NCBI GenBank assembly: GCA_019246625.1
Contig: JAFAQB010000266.1
Span: 1-64,000 of the forward strand
Direction of reading: 5' to 3'
Source: Nitrososphaeraceae archaeon
Lineage (GTDB): Archaea; Thermoproteota; Nitrososphaeria; Nitrososphaerales; Nitrososphaeraceae
Length of the DNA: 64,000 nucleotides
The position numbers and the translations under genes were made by a program. A model generated the notes under the pieces. The model ran no database searches. It saw nothing but the letters and a program-made list of their open reading frames with translations, and was not told where the DNA came from. Numbering within the stretch: position 1 is the first letter of the stretch; every line of letters begins with the position of its first letter. Of this stretch, positions 1 to 64,000 are shown piece after piece.

Positions 1-2
1 CT

Positions 3-113
3 TTCCTATACGAAGAAGATATTGAACTTCAAGTTTTCGAATCCAGAATTCATAAGCAAGCGACTGTAACCTATCTTGCAAAGTTTACTATCATTTTTTG
101 CAGGTCCGGCTAG
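3..113 (+). CDS. Possible 3' end of a gene cut by the left edge
   Basis: One frame stays open from the first bases of the window to a TAG at 111-113, giving 36 codons (FLYEEDIELQVFES...). The composition is protein-like, but there is no start and no recognisable motif, and a second frame is also open for 22 codons. It could be the tail of a gene lying to the left or a chance open frame. Confidence 0.2.
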   Translation, partial: FLYEEDIELQVFESRIHKQATVTYLAKFTIIFCRSG

Positions 114-308
114 GTCATAAAACAGAAGCAATAGCAGAACAGCAAAAAATAGCCGTATTAAGTTAAATTTACTTTGCCTAACTTAACTGGACCTCTAACT
201 TTTCAGTCATTTCTAATTATACGCTGATGTATTCATTAAACAACATTTATCAAATCTCGAGAAATAAGAGAAAACTTATTAATTTCAATCCATATTAAAT
301 AATTCTAA
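114..308. other. AT-rich gap, nothing recognised
   Basis: Non-coding stretch between a doubtful left-edge frame and the 3' end of the rhomboid gene. No tRNA, hairpin or convincing short gene was seen on either strand. Confidence 0.4.
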
Positions 309-1280
309 TTATTTTGTTAAATATATTTTTGCAATTCCGTTTAAGTAATGAATATATTTGACTGTAGGATTGATTGCCGTATCAGGCAATTTTACTAACA
401 TGTCGTATTTCCTTGATCCTGTCGCGATAATCCGTATGTTGCCACTTTCAGGTTCATAATTAGCCTGAATATTAGATGAATTAGCTACTCCTCGGATTTC
501 GGCTATGATTTCGTAGTAGTCAGGCCCTTCAATAATCTCTGGAGAAATTTGAGGAGCCGCATCTTCTATGCTAGGTCTTTCTTTTCTAATCGCGTTGCTT
601 TTCACTACAGGTTGCAGTCTTCCCCCTAATAATAATTTCCAAATGTAACCGCTTCCGACTCCTATTGCAAATCCACCGATATGAGCTAGATAAGCGATGC
701 CTCCACCAGAAGACCCCATGACCGCAAAGACGATCTGTAAAATAAACCAAAATGGTATGAATGCTAAAGCAGGGATACGGATAGAAGTTATAAAAAAAGC
801 TACAATAATGGTAAAAATCTTTGCTCTTGGAAACATTACTAGATAAGCGCCTAAAACTCCCGAAATGGCTCCCGAAGCACCTACAGCAGGAATTTCTCCA
901 CTACCACTATTGATTGCATAAATGCTATGTACAAAAGCAGCCAATAATCCCCATAAAATATAAGCTAATAAATATTTAATACGGCCAAACCTATCCTCAA
1001 TATTATCTCCAAATACAAACAAAAATACCATGTTCCCCGCTATATGAGCTATGCTCCCGTGTATGAACATAGAAGTTATGACCGATACCAGGTCGCCGGC
1101 TAGAAGAAATCTTGGAATAACACCATAGTTTGAAAAAATTTCTGCTACTACCTGTTCATTAGTAAAAAAACCTGTTACCTTTATCTCCCATATGAATACT
1201 ATTGCATTAATCACGATAAGAGTATAGTTAACATAGGGACGTCCATGAATACGATCTGTATCATCATGAATTGGAAACAT
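309..1280 (-). CDS. Rhomboid intramembrane serine protease with C-terminal Hsp20-like domain
   Basis: Six-helix rhomboid protease that cleaves transmembrane substrates inside the membrane. Counting from the ATG at 1280, the nucleophile is Ser136 in GASGAISG and the partner is His200 in AYLAHIGG. The usual loop HIAGNMVFLFVFGDNIEDRF lies at 79-98. After a basic linker (about 221-250), residues 252-323 look like a small heat shock (Hsp20/CS) beta-sandwich: YYEIIAEIRGV, a GNIRI strand, VKLPD and the final NGIAKIYL. An upstream in-frame ATG at 1310 would add ten residues, but a TATA-like TTATTTAAG sits immediately before it at 1311-1320, so transcription probably begins near 1287 and the ATG at 1280 is used. 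The protease call is firm; the Hsp20-like call rests on pattern only. Confidence 0.88.
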   Translation of the reverse strand: MFPIHDDTDRIHGRPYVNYTLIVINAIVFIWEIKVTGFFTNEQVVAEIFSNYGVIPRFLLAGDLVSVITSMFIHGSIAHIAGNMVFLFVFGDNIEDRFGRIKYLLAYILWGLLAAFVHSIYAINSGSGEIPAVGASGAISGVLGAYLVMFPRAKIFTIIVAFFITSIRIPALAFIPFWFILQIVFAVMGSSGGGIAYLAHIGGFAIGVGSGYIWKLLLGGRLQPVVKSNAIRKERPSIEDAAPQISPEIIEGPDYYEIIAEIRGVANSSNIQANYEPESGNIRIIATGSRKYDMLVKLPDTAINPTVKYIHYLNGIAKIYLTK

Positions 1281-1340
1281 TATTATTTTATTTCTCTTTG
1301 TAAGAAACATCTTAAATAAGTCTTATCTCATGTCTATTGA

Positions 1341-1505
1341 TTAAAATCCTCCAAAAGGATTTGGGTTTGAAATATTGCCATCTTTTTCACTGTGAGCCTT
1401 CTTTGTATGTCTCTTTAACCTTTCTTTATTCTCAAACGTCGCGTTACAATACTTGCACCGTAAATTTTCCTGCTTTCCTTGGTCTTTTTTCCAAAATAAG
1501 CGCAT
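1341..1505 (-). CDS. 54-residue C2H2 zinc-finger protein
   Basis: Short gene read by hand on the minus strand from ATG 1505 to TAA 1341. Residues 17-38 form one classical C2H2 finger: CKYC, a 12-residue spacer with F and L at the expected places, then HTKKAH. The N-terminus is basic (MRLFWKKDQGKQ) and the C-terminus is a loose NPNPFGGF tail. Single-finger proteins of this size are known in Thaumarchaeota and are presumed nucleic-acid binding; the target is unknown. It lies 60 bases upstream of the rhomboid start on the same strand and may be co-transcribed with it. Confidence 0.75.
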   Translation of the reverse strand: MRLFWKKDQGKQENLRCKYCNATFENKERLKRHTKKAHSEKDGNISNPNPFGGF

Positions 1506-1600
1506 ATTAAAATGTTGTCTCTAAATATAACCCTATTGATTAAAGTTACGTTTTTCAACGTGTGTTTTCCACGTGTTTATCTCACTATAAAAAATAAAGT

Positions 1601-1831
1601 TCACTCCATAACAATCATCGTGAGAGTTGATTTAACACCATTTAATTTTCTTAATTTCCAAGTGATTGTCTCTTTAACCTTCTCCATCGTATCTGATTCA
1701 ACCTGAGCAACTATGTCATAGACGCCATACACCTGAAATACCTCTTTTACTCCCTCGAGTTTTCTAAGCTCACCTACAATCGAGTCTTCGCTTCCCAGCT
1801 CGGCGTTCATCAATACAAAGGCTTTTGGCAT
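1601..1831 (-). CDS. Stand-alone Lrp/AsnC ligand-binding (RAM) domain protein
   Basis: 76 residues forming only the ACT-like effector domain of Lrp/AsnC regulators: MPKAFVLMNAELGSED, then VYGVYDIVAQVES and a closing beta strand. The N-terminal helix-turn-helix is absent, so it should not bind DNA alone. Such SARD/RAM-only proteins are common in archaea and are thought to bind amino acids or to form mixed oligomers with full-length Lrp regulators. Single gene, with gaps of about 100 bases on both sides. Confidence 0.85.
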   Translation of the reverse strand: MPKAFVLMNAELGSEDSIVGELRKLEGVKEVFQVYGVYDIVAQVESDTMEKVKETITWKLRKLNGVKSTLTMIVME

Positions 1832-1943
1832 ATGCCTTATTGAAGAATGAAATATAAAAACATGATGTGATAGGGATGTGTTTGTGTAAAAGGAGTAACA
1901 CGACTATTGATTATATAGATTGTACTCTTAAATTGATTTCGAT

Positions 1944-2195
1944 CTATAGTATATGTTCTATTGCTTTTTGAATATCTCCTGCATCGATTATGTTTCCTGC
2001 CATCATTGCTTCAAGTAGCCTTAGGACTATCAATTCTCCTGTAGCCCCAGCAATTGTTTGCGGGACAATAACACAAACATCGTCTACGATTATGGTAACT
2101 TCGTTGTCTTGTGATCCACTCCAATCTTTTGGTATACCTATGTAATAGTAGTTTGAATCAGAATTGCTTAGGTCTTGATACAGAATTTGAACCAT
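1944..2195 (-). CDS. Hypothetical 83-residue protein
   Basis: Not recognised. The protein is acidic, with a beta-rich first half (NYYYIGIPKDWSGSQ, then EVTIIVDDVCVIVPQTI) and an alpha-helical second half (GELIVLRLLEAMMAGNIIDA). It has a clear ATG and good codon use. No membrane segment or metal motif is visible. It stands alone between the Lrp-like gene and a regulator on the same strand. Confidence 0.65.
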   Translation of the reverse strand: MVQILYQDLSNSDSNYYYIGIPKDWSGSQDNEVTIIVDDVCVIVPQTIAGATGELIVLRLLEAMMAGNIIDAGDIQKAIEHIL

Positions 2196-2326
2196 TGGTA
2201 TAATTGTTTTGGGTGCCTTAAATTCTTAATTGTTGTATATCAAAATGGTTTAGAATAGTATAACATAATTTGACAAGTGTATGCACGTATTGATTCTGAT
2301 CAAAATCATGTAACGTAAAAGGATAT

Positions 2327-3136
2327 TTAAATTTCCGGCTTTAGTTTGCCCTCATCAAACGGTCCTGCCTTTTCCCACATGTATTCATAAAAGTCTTCAC
2401 ACCAATAATGAAATTCTATATCCTCACTATAAAACATCACATCCAAATCCGGCTCTCCCTTGAGGTTAGGAAACATCACACAAGCTTGCTTTTCGTTAAA
2501 AATTGTCATTACTTGTACTTTGTCAAGCATACGTCTTTCAACCAGCCCTTTGGAAATTAGTTTGTGCCAACCAATTCTTTGTAGTATTTCACTTCTTCCC
2601 CTGGGTATCACCGCATTCTTTGCAAATATATATGAAAATTTAACCCCAGATTGTACTCTGGCGCCTATTATTTCTATAAGGTCAAGTGGTACCTGCGACA
2701 TTATCTCTTTGATATATTTGTCCGAATCAGTATAAAGCATCTTCCAACGTTGCAGGATCGCCATCACTCCATGAACAACTTCGCAATCATGGAGAGCCCC
2801 GATCCTTTGTATAAATTTTAAAGGTAATTCACCCATAGCGTGATCAAGGAAATATTCTTTGTGTTCAAATACAAAATCGTAGCTTGGAATAAGTGATACA
2901 ATTGTCTTTCCATATGGAGTCAGGACAAGATCACCTTCGCCATCTTTTGATACTAATCCAGACTCTATCAATCGCATCATATTTCTATGTGCTTCCTGTA
3001 AGGTGGCGTCAAGTTCTATAGCAATTTGAGAAAGCCGGTATCGTTTCTGGCTTAGTTTATTTAACATCGACAGACGTATATTGCCAGCAAGTTCGAAAAA
3101 TAGAGAGCCAGCTCCCTCTTCCGACTGTTCTGACAT
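2327..3136 (-). CDS. Winged-helix transcriptional regulator, archaeal COG4742 type
   Basis: 269 residues. The N-terminal 85 residues make an ArsR-like winged helix: LAGNIRLSMLNKLSQKRYRLSQIAIEL with a recognition helix at QEAHRNMMRLIESGLV, followed by a wing (DGEGDLVLTPYGK). The rest resembles the FilR1/DUF1724 sensor domain of methanogen regulators, with LDLIEIIGARVQSGVKFSYI, the stretch VIPRGRSEIL and an acidic C-terminus. Its effector is unknown. Transcribed alone, with a 206-base promoter region upstream shared with nothing obvious. Confidence 0.8.
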   Translation of the reverse strand: MSEQSEEGAGSLFFELAGNIRLSMLNKLSQKRYRLSQIAIELDATLQEAHRNMMRLIESGLVSKDGEGDLVLTPYGKTIVSLIPSYDFVFEHKEYFLDHAMGELPLKFIQRIGALHDCEVVHGVMAILQRWKMLYTDSDKYIKEIMSQVPLDLIEIIGARVQSGVKFSYIFAKNAVIPRGRSEILQRIGWHKLISKGLVERRMLDKVQVMTIFNEKQACVMFPNLKGEPDLDVMFYSEDIEFHYWCEDFYEYMWEKAGPFDEGKLKPEI

Positions 3137-3343
3137 TTAATTGACAATTTGTAACTCTCGGATTTAAACTTGCTAACTCCAATGTCCAAGAAGAACACCA
3201 GGGATGTCTTCTAATGTAGGACGTGGCGGTAACCATAAGATCCTACGATCACATTTTTAGAAGCATGTAATATCAATCATACCAAATATTGCATAACAAG
3301 ACATTTAATCCATAATTTAGTCACGATCGTTATTGGTTTTAAT

Positions 3344-4648
3344 CTATGGCGAAACTCGAGAGATGGTTCGTGGAAAGAGCACTGTATCTTTTATATCTTC
3401 AATATTCGTTATCCATCTTATGAAACGCTCTATTCCCATTCCGAATCCGCCATGAGGAACCGAACCGTATTTTCTCAGATCCAAATACCATTGGTATGTA
3501 GCTGCATCCAGACCCTCTTGTTTTATTCTTCTTGTTAGTGTCATGATATCATCTTCTCTCAATCCTCCGCTCGTGATTTCTCCAAATCCTTGAGGAGCCA
3601 GCATATCTGCGGCTAATCCTCTTCCATGACATTGAACATCTTCTTTAACATAGAAAGGTTTCAGTTCGAGGGGGTAGCCAATGATGAAAATTGGATTAGA
3701 GTGACTCTTTGTAAGTTCTCGTTCTGAATCAATATTAAGATCATCCCCCCATTGTATGATACGTTTCTTTCCATTATCTTCTATCCTAAATTCATTCCTT
3801 TGCAGAATTTCAATAGCCTTTTCATATGATATTCTGTCAAATGGTGTTTGAATTCCTTTAAGTTCACTGATATCCGACCTCAACAAATTTAGTTCTTCAA
3901 ATCTTTCATTGATAATATTTCCAATAAGGTATGAAATTAGTTGTTCTTGTATCCTCAAAATATCTTCCAAACTTACCCATGGAGCTTCCAATTCAAGATG
4001 GGAAAATTCCGTAAGATGCCGAATCGTTCTAGATTTTTCTGCTCTAAAAGATGGGGCGAGACTCCATACAGGCCCCAAAGAAAATATCATTGCTTCGAGA
4101 TATAGTTGTGCGCTTTGTGAAAGATAGACATCCTCATCAAAATATCTCAGTTTAAAAAGAGTCGAACCACCCTCGACTGCACTCTTAACTATGATAGGGG
4201 CTGTCACTTCCATCCAATTGTTTTCGATAAACCATTGACGTGCGAATTTCATGGTCGAAGATCGGATCTTGGCTATTGCAATCATCCGTCGGGTCCTTAG
4301 CGCAAGATGCCTGTTATTCAACAATAGCTCAGCACTCTGGTACTGACCTATCGGAAAATCAACCTGAGCAATATTAAATGTCTTAAGGTCAATTCCTTTT
4401 ATTTCATAACCTCCTTCTGGAGCCCTTGTATCTTTCTGTAATAAACCATTGATTTCGATAGAGGATTCGAGTGTGATATGAGAAGTCTTTTCAGACGGGA
4501 ATATAGTCTGGATAATACCGCCACGGTCATCACGGATAACAATAAAGGTATTTTCCTTTTGTTTACGTAAGCGATGCACCCAACCTCTAACTTTAACCCT
4601 CTTCCCAATATACTCGAATGACTTGATGTCATTACATCTAAGTGACAT
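3344..4648 (-). CDS. asnS: Asparaginyl-tRNA synthetase
   Basis: Class II aminoacyl-tRNA synthetase that charges tRNA-Asn. An OB-fold anticodon-binding domain occupies residues 1-100 (KVRGWVHRLRKQKENTFIVI). The catalytic core carries motif 2 (PSFRAEKSRTIRHLTEFSHL) and motif 3 (GGFGMGIERFIRW). The body pattern VEGGSTLFKLRYFDEDVYLS, the asparagine-type active-site wording and the ending TVLFPRTISRVSP match archaeal AsnRS rather than AspRS. At 434 residues it is full length. The presence of this enzyme means Asn-tRNA is made directly here; a tRNA-Asn gene lies at 62371. Confidence 0.93.
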   Translation of the reverse strand: MSLRCNDIKSFEYIGKRVKVRGWVHRLRKQKENTFIVIRDDRGGIIQTIFPSEKTSHITLESSIEINGLLQKDTRAPEGGYEIKGIDLKTFNIAQVDFPIGQYQSAELLLNNRHLALRTRRMIAIAKIRSSTMKFARQWFIENNWMEVTAPIIVKSAVEGGSTLFKLRYFDEDVYLSQSAQLYLEAMIFSLGPVWSLAPSFRAEKSRTIRHLTEFSHLELEAPWVSLEDILRIQEQLISYLIGNIINERFEELNLLRSDISELKGIQTPFDRISYEKAIEILQRNEFRIEDNGKKRIIQWGDDLNIDSERELTKSHSNPIFIIGYPLELKPFYVKEDVQCHGRGLAADMLAPQGFGEITSGGLREDDIMTLTRRIKQEGLDAATYQWYLDLRKYGSVPHGGFGMGIERFIRWITNIEDIKDTVLFPRTISRVSP

Positions 4649-4780
4649 TGTTGTTTATACAAATTTCAAAAGTTAAAGACATTACTATATCTTCAATTTC
4701 GTTTGTATCAACAATACACTCTTGCGTTATGATTCTATCTTTTGTAGGTATTAGATACAAACCTCGTGTTTTGATGTCAT

Positions 4781-4804
4781 TACTGCTTTGCATAGAAAGC
4801 AGTA
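4781..4804. promoter_or_regulatory. Perfect 9-bp hairpin upstream of the Rieske gene
   Basis: TACTGCTTT and its exact complement AAAGCAGTA are separated by the six-base loop gcatag, ending 51 bases before the Rieske start codon. It could be a regulator site or an RNA hairpin in the leader; the strand of action is not known. Confidence 0.5.
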
Positions 4805-4855
4805 GCTAATCTATTAGTATGTTAGTATGATCAGCTAATTGGCATGCTCTGAAAG

Positions 4856-5248
4856 ATGAATACAGTTTATAAAACGTTTTTGTCTATAAACAATATGCTT
4901 TATCCAGTTTGCAGGAGCAATGAGATAAAAGAGCACAGCATGGCAGTTTTCACAATCCATCACACAGATGTTCTAGTGGGAAGAACAAATGGAATATTAT
5001 TCGCGTGCAATAACTCTTGTCCTCATAGAGGCGCTTCACTTTCTAAAGGCGAATTTAACAAAAATAATATTGTTTGTTACATGCATGGGTACGAATTCAA
5101 CATAGTTACAGGAAATTTAGAATCTATGAAGTCATGGAAAAAGGACGATGCGTGGATGGAGCAAAGCCAAGAATGGAGAAAGGCAGGTAACTTAACATTG
5201 TATAAGGTCATCGAGATGAGTGGAATCGTCTATGTGGAACTGAATTAA
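4856..5248 (+). CDS. Rieske [2Fe-2S] ferredoxin-like protein
   Basis: 130 residues with both cluster-binding boxes: CPHRGASLS at about 57-65 and CYMHGYEFN about 16 residues later, giving the CxH and CxxH ligands. There is no membrane segment, so it should be a soluble electron-transfer protein or the ferredoxin partner of an oxygenase. No oxygenase subunit is adjacent. It is divergent from asnS with a 207-base gap that contains a hairpin. Confidence 0.88.
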   Translation: MNTVYKTFLSINNMLYPVCRSNEIKEHSMAVFTIHHTDVLVGRTNGILFACNNSCPHRGASLSKGEFNKNNIVCYMHGYEFNIVTGNLESMKSWKKDDAWMEQSQEWRKAGNLTLYKVIEMSGIVYVELN

Positions 5249-5361
5249 TTATTAAAAAAATATACAATTGAATTTACTTTTTATTGCGGTTTAGCATTGC
5301 GCAGCTACCCATTATACCAAGAATTAAAATGACTTATTGCAATGCGAAAAATAAGTCACGT

Positions 5362-5508
5362 TTACTCTGGTACAGAGTCTGAAATTAATTTTCCGTTCTG
5401 CACTTTGACGAAAAGGAATCTATTATCTTTAAAAATCAATGTAATTTCTTCGTTACTTTCTTCAACGTCAAGGAGTTCCTGACCTTTTATTCCATCAAAC
5501 TTAGCCAT
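5362..5508 (-). CDS. Small acidic hypothetical protein, 48 residues
   Basis: Found by hand on the minus strand. It starts MAKFDGIKGQELLDVEES, continues with alternating beta strands (EEITLIFKDN, RFLFVKVQNG) and ends SDSVPE. The pattern suggests a compact beta protein. No family recognised. The charged, ordered composition and clean ATG argue for a real gene. Confidence 0.55.
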   Translation of the reverse strand: MAKFDGIKGQELLDVEESNEEITLIFKDNRFLFVKVQNGKLISDSVPE

Positions 5509-5823
5509 ACTTATATCATTTGTCAAAGGATCTATTTAGAGTAATAAGTTGATATCTAAGAAAGATGGGTTGTAGATAGATATATCCTTTTTAGAACTTC
5601 AAAATTGACCCTAATTTTTTGTTATGCTAACAGTGTCTGTAAGCTTGGCAGTTCTATGCATATTGGTCTTCTTTAGCTAATTTTTGTGCCGTATCCCATT
5701 AAAAACTCGTTGCAATGTCCTCAGGTTGCATTATAAGTTAAGTATCATATTATTCATCTACAAACCCAGTCTTAATCACGAAGAGATGAAGATATTTTGT
5801 ATACCTAAATTAAGATACTTAAC
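5509..5823. other. Gap holding a long-armed inverted repeat
   Basis: No convincing gene on either strand. The main content is the inverted repeat at 5733-5746 and 5814-5827, described separately. A short plus-strand open frame through it has no coding character. Confidence 0.5.
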
Positions 5824-5827
5824 TTAT
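5733..5827. repeat. 14-bp perfect inverted repeat with nested 7-bp repeat
   Basis: ATAAGTTAAGTATC at 5733-5746 is exactly complementary to GATACTTAACTTAT at 5814-5827, with a 67-base spacer. Inside it TTCATCT (5753-5759) pairs with AGATGAA (5784-5790). The right arm includes the stop codon of the next gene (5824-5826). It could be a bidirectional terminator hairpin or a miniature element end pair. Confidence 0.6.
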
Positions 5828-6348
5828 TTCATACAAAGAACTTCTGCAATATTTGAATGTGTGGAGATCACAGTGGGTTCAGTGTAACTATGTTTACCCC
5901 ATCTAACCTTAATGTTAGCAACTAGATTGTGTCTCCCAGATTTCAGATCATTTCCATTTACTTCAATTACTTTTTTTACATCAAAAAGCAGTGCTTTCGC
6001 TTCGTCAACGTTCAACGGATAAAAAGGCTGATCGTCTTTAATAATTGAGATCCAGATTCTATGTGGAATTTTAGGATTTCGTGTCCAGAACATTACTGCT
6101 TTCCTGATAAATTTTAATGGAAGTATTGTTTTCCTCCCTGATTTCAAACATACTTCGATGGTCATTCTAAAGGCATTATCATGTCTATTGTATGCCCTTT
6201 CCCAATTGTTCTGATCAAAAACTTCTCTAATTTCTCCAGTTATTTTGAAACCCAGACTTAATGTGAGGACTTCATCTACTTTGAGTTTATCCTGAGATTT
6301 AGACAATACAGCATCCTCAATGATACTGACCATTAAGAATTTAGTCAT
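5824..6348 (-). CDS. Hypothetical 174-residue protein
   Basis: Not recognised. Soluble, basic and mixed alpha/beta, with strands such as FRMTIEVCLKSGRKTILPL and a C-terminal NIKVRWGKHSYTEPTVI that reads like a beta-sandwich edge. No signal peptide or metal motif. It is divergent from the rpo11 gene with only 40 bases between starts, so the two share a promoter region. The stop codon lies inside an inverted repeat. Confidence 0.7.
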   Translation of the reverse strand: MTKFLMVSIIEDAVLSKSQDKLKVDEVLTLSLGFKITGEIREVFDQNNWERAYNRHDNAFRMTIEVCLKSGRKTILPLKFIRKAVMFWTRNPKIPHRIWISIIKDDQPFYPLNVDEAKALLFDVKKVIEVNGNDLKSGRHNLVANIKVRWGKHSYTEPTVISTHSNIAEVLCMK

Positions 6349-6388
6349 ATGGTATAATTTATATCCTCAATAAGTAGTTGTCTGTGTT

Positions 6389-6664
6389 ATGCTTGCGGAG
6401 ATTGCAGACATAAAAGACAACGAACTTGAATTGAAACTTCAGGAGGAGGACATTTCAATCATGTACATTATACAGCACGAGCTTTTAAAGCAACCAAATG
6501 TTGAATTTGCAGGTGTAATGCTTAAGCATCCTCTCATTAAGGATTATGTCCTCCGGCTTTTAACGACCATTGATCCAATAGAAGCAGTTCAAGATGCGTC
6601 TCTCTCTGCATCAAAATATGCGGAAGATTTGGCCAGCACACTAAGAGAAAAATTGAAGAAATGA
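6389..6664 (+). CDS. rpoL: RNA polymerase subunit Rpo11 (RpoL)
   Basis: 91 residues, the usual length for the archaeal L subunit that pairs with Rpo3 in the polymerase assembly platform. It shows the dimerisation core ELELKLQEEDISIMYIIQHE and the LKHPLIKDYVLRLLT segment of the Rpo11/Rpb11 family. It is followed after 16 bases by transcription factor S, so two RNA polymerase-related genes sit together. Confidence 0.92.
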   Translation: MLAEIADIKDNELELKLQEEDISIMYIIQHELLKQPNVEFAGVMLKHPLIKDYVLRLLTTIDPIEAVQDASLSASKYAEDLASTLREKLKK

Positions 6665-6680
6665 TAAGAGGTCGTCCTTC

Positions 6681-7022
6681 TTGAGGTTTTGCCCTAATTG
6701 CGAAACACGAATGAAGCCCAGGATTGAACAAGGTGTTGTGTTATGTCCAAAGTGTGGTTTTACAGCAGAAAAAGACCAACATGAACCATTATCTAAGACA
6801 AAGAAATTAATGGCATCGCCGGAAAATAACTCTGGAAGCTCGCTTAAAATTATGGATTCGGATAATGTTCCTAGTGCCTTACCTACAACAACCATCGACT
6901 GCCCTAAATGTGGAAATAATGTTGCATTCTGGTGGATGTTGCAAACAAGATCAGCTGATGAAGCCACTACACAATTTTATCGATGTACCGAATGTAGCCA
7001 CACATGGAGAAATTACTCTTGA
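6681..7022 (+). CDS. tfs: Transcript cleavage factor TFS
   Basis: 113 residues with two zinc ribbons. The N-terminal one (CPNC near the start, CPKC about residue 23) resembles Rpb9. The C-terminal one (CPKCG, then YRCTECSHTWR) is TFIIS-like and includes the acidic catalytic tip RSADEATTQF that enters the polymerase active site to cleave backtracked RNA. The start is TTG at 6681, just after a GAGGTCG stretch; no ATG is available. Likely co-transcribed with rpoL. Confidence 0.92.
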   Translation: MRFCPNCETRMKPRIEQGVVLCPKCGFTAEKDQHEPLSKTKKLMASPENNSGSSLKIMDSDNVPSALPTTTIDCPKCGNNVAFWWMLQTRSADEATTQFYRCTECSHTWRNYS

Positions 7023-7223
7023 CTTCCTTTCTTTTACCCGTTTCCTTCAGCAATGCTATAAATTCGATTTGGGATTGTTTTCTGCTAGATATTAATAATT
7101 ATATTGATAGCACAATTTCGTGAAATACTAAAGATTAGTATTCCGAGGAAGAAGTCACCATTCAACCAATCAATGATAGTAATGTTTAAAATCTGTAAAT
7201 GTTAGGCACATCATTGAGATAGT

Positions 7224-7976
7224 TTGGTATTCCTGGCTAAGACAAAGTCGCCTGATGAGTGGAAAGCCGTGACATCTGCAATTTCAACTCTTGTAGATGA
7301 GGCAACATTCGAAGCTACTAAGGAGGGTGTATCCTTTAGAGGAATGGATCCATCACATGTAGCACTTATAGACATTCACTGGCCAAACTCTGCATTCCAA
7401 ACATATGACTGTGATGCAACGATAAAATTCGGAGTGAGAGTAGATGAATTCTCAAAGCTTGTCCGACGCGCTGATAAGAAAGATGCAATGGAAGTTACAG
7501 TCGGAAATGATAGTATGCTTCATATCAAAATTTCCAATAGTTATAGAAAGGAATATAAAATGAGACTAATTGAGGGTTCCTCTAGTTCTACTCCATTACC
7601 AAAGCTGAATTTCAATTCTAAGGTGGTATTGACTGCGAGTGCATTCGATAAAATTCTCTCAGATGTTCAGGTAGTTTCTGAATATATTTCAATTGAGTCA
7701 AAGCACAAGCAGGTACAATTTTTGGGTAAAGGTGATTCTGGCGAAGCGGATATAATTATAGAATCCGGAAGTGAAGGGTTGGAAGAACTAGATGTCCAAG
7801 AAGAGAGCAAGGGTACATACAGTCTAGATTATCTATCCAAAATTACAAAAGCTGTGAGCACAGCTGGTGGATCAGTAGCGGCTGAATATTCAACCAAAAT
7901 GCCGCTTAGATTAGAGTTCAGAGTAGCAAACATTGGAAGGATACACTTTTATCTCGCACCAAGAGTGCAAGATTGA
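7224..7976 (+). CDS. pcn: DNA polymerase sliding clamp PCNA
   Basis: 250 residues, the usual size. The protein has the two-fold clamp pattern, including VSFRGMDPSHVALIDIHWPN, the interdomain connector region and the C-terminal APRVQD. It forms the trimeric ring that tethers replicative polymerases, FEN1 and ligase. The start is TTG at 7224. It is followed after 31 bases by aspartokinase. Confidence 0.95.
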   Translation: MVFLAKTKSPDEWKAVTSAISTLVDEATFEATKEGVSFRGMDPSHVALIDIHWPNSAFQTYDCDATIKFGVRVDEFSKLVRRADKKDAMEVTVGNDSMLHIKISNSYRKEYKMRLIEGSSSSTPLPKLNFNSKVVLTASAFDKILSDVQVVSEYISIESKHKQVQFLGKGDSGEADIIIESGSEGLEELDVQEESKGTYSLDYLSKITKAVSTAGGSVAAEYSTKMPLRLEFRVANIGRIHFYLAPRVQD

Positions 7977-8007
7977 AATCTAAAGGTAAAGCACAGATGA
8001 TTTAATC

Positions 8008-9423
8008 ATGCGTATCGTTATGAAATTTGGTGGGACTGCGATAAATTCCGCCGACAAGGTTATTCATGTTGCCAACATAATAAAATCACAAAAGGAGGGA
8101 AATAATGATGTCATAGTAGTTATTTCCGCTATGCGTGGAATGACGGATGAACTATTAGCTATGTCAGAGGATGTTAAGAAAGGCGATAAAGTTTCGATCA
8201 CAAGTTTTCTCGAAAATACGACTAAAAGTCATCTGAGTGTTATAGACATGGCAGTTAAGGATGTGAAATTAAAAAATGAAGCTAAATATGCAACAACTAT
8301 GTTGCTTAAAGAATTAAAGGACATCTTAGGAGGCATTGTTCTCCTGACAGAAATAACTCCGAAATCTTTGGATTATATAATGTCATTTGGAGAGCGACTC
8401 TCCACTCCGATTGTCTCATTTGTATTGCGTGATTTAGGAATGGCCGCTGAACATTTAACTGGCAAAGAGGCTGGAATCTTGACTGACTCTAATTTTGGCG
8501 AAGCGCGGCCACTAATGGATACTACAAAACTTCGACTGGTACATAAGATCGAGCCACTATTAAAAGCAAATGTTATACCTGTAATAACTGGCTTCATCGG
8601 AGCAGATCAGCATGGCAACATTACAACGATAGGTAGAGGTGGGTCAGATTATGCTGCTACAATAATTTCTGCAGGTATAAATGCTGACGAGGTATGGTTG
8701 TGGAGTGATGTAGATGGACTAATGACCGCTGATCCTAAAATCGTCAGAGATGCTACAGTAATTAAAGAGGTATCATTTGCAGAGGCAATGGAAATGGCTC
8801 TATTTGGTGCCAAATATATGCATCCTCGAGCCCTTGAACCAGTGATAGACACAAAAATTCCAGTTAGAATACGAAATACCTTCAACCTACAGCATCAAGG
8901 AACAGTTATTTCGCAGGACCTACCTAAAGAATCTCAAAAGATAGTTAAGTCTATTACTGCGATTCGTCATACTGCGTTGATTGATGTTGGCGGAGGTGGA
9001 GGAATGGTGGGAGCTCCTGGAATGGCTGCAAAGATCTTTTACGCGCTAGCGAAAAATAAAGTGAATATTATGATGATTTCTCAAAGCCCGTCTGAATCTA
9101 GTATTTCCATGGTTGTGAGAAAGAATGACTTAGACAAGGCGATAACGACCCTCGATTTAAATCTGCTCGGAAAGGTTGTAAAACAAGTGAGTGTGAATGA
9201 TGATGTTGCAGTAGTAGCCGTTGTAGGATCCGGCATGCGTGGAATAAAAGGAGTAGCGGCAAGGGTTTTCAATGCAGTTGCAAAAAGAAATGTCAATGTC
9301 ATAATGATTGCACAGGGATCATCAGAGCTGAACTTGGCTTTCGTTGTTAAGGATAGTGATTGCGAACAAGCTGTAAGAGCATTACACGATGAGTTTGAAT
9401 TAGGCAAGATTGGATTAAATTAG
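8008..9423 (+). CDS. lysC: Aspartate kinase
   Basis: Phosphorylates L-aspartate in the first step toward threonine, methionine and, in many archaea, lysine. Of 471 residues, the first 300 are the amino-acid-kinase fold: MKFGGTAI at 5-12, the SFGERLSTPI substrate segment and GRGGSDYAATI. Two ACT domains (about 320-390 and 395-465) provide allosteric feedback control by end-product amino acids. No homoserine dehydrogenase domain is fused. Confidence 0.94.
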   Translation: MRIVMKFGGTAINSADKVIHVANIIKSQKEGNNDVIVVISAMRGMTDELLAMSEDVKKGDKVSITSFLENTTKSHLSVIDMAVKDVKLKNEAKYATTMLLKELKDILGGIVLLTEITPKSLDYIMSFGERLSTPIVSFVLRDLGMAAEHLTGKEAGILTDSNFGEARPLMDTTKLRLVHKIEPLLKANVIPVITGFIGADQHGNITTIGRGGSDYAATIISAGINADEVWLWSDVDGLMTADPKIVRDATVIKEVSFAEAMEMALFGAKYMHPRALEPVIDTKIPVRIRNTFNLQHQGTVISQDLPKESQKIVKSITAIRHTALIDVGGGGGMVGAPGMAAKIFYALAKNKVNIMMISQSPSESSISMVVRKNDLDKAITTLDLNLLGKVVKQVSVNDDVAVVAVVGSGMRGIKGVAARVFNAVAKRNVNVIMIAQGSSELNLAFVVKDSDCEQAVRALHDEFELGKIGLN

Positions 9424-9558
9424 CAATGTTGACGTTATGCTACTGTAATGTTAGAATTATCATATGAGATGTTATATAAATTAGTTCTCTATTTAGCCAA
9501 TTGTCAAGATGGATAAATTGATATGTTTTTTTATATCAAAGACTAATATAGTTGTTGA

Positions 9559-9912
9559 ATGGTAAAGCGTGCCAGTAGGCAAGTAAGACAACTGACGGAG
9601 ATAGCTTTATTAAGTCAATCTAGAACTAGCCAGCAACAGCTATGCCTAAAGACCCTTTCAATCCATAACTATTTGCAGTTAGCTGAGCTAAAGCGAAGTG
9701 TCTCAGATAAGAACGAGCCAGTTATTCTGATTGCCAGAATTACACCCATAATGTTAGATAATCCAGAGGACGGACATAAATTATTGAACGAGCTGTATTT
9801 GATAGCCAAGAAAAATAACTATTCTATCTTTAGACTAGGAGAAGAACGGATTATTCTAGCCCCAATTGAGGTGCAAGTAAAGAAAGATAAGGAGCTTATA
9901 CATAAAGAATAA
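9559..9912 (+). CDS. sepF: SepF-like cell division protein
   Basis: 117 residues. The core LCLKTLSIHNYLQLAELKRS then VILIARITPIML and the ending FRLGEERIILAPIEV fit the SepF (DUF552) fold. In Euryarchaeota SepF anchors FtsZ to the membrane. The N-terminus VKRASRQVRQLTEIALL could serve as an amphipathic membrane anchor. An FtsZ-like gene lies 14 kb away at 23373. Transcribed alone. Confidence 0.75.
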   Translation: MVKRASRQVRQLTEIALLSQSRTSQQQLCLKTLSIHNYLQLAELKRSVSDKNEPVILIARITPIMLDNPEDGHKLLNELYLIAKKNNYSIFRLGEERIILAPIEVQVKKDKELIHKE

Positions 9913-10090
9913 ACCAGTTGACTAATGTTAACGAAAGGCATTTTAAACCTGCAGATTTATAATATCTAAACAAGAATTAGCTACGCTATCTATAACCATA
10001 TAATGTCATTTATAATTATTAAATATAGAAATAGTATTGTCACAAGTGAGGAGAAGAACAATTGACAATTGGTATGCTCATTGTGTTTCT

Positions 10091-10278
10091 CTAATTGATA
10101 TCGTGCATTTTGATACTACTCTTCTGCGGATCTACATCAAATTTTGTATCCAGTTCTTTCTTTTTCAAAGGTAGTTCTTTCTATATACCTTCGATATCCA
10201 TACCAGTTGGATCAAAGGTCATTACCGTATTAGGAGAACCTTCTGCACTACAAGTAACTTTTACTGTTGTGGTCATAC
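10091..10278 (-). pseudogene. Broken small gene with a frameshift and an in-frame stop
   Basis: On the minus strand an ATG at 10278 starts MTTTVKK. One base missing in a run of six A then throws the frame; restoring it gives VTCSAEGSPNTVMTFDPTG and MDIEGI before a TAG. The same frame continues KELPLKKKELDTKFDVDPQK to a TAG at 10091. The pieces read as one protein of about 62 residues with two lesions. A sequencing error would explain only the first of them. Confidence 0.45.
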
Positions 10279-10373
10279 ATCAATAAATGGTGTTAATTTA
10301 TTTATTCATTGCTTGTCTGTTGCAGTAGCCATACAGCACTCAAAAGAGCATCTAGAAAATATGAGCACAATTG

Positions 10374-10538
10374 TTAATATAAGCTGTGGGATTTTATTTT
10401 TAATATATCCTCTACTTTAATTTCTTCTATTTCTTCAAACCATTTGCTCAAATCAATGCCGATTGCATTAGTTACTTGTAGGCAATACCCAACATAATGA
10501 CTGCCTTTTGTTGAAAGATATATGAAAACTATTTCAAG
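10374..10538 (-). pseudogene. C-terminal gene fragment beside a transposase remnant
   Basis: A protein-like frame without a start reads LEIVFIYLSTKGSHYVGY, then TNAIGIDLSKWFEEIEEI and a lysine-rich tail to TAA at 10374. It ends abruptly at the edge of the transposase remnant beginning at 10522. The simplest reading is a host gene cut by an insertion sequence. The family is not recognised. Confidence 0.45.
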
Positions 10539-11172
10539 TCACATCCATACAAATAAGCAAACTACAAGCAACATGTATATCGCGTCTGCGCTTCGTATAA
10601 CAGCCGACATCAATTCAAACGCGGTACTGCAGCACATGAAATCACATGGAGATGTTGGAGCTGGTAGACCCTTCAAGTTGAAAACCAAAGAAAGATTGTC
10701 GTTGATGCTTCTAGTCTATTATAGACTGTATATTACATATACACTTTCACGATTTCTGTTTGATCTTGACCAGAGTAATGTTTGTAGGGATATATCCATT
10801 ATGGAACCACTTATCAAACTGTCTGTTCCATTGCCAAAGAAGTTGTATAAGCGTACAAGAAGAAGGCTTAGAATAATCATCCTACGACTCCTCTGCAAGT
10901 TGCAAATCTCTCTCCTTGACCTTGGCTACTTGGGAGTTAAGAATGACCTTCCCACTGTAAAGTATGTATTGTCATTTAGAAAGAATAGGAAGAGAAGTGA
11001 ACTCTCAAATGAAGAAAAGAGACACAATAGAAAACATTCGAAACTAAGGGTAGTAGTCGAACATACTGTGAGCAGGATCAAAAAATTTGAAATAATGGGT
11101 ACTAAATTTAGAAACAAGCTTGGAAGATATGATCATGCTTCTGACATAGTTAGTTTTAGGACTCTAACATAA
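10522..11172 (+). pseudogene. Internally deleted IS5-family (DDE_Tnp_4) transposase
   Basis: An open frame of 216 codons that reads as a transposase with its middle missing. The N-terminal part has the helix-turn-helix (ERLSLMLLVYYRLYITYTLS, FDLDQSNVCRDI). After RRRLR about 60-80 residues expected to contain the first catalytic Asp are gone. The C-terminal part keeps the second Asp (LDLGYLGV) and the Glu region (VVVEHTVSRIKKF). Without the first Asp it cannot be active. Homology begins near codon 18. No terminal inverted repeats were identified. Confidence 0.75.
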
Positions 11173-11589
11173 CAGGACTACACTCAACCATCATAAAGAG
11201 ATTTTCTTTCATAATTACGCAATAGGTCTATTGTCTATCTTTGGATTCAATTGATTTTTCTAACCTTTAATTCTAATTTTATCATTATGGTCGATGACAA
11301 ACTGTTGGAATCAATTCATATTTTACCTGTCACTTATTTTGTGGTAACTTTTTGATGTCAAGCGCACATCTCCTTTCTAATTTCTGCATTTATTGTCAGT
11401 GCGCGCTTTCAGACTAAATGTCAGTTTATTTTAAGGATGTAAAAAAATAATATTGGACTACAATTTCGGGAATCATTTGATTCATCTAGGGATGGATTTG
11501 ATTACCGCTTAATCAAATGGATTATGACGATCCAGAAAGGTAAATAGGTATGCTATACTATTCTCACAATTAAGAAAATAATAATAAAA
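11173..11589. other. Gap downstream of transposase remnant
   Basis: No gene was recognised. The stretch probably includes the old right end of the insertion sequence. Near its right end lies the 9-bp inverted repeat at 11496-11518, about 70 bases before the MEDS gene start. Confidence 0.4.
11496..11518. promoter_or_regulatory. Inverted repeat upstream of MEDS gene
   Basis: ATTTGATTA and its exact complement TAATCAAAT flank the five bases ccgct. A related AATCATTTGATT lies just upstream at about 11471. This is a candidate operator for the MEDS-domain gene starting at 11590. Confidence 0.45.
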
Positions 11590-12168
11590 ATGGAAAAGGA
11601 TAGTTTTAGAAACACAGATAGAAATCAAATATTGGAAAGTATAATGAATAGTAAATTTGGAGAGCATAATATCGTGTTGTATTCTGATATCAGTACATTG
11701 CCATATCTTTACTCACACTATAGCAAAAGATCATCGGAATCATTAAATGAAATAGTTCTTATCTTACCACATTATCAGTCGATAACAGATGTAAATGACA
11801 TCTTAAAAAAGAGTGGTGTCGATATTGACAGGAACAAAAAAGAAGGCTCAATTGTAGTTGTAGAATCAAAAAAAGCATATTATAGTTTGACTGATCAGTT
11901 TGTTGGAATAATGATTATGGGGGATATGTTGCTTCAGCGTGCAAAGAAACTAAACAAGACAGGTATAACCGTAATTTCCGACATGGGTCTATTCTTTCAT
12001 CTAGATAGATTAGACAACTTAATCAGATGGGAGACTGAACTATCTTCATCTATATATGCCAAGAAAGTGAGGATACTATGCAATTACAGTCAAACTGATT
12101 TCGGAACGCTTAACGAAGATCAGAGGCAGCATCTAATTGAGAGTCATAGTAAAATCATCATTGAATAA
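11590..12168 (+). CDS. MEDS-domain (DcmR-like sensory) protein
   Basis: 192 residues resembling the MEDS sensory domain (PF14417) first noted in DcmR of methylotrophs and in methanogens. The pattern includes GEHNIVLYSDISTLPYLYSH, the EIVLILPHYQSITDV strand-loop and the ITVISDMGLFFHL region. There is no output domain, so it may act by binding a ligand or partner. Orphan MEDS proteins are numerous in soil Thaumarchaeota. It sits in a decayed region beside a transposase remnant. Confidence 0.7.
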   Translation: MEKDSFRNTDRNQILESIMNSKFGEHNIVLYSDISTLPYLYSHYSKRSSESLNEIVLILPHYQSITDVNDILKKSGVDIDRNKKEGSIVVVESKKAYYSLTDQFVGIMIMGDMLLQRAKKLNKTGITVISDMGLFFHLDRLDNLIRWETELSSSIYAKKVRILCNYSQTDFGTLNEDQRQHLIESHSKIIIE

Positions 12169-12269
12169 ATTAATTACAAACGTGCAGCTGAAGGCTACAC
12201 TTAATATCCTATTAGTCTACACTAGGCATCGAGCTATTTGCAAGTATAAGAAGGAGCAATTATTCAAAG

Positions 12270-12509
12270 TCAAGTATAATACTTTTCTATTTTCTTTTCT
12301 TCATTGTAAAATAGTCCGAGGTGAGTCCTGCCTTTATAAAATATTTCACTTCTAAACTCATAGCTATTCTTCGTATTATCATAGAAATCTTTTTTATGCC
12401 GGTCCGATTTGCTTTCAGCTTCCTTAGCAAACTGCTTAGTTGCCTGCCACCTGTAGATAAACTTGCCGACTATTGGAGGATTTTCTATTCGGTTTAAAGG
12501 GTCAATGTT
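12270..12509 (-). pseudogene. Open gene fragment lacking a start
   Basis: 79 protein-like codons begin directly after a TAA at 12510-12512: PLNRIENPPIVGKFIYRWQA, then a charged helix and the ending EEKKIEKYYT. There is no ATG, GTG or TTG at its head; an ATG further upstream is in the same frame but is blocked by that TAA. Probably a gene with a nonsense mutation or lost 5' part. Family not recognised. Confidence 0.4.
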
Positions 12510-12577
12510 TTAGCCCGTTCTAAAGTTACTAATTATGATATGTGGAAGCAGAACCATATTCCACTAGCATCTTGTTC

Positions 12578-12775
12578 TTAACACATATAGAATCCATTAA
12601 ATACTTTTCTAACTGGTACAATTTGAGGTCCTATTCTTTCAATTGGCTCTTCAGCAGGGAGTATATGTATGTACTTTACTTCATTCCACGGATCATCTGG
12701 GATATGTCTTATCGTTGGAACGTGTTGTTGTTTCCTTTTGTAAACGTCAATGATATATGTAAAACAAAAGAACAT
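12578..12775 (-). CDS. Possible small protein or gene fragment, 65 residues
   Basis: Reads with a protein-like pattern: HVPTIRHIPDDPWNEVKYIH, then LPAEEPIERIGPQIVPVRKV and a FNGFYM end. Function unknown. It lies on the same strand as, and directly upstream of, the fragment at 12270-12509; both may be pieces of one decayed gene. The AUG-proximal residues (MFFCFTYII) look less protein-like, so the true start may be later. Confidence 0.35.
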   Translation of the reverse strand: MFFCFTYIIDVYKRKQQHVPTIRHIPDDPWNEVKYIHILPAEEPIERIGPQIVPVRKVFNGFYMC

Positions 12776-13061
12776 GTTTATCTGTTAAATTAAACATCTA
12801 TATTTTTGTGATAGGTTCTAAACAAAATCAGCAGAATCACAAAGACATCCAATTTAGTATGCTCCTACGAGTCTGCTTGATTGGGGAACTCTAACATAAT
12901 CTTTGTTATGGTACGCATTCTTAATCAGGTTTCTCTATATTATCGTTTGCTAATTTTAATCAATGGTGATTATAGACTATGATGATCATTCGATTTCAGC
13001 AACTCATGCGATTGTTCAATATAGACCACACTATGTGAGCCTCATCAGCCAGTCAATATCA

Positions 13062-14594
13062 CTAATTGGAAATATCTAGATCCTTATGTGGGTTTCCAAC
13101 CATATTCTCTGGAACAACAATCTTGTCGAATTTCTCTGGACTAATGTAGCCAGATTCAACTGCTGCATCGCGTAGAGTTTTACTTTCATCAAATGCTTTA
13201 TGTGCTATGGCAGAGGCCTTATCATAGCCTATTACTGGGCTTAGGGCAGTGACCAGCATCAATGACTCATTTACATATTTAGTGATCCTATTTTGGTCCA
13301 GTGTTATTCCCTCAATGCTGTATCTGCGTAGTTTATCACACGAGTCACCGAGGATGCGTATAGATTGAAGGACATTCTTTATGATTATTGGTCGCATTGT
13401 GTTGAGTTCAAGATTCCCCTGCGAGCCGGCAATGGCTACAACATTATCATTTCCAATCACTTGTATGCATACCATTATCATAGCCTCTTCTTGCGTAGGA
13501 TTGACTTTTCCCGGCATTATCGAAGATCCTGGTTCGTTAGCAGGCAGGTTTAATTCATGTAAACCGGCGCGAGGACCACATGCAAGCCAACGAATATCAT
13601 TTGCAATCTTCATTAGTGAAACAGCAAGCCCTCGCAATGCTGCACTAGTATGAACCATACCATCAAGAGATCCGAGGGCTGCGAATTTGTTTGGAGCGCT
13701 GATAAATGGATGGCTGGTCAATCTCGCAATTATTGCTGCGATCTTGGGTCCGAAATCGGGCAAGCTATTGAGTCCTGTTCCCACAGCAGTACCTCCAGCG
13801 GCTAACTTGTAGAGATTTTTCATTGACTGTTTAATATTGTCTAGAGAATCCGTCAATTGAGTCATGTAGCCAGACCATTCTTGTCCCACTGTGATTGGAG
13901 TTGCATCTTGTAAATGAGTCCGCCCAATTTTGATTACATCGACCCATTTAATGGCTTTCTCCCTTATGGCATTTATAAGTGCCTCGACGTTAGGAAAAAG
14001 ATGGTTTGCAATTTCTAGTACCGTTGCGATATGCATAGCTGTTGGAAATGTGTCATTAGAAGACTGAGACATATTCACATGGTCGTTAGGATGTATTGGC
14101 TCTTTACTTCCAATCACACCGCCAACAAGTTCAATAGCTCGATTAGAGATCACTTCGTTAACGTTCATATTTGTTTGAGTACCAGAGCCTGTCTGCCACA
14201 CGTAGAGTGGAAACTCGCTATCAAGTTTCTCAGCGATTACTTCGTCGGCTACATTAATTATAACATCAGCTTTGTCCTTTGATAACACACCTGCTTCAGC
14301 ATTAACTATGGCTGCTGCTTTTTTCACATAACCATATGCGTGATAGACTGCCTTAGGCATACGATCATCCCCAATCGAAAAATGTACCAGTGAGCGCTGT
14401 GTCTGCGCTCCCCAATAATGCTCGGCGGGAACTTCTATCGCGCCCATCGAATCTGACTCTACTCTTGTGCCTGATCTTCTAGGTTTGGAATGGGCCGTGT
14501 CATCGATACTATCAGTTTTTGAAATAGGATCTCCATTTTTTTCCCCCTTGTTTTTCTTTTTAGCTCTGATGTAGTTGTTGTTATTACCTTCCAT
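13062..14594 (-). CDS. fumC: Fumarate hydratase, class II
   Basis: Interconverts fumarate and malate in the citric acid cycle or in the reductive branches of the 3-hydroxypropionate/4-hydroxybutyrate pathway. It has the fumarase/aspartase signature GSSIMPGKVNP, the catalytic GRTHLQDATP segment and the N-terminal motif DSMGAIEVPAEHYWGAQTQR. The conserved part is preceded by about 41 hydrophilic residues rich in Asn and Lys, which class II fumarases normally lack. I chose ATG 14594 because a TATA-like sequence (14631-14638) and an AGGAGG motif precede it; an ATG at 14630 would sit right on the TATA box. Confidence 0.93.
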   Translation of the reverse strand: MEGNNNNYIRAKKKNKGEKNGDPISKTDSIDDTAHSKPRRSGTRVESDSMGAIEVPAEHYWGAQTQRSLVHFSIGDDRMPKAVYHAYGYVKKAAAIVNAEAGVLSKDKADVIINVADEVIAEKLDSEFPLYVWQTGSGTQTNMNVNEVISNRAIELVGGVIGSKEPIHPNDHVNMSQSSNDTFPTAMHIATVLEIANHLFPNVEALINAIREKAIKWVDVIKIGRTHLQDATPITVGQEWSGYMTQLTDSLDNIKQSMKNLYKLAAGGTAVGTGLNSLPDFGPKIAAIIARLTSHPFISAPNKFAALGSLDGMVHTSAALRGLAVSLMKIANDIRWLACGPRAGLHELNLPANEPGSSIMPGKVNPTQEEAMIMVCIQVIGNDNVVAIAGSQGNLELNTMRPIIIKNVLQSIRILGDSCDKLRRYSIEGITLDQNRITKYVNESLMLVTALSPVIGYDKASAIAHKAFDESKTLRDAAVESGYISPEKFDKIVVPENMVGNPHKDLDISN

Positions 14595-14721
14595 TGCTAA
14601 ATTCCAAGTCCTCCTTCTCGAGTCGTTCATTTATACGCTGCCACATAGCTACCTTAACTTTTCTTATGATATTGTTGATTCTAAGCCTCCCAGGATTTTT
14701 ATTCAGCAGGCTGTACAAGAG

Positions 14722-15224
14722 TTGGTATAGATTAACCGGATTTAATATTACACACGCATCACATCACAGTACTACTATACTGAGCGAGCCAAACTGAGGA
14801 GAAGGAAATATGCTAAACTATCAATAGGCGCCGATGTTCTAAAACAAATAATCTATAACATAAAGGTGAGAAGAGCTCCAACAAGACATGATAATATAGA
14901 TAGATTTTAAACCGGTTATAACCAAGATGTCTGAAATTCTTCCATTATCTGTTGTTGTTGTAGGTGACAAGGGGTTATGACAGTGAAGAGAATCATATTA
15001 CTTAGTACTCCAAGACGCTCTACCATCAGCGTAACAAAGACGAAACTATAGTGTCTGTGATAAAGAGGCTTTTTGGAGAACATATCCGTTCCCTGCATGT
15101 CATAACACAGAATAGGGAATTATCATTACAATGTATCGCTTACAATATGAACAGATTAACTAACCTTGCAATTATAATGATGATCTCTACAGAGCCGATA
15201 CAGACATCCGCTTTTTATATATAG
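14722..15224 (+). pseudogene. Frameshifted and deleted IS transposase remnant
   Basis: Three frames together read as a DDE transposase of a kind common in soil Thaumarchaeota. Pieces are LTGFNITHASHHSTTILSE, then KLRRRKYAKLSIGADVLK and RRAPTRHDNID, then a shift to VITKMSEILPLSVVVVGDKG, another shift to YDSEENHIT, and after a gap TLYHQRNKDETIVSVIKRLF and QNRELSLQCIAYNMNRLTN. The first catalytic Asp is replaced, the middle is deleted and at least two frameshifts are present. It belongs to a different group from the remnant at 10522. Confidence 0.7.
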
Positions 15225-15410
15225 CACACGCTCTGGTTATGAGAGAAGGTGCCAGAAAAGCTACTTTGAGAGTGGCTCTACAGATCAGGAGAAGAGTTAC
15301 GTGATAGGATGTTTTATGTCGCTCATATATATAATTCTATCAATCATGCGTCCTCTTATTAACTTAAAATATATACTTGTTCATAACCAATTTAATATAC
15401 AATCATTAAA

Positions 15411-17006
15411 ATGAAGACAGTCACAATAGCTCTTTTATCACTCCAATTATTACTAGGATCGTTATTCATCGTTCCCGTACTTGTTAATGGATCGTCTGAA
15501 AATCAGTTGTTGTTGCCGGCTAAATTTTTCGCTCCCAGTAACCATACTAAGACAAACGTGTCTGTTGCTAATGAATCAACAAAATCAATCACGAAAATAA
15601 GAAACTTTGGAATGTGGGCACCCTATCAACAACCTCTCGAATCGATCGAAAACACTACCGAGCAAAAAAAAGCAATAGATGCTATTGTAAAGCAAGGTTA
15701 CAGTGAATATTATTTTGCTATGAGTGATTTTAAGTCTAAACTAGGAACATCAATGACAGAAAATCTATTGCAATCGGCTGATGGCAGCAAACTGAGGATA
15801 ATAATAATATTGCTGCCACCATCGGAAGCTGGGCCTAAAGGAAACTTTGATTGGAATGGTTGGATTGAATATCTTAATTCCCTTAAAACAAGACATCCAT
15901 CATCCTTGGATGGATTTGTTATAGATGACTTCAATTTTTTTAATAATGGCGTACATACAAATAAGCAAAATAACAATGATAGTAATAAGAATCATCATGA
16001 TGCAAACAATAATGCAATAAAATTTCCTAAAGAAAACGTCAGTTTTATGATTAAATCAAATCTTGAGGAAGCCTTACAGAAAAAGAGGCAAGACTTGCAC
16101 TTTTATCCACTTCTTTACTTTGAAGGAGTCAAGACAAATGATGTAAAAAGAACCTATTATAACAATACTGACGGAATTATTGTGGCAAGTACTGATTACT
16201 ACAATGTAACAGAACTCGCTCATAACCTAAACGTATTCTCAAAGGTCTTTAATAATAAACCTATCAGATATGTCGTTTACACTGCTAGAACTTCTACATA
16301 TATCAATCAAAACTTTAGTCCACCCTCGGATCGTCTTATATTATCAACGTTATCTATAGCAAACAAATCTGGAGTTGTTAAAGGTATAATAGTATGGCGT
16401 AATACGAATAGTCCAGTTATACGTGATTATCTTTCTAACATGAACGATACACGATATCTATCAGTTGTATCTATGATGGAAAAATTACAAATGAGGGATG
16501 AGAATATCAGTAGTAGATATGGAATGTATAATCCATTTACCGTTTCTACACAACAGGAGGAACAACAAAGTCTGAAGAATCATAATCACCGCTATAGCGA
16601 CAAAAGTACTTATGGGAAAACTAAGGAGGATAATAGTAACATTATCTCATCATCCCCTCCTCCAAGGCTTGGAATTAGTACCTTCGATTTAACTCCTGCT
16701 GTGGCGGAAGACATGAGGTTGCCAATAAACTATAAGGGAGCTGTAGTACAGTCAGTTATTGTAGGAAGCCCTGCATATAAAGCAGGTATTAGAGGCACAA
16801 CATTAGACGCAGATCAGAGCGGATATTTAATAAAAAAAGGCGATGTGATTATATCAGTAGATGGACACAAAATCAATGGAGCAAAAGATATTCTTAAGCA
16901 AATGAAGAAAAAACAATTAGGTGATATGTTGACCCTCACTGTCAATACAAATGGTCAAATAAGGAATTTGAATGCGAAGTTGGAATCATTATCGCCGCGT
17001 TACTGA
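15411..17006 (+). CDS. Secreted protein with C-terminal PDZ domain
   Basis: 531 residues. A signal peptide spans about 1-27 (TIALLSLQLLLGSLFIVPVL). The large middle region (about 65-360) alternates helices and hydrophobic strands such as LRIIIILLPP and DGFVIDDFNFF, like a TIM-barrel glycoside-hydrolase fold, though no active site is certain. A low-complexity polar linker follows. Residues 415-528 form a PDZ domain (LGISTFDLTPAVAEDM, GAVVQSVIVGSPAYKAGI, KKGDVIISVDG). No protease triad precedes the PDZ, so it is not HtrA. It probably works at the cell surface. Confidence 0.75.
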   Translation: MKTVTIALLSLQLLLGSLFIVPVLVNGSSENQLLLPAKFFAPSNHTKTNVSVANESTKSITKIRNFGMWAPYQQPLESIENTTEQKKAIDAIVKQGYSEYYFAMSDFKSKLGTSMTENLLQSADGSKLRIIIILLPPSEAGPKGNFDWNGWIEYLNSLKTRHPSSLDGFVIDDFNFFNNGVHTNKQNNNDSNKNHHDANNNAIKFPKENVSFMIKSNLEEALQKKRQDLHFYPLLYFEGVKTNDVKRTYYNNTDGIIVASTDYYNVTELAHNLNVFSKVFNNKPIRYVVYTARTSTYINQNFSPPSDRLILSTLSIANKSGVVKGIIVWRNTNSPVIRDYLSNMNDTRYLSVVSMMEKLQMRDENISSRYGMYNPFTVSTQQEEQQSLKNHNHRYSDKSTYGKTKEDNSNIISSSPPPRLGISTFDLTPAVAEDMRLPINYKGAVVQSVIVGSPAYKAGIRGTTLDADQSGYLIKKGDVIISVDGHKINGAKDILKQMKKKQLGDMLTLTVNTNGQIRNLNAKLESLSPRY

Positions 17007-17015
17007 GTACTGTGC

Positions 17016-17156
17016 ATGAGAGACAAAAAATTCAACCTTGCTATTATGATACTTCCTCTAATACTATTGTTCATAGCGATATTTCAAATTCAGTATGCAT
17101 TAAAAAGAAGAATCCTGCAAGACCATTATCAAAACAATCTGCCGGTTTATAATTAA
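17016..17156 (+). CDS. 46-residue single-pass membrane protein
   Basis: Found by hand. It reads MRDKKFNLAIMILPLILLF and continues hydrophobic to about residue 24, then turns polar (LKRRILQDHYQNN) and ends at TAA 17154-17156. It begins 9 bases after the PDZ protein stop, so it is likely in the same operon, and its tail overlaps the convergent peptidase gene by four bases. Function unknown. Confidence 0.55.
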   Translation: MRDKKFNLAIMILPLILLFIAIFQIQYALKRRILQDHYQNNLPVYN

Positions 17157-18178
17157 ATAAACAAACTAGAGGCTTCATGTTTGCTAAAAGCTACTTTAGG
17201 TTTATCGCCTGTGTTGCTGGTAAATAAGGCAATTGGCATCGATTGAGTATTAATTTCCATCCCAAATTCGCCATGTTTATTTACTGCAATTATACCACCA
17301 GTATGCTCTCCAAACTTTCTTGTTAGCAATTCTATTGCCCTTCTGCTGGATGTTAATGCATCTTGCTTTGCTCCCATGTAATCACAGGCTGTCTTTGCAA
17401 GACACAATCTGATGATCAGTTCTCCCACACCAGTAGTACATGCTGCACCTGATTCATTATCAGCATATAATCCAGATCCAATTATTGCTGAATCACCTAC
17501 CCTTCCATGCATCTTAAACCATCTCCCACCTGTTGAAACTGCCGAAGCTACGTTTCCTTGTTTATCGATTGCTACAGCGCCTACTGTCCCATAGTGATCA
17601 CAATTGGATTGAGAAAGAGAATTAAATACCTTGTAGTTTTTAGGCCATTCATTTTTAATCATTCTTTTATTATACCTGATGTAATTCTCATATTTCCTTA
17701 AATTCTGCTTACTAGGCTTTCTGTATTTTATTTCCATGCCGAAAAGCTTGGCTAAATGCGTAGCACCGTCAGAAACCACCATTACATGATCAGTCCGTTC
17801 CATCACCAACCTAGCTAATTTAATTGGATTTTGTATGTTTTTCACCATTCCAACGGAACCTGCAGTTAAGTCTTTTCCATTCATTATTGAAGCATCCATT
17901 TCTATCTCCGAATCCATCGTTAGATACGATCCAACTATGCCAGCGTCAAATACCCCGCTATTTTCCATGCTTGTTACAGCTATTTCTACGGCATCGAGTG
18001 CAGTAGAACTTTCATTAGCATTTGCATTTCTTAAAACATCAAATCCACAGGATGCTGCTTGTTCAATTGCTTTTGCAATGCGTCCTTCTCCTCCCTTATA
18101 ATACTGCTTTGCAATTTTTCTCTTGTTGCTACCGGATGCCCCTCCATGTAATAATATTCCGAAATTATTTTTAGCCAT
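17153..18178 (-). CDS. Isoaspartyl peptidase / plant-type L-asparaginase
   Basis: N-terminal-nucleophile hydrolase that cleaves itself into two chains and removes isoaspartyl residues or hydrolyses asparagine. The nucleophile is the Thr in HYGTVGAVAID at about residue 200. The neighbouring GGRWFKMHGRVGDSAIIGSG and ACTTGVGELIIR segments match the family. At 341 residues it is complete. It is divergent from a region with two striking palindromes that probably control it. Confidence 0.88.
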   Translation of the reverse strand: MAKNNFGILLHGGASGSNKRKIAKQYYKGGEGRIAKAIEQAASCGFDVLRNANANESSTALDAVEIAVTSMENSGVFDAGIVGSYLTMDSEIEMDASIMNGKDLTAGSVGMVKNIQNPIKLARLVMERTDHVMVVSDGATHLAKLFGMEIKYRKPSKQNLRKYENYIRYNKRMIKNEWPKNYKVFNSLSQSNCDHYGTVGAVAIDKQGNVASAVSTGGRWFKMHGRVGDSAIIGSGLYADNESGAACTTGVGELIIRLCLAKTACDYMGAKQDALTSSRRAIELLTRKFGEHTGGIIAVNKHGEFGMEINTQSMPIALFTSNTGDKPKVAFSKHEASSLFI

Positions 18179-18179
18179 A

Positions 18180-18198
18180 TATTACTTCTGAAGTAATA
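18180..18198. promoter_or_regulatory. 19-bp palindrome next to peptidase start
   Basis: TATTACTTC and GAAGTAATA are exact complements around a single central T. The site ends one base before the ATG (18178) of the peptidase on the minus strand, so it lies in the leader or initiation region. A regulator bound here would block the gene. Confidence 0.45.
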
Positions 18199-18236
18199 GC
18201 TAATCTATAGTAATGCCAGATGTTGACAGACTCGTT

Positions 18237-18259
18237 TTGTATAAACGACGTTTATACAA
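18237..18259. promoter_or_regulatory. Perfect 23-bp palindrome with TATA elements
   Basis: TTGTATAAACG and its exact complement CGTTTATACAA flank a single central A. Each arm contains a TATAAA-type box, so the palindrome could form a bidirectional promoter or a dimeric regulator site over the promoter. It lies 59 bases upstream of the peptidase start on the minus strand. Confidence 0.55.
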
Positions 18260-18338
18260 GTATTTGAGTAGCTTTGTTCTGTTCTGACTTGGTTAGAAAG
18301 CGATCTACGACCTCCAAAGTGAATTTCTTAGATTGATC

Positions 18339-18491
18339 TCATATCCTTTCATCAATCTGGCTTAGCGTAATATCTCTTGTTTCTCTTCTTTCATCATAAA
18401 ATAGGAACCTCATTCCGTAAGCAATGTTCTTAGCCAATTCATCTAGTGTATAAAGCATCAACGGTACAAATACAATAAGTCCACTTATCAT
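18339..18491 (-). CDS. 50-residue membrane-anchored small protein
   Basis: Found by hand. It begins MISGLIVFVPLMLYTLDEL, a hydrophobic N-terminal segment, followed by a charged helix (DERRETRDITLSQIDERI). Likely a small membrane protein with a cytoplasmic tail. No family recognised. It lies alone on the minus strand between the peptidase and the thermosome. Confidence 0.5.
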   Translation of the reverse strand: MISGLIVFVPLMLYTLDELAKNIAYGMRFLFYDERRETRDITLSQIDERI

Positions 18492-18566
18492 CTACTATTT
18501 TAGGAAAGGTGTAAGTAAGTATATCATAACTAAAAATATTTGCAATCTTTGTAGATATTCCAGAAA

Positions 18567-18576
18567 GATATAAATT
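18567..18576 (+). promoter_or_regulatory. TATA box of thermosome gene
   Basis: GATATAAATT lies about 45 bases before the ATG at 18619, predicting a transcript start near 18600 and a leader of roughly 20 bases. Confidence 0.5.
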
Positions 18577-18618
18577 CAAGTTACACACATGACGTTACTA
18601 ACATAGGTGAAAAATTGT

Positions 18619-20277
18619 ATGTCTGCACAACAACAAGTACCTATCCTACTTTTAAAAGAAGGGACATCTGAAAGTAAAGGTGACAGAGCAGAAAAGAATA
18701 ACATTACAGCTGCAAAAACTGTAGCTGAGATTGTTCGATCGAGTCTCGGTCCGCGCGGCATGGATAAAATGCTCGTCAGTTCTATAGGTGACGTTACAAT
18801 TACGAATGATGGTGCAACTATATTAAAAGAAATTGATGTTGAGCATCCGGCGGCAAAGATGATGGTTGAGATTAGTAAGGCAACAGATAATGAAGTAGGC
18901 GATGGTACAACCTCTACGGTTGTCCTTGCCGGTTCTCTCCTTGAGAAAGCAGAAGAGCTCGTCGACAAAAAGGTACATCCGACTATCATAGTGGAGGGCT
19001 TCAAGAAGGCAACTCAGAAATCAATTGATACTCTTAAAGAGGTCGCAGTTAAAGTAAACCCACAGGACAAGGCTTTCTTAAACAAAATAGCTAAAACATC
19101 AATGGCATCTAAGATGGTATCTACACGTGCCCAGAACCTATCAAACACTGTAGTTGATGCGGTCTTGGCTGTCTCTGAGAAGGTTGGAGAAGATGATAAA
19201 ATAAGCATTGATATAGATAATATAAAAGTAGAAAAGAAACCTGGCGGTTCAGTACAAGATACTCAAATCATCCATGGCATAGTCCTAGATAAAGAGGTGG
19301 TTCACAGTGGAATGCCAAAACAGATACACAATGCGAAGATCGCTTTGGTAAATTCTCCTCTCGAGATAGAAAAAACAGAATTTGACACAAAGTTAAATAT
19401 TAATTCGCCGGATCAAATGCATCAATTTCTAGATGAAGAGAACAAGATACTCAAATCAATGGTAGACAAGATCTCTGCCGCTGGAGCGAATGTTTTGCTC
19501 TGCCAGAAAGCAATTGATGATATAGCGCAACATTATCTTGCCAAAGTAGGTATCATGGCAGTAAGAAGAATCAAGGAAAGTGATATGTCCAAGTTATCAA
19601 AAGCTACAGGATCGACAATCGTAACAAACATAGATGAGTTGACTGAAAATGATTTGGGTTCAGCTGATAGAGTAGAAGAACGGAAGGTTGAAACAGACAA
19701 ATGGGTATTTGTAGAAGGATGCAAGAATCCTAAGGCCGTTTCTATTCTCGTACGTGGTGGGTCACAAAGAGTTGTAGATGAAGCTGAGAGATCTGTACAT
19801 GACGCCATAATGGCTGTAAAGGATGTGATCGAATATCCATATGCAGTAGTCGGAGGAGGAGCGCCTGAAGCGATTGTATCACATACGATAAGAGAATGGT
19901 CAAATTCATTATCAGGTCGTACTCAATTAGCAGTAGAAAAATTTGCAGACGGTGTTGAAACAATACCATTAGTGTTAGCACAAAACGCCGGTATGGATCC
20001 ACTTGATACTCAGGTACAGCTACGTGCCAAGGCTACGGCTGCAAAGCCAGAATATGGTATTGATGTACTAAATGCAAAAGTTGCGGATCTAGCGGCCAAA
20101 GATATCTACGAACCACTGGCTGTCAAAGAACAAGTTATCAACGCAGCAACAGAAGCAGCGTGTATGATATTAAGAATCGACGATGTTATTTCTGCAAGCA
20201 AATCCAAGATGCCATCAGGTCCTCCGGGTGGAGGAGGTTATGGTGAGGGAGGTATGGGTGCCGGAATGGATATGTAA
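18619..20277 (+). CDS. ths: Thermosome (group II chaperonin) subunit
   Basis: ATP-driven folding chamber subunit of the archaeal cytosol. From ATG 18619 the protein has 552 residues. It shows the family segments SLGPRGMDKML, ITNDGATILKEI, the ATP-site GDGTTSTVVLAGSLL, the conserved GGGAPEAIVS and the flexible Gly/Met tail ending GAGMDM. A GTG at 18607 would add four residues (MKNC), but the ATG fits the family start better. A T-rich tract follows the stop and probably ends transcription. Confidence 0.95.
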   Translation: MSAQQQVPILLLKEGTSESKGDRAEKNNITAAKTVAEIVRSSLGPRGMDKMLVSSIGDVTITNDGATILKEIDVEHPAAKMMVEISKATDNEVGDGTTSTVVLAGSLLEKAEELVDKKVHPTIIVEGFKKATQKSIDTLKEVAVKVNPQDKAFLNKIAKTSMASKMVSTRAQNLSNTVVDAVLAVSEKVGEDDKISIDIDNIKVEKKPGGSVQDTQIIHGIVLDKEVVHSGMPKQIHNAKIALVNSPLEIEKTEFDTKLNINSPDQMHQFLDEENKILKSMVDKISAAGANVLLCQKAIDDIAQHYLAKVGIMAVRRIKESDMSKLSKATGSTIVTNIDELTENDLGSADRVEERKVETDKWVFVEGCKNPKAVSILVRGGSQRVVDEAERSVHDAIMAVKDVIEYPYAVVGGGAPEAIVSHTIREWSNSLSGRTQLAVEKFADGVETIPLVLAQNAGMDPLDTQVQLRAKATAAKPEYGIDVLNAKVADLAAKDIYEPLAVKEQVINAATEAACMILRIDDVISASKSKMPSGPPGGGGYGEGGMGAGMDM

Positions 20278-20285
20278 CCAAACAC

Positions 20286-20304
20286 AAATTTTTATTTTTG
20301 TTTT
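20286..20304 (+). terminator. T-rich transcription stop after thermosome
   Basis: The sequence aaatttttatttttgtttt begins 9 bases after the stop codon. Archaeal RNA polymerase terminates on such T tracts without a hairpin. The next gene's TTG start lies within it. Confidence 0.4.
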
Positions 20305-21056
20305 CGATAATTAGTGGTGATCAAGCAATAATAATAAAAGAAAAAACAACAGACGGCAATTCGATTTTAGATATTCTCGGTAATGAGACTAGACGAAAGA
20401 TACTCTTTGTTCTTTCACATGAACCAATGTATTTTAACCAACTATCCAAGGAAATAGGAATAGGTCAGCAGGCTATTTTGCGTCACATGCAAGCTTTAGA
20501 AAATGGAGGTTTAATTAAAACATATGTGAAAAAAAGTGATCTTGGCGCACCTGATAGAAAATATTACCGTCTAAACTCGTCTTTCAGTTTAACTATAGCA
20601 TTATCACAAGATTCTTTTTCCATTGAGAACCGTAAAATGGTTGCAATGTCAGGAAATAGACGAAAACATACGAAGTTCTACAACGAGAAATTACAATCAA
20701 TTCGATCGCCTCGTGGTAAGAATGATATAGGCAAGGTACTAGCTAGCCTAAAAACAGAACTCGGAGATATTGAAAAAGAAATGTCTGATTTAGAATTACG
20801 ACTTGGTGAATTACGAAGCTTAAAGCAGTTGGTCCTCTGCAGGATACACGAAATAGGGAAGGATAATTTCGAACCTTTGGAACGAAAGGTTTTGAACACT
20901 ATAATGGAGAACGTAGCATTACGGTATCCGAGATCTATTTCAAAAATAGCTTCTATGCTAAATGAGAACGAATTTAATATACGGAGTGCAATTGTTAGAA
21001 TATGCGACAAATTAGATAATGAAAGTGCAGTAGCACTGCTAGGTGAGTCAAGGTAA
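20298..21056 (+). CDS. ArsR-like winged-helix regulator with coiled coil
   Basis: 252 residues. Residues 25-95 form a winged helix: ILDILGNETRRKILFVLS, the recognition segment IGQQAILRHMQALENGGLIK and a DRKYYRLN wing. A long coiled coil follows (about 145-195: LKTELGDIEKEMSDLELRLG). The C-terminal region (LERKVLNTIMENVAL, SISKIASMLNENEFNIRSAI) looks like a second helix-turn-helix. Only a TTG start is available. It directly follows the thermosome and might regulate it; that is a guess from position. Confidence 0.75.
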   Translation: MFSIISGDQAIIIKEKTTDGNSILDILGNETRRKILFVLSHEPMYFNQLSKEIGIGQQAILRHMQALENGGLIKTYVKKSDLGAPDRKYYRLNSSFSLTIALSQDSFSIENRKMVAMSGNRRKHTKFYNEKLQSIRSPRGKNDIGKVLASLKTELGDIEKEMSDLELRLGELRSLKQLVLCRIHEIGKDNFEPLERKVLNTIMENVALRYPRSISKIASMLNENEFNIRSAIVRICDKLDNESAVALLGESR

Positions 21057-21825
21057 GAGTATTAAATGACATAGATGTTATGGGTATAAGGGTATAATTT
21101 GTAAATAATTTTTAAACCAATTATCTTCTCCAATTTTTTCCTGTAAACCCCGTTTATGGCACGATAAGCAAGTCGTTGGACCATATTATGTTTTTAACGA
21201 GTGTAGGGATCCAAATGATGACCCGATATCTTTGATATATTCCAGTATTTATTAGGATTGAGGCCTGGCTATGTCTGATGTGATTTATCTCTTACTAAAA
21301 AGGTAAGAATCTCAACTGACATTCTTTCCATTAAATGTCTTTCTATCCACTGTCGTCATTTTTTCCGTCATTTTAAACCCAATTAACTTAGTCGTTGCTG
21401 TTATATATATAGCCAAATTCATTTCATTGAGTCTCAATTTGACGACCACTTTGCGATCAAAATCTGACGGTTATAGCAGATGTTGTTTTGCTTGACAAGA
21501 AAGTAAAGTTACAAAGATTGGTTTGTTTATACTGTATATTAGTTAGGTAAACAAACCTATCTAGATACCAGTCTTCTTGTCGTAGATAATGGTCACCTGA
21601 CATATTGATATTATCATAACAAAGAAACGGGTATTTAGCCTTGTATTGCACCTTTACTTTGCCTGCAAATCTGATTAAAATCCCCCATCATTTTCCAATA
21701 TCATTTTGAAATCTTATAACTTTGTTTTATGTTCTTAATTCAAACAGGTTACGCATGTTCATCCTTGTAATGGGGAAGTTACGTATACATCCATATATCA
21801 ATAGCTGTTAGAAATAGTGTATTAA
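21057..21825. other. 769-base gap with a hairpin, no clear gene
   Basis: A 48-codon frame at about 21110-21250 on the plus strand (WHDKQVVGPYYVFNEC...) is protein-like but has no start codon and may be a gene remnant. A minus-strand frame at 21457-21651 crosses the inverted repeat at 21520-21557 and has poor coding character. No RNA gene was recognised. Confidence 0.4.
21520..21557. repeat. 10-bp perfect inverted repeat
   Basis: GGTTTGTTTA at 21520-21529 is exactly complementary to TAAACAAACC at 21548-21557, with an 18-base loop. It lies 270 bases before the methylthiotransferase start and could be a terminator, a regulator site or part of a small RNA. Confidence 0.5.
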
Positions 21826-23280
21826 TTGAAAGAATCTAATGAATTATCTTACAACTTGGATAGTATAAAAAAAGTTCCTCCAATTCAACCAATAAATCTA
21901 GCGTCTAAAGTACCATATACCGACGACGGCCTAAAATTCAAGGAGTTTTCGCTAGGTATGCATGAAAGGAAAAAAGTGTGGATTGAAGCATACGGCTGCT
22001 CAGCAAGCAAGGCAGATTCAGAAATGATACTTGGACAACTGCAAAATCACGGATACAAAATAGCTAGAGATGAACAAGAGTCATCTATCAACATTGTTGT
22101 AACATGCTCCGTGAAGGACGCGACTGAACACAAGATGCTCTATCGAATCAAACAATTAGCGAAATCAAAAAAGCCCATTGTGATCGCAGGATGCCTTCCT
22201 AAGGCTGATAAGGAAAGAGTAGAGTATCTGTTTCCATCCGCAAGTCTACTGGGACCACATTCCATTGACAGGGCAGTCGATATAGTCAACAACGGTATCT
22301 CTGGTAAAAAAATCGTTGCACTTGAAGACTCTATTTCAGACAAGATCAATATTCCCAAGATACGAATAAACCCTGTCATCAGTATAGTAGAGATAGCAAG
22401 CGGCTGTATGAGTGAATGTACGTTCTGTCAGACAAAGCTTGCAAAAGGTCAAATAAGAAGTTATCGGGTAGGAGATATTACAAGACAGATGCGGCAAGAC
22501 CTAGCTGATGGCTGCAAAGAGATATGGCTGACGTCTACTGATAATGGATGTTATGGAAAGGATATCGGATCTAATCTTGTTGAATTGCTTAGATCATGTT
22601 GTAGGGAGGATGGTAGCTATAAAATAAGAGTTGGGATGATGAATCCAATGTACCTTCCCCCAATGGTAGACGAGTTGACAGAACTATATGCAGCTAACGA
22701 GAAAATCTTCAAGTTTCTACATATTCCTGTTCAGAGTGGTAGTGATATAATATTAAGAAAAATGAATAGAGGCCATAGCGTCAGGATTTACCGTGAACTT
22801 GTTAACGCATTCCGGTCCAAAATTCCGAAGATGACAATTGCAACAGACGTAATTATAGGTTTCCCTTCGGAGACAGAGGAGGATTTTGAAAGAACTTTGA
22901 GCTTGATTAGAGAGACGGAGCCAGATATAGTAAATTCTTCAAAATACAGTGCTAGACCAAATACACCTGCTGCTTCTCTTAAACAGCTAAATTCACACCT
23001 GGTAAAGGAACGTGCCCAGAAGCTTCATTCCTTAATAAGGAAAATTAGCAAAAAACGCAACTCAATTTGGAAAGGGTGGGAGGGAGAATTAATTATTGAC
23101 CATATCGACAACAAATCTATAGAATCAAGGAACTATGCATACAAGCCGGTTGTGGTTAAATGTGCAAATCTACCTCCATCATCATTGGCATCTGCCAAAG
23201 GGTGTCGGTTGGGAGCCAAGATCAGAGCTCGCATTATCGATTATTCAAGCAAGTCATTAACAGGCGTATTGGTTGAATAA
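21826..23280 (+). CDS. tRNA t6A37 methylthiotransferase (MtaB/CDKAL1 type)
   Basis: Radical SAM enzyme of the MiaB family that adds a methylthio group to t6A at position 37 of tRNAs. The N-terminal UPF0004 domain carries cluster cysteines (EAYGCSASKADSEM, VTCSVKD, AGCLPKAD). The radical SAM motif CMSECTFC lies near residue 192. A TRAM RNA-binding domain closes the protein (about 415-484). The DNGCYGKD motif favours the archaeal/eukaryotic e-MtaB branch. Start is TTG at 21826. Confidence 0.9.
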   Translation: MKESNELSYNLDSIKKVPPIQPINLASKVPYTDDGLKFKEFSLGMHERKKVWIEAYGCSASKADSEMILGQLQNHGYKIARDEQESSINIVVTCSVKDATEHKMLYRIKQLAKSKKPIVIAGCLPKADKERVEYLFPSASLLGPHSIDRAVDIVNNGISGKKIVALEDSISDKINIPKIRINPVISIVEIASGCMSECTFCQTKLAKGQIRSYRVGDITRQMRQDLADGCKEIWLTSTDNGCYGKDIGSNLVELLRSCCREDGSYKIRVGMMNPMYLPPMVDELTELYAANEKIFKFLHIPVQSGSDIILRKMNRGHSVRIYRELVNAFRSKIPKMTIATDVIIGFPSETEEDFERTLSLIRETEPDIVNSSKYSARPNTPAASLKQLNSHLVKERAQKLHSLIRKISKKRNSIWKGWEGELIIDHIDNKSIESRNYAYKPVVVKCANLPPSSLASAKGCRLGAKIRARIIDYSSKSLTGVLVE

Positions 23281-23372
23281 GTAGCTTAATTCTTTTATAC
23301 AATTTAGATTTAAGTTTTTAATCACCTAAGATTTTAAACAAACTATAGTCTCAATCCAAGAGGGACTAAGTC

Positions 23373-24146
23373 ATAAATAACATTCGTAGTTACAATAAAA
23401 TTGAATTAAGAGATCCAATCATTATAGTTGGTATTGGTGGAGCAGGGAGCAAACTTGCAGTTAAATCAAGTAAACTACTCGGATGTAAGTGCGCATTAAT
23501 AAGCAACGACAGAAAAGATCTAGACAAAAATTATAACCCTATTTTGATTAACTCTGATTCAGAGATAAATCCGTCAAGTTATAAGATCAGATCATTTGCG
23601 CAATCTTCAGCCAAGGCAATTAGATCAGCAGTTAACGATTTTCGCACCATAATCGTGATCGCGAACCTAGCTGGCAAAGCAGGTCCTGCGATTGCGCCGA
23701 TCGTATGCAGAGAAGCCAAACTCACTTCTGCTGATACGATAATATCACTGGCAATAATGCCATTCAAATTTGAGAAGAGCCTTATATTTCAAGCCGGCAT
23801 CTCACTAAAAAGACTTCGGGATTTGTCTAGTGCAACGGTAGTAATCGACAATAATGCTATTCTTGAGCACAATCCTGATCTTTCCTCTGAAGAATGCATT
23901 GGAATTACAGATGGTGCTGTTAATGAATTTCTATCTTCTATTTCAAAAGGATATATTGAAGCAGCCACATTGTCAGACTTAGATAATCTACATGTTTACC
24001 TTATGCCTTCCACTGAAGGGGAGACGAGATTTGATAGATATGATCCAATTTCTCTAATTATTCCTAAAGAGAATGTGTTGGATTGGGATGAAATAGATTC
24101 ATATCCTGATATATATATAGACATTAAGATTCCGAATTTGGAATAG
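23373..24146 (+). CDS. ftsZ: Divergent FtsZ-like protein, non-canonical start
   Basis: Tubulin/FtsZ-family protein. The first nucleotide-binding loop is intact: IIIVGIGGAGSKLA at about 16-29. The region that should hold the tubulin signature GGGTGTG reads NLAGKAGPAIAP (98-109), so GTP binding or hydrolysis is probably altered. The following SLAIMPFKFEKS matches FtsZ helix H5 surroundings. The frame opens after a TAA at 23367 with no ATG, GTG or TTG before the loop; ATA 23373 (after a GAGGG motif) or ATT 23382 are the only ways to include it. The first TTG (23544) would delete the loop. About 257 residues, shorter than bacterial FtsZ. Degenerate FtsZ is known in Thaumarchaeota, which divide with Cdv proteins. 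Confidence 0.75.
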   Translation: MNNIRSYNKIELRDPIIIVGIGGAGSKLAVKSSKLLGCKCALISNDRKDLDKNYNPILINSDSEINPSSYKIRSFAQSSAKAIRSAVNDFRTIIVIANLAGKAGPAIAPIVCREAKLTSADTIISLAIMPFKFEKSLIFQAGISLKRLRDLSSATVVIDNNAILEHNPDLSSEECIGITDGAVNEFLSSISKGYIEAATLSDLDNLHVYLMPSTEGETRFDRYDPISLIIPKENVLDWDEIDSYPDIYIDIKIPNLE

Positions 24147-24305
24147 AGCCGGCTGCTCTCCTTGCACGGGATATCAGCATATTATGCTCAAGTGTGGTTG
24201 CTTCTTTAAATTTGGGATTATGAATAAAACAGATAGATCTGATTGCCTAAATTATTATCTAGCAGACATAATAGCTAACAAAATATACAAATTAGCAAAT
24301 AATGG

Positions 24306-24698
24306 TTGTCATGTTTCAATAAGTACGAACTTTTTATACATTCAGGCTTGACTAGGCAAATAATTATTGATGAAAAACAAGTAACCTTAGATAAATGGCT
24401 CGGTGAAAGGTTTTTAGACAAGCTTAGAAAAGCTTCCCTTCTTGTACCCCGTGTGGGTAAGCCGTTCATCTTGTACAGAAATATCATGGAGGAAACAGGG
24501 TATGCGGTACAGGAGGAAGTTGGAATTGTCAGCGAAAAATATGTCGTAGTCGAGGTGTTTACCTACGGTGGTTGTCTTCCTTCCACTTTTCAACAACAAT
24601 ATGTATTCACATTATCTGAATTTCCAAAATGGATGATGCAAAGAAGTCATGAAATGTTCTTTAGGTGTATCAACAACCTAGAAGGAATAATGGATTAG
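24306..24698 (+). CDS. Hypothetical 130-residue protein
   Basis: Not recognised. Soluble, mixed alpha/beta: KQVTLDKWLGERFLDKLRKA helix, VEVFTYGGCLPSTFQQQYVF strands and a C-terminal helix with several aromatic residues (PKWMMQRSHEMFFRCI). The start is TTG at 24306; no better start upstream. No operon partner is evident. Confidence 0.6.
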   Translation: MSCFNKYELFIHSGLTRQIIIDEKQVTLDKWLGERFLDKLRKASLLVPRVGKPFILYRNIMEETGYAVQEEVGIVSEKYVVVEVFTYGGCLPSTFQQQYVFTLSEFPKWMMQRSHEMFFRCINNLEGIMD

Positions 24699-24887
24699 GA
24701 ATGTTTTATTTAATTAAATTATCTACATCATGACACCTATAGCTTCTTTAATTATCGGCGTTATCCTTTATAACTAATTGATTAGTATAGTATTATTGTT
24801 TTCTCTACGCATCATTTTTGAATGTATTTACTCACTAACCTGTGCTATGCTAAAAAATGAAAATTGTAATAGGTTGAAGGAGCATCA

Positions 24888-25433
24888 TTGACTACAGTTA
24901 ATATCCCTAAAATTATGAATGTTCTAGTCGCAGAAGATGAATATGATATTGCCCTGTTATACAAGATGGCGTTGGAAAAGAGAAATCACAAGGTTACTAT
25001 TACTGAAAATGGCGAAGACTGTTTAAAAATTTATCACGAAGAGTCTCAGCGTACAAGATTTGATGTCACTAACAAGCAAATGGGGGCCTTTGACGCAATC
25101 ATCCTTGATTATAAAATGCCAAGAATTGATGGAATGGAAGTCGCCAAGGAAATCCTATCGGTGAATCCACACCAAAGGATAATTTTTGCATCTGCGTATG
25201 TGAAGGAAACGCTCTTGGATTCAATAAAAAATTTAAATCAAATTGTCGAACTTATGCAAAAGCCGTTTGCGGTAAAAACGTTGTTGGATACTATAGAAGA
25301 TAAAGAAACATATTCTCAACTATTGGAACTTAATGTAGATGTCGATTTGATCAAGGCAATAAATCCTACGCACGAACAGATTACAGACTTGCTGCAAAGG
25401 TTGCTAAAAGTTCAAAAGGGTAGAACCTTTTAA
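24888..25433 (+). CDS. Response regulator receiver protein
   Basis: 181 residues. The receiver domain covers about 10-140 with the acidic pair in VLVAEDEYD, the phosphorylated Asp in AIILDYKMPRIDG, the Ser/Ala switch in IIFASAYV and the conserved Lys in MQKPF. A region rich in polar residues (about 52-65) is inserted before the phospho-acceptor strand. No DNA-binding output domain follows, only a helical tail. Start is TTG 24888 after an AAGGAG motif. No histidine kinase is adjacent, so the partner is elsewhere. Confidence 0.85.
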   Translation: MTTVNIPKIMNVLVAEDEYDIALLYKMALEKRNHKVTITENGEDCLKIYHEESQRTRFDVTNKQMGAFDAIILDYKMPRIDGMEVAKEILSVNPHQRIIFASAYVKETLLDSIKNLNQIVELMQKPFAVKTLLDTIEDKETYSQLLELNVDVDLIKAINPTHEQITDLLQRLLKVQKGRTF

Positions 25434-25528
25434 TATCGCATTCGCGTTTATTTTCGTTTTCTCTAAAATCGTGACTCGGGTTTTACAACGTCTAGTTTGC
25501 ATATGCTACTTTTATCTGGTTCTATTAT

Positions 25529-25852
25529 TTATTTTTCTGTATTGGTCGCTTCAGGAGTCTCAATAGCCTGCTCTGGTTCCTTTGCTGCTTCAAACAATGA
25601 CACAATGGTCGTCTCGTCTTCATCCTTTATCATTCTTACGCGAATTTTTCGTGGAGGATTGCTCTTTCCTCGACTCCAAACTTGTCTGTTTAGATCTTGG
25701 TCAATTTTTATTTCATCACTTTTCATATGCCTTTTAGCAAAGTCTTTGACTATGTTGATCACGCGGTCTGCCCTCTTGTATTTTGGAGTTATCCATGCTT
25801 TGCCCAGATTGATTGTATAAACGCGAGTTAGTTTCTCTTCAGTATCAGACAT
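25529..25852 (-). CDS. rpl31e: Ribosomal protein eL31
   Basis: 107 residues of the eukaryote-type large-subunit protein L31e, which lines the peptide exit tunnel. Family segments are TRVYTINLGKAW, KYKRADRVINIVKDFAKRHM and the IKIDQDLNRQVWSRG strand. The C-terminal acidic tail (EPEQAIETPEATNTEK) is longer than usual. It follows eL39 after 26 bases, the usual archaeal L39e-L31e pair. Confidence 0.93.
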   Translation of the reverse strand: MSDTEEKLTRVYTINLGKAWITPKYKRADRVINIVKDFAKRHMKSDEIKIDQDLNRQVWSRGKSNPPRKIRVRMIKDEDETTIVSLFEAAKEPEQAIETPEATNTEK

Positions 25853-25878
25853 TTTGTTTCACCAAACCAGAAGTGATA

Positions 25879-26037
25879 TTAGCCGACCTTTACATCAGTT
25901 CTTCGCCATAATCTTCTTTTCGGATTCGTCCTTACCTTTCTATGAGTTCGAATTATAATCCATGCCGGGACTGGCCTATTTTGCTTCGTGTGCTTTATTA
26001 GTCTTTTTTTGCGTGAAGTGTTTTTGCGAGCAGCCAT
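25879..26037 (-). CDS. rpl39e: Ribosomal protein eL39
   Basis: 52 residues read by hand from ATG 26037. The very basic sequence starts [20 protein letters not shown], contains the family motif [14 protein letters not shown] and ends [12 protein letters not shown]. This matches the full length of archaeal L39e, a constituent of the exit tunnel. First gene of the eL39-eL31 pair. Confidence 0.92.
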
Positions 26038-26092
26038 GTTTTAGGTAATTGAGTCGATCCTATTTTTAAGTGTTGGTCTACTCTATATTGCT

Positions 26093-26830
26093 TTATCTTG
26101 CAACATTTACTATTCCAACTCTTGCTAGTTCTGAACCTATACCATAACCTACGAGTGCTATACCGGTGCCCAGACCAGCCATTTCGATTCCACCTTTAAC
26201 CCAATTCTTCTTTGCAAGTCGCGCTTTTATCGCGCCCACGATAAACGAAGACACCAGACTTAATCCTATTGCTATTCCAATCGCTACACCTGAAGATATA
26301 AATCCAGTTTTTACTACAAAGTAAGGTAGAATTGGAAGTATACCCCCAAGTAGAAACGCTCCGAACATTGCGAAAGCTCCTTTCAGTGGATTTCCTAGAA
26401 TTTCTAAATTGAGCCCCAATTCCTCAGTTAGCATTGTCTTGAGCCAGACATCTTTATCAGAGGTTATTTTGTTAACTATTTTATTCAACTCATCTCCGCG
26501 AAATCCTTTGGCCCGGTATATGTCTTCTATTTCCTGCCTTTCTCTTTCTGGAAGATTCTCTATCTCATATTGCTCCCTTTTAATTTCGGCTTCTAATATT
26601 TCTCTCTGGGATTTTACTGCAAGATAGTTTTGAACTGCCATAGCTTTAGCGCCTGTAAACATTCCAATTAACGCTGCAAGAATAACAATGTCAGCGGCAA
26701 CTGCAGCACCTCCGACGCCTGATACAATTCCCAAGGATGTATTTACTCCGTCACCAAATCCAAATACTAAATCTCTAATATAGCTGCTTTCTTTGATGTG
26801 AGGTTCAATATGAGTTGACTGTAAGTCCAA
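26093..26830 (-). CDS. VIT1/CCC1-family iron/manganese transporter
   Basis: 245 residues with the family topology of five membrane helices. Helix 1 begins with FGFGDGVNTSLGIVSGVGGA, the conserved start of VIT1/CCC1 proteins. Helix 2 ends in the cytoplasmic metal-binding helices rich in Glu (REILEAEIKREQYEIENLPE, EIEDIYRAKGFRGDEL). Three more helices follow, the last with a GLGTGIALVGYGIG stretch. It should move Fe2+ or Mn2+ across the membrane for storage or detoxification. Confidence 0.88.
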   Translation of the reverse strand: MDLQSTHIEPHIKESSYIRDLVFGFGDGVNTSLGIVSGVGGAAVAADIVILAALIGMFTGAKAMAVQNYLAVKSQREILEAEIKREQYEIENLPERERQEIEDIYRAKGFRGDELNKIVNKITSDKDVWLKTMLTEELGLNLEILGNPLKGAFAMFGAFLLGGILPILPYFVVKTGFISSGVAIGIAIGLSLVSSFIVGAIKARLAKKNWVKGGIEMAGLGTGIALVGYGIGSELARVGIVNVAR

Positions 26831-27136
26831 TCCGACTAATTTCTTTTCATTCTATAATTTATAGCTTGAGCAGACATACATACTATCTTCATCCTATATG
26901 CGTTCATAAATTCTGATTTTAATTAATTGAATTTGATCTAACTTAAAACATTTCCGAGTATTCTGCATCACTACGTTAATTTCGACGATTTTTATTATAA
27001 AATCATTCATAGATGAATCTGAGAGAATCAATATATACATGCTCAAAGCACTGCTATGTATGCGCTTTTTTAGAGTTAGATGTGATGTAATATCTAATAT
27101 TAAAATATTAGTCACATACTAGTAGGATGCCAAAAT
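26831..27136. other. Divergent promoter gap with nested palindrome
   Basis: Region between the transporter and the secreted protein. It holds the nested inverted repeat at 27080-27117. A minus-strand frame at 26894-27115 looks like chance in AT-rich DNA. Confidence 0.4.
27080..27117. promoter_or_regulatory. Nested inverted repeat before secreted-protein gene
   Basis: CTAATATT and AATATTAG (27094-27111) form an 8-bp repeat around AA, itself flanked by ATGTGA (27080) and TCACAT (27112). The centre is a TATA-like AT tract 20-40 bases before the ATG at 27137, so this may be promoter plus operator. Confidence 0.45.
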
Positions 27137-27811
27137 ATGCTGCTAAAGAATTTTGCTTTAACAAGTCGATTATCATATGTCATCACTTTATTCTTGTCTT
27201 TTGAGTTGATGTTTGGTGTTACAGGAAATATTATTATCTCGGCATCCGCAGAACCGAAAGGGACAGGTTCAGGCATGGTTAAATCAATCACAATGCAGAG
27301 CAAAATAGCAGAGCCAAAGGATACGACGGAAACCTTTTCAGCAATGGGGATAATAAGCTCCTTAATTTTTCAGACCCGCATTAACAATACATCAGATCTA
27401 GCAACTGCGCAAAAGTCCATTCTATCAGGAGAATGGCTTATTCATAACACAGGAGGTATAATAACAGCTTTTGTAGCAAAATTCAATCAGGTTCTTGATG
27501 ATGGGACACGGTGGCATACTTACCAGCTTTTTAATTTTACGACTGGAAAGAACGCTAGAATTCAGTTGACCTCAGATGATAGCACAATATTCTCAGGCAC
27601 CGTTGATATCAAATTAAATAACACTGTTGTCTGGAAAAATATAAAATTAACAGTCTTCATACTTAAAGGAAATACAATTATCTTTTCGCTGGATGATAAA
27701 GCGATCGGAGATCATTTCAGAGATCAGCCCATCTATGGAACCGTTGTCTCCCTAAAAAAGGATAACGACACAAATACTGATGCGTTGAAGTCGTCCCGAG
27801 GACAATTTTAA
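27137..27811 (+). CDS. Secreted hypothetical protein, 224 residues
   Basis: An N-terminal signal sequence (LSYVITLFLSFELMFGVTG) ends near residue 37 at SASA. The mature part is beta-rich with repeated strand-turn units (WLIHNTGGIITAFVAKFNQV, YQLFNFTTGKNARIQL, TVDIKLNNTVVWKNIKL) and several N-x-T/S sites. Extracellular beta-sandwich proteins of this style are common in Thaumarchaeota; the function is unknown. Confidence 0.7.
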   Translation: MLLKNFALTSRLSYVITLFLSFELMFGVTGNIIISASAEPKGTGSGMVKSITMQSKIAEPKDTTETFSAMGIISSLIFQTRINNTSDLATAQKSILSGEWLIHNTGGIITAFVAKFNQVLDDGTRWHTYQLFNFTTGKNARIQLTSDDSTIFSGTVDIKLNNTVVWKNIKLTVFILKGNTIIFSLDDKAIGDHFRDQPIYGTVVSLKKDNDTNTDALKSSRGQF

Positions 27812-28022
27812 GCGATATTATCTTTTGTTGCAAGACTGATTTATTCTACTCCTATGAAAAGTGGTCTTACCATTTTTGTAAATTCTAGTCCATTGTTTTT
27901 TTGTCTACGGTGCCTAATAAAGGTAAAGCAACTTCTATGCTATAAAAATAGTATATCGTAGCTGGGAATAGGTTTAAAAAAGTAAAGTACAAAAGATCGA
28001 GAATGGGGATGTAAACCTAACA

Positions 28023-28517
28023 ATGGCTTGTAGTTCATGCGTATTCTGTTCTATAATTGAAGGTCGCCTTCCTGCTGCTGAAATTTATCACGATGAGAAT
28101 TTTTTGGTATTAATGGACAAATACCCAATTAACATTGGACATACTCTTGTAATTCCAAAATCACATTATGATAATTTGCTTTTAATGCCTCGCAAGGAAG
28201 TTGGCCGCTTATACTCACTGGTAGCTATTGTTGCTGAATCAGTGGTCTGTACTGTTAAAGCTGATGGTTTCAACATAGGACAAAATAACGGTAGATGTGC
28301 TAATCAAATTGTTCCACACGTACACGTCCACATTATCCCGAGATTTAACTACGACAGTCCAAATGGAAAATGGCCTGTAAGGCGAGTTGCTTCCCATCAG
28401 GAGCTTTTAGAAGTCGCACGGAAAATAAGGCTCGTCTTGAATCCTTCTGATATTCATAAACACGTGCCGAGCCTGAATGCGCAACCTCGAGAATCCGGAT
28501 CATTGACTAGTATTTGA
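28023..28517 (+). CDS. HIT-family nucleotide hydrolase
   Basis: 164 residues. The histidine triad is clear in HVHVHIIPR at about 98-106, preceded by the family segments CVFCSIIEGRLPAAEIYHDE and INIGHTLVIPKSHY. CxxC near the start and His-100 region suggest the zinc-containing HinT/Fhit-like branch that hydrolyses AMP-linked or dinucleoside substrates. A conserved NGRCANQ segment precedes the triad. Transcribed alone. Confidence 0.92.
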   Translation: MACSSCVFCSIIEGRLPAAEIYHDENFLVLMDKYPINIGHTLVIPKSHYDNLLLMPRKEVGRLYSLVAIVAESVVCTVKADGFNIGQNNGRCANQIVPHVHVHIIPRFNYDSPNGKWPVRRVASHQELLEVARKIRLVLNPSDIHKHVPSLNAQPRESGSLTSI

Positions 28518-28835
28518 CAATTCTTAGTGAAACAGATTGGCTAGGGTGCCAGTACATAAAGTTTAGAAAGGACATGTTAGCAAAAAACAGACGGAAGTAT
28601 TTAGAGTAGTAGACTAATAAAGACAGTTCATCATTTCCTGAACTGATACTGTTTCTAGCGTATTATAGCTAAAATAATGATATAAGAATGAGCCGGATTT
28701 AATTCGTCATCATTACACAAGTAAAAAACATGATCATGGTAACAGCAAAATTCGCGTGTAGGGTTTAACGATACGTCCATTTATGACATTACTGGTGAAA
28801 CTAGAAGTGGTTAAATAGTTGATTTTTATCACTCT
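28518..28835. other. Gap with a 7-bp hairpin
   Basis: No gene recognised. CAGTTCA (28624-28630) pairs exactly with TGAACTG (28639-28645) across an eight-base loop, about 110 bases downstream of the HIT gene; this may be an RNA end or a regulatory hairpin. Confidence 0.4.
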
Positions 28836-29063
28836 TCATCGATGCACGTATCCCGTTTTCTTGTTTTGATGATTAGATGCCGCAGTATCAGAAAATATTT
28901 TCAGTTCTTGCTGTGACCTGATTTTATTCTTGTATTCTTCAAGGTATCTCTGTGCTTCTTTTTTAGATTCAAACCTTGCTTCCCCTCTGAATGAACCATT
29001 CTCATCTATGAGACTAATAGCGTTCCAACTTCCGTTCTTGCCTAGCTTTTTGACAACAAACAT
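28836..29063 (-). CDS. Small basic hypothetical protein, 75 residues
   Basis: Compact beta-beta-alpha pattern: MFVVKKLGKNGSWNAISLID, SFRGEARFESKKEAQRYLEE, then a lysine-rich tail. The layout resembles short DUF2188-like or RNase H1 N-terminal-like domains that can bind nucleic acid, but that is only an impression. It is divergent from the dph6 gene with a 126-base gap. Confidence 0.6.
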   Translation of the reverse strand: MFVVKKLGKNGSWNAISLIDENGSFRGEARFESKKEAQRYLEEYKNKIRSQQELKIFSDTAASNHQNKKTGYVHR

Positions 29064-29189
29064 CTCAGTCGAATTATAATAGCCAGCCAGTTATATTTAT
29101 TTAAGTAATTTTTCCATCACATGTCTATAAGGACATAAAGCGCGGTAGAGGTCAAATCGTTTAATACAAGTAAGATATAAGTAAATTTA

Positions 29190-29876
29190 TTGAGGCTAGC
29201 AGCACTTTATTCTGGTGGCAAAGACAGTACTTTCTCTATATTAAAGATAAGAGAGCTTGGCCACGAGGTAGTATGCTTGGTTTCAATGTATCCATTTGCA
29301 GACGACAGCTTTTTATTCCATTACCCGAACATTCGATTAACGAATTATCTTGCACAGGCTATGCAAATTCCTCTCAGTTCGTTTGCTGTCGAAAAGAGAT
29401 CTAAAGAGAAGGAATTTCAAGCGTTGAAAGAGGCAGTTCTGAAAGTCAAGTCTGACTATGATATCCAGGGAATAGTCCATGGGGTTATATCGAGCAAATT
29501 TCAGAAAGAATTGTTCAACAGAATTTGTTTAGATAGTCATATTGCTATGTTTACCCCTTTATGGAATGCGAATCCTTTGCAATACATGTATGAACTTATA
29601 TCTAAAAAATTCGAGATCAAGATTGTTGGTGTCTCTGCAATGGGGTTGGAAAAAGATTGGTTAGGAAGATCAATCGATAAAAATACAATAACTTTGTTAG
29701 AATTGTTGAGCAGAAAGTATGGTTTTAATTTAGCATTTGAAGGAGGAGAGGCAGAGTCTCTTGTGTTGGATTGTCCATTATTCACCAGAAGGCTTGATAT
29801 TAAGAAAGCAAATATTCATTGGGACGGACAGCGGGGAATATTTGAAATATTAGATGTTGCATTAATACAGAAATAA
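29190..29876 (+). CDS. dph6: Diphthine-ammonia ligase (Dph6)
   Basis: 228 residues. An ATP pyrophosphatase with the PP-loop ALYSGGKDSTF at 4-14. The middle segment GIVHGVISSKFQKE and the C-terminal LAFEGGEAESLVLDCPLF are hallmarks of the Dph6 family, which performs the final amidation making diphthamide on elongation factor 2. TTG start at 29190. SRP54 follows after 4 bases, so the two are co-transcribed. Confidence 0.9.
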   Translation: MRLAALYSGGKDSTFSILKIRELGHEVVCLVSMYPFADDSFLFHYPNIRLTNYLAQAMQIPLSSFAVEKRSKEKEFQALKEAVLKVKSDYDIQGIVHGVISSKFQKELFNRICLDSHIAMFTPLWNANPLQYMYELISKKFEIKIVGVSAMGLEKDWLGRSIDKNTITLLELLSRKYGFNLAFEGGEAESLVLDCPLFTRRLDIKKANIHWDGQRGIFEILDVALIQK

Positions 29877-29880
29877 GAGT

Positions 29881-31248
29881 ATGCTTGACAACTTAAGAAC
29901 AGGCCTTAGAGGCGCTCTCAAAAAGATTGTCGGAGCGACAGATATTAATGAAGAGCTAATTGACTCGGTCTGCAAAGATGTTCAAAGGTCATTGCTGCAA
30001 TCTGATGTCAATGTAAAATTAGTTATTTCAATTACAAAAAATCTCAAGGATCGAGCAATAAATGAGAAGCCCCCTAAAGGACTTTCGAGAAAGGATCATA
30101 TTATCACTATTCTCTACAACGAACTCGCAACATTGCTTGGATACAGTGGAGAAACAATTAAGGTCGTTGAGAAGTCACATAATTCTGAAGACAAGGTGAT
30201 GTCATTTGAATCAGGAAAGCAAAGTATTATTTTAATGCTCGGAATTCAGGGCAGTGGAAAGACTACTGTAACAGCAAAACTTGCTCGTTGGTTAACTAGG
30301 CATGGATACCGTGCCGGCGTCATAGGAGCTGACACATGGCGTCCTGGAGCACTTGCACAATTAAAAATGAATTGCAGTAAAATTAACGTTAGCGTTTATG
30401 GTAACGAAGATAGCAAGAATCCTGTAGGTATCGTTACTGAAGGTTTAGAATATTTTAGACAACAAAATACAGATATCGTAATCATTGATACTGCTGGGAG
30501 GCACAAGGAAGAATCCGGACTTTTGGCAGAAATGAATAGCATGTATAAAGTGTCGATCCCTGACCTTGTACTTCTGGTCATAGACGGGACAATTGGCCAA
30601 CAAGCTTATAATCAGGCTAAAGCATTCCATCAGGCAGCCCCTGTAGGGGGCATTATTATAACAAAGCTTGACGGAACTGCAAAGGGGGGTGGGGCGCTTG
30701 CAGCAGCTGCTGCCACCAATGCCAGAGTAATGTTCATAGGAACTGGAGAGCGTATTGACGATCTTGAGCAGTTTTCTCCTACTCGATTTGTAGGAAAACT
30801 GCTTGGAATGGGTGACATCAAAGCTCTCCTGGAAATGGCAAAAAGCCTTGAACTACAAGCTGATGAAAACCAAACTAAAAGATTGCTAAGCGGTAAGTTA
30901 TCAATTGAGGACTTTTATAGTCAGATGGAGAACGTCGGAAAAATGGGATTTAGAAATGTTATTGATAGTTTACCGGGTTTATCGGGGATGATTAAAGAGG
31001 ATGACCTTGACGTTCTTCAGGCAAAGATGGAGAAATGGAGATTTCTCATTCAATCTATGACAAGGGAAGAGAAAAAAGATCCACATCTCATTAATGACTC
31101 TAGGAGAAAGAGAATAGCAAGAGGTGCAGGAATGACTGAGCATGAGATTAAAGATCTGATAAAACAATATGATAATTCCAAAGCCATGATGAAGCAGACT
31201 AAGGGCAGACAAATGCAGGGGATGTTAAGAAGGTTTGGTTTCGGTTAA
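29881..31248 (+). CDS. srp54: Signal recognition particle GTPase SRP54
   Basis: 455 residues in N, G and M domains. G1 is GIQGSGKTTVTAKLAR at about 121-136, G3 is DTAGRHKEE and G4 is TKLDGTAKGG. The M domain (from about 325) contains MGDIKALLEMAKSLEL and the methionine-rich hydrophobic groove, and binds 7S RNA and signal peptides. It targets nascent membrane and secreted proteins with FtsY. Operon with dph6 upstream and pus10 14 bases downstream. Confidence 0.95.
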   Translation: MLDNLRTGLRGALKKIVGATDINEELIDSVCKDVQRSLLQSDVNVKLVISITKNLKDRAINEKPPKGLSRKDHIITILYNELATLLGYSGETIKVVEKSHNSEDKVMSFESGKQSIILMLGIQGSGKTTVTAKLARWLTRHGYRAGVIGADTWRPGALAQLKMNCSKINVSVYGNEDSKNPVGIVTEGLEYFRQQNTDIVIIDTAGRHKEESGLLAEMNSMYKVSIPDLVLLVIDGTIGQQAYNQAKAFHQAAPVGGIIITKLDGTAKGGGALAAAAATNARVMFIGTGERIDDLEQFSPTRFVGKLLGMGDIKALLEMAKSLELQADENQTKRLLSGKLSIEDFYSQMENVGKMGFRNVIDSLPGLSGMIKEDDLDVLQAKMEKWRFLIQSMTREEKKDPHLINDSRRKRIARGAGMTEHEIKDLIKQYDNSKAMMKQTKGRQMQGMLRRFGFG

Positions 31249-31262
31249 TATCAAAAAAAGAT

Positions 31263-32384
31263 TTGCTATCACAAAGATTAAGCACATATTACAGACTATG
31301 TAGTTATTGTCTCTCTAGACAGCTAGCAAAAACTAAAAGGATTGCAACAATAAGTAGGGTCAAACAAGCGGGAGGCTTAGATGAGTGCTACATCTGCAGT
31401 GGTCTTATGAGTGTCATTGATTTGATAGTAGAGAAGATGGTCGTAGATGTGGAAAGGAAATACGAATTTAGTTCCTTTCTAATAGGATTAACCATTCCTA
31501 CTCAGATCTATGAACGTGAAGATCAAATCAGAGCACGGTTTAAGATACGTGGAAGAGAGAGTATAAAAAAAGAAGTTGTAAATGAGATCGGATCTAGGTT
31601 TAAGAAAATCACAAAAAAAAGGCTCGAGCACCATCTCCCAGATATTAGAATAAATATTATTATTGACAACAATAACGATTTTTGTATTACTGCAAGGGCG
31701 TCTCCTTTGATTCTGTCCGGGCGCTATATAAAGAGGTGCAGAGGGCTGCCACAGAAAAAGGTTAGATGTATCCAATGTTCTGAGAAAGAAGGCAATATAT
31801 GCAGTCATTTTGAACCTAGTGCAGACAAGACTATTGAGGACATAATAACTACGAGACTGTTGTTGATTACTAATGGCGAAAAACCAAAATTCTTGTGGTT
31901 GGGAAGTGAAGATCCAGATAGCCTTGTTCTGGGAAAGGGTCGTCCTTTTTTTATGCACATATCAAACCCAAAGGTTAGATCAATAAAGACAAACCTAAAA
32001 TTCCGTACTAATGGTGTAGTTACAACGATCTATGGAATGCTAGAGCATTTACCGAAATTGCCTATTCAGTTTATCACAAAAACAAAGATCTTGGTACATT
32101 CCAGCATTAGCATATCAAAATTTGATCTGAGAAAATTAAAAGCCTTGAAGAATTCTGTTGTAAAATTTGAGATAAAATCTCGAATAGTTAAGAAAAAAAT
32201 CTATTCAGTTAAGACACGGCAAATAAATGAGAAAGAATTTAGCGTTACTTTGATGGCTGACGGTGGATTTGTTATTAAACAGTTTGTTGGGGCACAAAGG
32301 TATGTTGAACCGAGTGTATCCAAGATCATCGGTGCTACATGCGAGTGTACTTTATTTGATATTCTAGATGTGATTATACAGTAA
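31263..32384 (+). CDS. pus10: tRNA pseudouridine synthase Pus10
   Basis: 373 residues. Archaeal Pus10 makes pseudouridine at tRNA positions 54 and 55. The N-terminal part has zinc cysteines (CSYC near 14, CYIC near 42) and a THUMP-like region. The catalytic Asp lies in GSEDPDSLVLGKGRPFF at about 219-235, where the family has REDVDVRMLG-type wording. The end VKQFVGAQRYVEPSVSKIIG-like segment matches the family C-terminus. TTG start. Third gene of the dph6-srp54-pus10 set. Confidence 0.9.
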   Translation: MLSQRLSTYYRLCSYCLSRQLAKTKRIATISRVKQAGGLDECYICSGLMSVIDLIVEKMVVDVERKYEFSSFLIGLTIPTQIYEREDQIRARFKIRGRESIKKEVVNEIGSRFKKITKKRLEHHLPDIRINIIIDNNNDFCITARASPLILSGRYIKRCRGLPQKKVRCIQCSEKEGNICSHFEPSADKTIEDIITTRLLLITNGEKPKFLWLGSEDPDSLVLGKGRPFFMHISNPKVRSIKTNLKFRTNGVVTTIYGMLEHLPKLPIQFITKTKILVHSSISISKFDLRKLKALKNSVVKFEIKSRIVKKKIYSVKTRQINEKEFSVTLMADGGFVIKQFVGAQRYVEPSVSKIIGATCECTLFDILDVIIQ

Positions 32385-32420
32385 CATTTTTTTAGACCAT
32401 AACTTTGTAAAATTACTTAG

Positions 32421-33131
32421 ATGCCTAATGTTCTGTTAAGACTGGAAGAAGCCAAAGACAAAGGACTAATTCCTGATCATGTGTATCAATTGATAACAAG
32501 CCGTTTTCACCTCGTAAAAGAAGGCATCAGTAGAATCGAAAAAGCCTCCGGTTTGAATTATCCTTATTATTACGTTGAACCAAATCTTGTAGTATCAACT
32601 TCGAAAGTGGAGTTCACCCAATTTGGGATTTTCTTCGCCAGAACCATTCCAGTCGTAGGTCCGGATAATCGGCTTAATATTCTAGTCCAATTAACTGCTC
32701 CTCTTATATCTTATGGACTGTTAGGAACCATCCATGCCATTTTAGCACATGAATTCATGCATTATATCAGCTTGATAAGCCGGGTTCTTAAAATGAATAT
32801 AATTTCTGATGAAATACCAGACTCTTTATTTGAAGAAAAATATAGAGATTTCGATCATCTGTTAGAAGCCAGGATCATATTCAAACGTGACAATGCCTTA
32901 ATCAATCACATCAAAAAAAAATTTTCTGAAGGTCTTGGAGATCCTAGACTGGAACGAAAGGCTATAGAAGATTGGATGAATAAAGGTCTTCCAACTATGG
33001 TTCTACCTGTTGACGCTAATATTATAAGAATCCCAATTGAAGCAATAGCAAAATTACATATGCACGACATTATCAGGGAAAAGATCAATCAATTCGAAAA
33101 TAAAGCAAGAAGCAAAAAGTCTTATGTCTAG
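32421..33131 (+). CDS. Predicted HExxH metalloprotein, 236 residues
   Basis: Not assigned to a named family. A zincin-type motif LAHEFMHYISL places His110, Glu111 and His114 after a hydrophobic helix (LISYGLLGTIHAIL), as in metallopeptidases. A third ligand is not certain; Glu or Asp in the following FDHLLEARIIF are candidates. The rest is soluble and helical. The gene overlaps the next one by eight bases, which indicates tight co-expression with the nucleotidyltransferase/pseudokinase fusion. Confidence 0.65.
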   Translation: MPNVLLRLEEAKDKGLIPDHVYQLITSRFHLVKEGISRIEKASGLNYPYYYVEPNLVVSTSKVEFTQFGIFFARTIPVVGPDNRLNILVQLTAPLISYGLLGTIHAILAHEFMHYISLISRVLKMNIISDEIPDSLFEEKYRDFDHLLEARIIFKRDNALINHIKKKFSEGLGDPRLERKAIEDWMNKGLPTMVLPVDANIIRIPIEAIAKLHMHDIIREKINQFENKARSKKSYV

Positions 33132-34809
33132 TATTTCCAAGGAACAGCGAAAGAATATAGATCTAGCCGTTATCAAAATAGCAAAAAAACACAATGTTTC
33201 AGGAGTGTGCTTATATGGTTCGAAGGTCGCAGGTTATGCACGACCTAACAGTGACTTTGACGTTATCATAGTACTCGAAGACTACTCCTATGTTCTTAAG
33301 TACGTTTATCTAAAGGAGTCTGAAATAGAACTTTCTGCACTTGTTGTCGATCGTAAATCACTGGAAAGAGATGCCAATTCTGCATTTCTTGGTGAATTTG
33401 TAATTGGTCGATTATTGCATATTTACGAATCACTCGTAAATCCAGAATTATTCAGAAAGCTTGAAACAGTTTATAAAAAAAGGGTTATTTTAGAGGAGAT
33501 TTCTGACATGGTGAGGTCAATAAATATCCTCTGCACTGAATTGACTTTTCCTTTAGAGTATATAATGTTCTCGAAAATCAGACGCAGGAGTATATTGTAT
33601 CCCAATGCTGTTTATAGCTACTCGAAGATTTACACCGGACAAAACTCAAAGAACAATATTGAATTCGCGCTCAATGGTTATCGACAAGCTCTAAAGGATA
33701 TACTGGAAGAAGACGATCAATTATTGATCCTGAGATCTAATGGAATCTTCGTGCAGATCTCTGAAAAACGGGTTGATGTTCAGAGATCCATGAAGGTTGC
33801 TTCATTAAAACTAACAAAAAGAATGCAAGAATTTGCTTCTTATTTTATTCATGCTTATGCAGGTAGACATACATTACAATACATTATAAAAGAAGCGGAA
33901 GCGAAAATCAACCGCCACAAAGAATACCCTGGAGAATTACCTATGTTTCTCTCAAATCCTAAGGAATACTACTGGAAATTACCAGAAGGTGTTATGATAA
34001 CGGATGACAAAAACTGGCTAGATGCGTATGCAGAATCAAGTGGTCTTTTTGGATATGCAATTTCTAGTAAACACAAATTAGGAAGTATGAGAAGTAATAC
34101 CGTTTCATTTGCTTTATTTGATCTTAATGGCAGCAGCCGCAAGAAAACAATCGTGGTGAAGGAATTCGCAAAATCCAAAGCAGTAAGATGGACTGGCCTT
34201 AAAATGCGGCCTGCCTATGACCAACGTGTCGGAAAGTATAGAATTGACCCCCTTTTTAGACTGGGCAATGAGTATAAAGCTTTGAGATATATTCGGTTCC
34301 TTGGATTGAATAGCCCCATTATCGAATCTGTAGTCCTAGGAAAAAAGATGCTAATCACTGAATTTATTGAAGGCAAGCTCATTTCAGATATAATAAAAAA
34401 CTGCTTGAAAAATAATGTTACTGATGGTCTTGATTGGATCAAGCTCGCTGGAGAAAAAATTGCAACAATTCATGCGGACGGATCTACTCTTGGAAATATA
34501 AAACCGCGCGATCTTATAATAAGTAAAGATACGTTATATATTACTGGAATCGAACATTTTGGATTCAAATCTGGAGATCCGGTTTTGGACATTATTCATT
34601 TTGTCAGCCAAGGATTAAAGAGAACAAGGAATACAATAATGGCCAAGCAAATAACAAAACAGTTCCTATGTGGCTATTCAAAAGAGACAACTATGGATTA
34701 TATAAAAAAATTGAATAATGTAAAATACTACAGTGAACTATTCTATCCCAAACTTACACCAGCTGTCGCTCAATCAATAAAGAATGAATTAAGCATATTT
34801 ACTCAATAG
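33124..34809 (+). CDS. Nucleotidyltransferase fused to a kinase-like domain with lost catalytic residues
   Basis: 561 residues. Residues 10-110 are a MNT-type nucleotidyltransferase with [20 protein letters not shown] (Gly32-Ser33, Asp44, Asp46), which appears catalytically complete. A helical middle follows. From about 320 a protein-kinase-like fold appears: a beta-3 lysine in [11 protein letters not shown] (Lys346), [11 protein letters not shown] as hinge, and [18 protein letters not shown] as catalytic loop. Archaeal kinases of this kind have GDxKPxN there; here the Asp is Asn458 and the Asn is Asp463. The metal-binding Asp of DFG/DLEQ is replaced in GIEHFGF (475-481). Probably a pseudokinase regulating or scaffolding the transferase. 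Overlaps the HExxH gene. Confidence 0.75.
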
Positions 34810-35024
34810 CTAGATTTCTTGGAGCTTTTCTTACTTTGATCTTTATGCGTGAATTCGGTAAATCCACATTTTCCACATGTATGTCTATCATTATGCTGGG
34901 CCATGAACACGCCCTTCCCGCAGCGTGGACAATCACGTCTAATTCTATTAAGTTTGTTACCCTCAATGACATAGAATTTGTGAACAGCGACTTTGCCTTT
35001 TGTCGCAGATTTTCTGTCTGCCAT
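34803..35024 (-). CDS. rps27ae: Ribosomal protein eS31 (S27ae)
   Basis: 73 residues. Zinc ribbon ligands are CPRCGKG and CGKCG in the second half, and the motif [18 protein letters not shown] matches S27ae. Archaeal versions lack the ubiquitin fusion seen in eukaryotes, as here. It follows eS24 after three bases and its 3' end overlaps the convergent fusion gene by seven bases. Confidence 0.93.
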
Positions 35025-35027
35025 GAA

Positions 35028-35411
35028 TTATCTCCTCGATCTTGCAGTGCCAGTCTTTTTCTCTGCTACAGAGGACTGTCTTGCCTTTAATTTTTGTGCT
35101 TTTTCGTCATCCATCAGTTTTTTCCTCTCTGCTTTTGGCATACTCCTAAGCAACCTGAACCTTGGAAGCTGGTTCAACTCATCTTCAGACTTGTAAACAT
35201 AAAAGGTGGCATCAATATCAGTTTTTCCTCTATGACATGTCATTACTATAGGAATGACTTTCTTCTTGTCAATGTTAAGCTGTTTTGCAAGCAAATCAGA
35301 TGCCTCTGACCTGTTTATCCTTCCAGCAGCGTTTTTCAAAACTATTTTAATTTCTCGTCTATTAAGCAAAGAATTCGCATGATCATGTAGTGTAATGACT
35401 TCCAAAGCCAA
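35028..35411 (-). CDS. rps24e: Ribosomal protein eS24
   Basis: 127 residues. The family core is NSLLNRREIKIVLKNAAG, then SEASDLLAKQLNIDKKKVIP, IDATFYVYKSEDELNQLP and RLLRSMPKAERKK, all diagnostic of S24e. The C-terminal extension is basic. Forms the usual archaeal pair with eS31 immediately downstream. Confidence 0.93.
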   Translation of the reverse strand: MALEVITLHDHANSLLNRREIKIVLKNAAGRINRSEASDLLAKQLNIDKKKVIPIVMTCHRGKTDIDATFYVYKSEDELNQLPRFRLLRSMPKAERKKLMDDEKAQKLKARQSSVAEKKTGTARSRR

Positions 35412-35496
35412 TTTCCAGATGTTATATTGAAACTCATATAAGCATTTGCATATACACGTTCATCAGGACTGGCACCGACCTTAATGCTTAAAAAAG

Positions 35497-35587
35497 CGGG
35501 TCCGGCGGGCTTCGATCCCACGACTACTGGCTCCGGAGGCTAATGCTTAATGAAATCAGCACCCTATCCTGACTGGGTGACGGACCC
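35497..35587 (-). tRNA. tRNA-Arg(CCG) with 16-base intron at position 29/30
   Basis: Minus-strand tRNA from 35587. Acceptor GGGTCCG/CGGACCC, D stem ACCC/GGGT, anticodon loop CTCCGGA (anticodon CCG), variable TAGTC, T stem GTGGG/CCCGC and discriminator G. The anticodon stem reads CTG, then 16 extra bases (35556-35541), then GC against GCCAG, so removing the insert restores CTGGC/GCCAG exactly. The junctions fit a bulge-helix-bulge: outer AGG/CCT, central GTGC/GCAT, bulges TG^A and TA^G, inner TT/AA. A TATA box lies at 35611-35620. Confidence 0.88.
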
Positions 35588-35904
35588 TGCTACAGTATCC
35601 TTCATTTGTGGATATATAATCGTAAATACGGCTAGAGATATCCTTTTATAAATAAGGAGAATTTATGGAGTAAATGTGCGTCTCCTCAGAGGAGGATAAA
35701 AATAGGTAAACAAAACGTCTCACTTCTGGCATCATGAGATAATCAAAAGTATAAGACAAATAGAACTCTTATTTTGTTCATCATCTTAGATGTCAGACGT
35801 GTTGGATTGCTGCAACCAATCAGTAATAAATCGTTGAAATAGTTTAATATTGATATTTTACACTACACTTATATTTCAAAATTATCATTGGGTTATACGT
35901 TCTG
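35588..35904. other. Divergent gap between tRNA-Arg and phosphatase
   Basis: Holds the tRNA promoter (TATA at 35611-35620, minus strand) and a small palindrome CTCCTC-A-GAGGAG at 35682-35694. No gene of useful length on either strand. Confidence 0.45.
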
Positions 35905-36636
35905 TTGGGATCAATAAGTAGCTTCGCGGTTGATATTGATGGCACATTGACGGAAAATGGAGGAGGAAGGTTGTATATACCTGCTATGGAAGCCTTACGT
36001 TACCTAGAAAGGCTTGGGTACAATATAATCTATGTGACCGGAAGGTCATCGATAGAAGCATACGTGCTTGCAGTATTCATTGGCACGACAAAGATTGCTG
36101 TAGGAGAGAACGGCGGCGCGGTGACAACTGCACCTCAAGAGCACGTTCTTTTGGCAAGTAAAAAGAAATGTCTGAGTGGCTATGAAGTATTAAAAAAAAA
36201 CATTGATGGCGTCAAGATTAAACCTGTTTTTGAAAGGATGACGGAAGTTGTGCTCTTCAGAACCTTTGACATAGAACAAGGTCGTAAAATATTGAAAGAG
36301 AATAATTTAGATCTCTCTATCAACGACAGCAAATATGCATTTCATATTAATGAAAAAGGTATAGACAAGGCGATCGGATTGAAGGTGGCACTAAAGATGT
36401 TAAAAGCCCATGCTGCACAAACTGTTGCTATAGGTGATAGTGAGACTGACATCCCTATGTTCGATATATGTGGTTATAGTGTTGCTCTAAATCATGCTCC
36501 TGAGAATGTTAAATCTAGGGCAAACCATGTAGTGAGAGGCACCGAAGGCATAGGTGTGGTAGATGCCATAGATTTTGTGGCCTTCAATTATATGGGATTG
36601 AGATCTAAGAATGACATTTCGAGCCTTAGTGAATGA
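35905..36636 (+). CDS. Phosphoglycolate phosphatase, archaeal HAD type
   Basis: 243 residues of the HAD superfamily, Cof/TA0175 branch. Motif I is FAVDIDGTLTENG (nucleophile Asp near residue 9), motif II is the Thr in IIYVTGRS, motif III is the Lys in KGIDKAIGL and motif IV is AIGDSETDIPMF. It removes the phosphate from 2-phosphoglycolate, a product of DNA repair or oxygenation side reactions. TTG start. Its 3' end overlaps argS by 26 bases. Confidence 0.85.
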   Translation: MGSISSFAVDIDGTLTENGGGRLYIPAMEALRYLERLGYNIIYVTGRSSIEAYVLAVFIGTTKIAVGENGGAVTTAPQEHVLLASKKKCLSGYEVLKKNIDGVKIKPVFERMTEVVLFRTFDIEQGRKILKENNLDLSINDSKYAFHINEKGIDKAIGLKVALKMLKAHAAQTVAIGDSETDIPMFDICGYSVALNHAPENVKSRANHVVRGTEGIGVVDAIDFVAFNYMGLRSKNDISSLSE

Positions 36637-38527
36637 GATTCACAACGTGATATCAGTGAGCCTTAGGAATTTGGATTATCCAAAACAAGATTTTGAAATC
36701 TCAGAGCCATCCAGAACCGAATATGGAGATTTGACTTGCAATGTATCTTTTCAGCTCAGTAGAAAAATCGGAAAGCGGCCATTTGATATTGCGGATGAAA
36801 TTGTAGAGAAACAGTTGAAGCCATATTTGAATGAGAAGAAGAAGGATTGTTCAACTCTTATTTTGTCCGCTGAAGCACATCCTGCTGGTTACATTAACTT
36901 TAAAGCAAATTTCGAGAAATTGACGGAAAGTACATTAGATGAGGTGCTTAAAAATCCGAAGTATGGTTTTTACGATTTTGGCAAGGGCAAGGTGGTCTTA
37001 ATTGAGCATACAAGTGTCAATCCAAATAAGTCCTTACATATTGGCCATATTCGGAACACAGTCATAGGGGATGCTATATATAGAATTATGAAGACGACGA
37101 ACCACAAAACCATAGTACTAAACTACATTGACGATTCCGGTTTACAAGTTGCAGATATTGTTGTCGGATTCAGATTCGCAGGATTTCCTCTCGAGCCTAA
37201 TGACAAATCTTTAAAGTTTGACCATTATTGTGGCGATCAAGTGTATGTTAAGGTAAATGAAATGTATGAAACAGATCCCTCTCTCGAGGAAAAAAGAAGA
37301 ATTGTATTAAGAGAAATTGAAGAAGGCACATCGGAAATTGCCAAGTTAGCATCCAACATTACTATGCGCGTGCTGATAGAACAATTAAAGACATGCTGGA
37401 GAATCAAAACCCGTTATGATCTATTGAACTTTGAGTCACAGATCATTCATTCAAAAATATGGAATAGGACCTTTGAAATCTTGAAGGAAAGAGGAATTTT
37501 GATGTTGGAAGTTACGGGCAAAAATAATGGGTGCTGGGTATTAAGATTGGATGATGAAGACGACAAGGTATTAGTAAGAACTGACGGCACAACAACCTAT
37601 ATTGCAAAGGATATACCCTATGCCGCCTGGAAATTAGGGATAATTGAAGACCCATTTTCGTATTATAAATTTGTCAATCAATGGGATGGTTCTATACTAT
37701 GGGCCACTACAATGGAACCTAATACTAACCTCCACCCGAAGTTTAATTCAGCAGATTTAGCCCTGACCGTAATTGATGCTAGACAAGCTAGGTTACAGAG
37801 AATGATTTCAAAGGTGTTGTCTAGAATTTCGGATAAAAACAAACGGTATCACCACCTAGCTTACGAAGCTGTGACATTGAGTTCTGAAACTGCTAAATTA
37901 TTTGGACTTGATATTGGGGAAAAAAGATTCCTGCATATGTCGGGGCGAAAGGGCATTTACATTAATGCAGATTACATTTTAGACTTATTACATGCCAAAG
38001 CTCTGGAAGAAGCGAAGCATAGAAACCCTGACCTATCCAGCCAATCGTTGAATGAGATTGCAGAAGAAGTTGCAGTTTCCGCTATCAGATACAACTTAAT
38101 AAGACAGGATTTAGATAAGATAGTAAATTTTAACTTAAAAGAATCTTTAAGCCTAGAAGGAGATACGGGACCATATTTACAATATGCATACGCAAGGTCA
38201 CAAAGGATCTTGGAAAAATCAGATCAATATGTCTCTGACACAAAATATGAGTCCTTGACAGGGGAAGCAGAGCGAGGCCTACTTAGAGAGATAGCCAAGT
38301 TTGACATGGTCATGGAAGAGTCAGCGAAGACGCTTGACCCGAAGTTGGTGGCAAGATATGGGTACAGGCTTGCAACAGCATTCAATTTATTTTATGAAAA
38401 ATCACCAGTACTAAAGGAAAAAGACAAGCAAATTATGCGTACTAGATTAGCCATTGTAAAGGCATTTGGTTTGACTCTGAAAAATACCTTAGACATACTT
38501 GGCATTACGCCATTAACTAAAATGTAG
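36611..38527 (+). CDS. argS: Arginyl-tRNA synthetase
   Basis: Class I synthetase of 638 residues. The N-terminal Add1 domain recognises the tRNA D loop. HIGH lies at 143-146 in SVNPNKSLHIGHIRN, and the KMSK site is represented by LHMSGRKG, the degenerate form usual in ArgRS. The C-terminal DALR anticodon-binding domain contains GPYLQYAYARSQRIL. It overlaps the phosphatase and is divergent from a tRNA-Arg gene about 1 kb away. Confidence 0.95.
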   Translation: MTFRALVNEIHNVISVSLRNLDYPKQDFEISEPSRTEYGDLTCNVSFQLSRKIGKRPFDIADEIVEKQLKPYLNEKKKDCSTLILSAEAHPAGYINFKANFEKLTESTLDEVLKNPKYGFYDFGKGKVVLIEHTSVNPNKSLHIGHIRNTVIGDAIYRIMKTTNHKTIVLNYIDDSGLQVADIVVGFRFAGFPLEPNDKSLKFDHYCGDQVYVKVNEMYETDPSLEEKRRIVLREIEEGTSEIAKLASNITMRVLIEQLKTCWRIKTRYDLLNFESQIIHSKIWNRTFEILKERGILMLEVTGKNNGCWVLRLDDEDDKVLVRTDGTTTYIAKDIPYAAWKLGIIEDPFSYYKFVNQWDGSILWATTMEPNTNLHPKFNSADLALTVIDARQARLQRMISKVLSRISDKNKRYHHLAYEAVTLSSETAKLFGLDIGEKRFLHMSGRKGIYINADYILDLLHAKALEEAKHRNPDLSSQSLNEIAEEVAVSAIRYNLIRQDLDKIVNFNLKESLSLEGDTGPYLQYAYARSQRILEKSDQYVSDTKYESLTGEAERGLLREIAKFDMVMEESAKTLDPKLVARYGYRLATAFNLFYEKSPVLKEKDKQIMRTRLAIVKAFGLTLKNTLDILGITPLTKM

Positions 38528-38587
38528 ATAAAGGATAATATATTAGATATTATTCATTTAATGATGTCGGGTGTGTGCATTATCAAG

Positions 38588-38632
38588 AATAGTATATAAT
38601 ACATCTATGATAGATAGTATATTATAATCCAT
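38588..38632. repeat. Imperfect AT-rich hairpin after argS
   Basis: ATCTAT-G-ATAGAT lies at the centre of a longer imperfect palindrome (agtatataatac on the left, gtatattata on the right), about 60-105 bases after the argS stop. It may act as a transcript end or mRNA stabiliser. Confidence 0.35.
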
Positions 38633-38811
38633 TTTGAAAAGCGAAATACCCGAGTACTTGTTAAGAAGCCTAAAGTCTGATAAGGATCAAATATCATGGA
38701 ACCATATAGATTAGTTTGTCAAGTTAGCAAATTAATTTGTTGCTGATGTTCGATCTTGGTCCCAATATTATTGACAAAATTCTTTAACCACCTCCGACAA
38801 CAACATATAAA

Positions 38812-40641
38812 GTGATCAGAAAAAAATTTGTTCTAGACACCAGTATAATAATTGATGGCGAGATTAGTAAAATGCTTGAATCAGGGAAGTATATTGATTA
38901 CGGAAGTGAAATTGTTATTCCATTGGCTGTTCTAGATGAGTTACAATCACAGGCCTCAACCAACAAGGAACACGGGTTTATAGGCTTGGAAGAAATTAAG
39001 AAGATAAGACAACAATGCTCTGAGAAGAACGTTAGCCTTCGGTTCGAAGGTCAAAGGCCCACTATGGATGACATACGTCTAGCAAAACATGGGAGAATTG
39101 ATTCGATTATAAAGGATGTAGCTGTACAAGAGGGAGCTGTCCTTATAACAGCCGACTATGTACAAGCACAAGTAGCTGAAGCGCAAGGAATAGACTCGCT
39201 CCACATAACAACTGAAACAAAGATTGCAAATTTAGAATTTGAAAAATTCTTTGATGAGACCACTATGAGTGTTCACCTGAAAGAAGGCGTAGTGCCCATG
39301 GCAAAGAGAGGAAAGCCAGGAAGTTCTGAGCTTGTAAAAATAGGTGAAAATACCATGACCAAAAACAGCCTTGCAAACATTATCAAAGAAATCTCAGAAG
39401 CTTCTAGAGCTAACGGCCATGGAAATGTTGAAATTAGTAGAAGCGGCGCTACGGTAATTCAGTTCGGAACATTTCGAATCGCGATTACCCGACCGCCTTT
39501 TTCAGACGGAATTGAAATTACTATAGTAAGGCCAATTGTAAAACTATCTCTAGCTGATTATCATTTAAGTGATAAGCTGATGGAAAGACTATCGGGAAAG
39601 GCAGAAGGTGTAATCATATCAGGTCCTCCAGGTTCAGGCAAAAGTACATTTGCGAGCAGCCTTGCAGAGTTCTATGTCAACCATGCAAAAGTCGTGAAAA
39701 CCTTTGAATCACCAAGGGACCTACAGGTCCCAAAAGAGGTAACGCAATATGGACCATTAGAAGGAAGCTTCGAAAAAGCTGTCGACATATTATTATTAGT
39801 GCGTCCTGACTACACTATTTTTGACGAAGTAAGGAGAGCTCAGGATTTCGAGGTATTTTCTGATATGAGACTGGCTGGTGTGGGTATGGTCGGCGTTGTC
39901 CATGCAAGTAGTCCACTTGATTCAATTCAAAGATTTATCGGGAGATTAGAGTTGGGCATGATTCCTCACATTCTGGATACGATAATTTTTATTAAAGACG
40001 GCGATATTCGAAAAGTTTATGAAGTATCTCTGACGGTTAAGGTTCCAGCCGGAATGACGGAGTCGGATCTATCTAGGCCATTGGTTGAAGTTCGCGACTT
40101 TGAAACAGCAGAGATTGAGTACGAAATTTATACTTATGGTGAGGAAAATGTTGTAGTTCCGATTGCTCAAATATCAAAGGCAATGCAAAGTGACAGCAAT
40201 ATTAAAAAATTAGCAGAATCTAAAATAAAAGATACAATAAGAAGATTTGATCCCAATGCAGAAATTGATATAATATCTGATAACAGAGTGCAAGTAAGGG
40301 TTGGTAAAGAGGTGGCGCCGAAAATAATAGGAAAAGGGGGTTCAGTAGTTACAGAATTGGAAAAAGTTTTGGGAATGAAGATCGATGTGGATGTTAAGAC
40401 TCCTACACTCGGCACAGAAATAGATTTCAATATAGGTGAAGTCGGCTCATCAGTAACAATTCTAGTAAATGAACAGGCGATAGGAAAAACAGTTGATATC
40501 TATAATGAGGATGAATTCATATGCAGCAGCCAGATTGGAAAGAAGGCCAGGATAAAGATCGATAAACGCTCTGAAAACGGACGAAAGATGATTAACTCTA
40601 TTCTTGCCGGCCGTAAGCTCAAGGTTTTTCTCAGCAAGTAA
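38812..40641 (+). CDS. PIN-domain, VirB11-like ATPase and KH-domain protein
   Basis: 609 residues, the archaeal COG1855 family. Residues 1-130 are a PIN nuclease-like domain (FVLDTSIIIDGEISKML, with later acidic DSIIKDVAV and LITAD). The ATPase has Walker A GPPGSGKSTFASS near 262 and Walker B YTIFDEVRRAQDF. A KH RNA-binding domain (VGKEVAPKIIGKGGSVVTE) lies near 500, followed by a small beta domain. The combination suggests an ATP-driven RNA-processing or ribosome-linked enzyme; its substrate is not known. GTG start. Confidence 0.9.
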   Translation: MIRKKFVLDTSIIIDGEISKMLESGKYIDYGSEIVIPLAVLDELQSQASTNKEHGFIGLEEIKKIRQQCSEKNVSLRFEGQRPTMDDIRLAKHGRIDSIIKDVAVQEGAVLITADYVQAQVAEAQGIDSLHITTETKIANLEFEKFFDETTMSVHLKEGVVPMAKRGKPGSSELVKIGENTMTKNSLANIIKEISEASRANGHGNVEISRSGATVIQFGTFRIAITRPPFSDGIEITIVRPIVKLSLADYHLSDKLMERLSGKAEGVIISGPPGSGKSTFASSLAEFYVNHAKVVKTFESPRDLQVPKEVTQYGPLEGSFEKAVDILLLVRPDYTIFDEVRRAQDFEVFSDMRLAGVGMVGVVHASSPLDSIQRFIGRLELGMIPHILDTIIFIKDGDIRKVYEVSLTVKVPAGMTESDLSRPLVEVRDFETAEIEYEIYTYGEENVVVPIAQISKAMQSDSNIKKLAESKIKDTIRRFDPNAEIDIISDNRVQVRVGKEVAPKIIGKGGSVVTELEKVLGMKIDVDVKTPTLGTEIDFNIGEVGSSVTILVNEQAIGKTVDIYNEDEFICSSQIGKKARIKIDKRSENGRKMINSILAGRKLKVFLSK

Positions 40642-41101
40642 TTTGATTTTGTTAACCTGAGCATGTGAGGAGGCCCAAGACCTAACACCGCTGATACAAC
40701 ATTTGACTTTCGGATTCCCGAGAAGCTGTATTCCGGGTTTTGTGAAATAGGAAATGCTGATTTTATGTTTGTCTAATTTATTTATCAGATAACGGCTTAC
40801 TTTCTTTCTGGAAAAAAAGCAATAACTCCTCTGATTAAAGTAGCCTTGATGTCAGATAGGAATCAAGCAGTATTGGCAAACAACTCCACGATCATGGCCC
40901 ATTTGCATATAGGCACCGATCAACAAAAAGGACTTGTCTATTAATAACAAGCCTTCAGAAAATGATGGCGGGCATTTGCCTTTTTAATGAGCTCAAATAG
41001 GGGATTTGCTAGAAACTAAAACAGGATTGTCGAGAGACCACATAACCTTTTATCTACTTTAGTAATTGGTGGTTTGCAGTAATAGAACAATTTGGACAAG
41101 A
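40642..41101. other. 460-base convergent gap, nothing certain
   Basis: Lies between two convergent genes. A plus-strand frame leading to TAA at 40942-40944 is protein-like (VALMSDRNQAVLANNSTIM) and could give a 31-residue peptide from ATG 40849, but evidence is thin. A GGCA-TT-TGCC element followed by five T at about 40972-40985 may mark a transcript end. No RNA gene recognised. Confidence 0.35.
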
Positions 41102-41893
41102 TTACATTATATTTTCTGTTACTTCGGTCTTTCTAGCGAATGCCAAATATGTAGTGTGTCCTATCATTCTCATTGAAGGCCTTGTCATGCCTTCTCTGGC
41201 CTCGATATTCCGTATCATTAATTCTACACATTCGATATCAATATATCTATTTAGCCTTAGTTCTGATGCTGTTTTTTCTAGTTGATTCATAGTGGGACAT
41301 ATGGCTACGAATGAGCCACTTCCCTTCAATGCCTGTCGAACTTGATTAACAATAGTCCATGGATCAGCCAGATCCACTATTACTATGTCTGCGTCCCTTA
41401 TGATATACCCCCCAGAGGGGTCGAGATGATGATGCATTGTAACGTATTTATTCAAACCAGCTCTTTCCAGGTTTTCTTTGGCAATCCCCATAAATTCATC
41501 GTTTATATCAAAAGAGTAAATGTGGCCGTCAGGTTTGACTATACTTGCCATAAAGGTTGTGAGTGCCCCGCTGCCAGTACCAATCTCTACTACTTTTGAT
41601 CCATTTTTTAATCCTGTACGAGCAGCAATAAATCCTAAATCTTTTGGATATACAATCTGCGTCCTTCTTTTTGATTTCATTATAAAATCGTGAATAGTGG
41701 GCTCTATAAGGTAAACAATCTTGCCTTCTGTAGTTCTGATCGCAGAGCCATACTCCATTCCAATAGTAGAAGAAACATCTATGATGCCTAGATGAGTATG
41801 CATTTTTTTTTCTATGCTAACCTTAGTCAGCCATTTTTTCCTGCTTGTATGAAAAAGCAAAACATAGAAGCCATCTTTGATCTCCATAAACAA
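41102..41893 (-). CDS. trmI: tRNA (adenine-N1) methyltransferase TrmI
   Basis: 263 residues. Class I SAM methyltransferase with motif I VVEIGTGSGALTTFMASIV and the TrmI-specific lead-in RRTQIVYPKDLGFIAARTGL. The catalytic region is DIVIVDLADPW. Archaeal TrmI methylates A57 and A58 in the T loop of tRNA as a tetramer. The N-terminal beta domain (IDVSSTIGMEYGSAIRTTEG) is present. An initial ATG or one up to 30 residues later may be the true start. Confidence 0.88.
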   Translation of the reverse strand: MFMEIKDGFYVLLFHTSRKKWLTKVSIEKKMHTHLGIIDVSSTIGMEYGSAIRTTEGKIVYLIEPTIHDFIMKSKRRTQIVYPKDLGFIAARTGLKNGSKVVEIGTGSGALTTFMASIVKPDGHIYSFDINDEFMGIAKENLERAGLNKYVTMHHHLDPSGGYIIRDADIVIVDLADPWTIVNQVRQALKGSGSFVAICPTMNQLEKTASELRLNRYIDIECVELMIRNIEAREGMTRPSMRMIGHTTYLAFARKTEVTENIM

Positions 41894-42105
41894 TGCTACA
41901 TAAATTGGAGCAAAATAAAATTTGTTATTAATAGGTCAATCCTTGAAGGTTGCAACTAATTTTTTGCATATCTTCATGGAACGCAGATTATCATTAATGT
42001 GTTTTCCAATAAAGCACAACATTCTTTTTCAAATAACGCTATAAAGTATTAGACGAAATTACCACCATAAAATTCAAAATATACCATGTCGCATCAATTA
42101 TTGAG

Positions 42106-42531
42106 TTGAAGGATCAATTCTTTAAAAAATTTTGTGATGAGGTTATTGCCGTGGACAATTCTATCAGGTTTGCTGGGATTGCAGACGAGGAAGGAAAGTT
42201 GCTGTCTACCTCATTAAGGAAGGGCTTGAAGCCATTGCTTGGACCAGAAGAAAGAGCACAATATGCGATTACGGCAGCCACGCGACAATATACAAGACTA
42301 CGGTGGGAATACCTCTTAGGTAAGATAATATATGCCAGCTCGCATTATAATAAGCTAATTCGCGCTACTATACCAGTCACAGATTATAGTAGTCGTCTAT
42401 CGTATGTATTGCTTTTATCCTTTGATATAGACACAGAAAATTTTCACGAGATTATAATAAAAAAAGTAATTCCCATTATTAGAAGAAATACGACAAGGCT
42501 GCTGGCGCATTCTTCTACGATGGTTACGTGA
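42106..42531 (+). CDS. DUF6659-like thaumarchaeal protein
   Basis: 141 residues. The pattern DNSIRFAGIADEEGKLLSTS, then LGPEERAQYAITAATRQYTR and IPVTDYSSRLSYVLLLSFDI is that of the short profilin/roadblock-like proteins numerous in ammonia-oxidising archaea. Their function is unknown; a signalling or ligand-binding role is assumed from the fold. TTG start. It stands alone. Confidence 0.65.
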   Translation: MKDQFFKKFCDEVIAVDNSIRFAGIADEEGKLLSTSLRKGLKPLLGPEERAQYAITAATRQYTRLRWEYLLGKIIYASSHYNKLIRATIPVTDYSSRLSYVLLLSFDIDTENFHEIIIKKVIPIIRRNTTRLLAHSSTMVT

Positions 42532-42542
42532 AGTTCATTGTA

Positions 42543-43304
42543 CTACTGCTTTGCAGTTATCCCTCCATCCACAGTTAGAATCGTTCCTGTAATCCATTTT
42601 GCATCATCTGAACAGAGATAGCATACTGCTCCGGAAATATCCTCGGGATCACCTATTCTACGTAATGGAAAAGATGATTCAAGTACCATTTTTGCGTTTT
42701 CGTCTTGAAGATATGGCTCTATTATAGGACTACGTATCGTAGAAGGAGCAACACAATTGCAGCGTATGTTGTACTGACCGTATTCAACAGCAATACTTTT
42801 TGTAAACATTATTACACCTGCTTTAGTTACTCCGTAAACAGAAAACGGAACTTTAGGGATCGCTCGTATCCCAAGTATTGATGAGATGTTCACTATACTA
42901 CCTCCATCATTTCTTTCCATCATAATAGGAAGTACCGCCTTCGTAGTTCTAAAAGTCCCGATAAGGTTAGTATTAATTAACGGTAGCCATTGGTCATCAG
43001 TCATCAAATGAAAAGGAGTTGCTTCATTAAGAACACCAGCATTGTTGACCAAAATATCGATTCTATCAAATGCAGAAATAGCTTGCTCTATAGCATTTAG
43101 TACTTCAGCTTCCTTGGTGACGTCTGCCGAAACGGGTAAAAGGTTTTTACTGTCATTGACTTCGGAGATCACCTTCATTAGCTTTTTCCTTTCTCTTCCC
43201 ACCATAACGACTTTGGTTCCCTCCGCGGCTAATCGTTCTGTAGTAGCCCTTCCAACTCCTCCTCCTGCTCCTGTCACTATTGCAACTTTACCCTTAAGAC
43301 TCAT
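42543..43304 (-). CDS. Short-chain dehydrogenase/reductase, FabG-like
   Basis: 253 residues from ATG 43304 (MSLKGKVAIVTG). NAD(P)-binding TGAGGGVGRA, NNAG segment VNNAGVLNE, catalytic Ser in VNISSILG and YGVTK active-site Tyr/Lys are all present. It resembles 3-oxoacyl reductases or glucose dehydrogenases; the substrate cannot be set. An in-frame ATG at 43466 would add 54 residues outside the fold. A TATA box (ATTTATATG, 43350-43358) lies inside that extension and fits a start at 43304. Confidence 0.88.
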   Translation of the reverse strand: MSLKGKVAIVTGAGGGVGRATTERLAAEGTKVVMVGRERKKLMKVISEVNDSKNLLPVSADVTKEAEVLNAIEQAISAFDRIDILVNNAGVLNEATPFHLMTDDQWLPLINTNLIGTFRTTKAVLPIMMERNDGGSIVNISSILGIRAIPKVPFSVYGVTKAGVIMFTKSIAVEYGQYNIRCNCVAPSTIRSPIIEPYLQDENAKMVLESSFPLRRIGDPEDISGAVCYLCSDDAKWITGTILTVDGGITAKQ

Positions 43305-43349
43305 AACTCGTAAAGGGCGGATACTCTTTTTAAAGTACTCCGTTATAAA

Positions 43350-43358
43350 CATATAAAT
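43350..43358 (-). promoter_or_regulatory. TATA box of SDR gene
   Basis: CATTTATATG on the minus strand, about 48 bases before ATG 43304. It decides against the longer start at 43466. Confidence 0.4.
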
Positions 43359-43596
43359 GGACAAAAGTCGAGCTTTGATGCCTGTTCCTTCCAAGTGTTT
43401 TTCAAAATTTTTAGGTAATGGTCTCGTGGATACAGATATTTCTGTCACGTCATAATCGAATTGCATGTCACCTGTGCTATCAACGTATAGTTCGTAAGAT
43501 TATCATCTGCCGGTGTTGGATAAGTCGCGGCCGAAGACTTAATTTATCCTCTTAAAAGAAGTAAAATGATTGAGAGAAATCGGCAAAGCAATCACA

Positions 43597-44742
43597 ATGA
43601 AAAATCCTATTCGGATAGGGATAATTGGTGGAGGGCAGCTTGGAAAGATGATTGCCCAAGAAGCCAAGCGTATGTCTTTTGAAATCATCATTTTGGATCC
43701 TAGTGAGGACTGTCCAGCTTCGTCCCTCTCGGATGAACTCATTCTTGCTGATTTTAAGAACGAGCTCGCAATCAAAAAACTAGCAAAAAAGTCCGACATA
43801 ATAACCTATGAAATAGAGCTGGCAAATTCAAAAGCTTTGAAGAGCTTAGAATCTCAACGATACCCTGTGTATCCCTCACCTGAAACATTAAGAATAATCC
43901 AAAATAAGTTCAGACAGAAGTCTTTTCTAATGCATAATCATATCATTGTACCAAAATTTGATCTAGTTAGATCTGAAGAGTGTTTGAGAAATCTCTGTAC
44001 AGAATATGGTCTACCAGCCATGCTCAAAGCCTGTGAAGATTCCTACGACGGTAGAGGTAATTTTTTGATTTCCTCTAAAAATAAAATATATCAAGCCCTT
44101 GAATTCTTTCATGGTCGACAGTGTATGCTAGAAAAGTTCATACCATTTATAAAGGAAATATCCATAATGGTGGCAAGGAACTCCCACGGCCAAATTGTAT
44201 CATTTCCTGTATCAGAAAATATCCATAAAAACAACGTTCTTGATATGACTATAGTTCCTGCCAGGATATCTAAAAAAGTTGGCCTCAAAGCGAAGAAAAT
44301 GGCAGAGAAAACTATCGGGGCTCTAAAGGGGGCAGGAATATTTGGAATCGAAATGTTCGTTACGAATGATGAAGACGTTATACTAAACGAAGTTGCGCCA
44401 AGACCACATAATTCAGGCCATTATTCTATTGAGGCTTGCTCGATCTCACAATTTGAACATCATATACGAGCGATCCTAGATCTTCCCTTATCAAAGCCTC
44501 GGTTGCTGACTCCTGCTGTAATGGTAAATATACTTGGTTCTGAGGGCCATATTGGTCCGTATAAAATAAAAGGAATAAGACAATTGTTGGCTATCCCAGG
44601 TGTAAAACTGCACATTTATGGCAAAAAAATATCAAAGCCACGCAGAAAACTCGGACATATTACAGTAACTGCAAAAAATCTGCTTGAAGCAATGTCAACA
44701 GCAGAAAGAGCAAAAAGAACAATAAGAGTGGTAGTGGAATAG
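43597..44742 (+). CDS. purK: N5-carboxyaminoimidazole ribonucleotide synthase PurK
   Basis: ATP-grasp enzyme that carboxylates AIR with bicarbonate and ATP, the first of the two-step PurK-PurE route. The N-terminal Rossmann part has IGIIGGGQLGKM; ATP-grasp residues include MLKACEDSYDGRGNF, LEKFIPFIKEI and the metal-binding NEVAPRPHNSGHYSIEAC. ATG 43597 gives 381 residues and matches the family start; TTG 43570 would add nine residues. purE follows three bases after the stop. Confidence 0.93.
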   Translation: MKNPIRIGIIGGGQLGKMIAQEAKRMSFEIIILDPSEDCPASSLSDELILADFKNELAIKKLAKKSDIITYEIELANSKALKSLESQRYPVYPSPETLRIIQNKFRQKSFLMHNHIIVPKFDLVRSEECLRNLCTEYGLPAMLKACEDSYDGRGNFLISSKNKIYQALEFFHGRQCMLEKFIPFIKEISIMVARNSHGQIVSFPVSENIHKNNVLDMTIVPARISKKVGLKAKKMAEKTIGALKGAGIFGIEMFVTNDEDVILNEVAPRPHNSGHYSIEACSISQFEHHIRAILDLPLSKPRLLTPAVMVNILGSEGHIGPYKIKGIRQLLAIPGVKLHIYGKKISKPRRKLGHITVTAKNLLEAMSTAERAKRTIRVVVE

Positions 44743-44745
44743 ATA

Positions 44746-45288
44746 GTGACCAAAATAAATAACATTCTTGTAAGCATAATAATGGGAAGTGAGACAGATC
44801 TTCCTGTGATGAAGGATGCTGAGCTCATTTTGAATTCATTTGGAATATCCAGCGAAATGAAAGTGGTTTCAGCGCATAGGACTACTGAAAGAATGTTAAA
44901 TTACGCAAAAGCAGCCAGAAAAAGAGGAATCAAAGTCATAATAGCTGGCGCTGGAGGATCGGCGCATCTTCCAGGGATGGTTGCCTCCATTACAACTATT
45001 CCTGTGATAGGGGTGCCAATTAAAACCGTTAGCTTAGATGGCTTGGATTCGCTTATGTCAATAGTGCAGATGCCGCCAGGGGTACCGGTAGCTACGGTTG
45101 CCATTAATGGATCTAAAAATGCAGGAATACTCGCCTGCCAAATCCTGGCGATCAAGTATGGAAAATTTGCTTCCAAGCTTGCGAAATACAAACAAGATCT
45201 AGAAAAAAAAGTTATCCAAAAGGCAAAGAAACTAGAGACACAAAGGTCTACCGCATTTGTGAAACATTACCGAAAGAAAGCTCGTTAA
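44746..45288 (+). CDS. purE: N5-CAIR mutase PurE
   Basis: 180 residues, class I PurE that moves the carboxylate from N5 to C4 to make CAIR. Diagnostic segments are [27 protein letters not shown] and [18 protein letters not shown] basic C-terminal helix (about 150-180) extends beyond most bacterial versions. GTG start. Forms an operon with purK. Confidence 0.94.
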
Positions 45289-45339
45289 GAAGTTTATGCA
45301 GATGTGTTGGATATTTTTCACTGTCCGTTCAGATAACGC

Positions 45340-45753
45340 TTATGTTTTGTCTGATAATGCACCTTCGAGCAATAGTATGGTCCTTAGATGTCTTGCCAAG
45401 TCAGTAACTGTGACAATTCCAACAACTTGTCCTTCTTGCATGATAGGCAATCTTCGGATCCTTTGATTAACCATTCTCTGCACCGCTACTTCTATGGGAG
45501 TATCCGGTTCTGCATATGTTCGGATCTTGGACATGATGTTTGCTATTTGTACTTGCGAAATGTGCAATTCTTTCGCGCATATTTTTTTGATAAAGTCACG
45601 TTCAGTTAAAATTCCTTGTGGCATTCCATCCTTTATAACTATTAATGAGCTAATACCCCTTTCAGACATCAATCTAGCTGCTTCTAGAGCAGTTCTATTC
45701 TCATCTATTGTGACAACTGCCTTCGTCATGATATTTCTAACTGCCTCACCCAT
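45340..45753 (-). CDS. Twin CBS-domain protein
   Basis: 137 residues with two CBS repeats: IMTKAVVTIDENRTALEAAR and ISSLIVIKDGMPQGILTERD in the first, YAEPDTPIEVAVQRM and RRLPIMQEGQVVGIVTVTDL in the second. Such Bateman pairs bind adenine nucleotides and sense energy state. There is no attached enzyme domain. It sits convergent to purE and divergent from purQ, within the purine cluster, which may be meaningful but is not proof of a link. Confidence 0.88.
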   Translation of the reverse strand: MGEAVRNIMTKAVVTIDENRTALEAARLMSERGISSLIVIKDGMPQGILTERDFIKKICAKELHISQVQIANIMSKIRTYAEPDTPIEVAVQRMVNQRIRRLPIMQEGQVVGIVTVTDLARHLRTILLLEGALSDKT

Positions 45754-45867
45754 TGTTTCTAATTTTTCAATTCAGGATAAAAACTTTGTAATTAACTTCT
45801 CAAGCTCAACAACTCAGGATTAGCTAAGGTAAGGCTTCTGGTGTTTCTCTATTCTCAATTTAGACAT

Positions 45868-45877
45868 ATTTTATATA
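45868..45877 (+). promoter_or_regulatory. TATA box of purQ-purL
   Basis: TTTTATATAC lies about 40 bases before ATG 45917 and 25-30 bases before the AT-rich predicted transcript start near 45900. Confidence 0.45.
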
Positions 45878-45916
45878 CACATTCTATTCTTAACATTAAA
45901 GCATAGAGTATTAACA

Positions 45917-46633
45917 ATGCAAAGTTCAATGTTCGATCGAAGGGCTCCGAAGATTGGTATCATAGTGTTCCCTGGTAGTAATTGCGATCGTGACGTTCAT
46001 TATGTCTTAAACAATATTCTCAAGGTACAAGCTGATCTAATCTGGCACAAGAAAAACAATATCGCTCATTATGATGCTATCATAATTCCAGGAGGTTTTA
46101 CGTATGGCGACCGCCTTCGCGCTGGCCTCATCGCTGCCCATAGTCCAATTATTGGGGAGATTAAAAAGATGGCAAAGGAAGGGGTACCTATACTGGGTAT
46201 CTGTAATGGTTTCCAGATACTTGTTGAATCATGTTTGCTCCCCGGAGCTCTAATCAGGAATACATCTCTTAATTTTGTATGTCGATGGACAACTGTTCAG
46301 GTTCATAACAATAAGACACCCTTTACAATTGGATTTTCAAAATATCAAAAGGTTTCTATTCCAATTGCCCATGGTGAAGGAAGATATCTAGTCGATACTA
46401 CAGTTTTAGGATATTTAAAGAAGAACAACCAAATTGTCCTTAGATATGTCAATGACGATCCGAATGGATCTATGAATCTAGTCGCCGCTGTCTGTAATGA
46501 AGAAGGAAACGTAATGGGCATGATGCCGCATCCTGAAAGGGCTAGTGAAAATATTCTTTGTCCTACAAAAAGTAACAATAGTGCAATATTGATATTTCAT
46601 TCACTCGTGTCTTATTTGCTAAACGAACAATGA
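45917..46633 (+). CDS. purQ: FGAM synthase glutaminase subunit PurQ
   Basis: 238 residues, class I glutamine amidotransferase. The nucleophile Cys is in LGICNGFQIL, and the His/Glu pair is in GMMPHPERASE. N-terminal IIVFPGSNCDRDV and GGFTYGDRLRAG are specific for PurQ. It supplies ammonia to PurL, with PurS bridging. Followed by purL after about 45 bases. Confidence 0.95.
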   Translation: MQSSMFDRRAPKIGIIVFPGSNCDRDVHYVLNNILKVQADLIWHKKNNIAHYDAIIIPGGFTYGDRLRAGLIAAHSPIIGEIKKMAKEGVPILGICNGFQILVESCLLPGALIRNTSLNFVCRWTTVQVHNNKTPFTIGFSKYQKVSIPIAHGEGRYLVDTTVLGYLKKNNQIVLRYVNDDPNGSMNLVAAVCNEEGNVMGMMPHPERASENILCPTKSNNSAILIFHSLVSYLLNEQ

Positions 46634-46677
46634 CATTATAATATGCTTAAGTATAACCCCATTTGCCCATTCTCATA

Positions 46678-48858
46678 ATGCTGACTGATAAGGAAGTTTG
46701 CTATCTGAAATATAAATTAGGACGTGAACCAAGTGCGGTCGAATTAGAGATTATCGGTGCGCAATGGTCTGAGCACTGTTCATATAAATCTTCCAAAAAA
46801 TACATAAGATTATTGCCTACTATCGGACCTCGAGTAGTAACCGGTCTAGCAAATGATGTTGGAATATTAGACGTTGGAGATGGATACGTTGTCACCGTCC
46901 ACATAGAAAGCCACAACCATCCTTCCGCTGTCGAGCCGTACGGCGGCGCTGCCACTGGTGTTGGAGGTATCATAAGAGACATAATCTCCATGGGCAGTCG
47001 CCCCATTGCGATCCTCGATTCATTGAGATTTGCACCTATTGTGGTGGAAGAGAAGACAAAAGTAAAGTCAAAATGGCTTTTCAAAAATGTTGTACGCGGC
47101 ATCGCAGAATATGGTAACTGCATAGGTATACCCACAGTAGGAGGCGAAGTAGAATTTGATCCATGTTTTGAGGATTATTGTCTTGTAGATGTTGCTTCTA
47201 TAGGTGTGGCTCAAAGCGAACAAGTTATCGCAAACAAGGTCGATAACGATGATTTGATCATTCTAGCTGGTGGGCCTACTGGCAGAGATGGAATTCACGG
47301 GGCATCATTTGCGTCAGCTATCTTAGAAGGAGAGAATAGATCTGCAGTACAAATCCCGGATCCATTTTTGGAAAAGTTACTGGTTGATGCGACAGTTGAA
47401 GCAACAGAACGAGGATGCATAAAGGCAATAAAGGATTTAGGAGGAGGCGGACTCTCTTGTTGCCTATCGGAAGCATCTGATAATTTGAAAAAGGGCTTTG
47501 ATGTAGAATTGACCAAAGTTTATCTAAAGCATAACGACATGTCACCAGCCGAAATAATGATATCTGAATCACAGGAAAGAATGCTGTATATAACAGACAA
47601 TTCAAAAGTGCAAACAATAAGATCCATATTCGATAAGTACGACATCACACATGCTACAATTGGTAAAGTCATAGACAGTCAAAATGTAGTGATTCGATTC
47701 CAAGGGAAGGTTGTTACGGCATTGCCGTCCCACCTCTTTGCCCATGCACCTCTCTTGGATAGAGAAACTGAAAAGCCCGAGTATTTAAGTAAATTAAAGA
47801 AATTTTTTGATATACGACAAGATAATAACATTAATGAGATTTTATTTCAACTCTTATCTAACCCTAGTATCGCTAATAAGAAATGGGTTTATCAGCAATA
47901 TGATCATGAAGTTGGTTTACGGACAATTCTAAAACCTGGTTGCGGCGATGCATGTGTCTTAAGAATTGGCAACGGCAAATTCATTTCAGTTAAGCTAGAT
48001 GGAAACTCCAAACACTGTTACTTGGATCCTTATCAAGGAACGCTAGGTATTCTGTCTGAGGCATGCAGAAATGTCATCTCCACTGGAGCCCAACCAATAG
48101 GGATAATAGATCATTTGCAATTTGGGAGTCCCGATGATCCAAGCATATTTTGGACTTTTGTCCAAGCAATAAATGCAGTAGCTGATTTTTGCAAGTATAT
48201 GGATATTCCTGTAGTAGGAGGCAAAGTGAGCTTTTATAACGAGACCGCCAAGGGAGCGATAAAGCCTTCTCCTGTTATAGGATCGTTAGGGTTGATTGAA
48301 AAACAGTCTTCCATCGTTGATCTATCCCTTAAAGCTAATGACTTTATTTTTATAATAGGATCAACCTCAGATGAAATGGGTGGTTCTGAATACTACGAAT
48401 CATATCATCATATAAGCGGGGGAAACGTACCAAAGTTAGACTTGACCGTTGATAAACTTAATTCAAAGGCTGTATTGCAACTAATCTCAAAAAATCTGGT
48501 TAATTGTGTTCATGATTGTTCGAAGGGTGGATTGGCTGTAGCAGTCTGCGAAATGGCAATAGCTGGAAATGTGGGATTAGATATGAATCTTAATTTGATT
48601 CCTAACTCTTGCTCTAGATTAGATAATCTTCTCTTTTCAGAGTCTCAATCGCGTTATATTATCGGAACCAAGCAACCAAGCACGGTCCAGAAGATACTTT
48701 CAGAATTCAAAGAACTCCGTTTTGCTCAGATTGGGAGAGCAGGTGAGAGCAATCAACGTGTGAAATTCATGGGCAAAAACAAGGGATTAGTTGTGGATAT
48801 TCCTATTAAAAAATTATCGGAGAGCTCCAAGGCATTAGAAAGAATGATGGATAACTGA
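46678..48858 (+). CDS. purL: FGAM synthase large subunit PurL
   Basis: 726 residues from ATG 46678. This is the small PurL form that needs PurQ and PurS. ATP and substrate motifs include GAQWSEHCSYKSSKKYI, HIESHNHPSAVEPYGGAATG, GPTGRDGIHGASFAS and KDLGGGGLSCCLSE. A TTG at 46663 would add five residues. It catalyses ATP- and ammonia-dependent conversion of FGAR to FGAM. Confidence 0.95.
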   Translation: MLTDKEVCYLKYKLGREPSAVELEIIGAQWSEHCSYKSSKKYIRLLPTIGPRVVTGLANDVGILDVGDGYVVTVHIESHNHPSAVEPYGGAATGVGGIIRDIISMGSRPIAILDSLRFAPIVVEEKTKVKSKWLFKNVVRGIAEYGNCIGIPTVGGEVEFDPCFEDYCLVDVASIGVAQSEQVIANKVDNDDLIILAGGPTGRDGIHGASFASAILEGENRSAVQIPDPFLEKLLVDATVEATERGCIKAIKDLGGGGLSCCLSEASDNLKKGFDVELTKVYLKHNDMSPAEIMISESQERMLYITDNSKVQTIRSIFDKYDITHATIGKVIDSQNVVIRFQGKVVTALPSHLFAHAPLLDRETEKPEYLSKLKKFFDIRQDNNINEILFQLLSNPSIANKKWVYQQYDHEVGLRTILKPGCGDACVLRIGNGKFISVKLDGNSKHCYLDPYQGTLGILSEACRNVISTGAQPIGIIDHLQFGSPDDPSIFWTFVQAINAVADFCKYMDIPVVGGKVSFYNETAKGAIKPSPVIGSLGLIEKQSSIVDLSLKANDFIFIIGSTSDEMGGSEYYESYHHISGGNVPKLDLTVDKLNSKAVLQLISKNLVNCVHDCSKGGLAVAVCEMAIAGNVGLDMNLNLIPNSCSRLDNLLFSESQSRYIIGTKQPSTVQKILSEFKELRFAQIGRAGESNQRVKFMGKNKGLVVDIPIKKLSESSKALERMMDN

Positions 48859-49092
48859 ACTCGGGTTTGATCTTTATCTTGTTTGGTAGTGGTTTTTGGT
48901 TTATTCACTTGCTTTCCTGGCACCGTAATATAGACTGTATGGTATTATATATAACTAAAAGGATATACGCCAAAGTTTTTTAGAGGTTTACTATATGATA
49001 TGTCACAAGGGATAAACTTATGTATAGAGTTTATTACAAAAGTTCAACGCATAACCTTTTAGAAGAGAATTTTGCAGAGGCACAGGTATAGA

Positions 49093-50532
49093 ATGGTTCA
49101 GGAAAACTGTGGCGTGGTTGGTATGTTTTCGCTCGGTGGTCACAATGTTATATCTCTTGTCATTGATGCTTTACGTACTTTGCAACACAGAGGCCAAGAA
49201 TCCTGGGGGCTTGCGATTCCTGGCAAACCACCCCTGAAGCGATTGGGCTTGGTTTCTGCAGCAGCCTCAGATTTTCAATCCATAGTAAAGAAGTTTACCT
49301 CGCATGCTGCAATTGGCCACGTTCGCTATTCGACATTCGGTAAGAGCACATTGGAAAATGCTCAGCCATTGAAAATAAAGGATCTATGTATTGCACACAA
49401 CGGAACAATTGCAAATGTTGAAGAGTTATCAACTATGGTTGGCGGTTGCACTTTTACTCCGCACACTATGAGCGATACGCTCATCGCAGCTCAACGTCTA
49501 GTGATGCACATGGCCAATGAAGGAGACATGACTAAAGCTTTGTCCATTTTAAAGCGAGAAATGATCGGTTCCTTCTGCTTCACATTTCTAACTGACAGTG
49601 GTTCAGTTTACGCTGCTCGTGATACCAGGGGTTTCCGTCCATTGATATTGGGACACCACAGAGACACTAATACATACATAGTGGTATCAGAATCTTGTGC
49701 TCTATCCGCTTTAGGAGCAAAAATAATTCGAGATGTATCACCGGGAGAGCTTTTGAAAATGAATAAAGATGGGATTGAATTCAGCCAATTCTCTGCGGAA
49801 AAATCTCATGCACATTGTGCATTTGAGTATACTTACTTTGCACATCCAAGCAGCGTCATAGAGGGTGTGAACGTATACGAGGCAAGACAAAGGATAGGTC
49901 TATTATTAGCCAAGAAGTTTCCGATTAAGGATGCTGATGTCGTAATACCAGTACCCGATTCTGCTCGACCTGCTGCTTTCGCATATTCACAAGAATTAGG
50001 TCTTGACTATGAAGAAGGGTTACTTAAGGACAGGTATAGAAAAAAAGGTTCGAATCGTAGCTTCATAGAACCATATCGTGAAGACAGATTGGAAATTAAC
50101 AAAGGAATCATACCGATTCGCGAAGTTATTAAAGGTAAGCATGTAGTTGTCATTGACGATAGCATTGTTAGAGGGACAAGCTCAGCATCCATAGTCCAAA
50201 TCCTTCGTGCTGCTGGTGCAAAAAAGATCAGCATGATTATCACATATCCTCCAATTCGCTATCCCTGCTATGCAGGTATTGACTTTCCTTCTCAACAAGA
50301 ACTAATAGCATATCAGCAAGCTAAAGGAGAATGCTCAAATACTGATATTGGAACAAGGGTTTCCAATATCATTCATGCTGACCATGTTGCTTATAATGAC
50401 ACTTCGAGTCTATCCAGCGCGATAGGAATTTCTCGTGAAGATTTATGTTTCAGCTGTTCTACTGGAGATTATACCCCGCTTGGGATTAAACCCATTTTTA
50501 GGTCAAGATTACAGACAAAAGGTGAGGAATAA
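49093..50532 (+). CDS. purF: Amidophosphoribosyltransferase PurF
   Basis: Commits PRPP and glutamine to purine synthesis. From ATG 49093 the protein starts MVQENCGVVG, so the catalytic Cys is residue 6 after a five-residue propeptide. The glutaminase domain shows TLQHRGQESWGLA and HVRYSTFG. The phosphoribosyltransferase domain has the PRPP loop VVVIDDSIVRGTSS. Cysteines in SCSTGDY near the end and in the PIRYPCYAG segment fit the Fe-S form found in Bacillus and archaea. A TTG at 49072 is the other possible start. Confidence 0.95.
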   Translation: MVQENCGVVGMFSLGGHNVISLVIDALRTLQHRGQESWGLAIPGKPPLKRLGLVSAAASDFQSIVKKFTSHAAIGHVRYSTFGKSTLENAQPLKIKDLCIAHNGTIANVEELSTMVGGCTFTPHTMSDTLIAAQRLVMHMANEGDMTKALSILKREMIGSFCFTFLTDSGSVYAARDTRGFRPLILGHHRDTNTYIVVSESCALSALGAKIIRDVSPGELLKMNKDGIEFSQFSAEKSHAHCAFEYTYFAHPSSVIEGVNVYEARQRIGLLLAKKFPIKDADVVIPVPDSARPAAFAYSQELGLDYEEGLLKDRYRKKGSNRSFIEPYREDRLEINKGIIPIREVIKGKHVVVIDDSIVRGTSSASIVQILRAAGAKKISMIITYPPIRYPCYAGIDFPSQQELIAYQQAKGECSNTDIGTRVSNIIHADHVAYNDTSSLSSAIGISREDLCFSCSTGDYTPLGIKPIFRSRLQTKGEE

Positions 50533-50542
50533 AGTTCTTACA

Positions 50543-50848
50543 TTAGTGACTGGAGTGTATTTTGGCTTTACCAGGTAATTCGCCAGCCGATTTCACATTG
50601 CAACTACTTACAACTGGATTATAGATGCGCAGCTCTTCACAAAGGTTACGAACAACTTTTTCAGCTTCATTTTCGGACTTTTCGCTTATTATAATTTTCA
50701 AAGTCTTCGCTGACCTTACTGATTCGATGCTCGAATATCCTCCCCTAATAACAAGGTCTCGATGAATAGTTTCTCCTTCTGGATCATTGATATCTGGCTT
50801 GTTTTCAATTGTTACAATAACGATAAATTTTGGCATGGTTGTCGACAT
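50543..50848 (-). CDS. purS: FGAM synthase bridging subunit PurS
   Basis: 101 residues. The family pattern is IVTIENKPDINDPEGETIHR, then LVIRGGYSSIESVRSAKTLK and EAEKVVRNLCEELRIYNPVV. PurS dimers join PurQ to PurL and channel ammonia. It is convergent to purF and separate from purQ-purL, so the three subunits are under at least two promoters. Confidence 0.93.
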   Translation of the reverse strand: MSTTMPKFIVIVTIENKPDINDPEGETIHRDLVIRGGYSSIESVRSAKTLKIIISEKSENEAEKVVRNLCEELRIYNPVVSSCNVKSAGELPGKAKIHSSH

Positions 50849-50956
50849 GATGAAATCACCATGCTGGATTTAACAATTGGGATTGTAGACCGTGATAAAA
50901 TATACCGAAACTATTAATTATCTTCGGATATGGAACTGAATGAGTTGAGCCACCTT

Positions 50957-51031
50957 GGTCATGTAGCTCAGCCTGGCCAGAGCGAAGGTTTTGTAAACCT
51001 TAGGTCGTGGGTCCAAATCCCACCATGACCT
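50957..51031 (+). tRNA. tRNA-Thr(TGT)
   Basis: Intron-free cloverleaf: acceptor GGTCATG/CATGACC, D stem GCTC/GAGC, anticodon stem AAGGT/ACCTT with loop TTTGTAA (anticodon TGT), variable AGGTC, T stem GTGGG/CCCAC with loop TCCAAAT, discriminator T as usual for archaeal tRNA-Thr. 75 bases. The purC frame opens directly after it. Confidence 0.95.
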
Positions 51032-51109
51032 TTGCTTTTAGATCCCGAACTCGTAATGACAAGCTCAGATCACAAGACATTTTATCCTATAAAAGAATAT
51101 ATCGTCTCT

Positions 51110-51949
51110 ATGAAATTACTGCGTCGGGGAAAGGTAAAAGACATTTATGATTTGCAGAATGGAGATATTTTATTGCACTTTACTGACCGTATTTCTGCAT
51201 TCGACGTAGGGATGACTACGCCTATACCTAGGAAAGGTGAAGTCCTTTGTAGATTTGCGGAATTCTGGTTTAACAATCTTGGTGTAAGGCATCACATGCT
51301 AAGATTAAAAGACAAAGATAAATTAATAGCAAAAAAGATGGATATGATACCGATAGAATGTATAGTAAGAGGGTATTTTTACGGCAGTTTACTGGACCGC
51401 TACGGTAAAGAGCCACTTGCATCCATGATCCCAAAAAATTTTCATCCTATAAAGGCTGCAAAGCTGATTGACCCAATCTTTGATCCAACCACCAAGTCAG
51501 AGCAACATGACGAGCCAATTACCAAGAGCGATATAGTATCGTCTGGGCTTTTGTCGAACAAAGAATTTGATTATCTTAGGGAAACATCAATAAACCTGTA
51601 CAAAAAAATGAGCCTTATCGTAGGGAAGTCTGGATTCCTAATTGCAGATGTTAAGTTTGAGTTCGGGCGAGAGCCCAAAACTGGAGAGCTATCGTTAGGT
51701 GACTCATTAGGTCCTGACGAGTATCGTCTGTGGCTAGCTAGCAGTTACTCGCTTGGAAGAACTCAGGAAAGTTATGATAAGCAACTATTAAGAGACTGGC
51801 TTATACAAACTGGATTCAAAGATAGATTAGATCGACTCGCAAAAGAAGGAAAAAAACCTGATCTGCCAACAATACCTGATGAACTGGTAGCCAAGTTGAG
51901 TAGTAGATATATATACGCCTATGAGAAAATCACTAGAACAAAGTTTTGA
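51110..51949 (+). CDS. purC: SAICAR synthase PurC
   Basis: Joins aspartate to CAIR with ATP. The family start is LLRRGKVKDIYDL; other motifs are LHFTDRISAFDVGMTTPIPR, IECIVRGYFYGSLLDRYGK, DVKFEFGREP and DSLGPDEYRLW. ATG 51110 gives 279 residues starting MKLLRRGKV, as in homologues. Upstream in-frame starts at ATG 51056 and TTG 51032 touch the tRNA; the gene may be read through from tRNA-Thr. Confidence 0.93.
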   Translation: MKLLRRGKVKDIYDLQNGDILLHFTDRISAFDVGMTTPIPRKGEVLCRFAEFWFNNLGVRHHMLRLKDKDKLIAKKMDMIPIECIVRGYFYGSLLDRYGKEPLASMIPKNFHPIKAAKLIDPIFDPTTKSEQHDEPITKSDIVSSGLLSNKEFDYLRETSINLYKKMSLIVGKSGFLIADVKFEFGREPKTGELSLGDSLGPDEYRLWLASSYSLGRTQESYDKQLLRDWLIQTGFKDRLDRLAKEGKKPDLPTIPDELVAKLSSRYIYAYEKITRTKF

Positions 51950-51974
51950 TGATCGTGTAGCTCACTATTGCTAC

Positions 51975-52394
51975 CTACTCTACAGTTATCATAAAAATTC
52001 CTTTTGTCAGCGGATCCTTTAGAGAAAGGACCATTTCCCTAGGAATATCACAGGAAGCTTTGTCACAACCGATTGAGATCGTTCTGGGACAGATAAAAGT
52101 CGACTTGCGAATGACGATATCATGGTGGCTGGAAAGTAAAAGTTCTGCACTACCACGACCCCTAATTTCGAACGAGCTGTTTCCAACGATAATTTCAATC
52201 TTTGCTAACGAGTCGTCATTCTTCAAAGCGCGTTGCAATATATGATTTATATCAGTACAAGACTTGTTCGCCCTGACTCCAACTATGCAATCTCCTCTTA
52301 AGCTTAGTTTCTCATCCTTTGTTATTTCTATTGTCCTTGGATGAAGTGACTGTATATTCACGTGACCGTAGAACCTCACTTCATCTTGTGGCAT
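51975..52394 (-). CDS. DUF371 protein
   Basis: 139 residues from ATG 52394. The archaeal DUF371 pattern is plain: VRFYGHVNIQSLHPRTIEIT, LRGDCIVGVRANKSC, then HHDIVIRKSTFICPRTISIG and CDKASCDIPREMV. Function is unknown; conserved Cys and Arg positions suggest an enzyme or nucleotide binder. Starts at 52439 and 52451 are possible, but a TTTAAATTTA box near 52430 predicts initiation close to 52405 and favours 52394. Confidence 0.82.
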   Translation of the reverse strand: MPQDEVRFYGHVNIQSLHPRTIEITKDEKLSLRGDCIVGVRANKSCTDINHILQRALKNDDSLAKIEIIVGNSSFEIRGRGSAELLLSSHHDIVIRKSTFICPRTISIGCDKASCDIPREMVLSLKDPLTKGIFMITVE

Positions 52395-52423
52395 GCCAAT
52401 ATACGATTTCAACTTTGAAGGTA

Positions 52424-52436
52424 AATTTAAATTAAA
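52424..52436. promoter_or_regulatory. Shared divergent promoter for DUF371 and proteasome genes
   Basis: AAATTTAAATTAA is TATA-like in both directions. It lies about 25-35 bases before the psmA TTG (52461) and before the DUF371 ATG (52394). Confidence 0.4.
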
Positions 52437-52460
52437 CATTGCGAGGTACAAAAAAATGTA

Positions 52461-53192
52461 TTGTTACCAGCAGCAGCAGGTTATGACCGAGCTATTACTG
52501 TTTTTTCTCCAGACGGGAGACTCTACCAAGTCGAATATGCGATTGAAACAGTTAGAAGAGGAACATTAGCCATAGGAATTAAAAGTAAGACAGGTGTAAT
52601 TCTAGCAGTAGAAGAAAAAGCTAGGAAATTGCAGATCTCCAGTATAACCCAAAAGATCTTTCAAGTTGACGATCACATAGGGGTAGCAGCGGCAGGATAC
52701 ATTCCTGATGCTAGGACTCAGGTCGATCATGCAAGGTTCTTTGCACAAAGTAACCGGTTAATCTATGATGAACCAGTGGATGTCGAAGGTGTGGCAAAAA
52801 ACATTGCTGACATGGCTCAGCAATTTACACAGTATGCGGGTGTGAGACCTTTTGGTGTGGCTTTAATACTTGCAGGAGTTGATAAGAGTGGAGCAGCTCT
52901 TTACCTGACCGACCCGAGTGGCACCTACATTGGATATGATGCCGTAGCTATTGGTGCAGGAAGTGACCAAGTGACCGAGTTCCTAGAAAAGAGTTATAAT
53001 GGTGACATCTCCATGGATGAGGCAAGTGCTCTTGCAATAGAATCAATTTATCTAGTAAGTGAAGACAAAACTGGCACCAGGCATATAAAGATGGCAGTTA
53101 TAGATAACGAAACAAGGACGATGCACAAAGTAGAAGAGGGAGATATTGAAAGGTATGCACAAATGGCACGACAGCGAACTAGTAACAAATGA
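52461..53192 (+). CDS. psmA: Proteasome alpha subunit
   Basis: 243 residues. The N-terminal gate YDRAITVFSPDGRLYQVEYA is diagnostic of archaeal alpha subunits, followed by GTLAIGIKSKTGVILAVEEK and YIGYDAVAIGAGSDQVTEFL. It lacks the catalytic Thr of beta subunits. Seven copies form the outer rings that bind the PAN or Cdc48 ATPase. TTG start. The C-terminus lacks the usual HbYX-like end, which belongs to the ATPase. Confidence 0.95.
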   Translation: MLPAAAGYDRAITVFSPDGRLYQVEYAIETVRRGTLAIGIKSKTGVILAVEEKARKLQISSITQKIFQVDDHIGVAAAGYIPDARTQVDHARFFAQSNRLIYDEPVDVEGVAKNIADMAQQFTQYAGVRPFGVALILAGVDKSGAALYLTDPSGTYIGYDAVAIGAGSDQVTEFLEKSYNGDISMDEASALAIESIYLVSEDKTGTRHIKMAVIDNETRTMHKVEEGDIERYAQMARQRTSNK

Positions 53193-53422
53193 CGACTTTC
53201 CTCGAGATCATTAAAATGGCTGATTTATGGAGGCGGGAATCAGGATAAATGTGCCTAACCTCAATGACTTTCGAATGGTTCGAAAAATCCAGGAAGATTT
53301 GGATCCAATAATTACGAACGCTTTCTGCAACCATGGTAGAAAAGGAAGGGACATTAGGCCGTACCATATTTGAAGCAAATAGTTGTCAAGTAGATTTAAT
53401 CAGGATGCTATTAAGAGAGTAA
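53189..53422 (+). pseudogene. Possible frameshifted short gene after psmA
   Basis: An ATG overlapping the psmA stop (ATGA) opens MTTFLEIIKMADLWRRESG, then stops. A second frame carries VPNLNDFRMVRKIQEDLDPI, and the first frame returns with MVEKEGTLGRTIFEA, VDLIRMLLRE ending just before the next ATG. Two shifts would join them into about 75 residues. The last piece faintly resembles the KEOPS subunit Pcc1. It could be a decayed gene, sequence error or chance. Confidence 0.25.
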
Positions 53423-54274
53423 ATGGGGAAATTTGTAAACATTTGGATAGCTATTCCTGATTCTTCTATCTCCGATGAGCAAACAAAAAGGGATAAGAGT
53501 ATCAAAGTTTCGATGTTTGCTAGAGCATGTTCTATTTTTAGGGTAAGTAGAATTTACATCTATCACGATAAAACGTCCCGCATCGATAGGGAAGATACTA
53601 ATATCTTAAAGATAATTTTACGATATTTGGATACTCCACAGTATTTGAGGAAGATCTTATATTCTCATATGCCCCAACTTGAATATGCCGGAATCCTACA
53701 CCCCATAAAAGCGCCACATCATAAAAAATTCGAAGATATCAAGCACGTCAGAGCCGGTGATATCCGTGTCGGCGTTATCATACTTTTAAAGGGTATCCCC
53801 TATGTGGATATTGGCCTTGGTGTGCTCGTGCCCTATGAAGGCTATCGTAAAAGGGAAGGAGAAAAAGTCAATGTTAAGATCATTTCAGCCTATCCTAATG
53901 TAAAAGTTAGGCAAGCTACTATTGGAGATATTAAAGATTGTTATTGGGGATATGAGGTCAGAGGTGTTCCGAATCTCCACGAATTATTGCAAGAAACCGA
54001 AGGAACAAAAATTATAATTACCTCCAAAAAGGGATCGTACTTCCATAATAAAGAAGGCAGGATTGTTACCTGCCTAAACTCGATTCATAACTTGTTAGTA
54101 GTTTTCGGTGCTCCCCAGAAAGGAGTGGACGAGATATTAGCCAGTGAAGGTCAAAGTATGAAGTCATTTGAATTTGTGGTAAATATGTTTCCATTCCAGG
54201 CAACTGAAACTGTCAGATTAGAGGAGGCGGTATTAGGAACCCTCGCAATCCTCAATTATGCTTTATTCAAATAA
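53423..54274 (+). CDS. SPOUT-class RNA methyltransferase (COG2106)
   Basis: 283 residues. The archaeal relative of human SPOUT1/C9orf114. It begins VNIWIAIPDSSISDE, has a family DDTNILKIILRYLDTPQYLR-like segment (actual EDTNILKIILRYLDTPQYLR) and the knotted C-terminal SAM site NLLVVFGAPQKGVDEILA and MFPFQATETVRLEEAVLGTL. An OB-like insertion is present in the middle. The gene precedes uL3 in many archaea, as here, hinting at a ribosomal RNA target. Confidence 0.88.
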   Translation: MGKFVNIWIAIPDSSISDEQTKRDKSIKVSMFARACSIFRVSRIYIYHDKTSRIDREDTNILKIILRYLDTPQYLRKILYSHMPQLEYAGILHPIKAPHHKKFEDIKHVRAGDIRVGVIILLKGIPYVDIGLGVLVPYEGYRKREGEKVNVKIISAYPNVKVRQATIGDIKDCYWGYEVRGVPNLHELLQETEGTKIIITSKKGSYFHNKEGRIVTCLNSIHNLLVVFGAPQKGVDEILASEGQSMKSFEFVVNMFPFQATETVRLEEAVLGTLAILNYALFK

Positions 54275-54299
54275 ACAATTCGTCTGCATACAAATATAA

Positions 54300-54310
54300 A
54301 TATAAATTTA
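54300..54310 (+). promoter_or_regulatory. TATA box of ribosomal operon
   Basis: ATATAAATTTA lies about 30-40 bases before the uL3 ATG (54340), giving a very short leader. Confidence 0.5.
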
Positions 54311-54339
54311 TTAAAGGGCGTCAACGTTTTGCTTTATCT

Positions 54340-55338
54340 ATGGGTCATCGTAAGTATAGTGCACCTAGGAGGGGTAGTGTTGCATTTAGACCTAGGGCGA
54401 GAGCGAAGAGTTTGGAACCAAGGATAAGGACTTGGCCAAACATGCGGTCAGAAAAACCAACCTTCCTTGGTTTTGCGGGGTTTAAAGCAGGTGAAATTCA
54501 TGTATTGACGATAGATGATCGTGAAAGGACCCCTAATTTTGGGAAGCATTTTCTAAACGAAGCTACGGTTATCGTGACTCCTCCGCTAAGGATCATAGGT
54601 ATTCGCGGATATACTGAAGATTATCATGGGAGACATGCTGTTTTCGATATTTATGCCAAGGATCTTCCAAAAAAATTGGACAGGAAATTCCAGGCCAAAT
54701 TTTCTCAAGAAGCTTTCTCTAAAGCTGAATTGGTTCTCAACAAGGTGACTTCTATTATGGCAATAGTGGCAATTTTACCAAATGAGGTAAACATTTCACA
54801 AAAAAAACCATTCGTTTTTGAACTAGCCGTCTCAGGTGCTGACATTAAAAATCAGTATGAATATCTTAAAGGCCTTCTAGGAAAACAAATTCGAGCAGCT
54901 GATGTTATAAAAACGGGCCAATTTGTTGATGTCTTCGGAATAACTAGAGGTAAAGGTGTAGAAGGCCCGGTTACTAGGTTCGGCATCAAGAGGAAGCAAC
55001 ATAAATCAAGGAAGAGTGTTCGTGCTGTTGGTACCTTGGGCCCCATATCTCCTGCAGTAGTAATGTATACTGTTGCAAGACAGGGACAAAGAGGTTTCCA
55101 TCAAAGAACGGAATATAACAAGAGGATTTTGATGATGTCAAATACCGAATCGGATGGGCAAAATTTGATCAATCCTTCCGGCGGCTTCAAACATTTTGGA
55201 ATAATAAAAGGTGACTATATGGTGTTAAAAGGTTCGATACCAGGCGTTCCTAAAAGGATAATAAAGTTAAGACATGCGATAAGAAGAACTAATGCCAAGA
55301 TAATAGAACCTAGGGTCATAGAGGTCGTCGCCCAGTGA
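54340..55338 (+). CDS. rpl3: Ribosomal protein uL3
   Basis: 332 residues, archaeal length. Starts GHRKYSAPRRGSVAFRPRAR and contains the uL3 signature region FVDVFGITRGKGVEGPVTRF and the long central loop that reaches the peptidyl transferase centre. First gene of the ribosomal operon; uL4 overlaps its stop. Confidence 0.96.
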   Translation: MGHRKYSAPRRGSVAFRPRARAKSLEPRIRTWPNMRSEKPTFLGFAGFKAGEIHVLTIDDRERTPNFGKHFLNEATVIVTPPLRIIGIRGYTEDYHGRHAVFDIYAKDLPKKLDRKFQAKFSQEAFSKAELVLNKVTSIMAIVAILPNEVNISQKKPFVFELAVSGADIKNQYEYLKGLLGKQIRAADVIKTGQFVDVFGITRGKGVEGPVTRFGIKRKQHKSRKSVRAVGTLGPISPAVVMYTVARQGQRGFHQRTEYNKRILMMSNTESDGQNLINPSGGFKHFGIIKGDYMVLKGSIPGVPKRIIKLRHAIRRTNAKIIEPRVIEVVAQ

Positions 55339-56156
55339 CTAAAAATACAAAAGTTCTACAAATCGATGGTACTGATTTGCATAATATAGATTTACCTCCT
55401 GTATTTGAAACTGTCTTTAGGCCAGATATTATTCATAAGGCATATGTGAATTTGCTGTCGCATTCATTCCAAAAACAAGGACGCTATCCAATGGCTGGAG
55501 AGATGGTTAGTGCTGAATCACGAAACACAGGGCTTGGAATTGCAAGAATTGCAAGAGCCCGGGGCGAAGGATTCGCAAGAGCAGGACAAGCAGCGGGAGT
55601 CGCTGGAGTAAGACACGGAAGGGCTCCACACCCACCAGAGTCTTGGAAAAAAATATATAAAAAAATTAACAAGAAGGAAAAGTGGCTAGCCCTGTGTTCT
55701 GCCATAGCGGCTACCGCCAAGAAAGATATAATTAAAAGACGTGGCCATAAGGTAGACAATATATCAAGTTTCCCAATAGTAGTTTCGAACGACATTGAAT
55801 CTATTACAAAGACCAAAGATCTCCGAAAATCCCTTGATGCACTGGGTCTTGCAGAAGAATTGATTAGATCAGATTCATCCAGAAAATCAAGATCCGGGAT
55901 CGCAAGACGAAGGCATAGAGCATCTAGATCAGCCACCAGCGTCTTAGTAGTTGTGGGCAATGACGAAACTATTGGTCGATTGTCTGGATCCATTCCAGGA
56001 ATAGATATCAAGCAAGTAAAGAGATTAAGTGTACTGGATTTGAGTCCTGGCTCAAAGCCAGTGAGGTTGACTGTCTTTTCAGAAAGTGCAATAAAACAGT
56101 TAAATGACGTAAAGGCACCTCTGCAGCAACCTGCGGAGAAGATTGATCATACATGA
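55335..56156 (+). CDS. rpl4: Ribosomal protein uL4
   Basis: 273 residues. Family segments are FRPDIIHKAYVNLLSHSFQK, GIARIARARGEGFARAGQAA and VRHGRAPHPPESWKKI, with RRHRASRSATSVLVVV before the C-terminal globular part. GTG start overlapping the uL3 stop by four bases; overlaps uL23 by four bases. Confidence 0.96.
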   Translation: MTKNTKVLQIDGTDLHNIDLPPVFETVFRPDIIHKAYVNLLSHSFQKQGRYPMAGEMVSAESRNTGLGIARIARARGEGFARAGQAAGVAGVRHGRAPHPPESWKKIYKKINKKEKWLALCSAIAATAKKDIIKRRGHKVDNISSFPIVVSNDIESITKTKDLRKSLDALGLAEELIRSDSSRKSRSGIARRRHRASRSATSVLVVVGNDETIGRLSGSIPGIDIKQVKRLSVLDLSPGSKPVRLTVFSESAIKQLNDVKAPLQQPAEKIDHT

Positions 56157-56443
56157 GCACCAAAAACAATGAATCCTTGAGTTTGGATCAAGCTGAAAAA
56201 GTAATTATTAAGCCGTATATAACAGAAAAAACATTCAATTTGATCGAAAAAGAGAATAAATTGACTTTTGTGGTCGCGGAAAAATCAACAAAGAAGCAGA
56301 TTGCCGAGGCATTATTAGTCTTATATGAATCCAAAGCAACCGAAGTCAACACTCTAAGGACTGTACAGGGTAAGAAGGCTGTTGTTAAATTTATAGCAGC
56401 AGAAGGTGCAAGAGACCTTGCTACAAAGTTGGGGCTTGTGTGA
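56153..56443 (+). CDS. rpl23: Ribosomal protein uL23
   Basis: 96 residues. KVIIKPYITEKTFNLIEKEN and LTFVVAEKSTKKQIAEALLV are typical; it forms part of the exit-tunnel docking site for SRP. In most archaea uL2 follows; here a 73-base gap and uS19 follow instead. Confidence 0.95.
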   Translation: MSTKNNESLSLDQAEKVIIKPYITEKTFNLIEKENKLTFVVAEKSTKKQIAEALLVLYESKATEVNTLRTVQGKKAVVKFIAAEGARDLATKLGLV

Positions 56444-56477
56444 GTGCTGTCATTAAGAGCTTGAACGACTCACGGTA

Positions 56478-56487
56478 GATTTAAAAG
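56478..56487 (+). promoter_or_regulatory. TATA box before uS19
   Basis: GATTTAAAAG in the uL23-uS19 gap lies about 30-35 bases before the uS19 TTG, suggesting that the rest of the operon has its own promoter at the place where uL2 is missing. Confidence 0.45.
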
Positions 56488-56516
56488 TGGTATTATGCGT
56501 TGAGACTATGGTATAA

Positions 56517-56924
56517 TTGGTTCGTGAGTTCAAATTCAAAGGTTACGCACCTGAACAATTACAAGCGTTATCGATAGAGGCACTATTACCACTTTTGAAT
56601 GCCAGACAGAGAAGATCTCTGGATAAAAGAGTAGCTCATTACATGAACGATGAAAAGAGAAAATTGCGAGAAGAGATAAAATTAGCAAGAGAGGGCAAAC
56701 TCAATGGTCAGTTAAGAACGCATATCAGAGACATGATAATTCTCCCTGACATGATAGGGCTTGATATCAATGTTCACAATGGCAAGGATTTTTCTAGCGT
56801 CAATATTAAAAAAGAAATGATCGGACATTACTTAGGAGAATATGCTATAACAAACAAACGGGTTCAGCACGGAGCCCCTGGAGTTGGTGCATCAAGATCT
56901 AGTCTGTATGTGCCATTAAAGTGA
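56517..56924 (+). CDS. rps19: Ribosomal protein uS19
   Basis: 135 residues. FKFKGYAPEQLQALSIEALL, RRSLDKRVAHYMNDEKRKLR and the C-terminal GHYLGEYAITNKRVQHGAPG are archaeal uS19. TTG start. First gene after the point where uL2 would be expected. Confidence 0.95.
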   Translation: MVREFKFKGYAPEQLQALSIEALLPLLNARQRRSLDKRVAHYMNDEKRKLREEIKLAREGKLNGQLRTHIRDMIILPDMIGLDINVHNGKDFSSVNIKKEMIGHYLGEYAITNKRVQHGAPGVGASRSSLYVPLK

Positions 56925-56931
56925 TTCGTGA

Positions 56932-57405
56932 ATGCCGACTTATTCTTACGCGTTCAATGCGTTCGACAAAACAAAGCATGTCAGGTCTGCGCTTAGAGAA
57001 AAAGATATTTCCCACAAACATGCTCGCGAAGTGGCTCTTGCTATAAGAGGAATGTCAATAGAAGACGCAAGAGAATTTTTGGAAAACGTCATTGCAAGGC
57101 AAATTGCAGTTCCATATAGACGACATAATAACGAAGTTGCACACAGATCAAACATCCGGGATGGTTTTTCTGCAGGTCGTTTTCCAAAGAAAACATCAAA
57201 AGAATTTTTGAAATTACTTGATAATTTAGAGTCAAATGGCGAGTATAAAGGAATGGATCTTGACAGGCTCAAAATAGTTAGCGCAGTCGTTCACAAGGGA
57301 ACCAAATTAGAACGCTTTACTCCTCGGGCTATGGGAAGGTCGAGCCCCAGGATTGATACACTCGTACATGTAGAATTAGTTGCACAAGAGGTAGCATCTG
57401 AATAA
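56932..57405 (+). CDS. rpl22: Ribosomal protein uL22
   Basis: 157 residues. YAFNAFDKTKHVRSALREKD, SHKHAREVALAIRGMSIEDA and the hairpin region with GRSSPRIDTLVHVELV match archaeal uL22. Its stop overlaps the uS3 start by one base. Confidence 0.95.
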   Translation: MPTYSYAFNAFDKTKHVRSALREKDISHKHAREVALAIRGMSIEDAREFLENVIARQIAVPYRRHNNEVAHRSNIRDGFSAGRFPKKTSKEFLKLLDNLESNGEYKGMDLDRLKIVSAVVHKGTKLERFTPRAMGRSSPRIDTLVHVELVAQEVASE

Positions 57406-58124
57406 TGAGTGCCGTAAAGAATGTTATGAAAAGCAATTATCGTAACATGCAACTTGATGAGTATTTGGCAGCAACTTTAAAGGATGCCGGATATGGAGGT
57501 GTAGATGTGCAAAAAACACCAATTGGCACCAGGATAACACTTTATGTCACACGACCCGGTCTTGTTATCGGAAGAAAAGGTACTGGGATCAGAGATATTA
57601 CTTCTAAATTAGAAGAAAAATTTGGTTTGACAAATCCTCAAATATCTGTTATGGAAGTTGCTGTCCCGGAATTGAATCCGAAGATAATGTGTAACAGAAT
57701 TGCTCAGTTGATTGAACGGGGGACAGCTTTTAGGAGGGCCTGTCTCTGGACAATAAATACAATTAGTAATGCTGGTGCTCTAGGTGTAGAGGTGACAGTT
57801 GCTGGGAAACTAAGAAGTGAACGGGCGCACTTTGAAAAACATTCTTCAGGTGTTCTGCCAAAGAGTGGGGATGTGGCAGAGAAGGTAGTAAAGGTGGGTG
57901 TAACACATGTTCGAACAAAGATGGGTCTTATGGGTATACAATTGAGAATTGCCTTAAAAAACGAAATTCCACAAGACTTTGATTATCCCGACACATCTCT
58001 AATCGATGCACAAACACAGCCTGAAAAACTATCAGCACAACAATCATCGGATGAAAATGTAATTCCAAGTGGCTTGCCGGAAAAAGCCGTGCCAGCAGGG
58101 GGAAGTGCTAATGGCAAGGGCTAA
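57405..58124 (+). CDS. rps3: Ribosomal protein uS3
   Basis: 239 residues. The KH domain carries VTRPGLVIGRKGTGIRDITS, and the C-terminal domain has GVEVTVAGKLRSERAHFEKH. The tail after about residue 200 is polar and variable. Its 3' end overlaps the uL29 start by 14 bases. Confidence 0.95.
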   Translation: MSAVKNVMKSNYRNMQLDEYLAATLKDAGYGGVDVQKTPIGTRITLYVTRPGLVIGRKGTGIRDITSKLEEKFGLTNPQISVMEVAVPELNPKIMCNRIAQLIERGTAFRRACLWTINTISNAGALGVEVTVAGKLRSERAHFEKHSSGVLPKSGDVAEKVVKVGVTHVRTKMGLMGIQLRIALKNEIPQDFDYPDTSLIDAQTQPEKLSAQQSSDENVIPSGLPEKAVPAGGSANGKG

Positions 58125-58323
58125 GCTAAAGACAATCCGGGAAATGAATGACAATGATCTATCAGGCAAATTAACAGATCTTAGGGCTGATCTCTCAAAG
58201 ATTAGATCAGAAGCGGCAAAAGGGACCTTGAAGAAAAGGACCGGAAGCGTAAAATATATTCGTAGAGACATAGCTCGAATTTTGACTATTCTAAACGAGA
58301 GGAGGATCAAAAACAATGATTAG
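58111..58323 (+). CDS. rpl29: Ribosomal protein uL29
   Basis: 70 residues from ATG 58111, preceded by an AGGGGGA motif inside uS3. The long-helix pattern REMNDNDLSGKLTDLRADLS and the KRTGSVKYIRRDIARILTIL end are typical. A start further upstream is open but lies in uS3 coding sequence and is not needed. Confidence 0.92.
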   Translation: MARAKLKTIREMNDNDLSGKLTDLRADLSKIRSEAAKGTLKKRTGSVKYIRRDIARILTILNERRIKNND

Positions 58324-58585
58324 CGATAAAAATATTTTCGCACATGAGCTTGTTGGTCTTCATGCAATTATAGAAGATAGTTTAGACAGGCCACTTACAG
58401 GCTTGTCAGGCACCATAGTCCTTGAAACTAAAAACATGATTAGCATAAAAACAACTAGGGGAACAAAAAGAATATCTAAATCCGTAGCAAGAAAAATTAG
58501 GTTAGATCTTCCATCTGGCAGTTGCTTTATAGATGGTTCGTCGCTAAAGGGAAGACCAGAAGATCGTGTTACGCTACCTCATTGA
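58316..58585 (+). CDS. rnp1: RNase P protein subunit Rpp29
   Basis: 89 residues, small for the family. HELVGLHAIIEDSLDRPLTG, GTIVLETKNMISIKTTRGTK and the KSVARKIRLDLPSGSCFIDG strand match archaeal Rpp29 (Pop4), which with Rpp21 supports substrate binding by RNase P RNA. It sits at its usual place between uL29 and uS17 and overlaps uL29 by eight bases. Confidence 0.92.
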   Translation: MISDKNIFAHELVGLHAIIEDSLDRPLTGLSGTIVLETKNMISIKTTRGTKRISKSVARKIRLDLPSGSCFIDGSSLKGRPEDRVTLPH

Positions 58586-58595
58586 GTTGAAAAAC

Positions 58596-58937
58596 ATGGT
58601 TAGAAATATTGGCATATCCGTCGCTCCTCCGAGGAAATCATGCGAGGATAAACGCTGTCCTTTTCATGGGATCCTTGCAATAAGAGGAAAAATATTTAGT
58701 GGAACGGTTGTTAGTGCTAAAGCAAAAAACATGGCAGTGGTAGCTCGCGAGTATCCGCATCCTGTACCAAAATACAAGAGATATGAGAGGAGCAAGTCTA
58801 AACTCCACGCATATATCCCTGGGTGCATAGATATTGGAGAAGGCTTGGAGGTCAAGATCGCCGAATGTAGACCCTTGTCGAAAACAGTCTCGTTCGTTAT
58901 AATAGAGGTGAGTAACAAGGATGGCAGCAAAGACTAG
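58596..58937 (+). CDS. rps17: Ribosomal protein uS17
   Basis: 113 residues from ATG 58596. Archaeal uS17 features: CEDKRCPFHGILAIRGKIFS, SAKAKNMAVVAREYPHPVPK and the CIDIGEGLEVKIAECRPLSK strand. TTG 58587 or GTG 58566 are other possible starts. Overlaps uL14 by 17 bases. Confidence 0.94.
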   Translation: MVRNIGISVAPPRKSCEDKRCPFHGILAIRGKIFSGTVVSAKAKNMAVVAREYPHPVPKYKRYERSKSKLHAYIPGCIDIGEGLEVKIAECRPLSKTVSFVIIEVSNKDGSKD

Positions 58938-59355
58938 GGCCGTTTCGGCAAAGGGAGTAGAAGAATTTAGACCATATGTTACAAGAGCTCTTCCGATTAC
59001 TGCTGAGCTAGTATGTGCAGATAACACAGGTGCAAAAATTTTGCGTATAGCTCAAGTCACGAGATATAAAGGAAGGCATTCTAGGCTGCCTTCTGCTGCA
59101 GTAGGAGATTTCGTGACAGTAACCGTTAAAAAAGGTCCAGCGGAACTTCGAAGACAAATCTTTGGAGCAGTAATAGTAAGACAAAAATATCCAGTCAAAA
59201 GACTAAATGGTGTTCGTGTGACATTCGAAGACAATGCAGCAGTTTTGGTGACTCCAGAAGGAGAGATCAAAGGAACCGATATAAAGGGTCCTGTTGCTGC
59301 AGAAGCAGCAGAAAGATGGCCCAGAATAGCAAACTTAGCACCAATGATAATTTAG
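58921..59355 (+). CDS. rpl14: Ribosomal protein uL14
   Basis: 144 residues. TAELVCADNTGAKILRIAQV, DFVTVTVKKGPAELRRQIFG and VIVRQKYPVKRLNGVRVTFE are diagnostic. Located between uS17 and uL24 in the usual archaeal order. Confidence 0.96.
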   Translation: MAAKTRAVSAKGVEEFRPYVTRALPITAELVCADNTGAKILRIAQVTRYKGRHSRLPSAAVGDFVTVTVKKGPAELRRQIFGAVIVRQKYPVKRLNGVRVTFEDNAAVLVTPEGEIKGTDIKGPVAAEAAERWPRIANLAPMII

Positions 59356-59372
59356 GAGTATAAGATATAAAT

Positions 59373-59816
59373 ATGTCAAGTTCCAATGCAACAATATTAA
59401 GTATTCCAAAGCACATTCTCGATGCAAGAATATGCTCTTCGCTTACTGATGATCTACGAAAGCAATATGGTAGACGAAGCGCAAGAGTAGTAAAAGGCGA
59501 TACTGTTAAAGTAATGCGTGGCGAATACGCTGGAATCGAAGGAAAGGTTGAAAAGGTTAATACTGAAAGAGGTACGTTGGCAATCGAAGGCGTTCAGAGA
59601 GAGAAGATCAGAGGAGGAAATGTCAAAGTTCAGATCCACGCATCAGAAGTCACAATATTGAGTTTTAACCTGCAAGACACGTACAGGCGAACAAAACTTC
59701 AAAGCAACTTGGATGGTCGGCCAAAAGGCGAACAACAATACACAGCTAATAAAAGAGTTAGGAATGCTTCTAAAAATGAGAAAACAGAACGAAAATTGGC
59801 AGAAAGTGACAAATAA
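59373..59816 (+). CDS. rpl24: Ribosomal protein uL24
   Basis: 147 residues. The KOW motif region KGDTVKVMRGEYAGIEGKVE and the VQIHASEVTILSFNL strand identify it. The C-terminal 40 residues are a lysine-rich extension. Its stop overlaps the eS4 start by one base. Confidence 0.94.
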   Translation: MSSSNATILSIPKHILDARICSSLTDDLRKQYGRRSARVVKGDTVKVMRGEYAGIEGKVEKVNTERGTLAIEGVQREKIRGGNVKVQIHASEVTILSFNLQDTYRRTKLQSNLDGRPKGEQQYTANKRVRNASKNEKTERKLAESDK

Positions 59817-60532
59817 TGGCAAAGATAGGTCGAGACTTTAGACTAAAAAGACAGATGGCCCCTACCTTCTGGAATATCAAAAGAAAGGAAAGCCAATTTG
59901 TGTTACAAGTGAAACCTGGCTCCCATCCAAGAAGAAGAGCATATCCATTAGGAATCATCATAAGAGATGTACTCAAAATAGCAAATACAATGCATGAGGC
60001 TGAAATAATTGTAAATGCAGGAAAAGTAAAGGTGGATGGCATTATAAGAAGAGACATCCATTTTGGAGTTGGATTGATGGATATAGTTGAGCTTGTCCCT
60101 ACAGGACAAGCATATAGATTTGTACCAAAAGACTCCCGATTGCTAGTGCCTGTGAGTATTAAGGATGACGAGAAACTCAAAAAACTTATCAAGATCACAA
60201 GTAAAGCCGTAATCAGACAAGGTAAACTTCAATACGGTTTCCATGACGGAAAGACGCTTATTAGCGATCAGAAGATGAGTGTAGGTGACACATGCCTCGT
60301 TCAGCTTCCAGAATCAAAAATTAATGAACACATTAAATTCCAAAGAGGTTCGACTGTATTGGTAACAAGCGGGGAGAACGCCGGCGGCATAGGCAAAATA
60401 GAAGATATCAGAGACGGCATTTTTTCTCTGCCAAAACATGCACTAGTATCTTTTGCAGAAAGATCCGTTGAACTCCCTGTCGAAATTGTTATGACCGTCG
60501 GTTCTCAGAGGCCTATTATAGGGGTCGATTAG
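59816..60532 (+). CDS. rps4e: Ribosomal protein eS4
   Basis: 238 residues. The S4-type RNA-binding segment is LGIIIRDVLKIANTMHEAEI and VNAGKVKVDGIIRRDIHFGV, and the C-terminal KOW region is GSTVLVTSGENAGGIGKIED. Archaea-and-eukaryote-specific small-subunit protein. Confidence 0.95.
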   Translation: MAKIGRDFRLKRQMAPTFWNIKRKESQFVLQVKPGSHPRRRAYPLGIIIRDVLKIANTMHEAEIIVNAGKVKVDGIIRRDIHFGVGLMDIVELVPTGQAYRFVPKDSRLLVPVSIKDDEKLKKLIKITSKAVIRQGKLQYGFHDGKTLISDQKMSVGDTCLVQLPESKINEHIKFQRGSTVLVTSGENAGGIGKIEDIRDGIFSLPKHALVSFAERSVELPVEIVMTVGSQRPIIGVD

Positions 60533-60536
60533 ACAT

Positions 60537-61064
60537 ATGCATCAGGAAGAAATGCAAGAAACTCAACCTATGAGAAAAATTAGCGTAGGTAAGGTTGTGA
60601 TAAATATTGGCGTGGGAAAATCTGGTGAACCTTTGGAAAAAGCAAAACATGCATTAGAGGAATTGACTGGCCGAGAGCCGAGCGTACGTGGAGCAAAGAA
60701 TACTGTCAGAGACTTTAATATCCATAAAGGAGAGCCTATTGGTGCAATGGTCACGCTTAGAAGGGAACCGGCAGTTAAATTTTTAAGAAACGTATTGGCA
60801 GCAAACAGAAACATTGTAAAGACTTCATCTTTTGATAACTACGGAAATACCTCAATTGGAATACACGAACACATTGATATACCAGGAACAAAATACAATC
60901 CTGAGATTGGTATTTTCGGAATGGATGTCAGTATTTCATTAACGAGGCCAGGATATCGGATCGCAAAGAAAAGGAATAGAAATAGAATTGGTAAACTTCA
61001 TAGAATCACAAAACAGGAGGCAATTGAATTCTTTAAAGAACAATACGGAGCTGAGACAACATAA
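60537..61064 (+). CDS. rpl5: Ribosomal protein uL5
   Basis: 175 residues. KISVGKVVINIGVGKSGEPL, LTGREPSVRGAKNTVRDFNI and IGIFGMDVSISLTRPGYRIA are typical. It binds 5S rRNA. The stop overlaps the uS14 ATG by one base. Confidence 0.95.
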   Translation: MHQEEMQETQPMRKISVGKVVINIGVGKSGEPLEKAKHALEELTGREPSVRGAKNTVRDFNIHKGEPIGAMVTLRREPAVKFLRNVLAANRNIVKTSSFDNYGNTSIGIHEHIDIPGTKYNPEIGIFGMDVSISLTRPGYRIAKKRNRNRIGKLHRITKQEAIEFFKEQYGAETT

Positions 61065-61243
61065 TGCCTAAACCCCGAGATTATGCTATTACTGGAAGAA
61101 AGCAACTTGGACATGGTAGGGGAAATAGATGGTGTAAAAGGTGTGGTTCATATGTAGGCATTATCCAAAAGTATGACATTATGCTTTGCAGGCAATGCTT
61201 CAGGGAAGTAGCTGCTAGTCTAGGCTTCGTAAAATTTGTTTGA
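61064..61243 (+). CDS. rps14: Ribosomal protein uS14, zinc form
   Basis: 59 residues read by hand. Zinc ligands are CKRCG near residue 24 and CRQCF near 43, with GRKQLGHGRGNRW before and REVAASLGFVKFV at the end. This is the usual length for archaeal uS14. Confidence 0.94.
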   Translation: MPKPRDYAITGRKQLGHGRGNRWCKRCGSYVGIIQKYDIMLCRQCFREVAASLGFVKFV

Positions 61244-61259
61244 GTAGTGTGAGAGGAAA

Positions 61260-61652
61260 ATGCCAGCCACAAATGTGCTATCAAATCTATTTACTACTCT
61301 ATATAATAATGAATCACGCAGAAAAAAAGAATGTATAGTAATACCTGCATCAAAATTTGCAAGCGAGGTGTTGCGTGTAATGCAAAAACACCGCTTTATT
61401 GGCGAATTTGAACAGGTTGATGACGGTCGGTCTGGTAAGTTTAGAATTCAGTTGTTGGCAAAAATTAACAAATGTGGAATAGTTACGCCGAGGTTTAGTG
61501 TAAAAAAGGATGCATATCTAGGTTGGGAAAGACAATTTTTGCCTGCATATAATATGGGAATACTTCTTGTATCAACGAGTCATGGGATCATGTCTCATCA
61601 TGAGGCACAAAATAAAGGCTTGGGAGGAGCCTTGATAGGATATGTCTACTAA
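61260..61652 (+). CDS. rps8: Ribosomal protein uS8
   Basis: 130 residues. LSNLFTTLYNNESRRKKECI, SKFASEVLRVMQKHRFIGEF-like wording and the C-terminal LLVSTSHGIMSHHEAQNKGL identify it. Overlaps uL6 by 11 bases. Confidence 0.95.
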   Translation: MPATNVLSNLFTTLYNNESRRKKECIVIPASKFASEVLRVMQKHRFIGEFEQVDDGRSGKFRIQLLAKINKCGIVTPRFSVKKDAYLGWERQFLPAYNMGILLVSTSHGIMSHHEAQNKGLGGALIGYVY

Positions 61653-62193
61653 TGGCGATACTATTGTCGCGGTGGATATACCTGCTGCGGTGACAATCAC
61701 AAAGGAAGAAAATACCATTACTGTTAAAGGTAAACTAGGAACCTTAAAGAAGGATTTTACAAGGATGCCTACAACCATTAATATCGAGGACAATAGGTTG
61801 ATCATAAAACCATATGGAACGCGGAAGAAGGATCTTTCTATAAGAAATACTGCGAGAAGCATTATTGCAAATATGATTAAAGGTGTGGAAAATGGTTTTA
61901 CGTACAAGCTAAAGATTGTTTATGCACATTTTCCCATCTCGGTAAAGACAAGAGGAAAGGAGATATACATAGAAAATTATTTTGGCGAAAGATCGCCAAG
62001 GGTTTCTAGAGTCGTTGGAGATGACACAAAGGTCAATGTTGTTGGTGAAGATGTAGTAGTTGAGGGACCAAGTTTGGAAGACGTATCACAGACAGCCGCG
62101 AATATAGAATTCTCTACTAAGGTAAAAGGAAAAGATCAGCGAGTATTTTTAGACGGTTTGTATATTTACTCAAGAGAAGATGGTATGAGCTAA
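61642..62193 (+). CDS. rpl6: Ribosomal protein uL6
   Basis: 183 residues. VDIPAAVTITKEENTITVKG, RNTARSIIANMIKGVENGFT and FGERSPRVSRVVGDDTKVNV match archaeal uL6. It is the last ribosomal gene here; eL32, eL19, uL18, uS5, uL30 and uL15, which usually follow in archaea, are absent. Confidence 0.95.
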   Translation: MSTNGDTIVAVDIPAAVTITKEENTITVKGKLGTLKKDFTRMPTTINIEDNRLIIKPYGTRKKDLSIRNTARSIIANMIKGVENGFTYKLKIVYAHFPISVKTRGKEIYIENYFGERSPRVSRVVGDDTKVNVVGEDVVVEGPSLEDVSQTAANIEFSTKVKGKDQRVFLDGLYIYSREDGMS

Positions 62194-62335
62194 TTACAAT
62201 ACCTAGGAAACTATACCTTTTTATACAGTATAAAAAAATTGCGTAATACTATACATTCTTAAAGCGATAATACTAGAAAAAAATGTTTCTAACGTATTTA
62301 GAATTTTTTTATATATCCACATATTCGATACCTAA

Positions 62336-62344
62336 ACATTTATG
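62336..62344 (+). promoter_or_regulatory. TATA box of tRNA-Asn
   Basis: ACATTTATG is centred about 30 bases before the first base of the tRNA at 62371, the standard archaeal spacing. Confidence 0.45.
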
Positions 62345-62370
62345 TTGTGCTTGAATTCGCTCTATATTGC

Positions 62371-62470
62371 GCCGCTGTAGCTCAGCATGGTAGAGCAAAT
62401 TCATGGCTATGCCTTGGAGCTCAACTGGCTGTTAACCAGTGGGTCATCAGTTCGAGTCTGATCAGCGGCG
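62371..62470 (+). tRNA. tRNA-Asn(GTT) with 26-base intron at position 27/28
   Basis: Acceptor GCCGCTG/CAGCGGC, D stem GCTC/GAGC, anticodon stem ACTGG/CCAGT with loop CTGTTAA (anticodon GTT), variable GGGTC, T stem ATCAG/CTGAT and discriminator G. Twenty-six extra bases lie between the D stem and the anticodon stem. With the intron at 62399-62424, a bulge-helix-bulge forms: central GAGC (62393-62396) with GCTC (62419-62422), bulges AA^A and AA^C, and an intron hairpin with a GGC-TAT-GCC tip. Removal gives a 74-base tRNA. Confidence 0.9.
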
Positions 62471-62562
62471 CTTTATTCTATTGCGCACAGCTGAAATATA
62501 ACCAAAATCGGCTGTAATTAATTAGTATTTGTGTATTATATAATTTTGGTAAACTAATACAG

Positions 62563-62922
62563 TTATACGACTATAACATCTAGTGCAATTGCATCTGCAA
62601 GCAACTCGAGATGCTTGTTTGCTACAATGAACCCATTTTTGATTTCAGATGGTGAAACCCACCTATTAGATGAGGAAAATAATCTTTCTTTCCTCATTCG
62701 ACCCTCAAGATCTTCTACATCAATTTCCTTTTCTTCTAATTCCTGAGTTTCGTTGTGTTTTATTGTGAGCAAGACCTTTTTAACAAGAACCCTACGACCA
62801 AATCTTTGAGAATAATCTCTTGCATTTTCATCTATCTCGATGAGCTTTACTTTTATCTGAATCTTGTTAAGAGCATCTCTACTTGTCAAGAGCCTGTCGT
62901 CTACAAATCTATCATAACTCAT
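62563..62922 (-). CDS. Hypothetical 119-residue protein
   Basis: Not recognised. The middle has beta strands with basic residues (RRVLVKKVLLTIKHNE) and an acidic helix (EEKEIDVEDLEGRMRKERLF), and the end is hydrophobic (LELLADAIALDVIVV). No membrane segment or metal motif. Faces the tRNA-Asn gene and precedes the DUF35 pair on the other side. Confidence 0.65.
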   Translation of the reverse strand: MSYDRFVDDRLLTSRDALNKIQIKVKLIEIDENARDYSQRFGRRVLVKKVLLTIKHNETQELEEKEIDVEDLEGRMRKERLFSSSNRWVSPSEIKNGFIVANKHLELLADAIALDVIVV

Positions 62923-62978
62923 ACACTCTACAACAATATGATAATTTGTAATATATTAACCAAGCCATAATTATGTGA

Positions 62979-63332
62979 CTATGTTTTGTTATTTGTCTTC
63001 TCAAAATGATAAAAAGGGCTACCATTGGAATTAATTCCACACTTAATCATCTTAACTCTCATCCCCTGTCGCAATGGCCCTCCAAAAATAGATCCCACCA
63101 GCCTGATACCTCTAATCTCAACTATTCCAAATACTCCTACAATGTTCTTTAAATGAGAAAAAGTAAATTCAAGAAGAACTCCATTTCCATCAATTTTTAG
63201 TAAACGCGCCTCTGATAGACATTTAGGACAATATTTGAAAGGAGGCCATATTTTCTTTTTGCATGAGGCACATACATAGATTCTAAAATCACCCTTCTTC
63301 ACGTAACCTAAAAAATCCTGCATATAGATCAC
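62979..63332 (-). CDS. DUF35 zinc-ribbon/OB-fold protein
   Basis: 117 residues. A rubredoxin-like zinc ribbon (CASCKK, then CPKCLSE) precedes an OB fold (GVLLEFTFSHLKNIVGVFGI, LVGSIFGGPLRQGMRVKMIK). DUF35 proteins pair with thiolases and HMG-CoA synthases and help bind CoA substrates. It follows the thiolase with no gap, so the two form one complex and one operon. Confidence 0.9.
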   Translation of the reverse strand: MIYMQDFLGYVKKGDFRIYVCASCKKKIWPPFKYCPKCLSEARLLKIDGNGVLLEFTFSHLKNIVGVFGIVEIRGIRLVGSIFGGPLRQGMRVKMIKCGINSNGSPFYHFEKTNNKT

Positions 63333-64000
63333 TCATACACCAAGAATAATAACTGTAGCTGAAGTGCCGGCGGCAGCTAGGTTATGAATGAGTCCTGTCT
63401 TACATCCTTTAATTTGTCTTTCACCAGCACTTTCTGATAGCTGGGCTGCAACCTCTGCGGTTTGAGCAAGACCAGTTGCACCCAAGGGATGACCGCAGCC
63501 CAGAATTCCACCGCGAGGATTAATTGCCAATTCATTTTGATTGACAAATTTTCCACCTTTTCCCTTTCTTGTGAAGCCTAAGTCTTCACATGCAAGGATT
63601 TCGAGGATGGTAAATGCGTCATGTAACTCAACAACGTCGACGTCGCGAGGACTAATGTTTGCCGATTTGTAGGCCATTTTAGCAGCGATCTTGGTAGTCT
63701 GATTCGATGTCAGGTCAGCATCTGTAGCTTTGTTCAAGCTAGCTCCATTTGTATGCTGTCCTATTCCTTTTACCCATACTGGATTATCAGTTACTTTTTT
63801 TGCTTTACCTTCAGACAATAACAAGATTGCGGAAGAGCCATCACATATATAGGAACAGTCTAACAATTTAATAGGTTCCACAATTTTCTTTGATTGCATA
63901 ACGTCGCTAATTGTTATTTTGCTCCTGAATATAGCGTTTGGATTTTTCTCTGCACTTTTACGGTTTACTACTGAAACAAACGCCATCTCTTCTTCTGTGG
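63333..64000 (-). CDS. SCP2-type thiolase, C-terminal part, cut by right edge
   Basis: The frame is open to the window end. Present are the middle and C-terminal parts of a thiolase: LLDCSYICDGSSAILLLSEG, then VDVVELHDAFTILEILACED (catalytic His) and GGILGCGHPLGATGLAQTAE with the final Cys/His site. The N-terminal nucleophile Cys is outside the window. With the DUF35 partner it would act as an acetyl-CoA acetyltransferase in the 3-hydroxypropionate/4-hydroxybutyrate cycle or in isoprenoid synthesis. Confidence 0.9.
   Translation of the reverse strand, partial: TEEEMAFVSVVNRKSAEKNPNAIFRSKITISDVMQSKKIVEPIKLLDCSYICDGSSAILLLSEGKAKKVTDNPVWVKGIGQHTNGASLNKATDADLTSNQTTKIAAKMAYKSANISPRDVDVVELHDAFTILEILACEDLGFTRKGKGGKFVNQNELAINPRGGILGCGHPLGATGLAQTAEVAAQLSESAGERQIKGCKTGLIHNLAAAGTSATVIILGV

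Follow-up and report, generated by a model that had tools for sequence, protein, structure and literature searches.

A predicted noncanonical intron at position 29/30 of tRNA-Arg(CCG) in a Nitrososphaeraceae archaeon and its relatives

Thaumarchaeota are well documented as carrying tRNA introns at noncanonical positions: according to the accessible text of the tRNAscan-SE 2.0 study, 107 such introns occur in the thaumarchaeal genomes analysed, and the program carries a covariance model trained on them (PMC8450103). Noncanonical introns of crenarchaea (Pyrobaculum, Thermofilum) likewise form a bulge-helix-bulge (BHB) motif; they are scattered over the tRNA and processed by a heterotetrameric endonuclease (PMC3218864). 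Broad specificity of the enzyme is conferred by a Crenarchaea-specific loop (PMC6379350; PMC12397907), and reviews assign thaumarchaeal endonucleases to the alpha2beta2 type (PMC4090602; PMC3218864).

The intron that we describe here, in a tRNA-Arg(CCG) gene of a soil-type ammonia-oxidising archaeon, is solidly supported as a real and ordinary case of the noncanonical introns already established for Thaumarchaeota. It has the same motif, phylum and class of position as the thaumarchaeal BHB introns of PMC8450103, without any essential difference from them as far as the accessible text describes them; that text names neither this gene nor this genome. With canonical archaeal introns at 37/38 it shares motif and enzyme. 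Unlike these, it splits the anticodon stem, and its precursor helix borrows the 3′ strand of the D stem. The crenarchaeal genomes differ from this one in having far more introns per tRNA and, in some of them, split and permuted tRNAs (PMC3218864).

The gene occupies positions 35497-35587, on the reverse strand, of a 64,000-nucleotide stretch of DNA (the window) that represents contig C311 of the genome. Exon 1 (nt 1-29; 35557-35587; GGGTCCGTCACCCAGTCAGGATAGGGTGCTG) is followed by a 16-nt intron at position 29/30 (35541-35556; ATTTCATTAAGCATTA) and by exon 2 (nt 30-73; 35497-35540; GCCTCCGGAGCCAGTAGTCGTGGGATCGAAGCCCGCCGGACCCG), which carries the anticodon CCG at 35536-35534. Excision of 35556-35541 restores the anticodon stem CTGGC/GCCAG and yields a standard cloverleaf of 75 nt, with acceptor, D, anticodon and T stems all intact. 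A TATA-box-like TTATATAT on the same strand (35612-35619), 25-32 nt upstream of the mature 5′ end, is a putative promoter, and a run of six T directly downstream of the gene (35490-35495, reverse strand) a putative transcription terminator.

Both junctions fit a BHB. In its central helix, GTGC of exon 1 (nt 24-27; 35559-35562) pairs with GCAT of the intron (35543-35546), with one G-T pair; in the outer helix, AGG (nt 21-23; 35563-35565) pairs with CCT (nt 31-33; 35537-35539). The bulges, TG^A and TA^G, are 3 nt each, and the inner helix has 2 bp only, TT/AA. All of these elements had been described in an earlier note on this DNA, together with the intron and the restored stem, and all are present in the sequence; the identity that it proposed holds too. 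With the intron taken out, the tRNA is complete and has the anticodon CCG. In an unconstrained MFE fold of the whole precursor the motif is absent; this fold was counted neither for nor against the BHB. A 10-nt repeat, TTAAGCATTA, is found within the intron (35541-35550) and just past the T run (35482-35491). This is probably due to chance, since a third copy lies in the window at 6516 and the sequence downstream of the gene is not common to relatives.

Standard tools miss the gene. ARAGORN, whose intron mode is not built for noncanonical positions, makes no call of tRNA-Arg(CCG) at 35497-35587; Rfam at the gathering score does not call it either, so that annotations may wrongly report this tRNA as missing. 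Infernal returns a weak match of 19.6 bits to the 3′ part only, as expected for an interrupted tRNA. In a script that tries every single-intron removal with BHB-like junctions and scores the resulting cloverleaf, the 16-nt excision at 29/30 ranks first, with 27.0 against 21.7 for the best unspliced reading. A complete, intron-free tRNA-Arg(CCG) elsewhere was what the earlier note had named as evidence against its proposal. Searching the genome (3.96 Mb in 461 contigs, 96.8% complete) with a 3′-half pattern, which has a single match, and with a tRNA search revealed no second tRNA-Arg(CCG), intron-free or other, though a copy might lie in the part missing from the assembly. A separate locus (L033) that ARAGORN does call tRNA-Arg(CCG) was rejected, being tRNA-Asp on inspection.

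Searching 70 family genomes at the DNA level, we obtained 37 orthologues, this gene included, which represent 33 distinct sequences. The intron is found at the same site in 37/37; in length it varies from 13 to 30 nt, and its interior shows no conservation. All four pairs of the central helix (nt 24-27 with intron positions -3 to -6) and all three of the outer helix (nt 21-23 with 31-33) are formed in every orthologue, the AGG strand of the latter being invariant. A perfect central helix occurs in 33/33 distinct sequences, compared with a mean of 0.54 and a maximum of 5 when the intron letters are shuffled (2000 shuffles). Compensatory changes between exon and intron are seen in relatives: at nt 25, T-A becomes C-G (L142), and at nt 27, C-G becomes G-C (L172 and L173, family f15) or A-T (L179, family f12). 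The covariation of nt 27 thus extends both to the intron and to nt 43 in the mature stem. The inner helix reaches 9 bp in relatives whose introns are longer and is short or absent in several orthologues: the BHB spans the relaxed to the strict form. Judged from these alignments, the intron is not a product of chance, as the 37 orthologues keep its position and all helix pairs. In four genomes of the Nitrosopolaris-like genus g6 (L134, L138, L144, L145), the spliced stem reads CTAGC/GCCAG; these archaea may tolerate the resulting A29-C41 mismatch or correct it by RNA editing.

The placement of a BHB intron at 29/30, which the earlier note had advanced, is thus borne out by the scan and by the 37 orthologues. 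We estimate a probability of about 0.96 that the locus is a functional archaeal tRNA-Arg(CCG) gene, present in one copy, whose noncanonical BHB intron at 29/30 is spliced out by a broad-specificity endonuclease.

The need for such an enzyme had also been pointed out, and an alpha-subunit gene with the broad-specificity loop motif is present in the same genome. Its one PF01974 protein, EndA alpha (G000:C441, 183 aa), has catalytic chains of Aeropyrum pernix (3P1Z, 3AJV) among its best matches of solved structure. The catalytic triad Y120/H128/K159 aligns with Y125/H133/K164 of the Aeropyrum enzyme, and K38-P39-K40 with K44-P45-R46, its Crenarchaea-specific loop. Most genomes of the family have a second PF01974 protein, a structural beta subunit that in the examples read is devoid of the catalytic His and of the loop. 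Neither PF01974 and PF02778 nor the protein from a relative detected a beta subunit in this incomplete assembly; an assembly gap is the most likely cause, because all six single-contig relatives have the second EndA gene. A gene for the RtcB ligase is present.

We propose that the gene is transcribed and that two stretches of exon 1 find partners in the precursor: nt 24-27, which run from the 3′ strand of the D stem to the anticodon stem's first base, with GCAT close to the 3′ end of the intron, and nt 21-23 with nt 31-33. With these pairings, a 3-nt bulge at each junction would be offered to the splicing endonuclease, probably a broad-specificity enzyme of (alpha-beta)2 composition, with the alpha subunit encoded in the genome and the beta subunit presumed for this strain. 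The enzyme would cut at TG^A and TA^G and RtcB would join the exons; the D and anticodon stems would then refold to give the mature tRNA, presumably charged by the neighbouring arginyl-tRNA synthetase (ArgRS).

The synthetase gene, argS (36611-38527, forward strand; Pfam), is the divergent neighbour of the tRNA, and this linkage is conserved across the class. Between the two, within the conserved neighbourhood, lies a gene for a HAD-type hydrolase (35905-36636, forward strand). The closest named relatives of the ArgRS are from Nitrososphaera sp., Candidatus Nitrosopolaris and other Nitrososphaeraceae, which places the genome in the Thaumarchaeota (Nitrososphaerota) and bears out the archaeal source assumed in the earlier note. 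We surveyed the class by a pattern search of 250 genomes, with matches read individually. The 29/30 site is occupied in seven families (f1, f6, f7, f9, f11, f12 and f15); in f2, f4, f9 and f14-f19, some or all of the members that we read lack the intron. Intron-bearing (L040-L045, L062, L079) and intron-free genes (L056, L060, L061, L089) alike are placed upstream of argS in divergent orientation, which identifies them as true orthologues. Given the conserved place beside argS and the existence of intron-bearing and intron-free orthologues, gain and loss can be traced at one orthologous site. Among ammonia-oxidising archaea, this is a clean, phylogenetically deep case of a tRNA intron at a noncanonical position.

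The survey also brought up variants of the gene. Two tRNA-Arg(CCG) genes without the 29/30 intron (L236 in G271, L243 in G159) apparently have an intron in the D loop instead. One genome has, 1.7 kb from its intron-bearing tRNA-Arg(CCG), a second, intron-free tRNA-Arg with anticodon CCG (L246, G027:C1:379023-379097); its body resembles tRNA-Arg(TCG), and it looks like an anticodon switch. In the searched genomes of genus g5 (G005-G019), three single-contig ones included, the pattern finds no tRNA-Arg(CCG), its one match, in G019, being a non-tRNA sequence. The gene may have been lost there, with CGG read by tRNA-Arg(TCG), or may be interrupted in its 3′ half.

Persistence over many genera would suit an intron with a function of its own, for instance in guiding modification or as a stable circular RNA; guide activity is known for some archaeal tRNA introns, as in euryarchaeal tRNA-Trp. 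The present introns, however, are 13-30 nt long, below the length of a box C/D guide, their interior is unconserved, and orthologues in several families do without them; we consider such a function very unlikely. As the interior is not conserved, the intron probably does nothing beyond being removable. That it is actively retained across the seven families, and is not a passive leftover, seems to us unlikely; were it so, the switch between D stem and anticodon stem in the precursor might, for example, time modification or folding.

Alternatively, the locus could be a decayed pseudogene, disabled by insertion of the 16 bases, with the reading of CGG left to tRNA-Arg(TCG). The latter tRNA is present in the genome (L019), wobble might enable it to read CGG, and in the searched genomes of genus g5 no tRNA-Arg(CCG) is detectable. 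Yet the mature cloverleaf is intact, the neighbourhood is conserved, and 37/37 orthologues retain both the site of the intron and the helix, with compensatory changes, where a pseudogene would decay. By this conservation the pseudogene appears largely refuted, and we give it hardly any credence. Equally little speaks for a real intron with other boundaries, such as 28/29 or a shift by one base: the weak inner helix leaves the 5′ cut less well defined than the 3′ cut, but there are no identical junction bases to permit sliding, any one-base shift alters the mature sequence, 28/29 would here produce an A29-C41 mismatch, and the 4+3 conserved pairs leave the BHB geometry no freedom.

The intron-bearing tRNA-Arg(CCG) has company in its own genome. 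Among the 37 tRNA genes examined, 18 read as intron-free and 16 have one resolved intron; the other three (L030, L034, L036) probably carry more than one. At least nine introns are noncanonical and about seven lie at the canonical 37/38. Noncanonical ones in the anticodon arm are those of Arg(CCG) and Pro(GGG) at 29/30, Phe(GAA) at 30/31, Asn(GTT) at 27/28 and Lys(CTT) at 42/43; D-loop or D-arm introns occur in Asp(GTC) (L033), Glu(TTC) (L035), Arg(CCT) (L032) and Gln(TTG) (L029, at 10/11). Positions other than 29/30 derive from a simple scoring script and are possibly off by one base.

The closest parallel is tRNA-Pro(GGG) (L037), whose 18-nt intron lies exactly at 29/30, with 4/4 central and 3/3 outer pairs and bulges CA^T and AA^G; it differs from that of Arg(CCG) in isotype and intron sequence. 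Position 29/30 is therefore not rare in this organism. The earlier note, in calling it rare, went too far, in view of this tRNA, of the other anticodon-stem introns of the genome and of the thaumarchaeal introns documented in the accessible text of PMC8450103.

The window itself holds a second intron-bearing tRNA, at 62371-62470 on the forward strand. ARAGORN misreads it as tRNA-Arg(CCT) with a different intron: it is tRNA-Asn(GTT), interrupted at about 27/28 by an intron of 26 nt (62399-62424).
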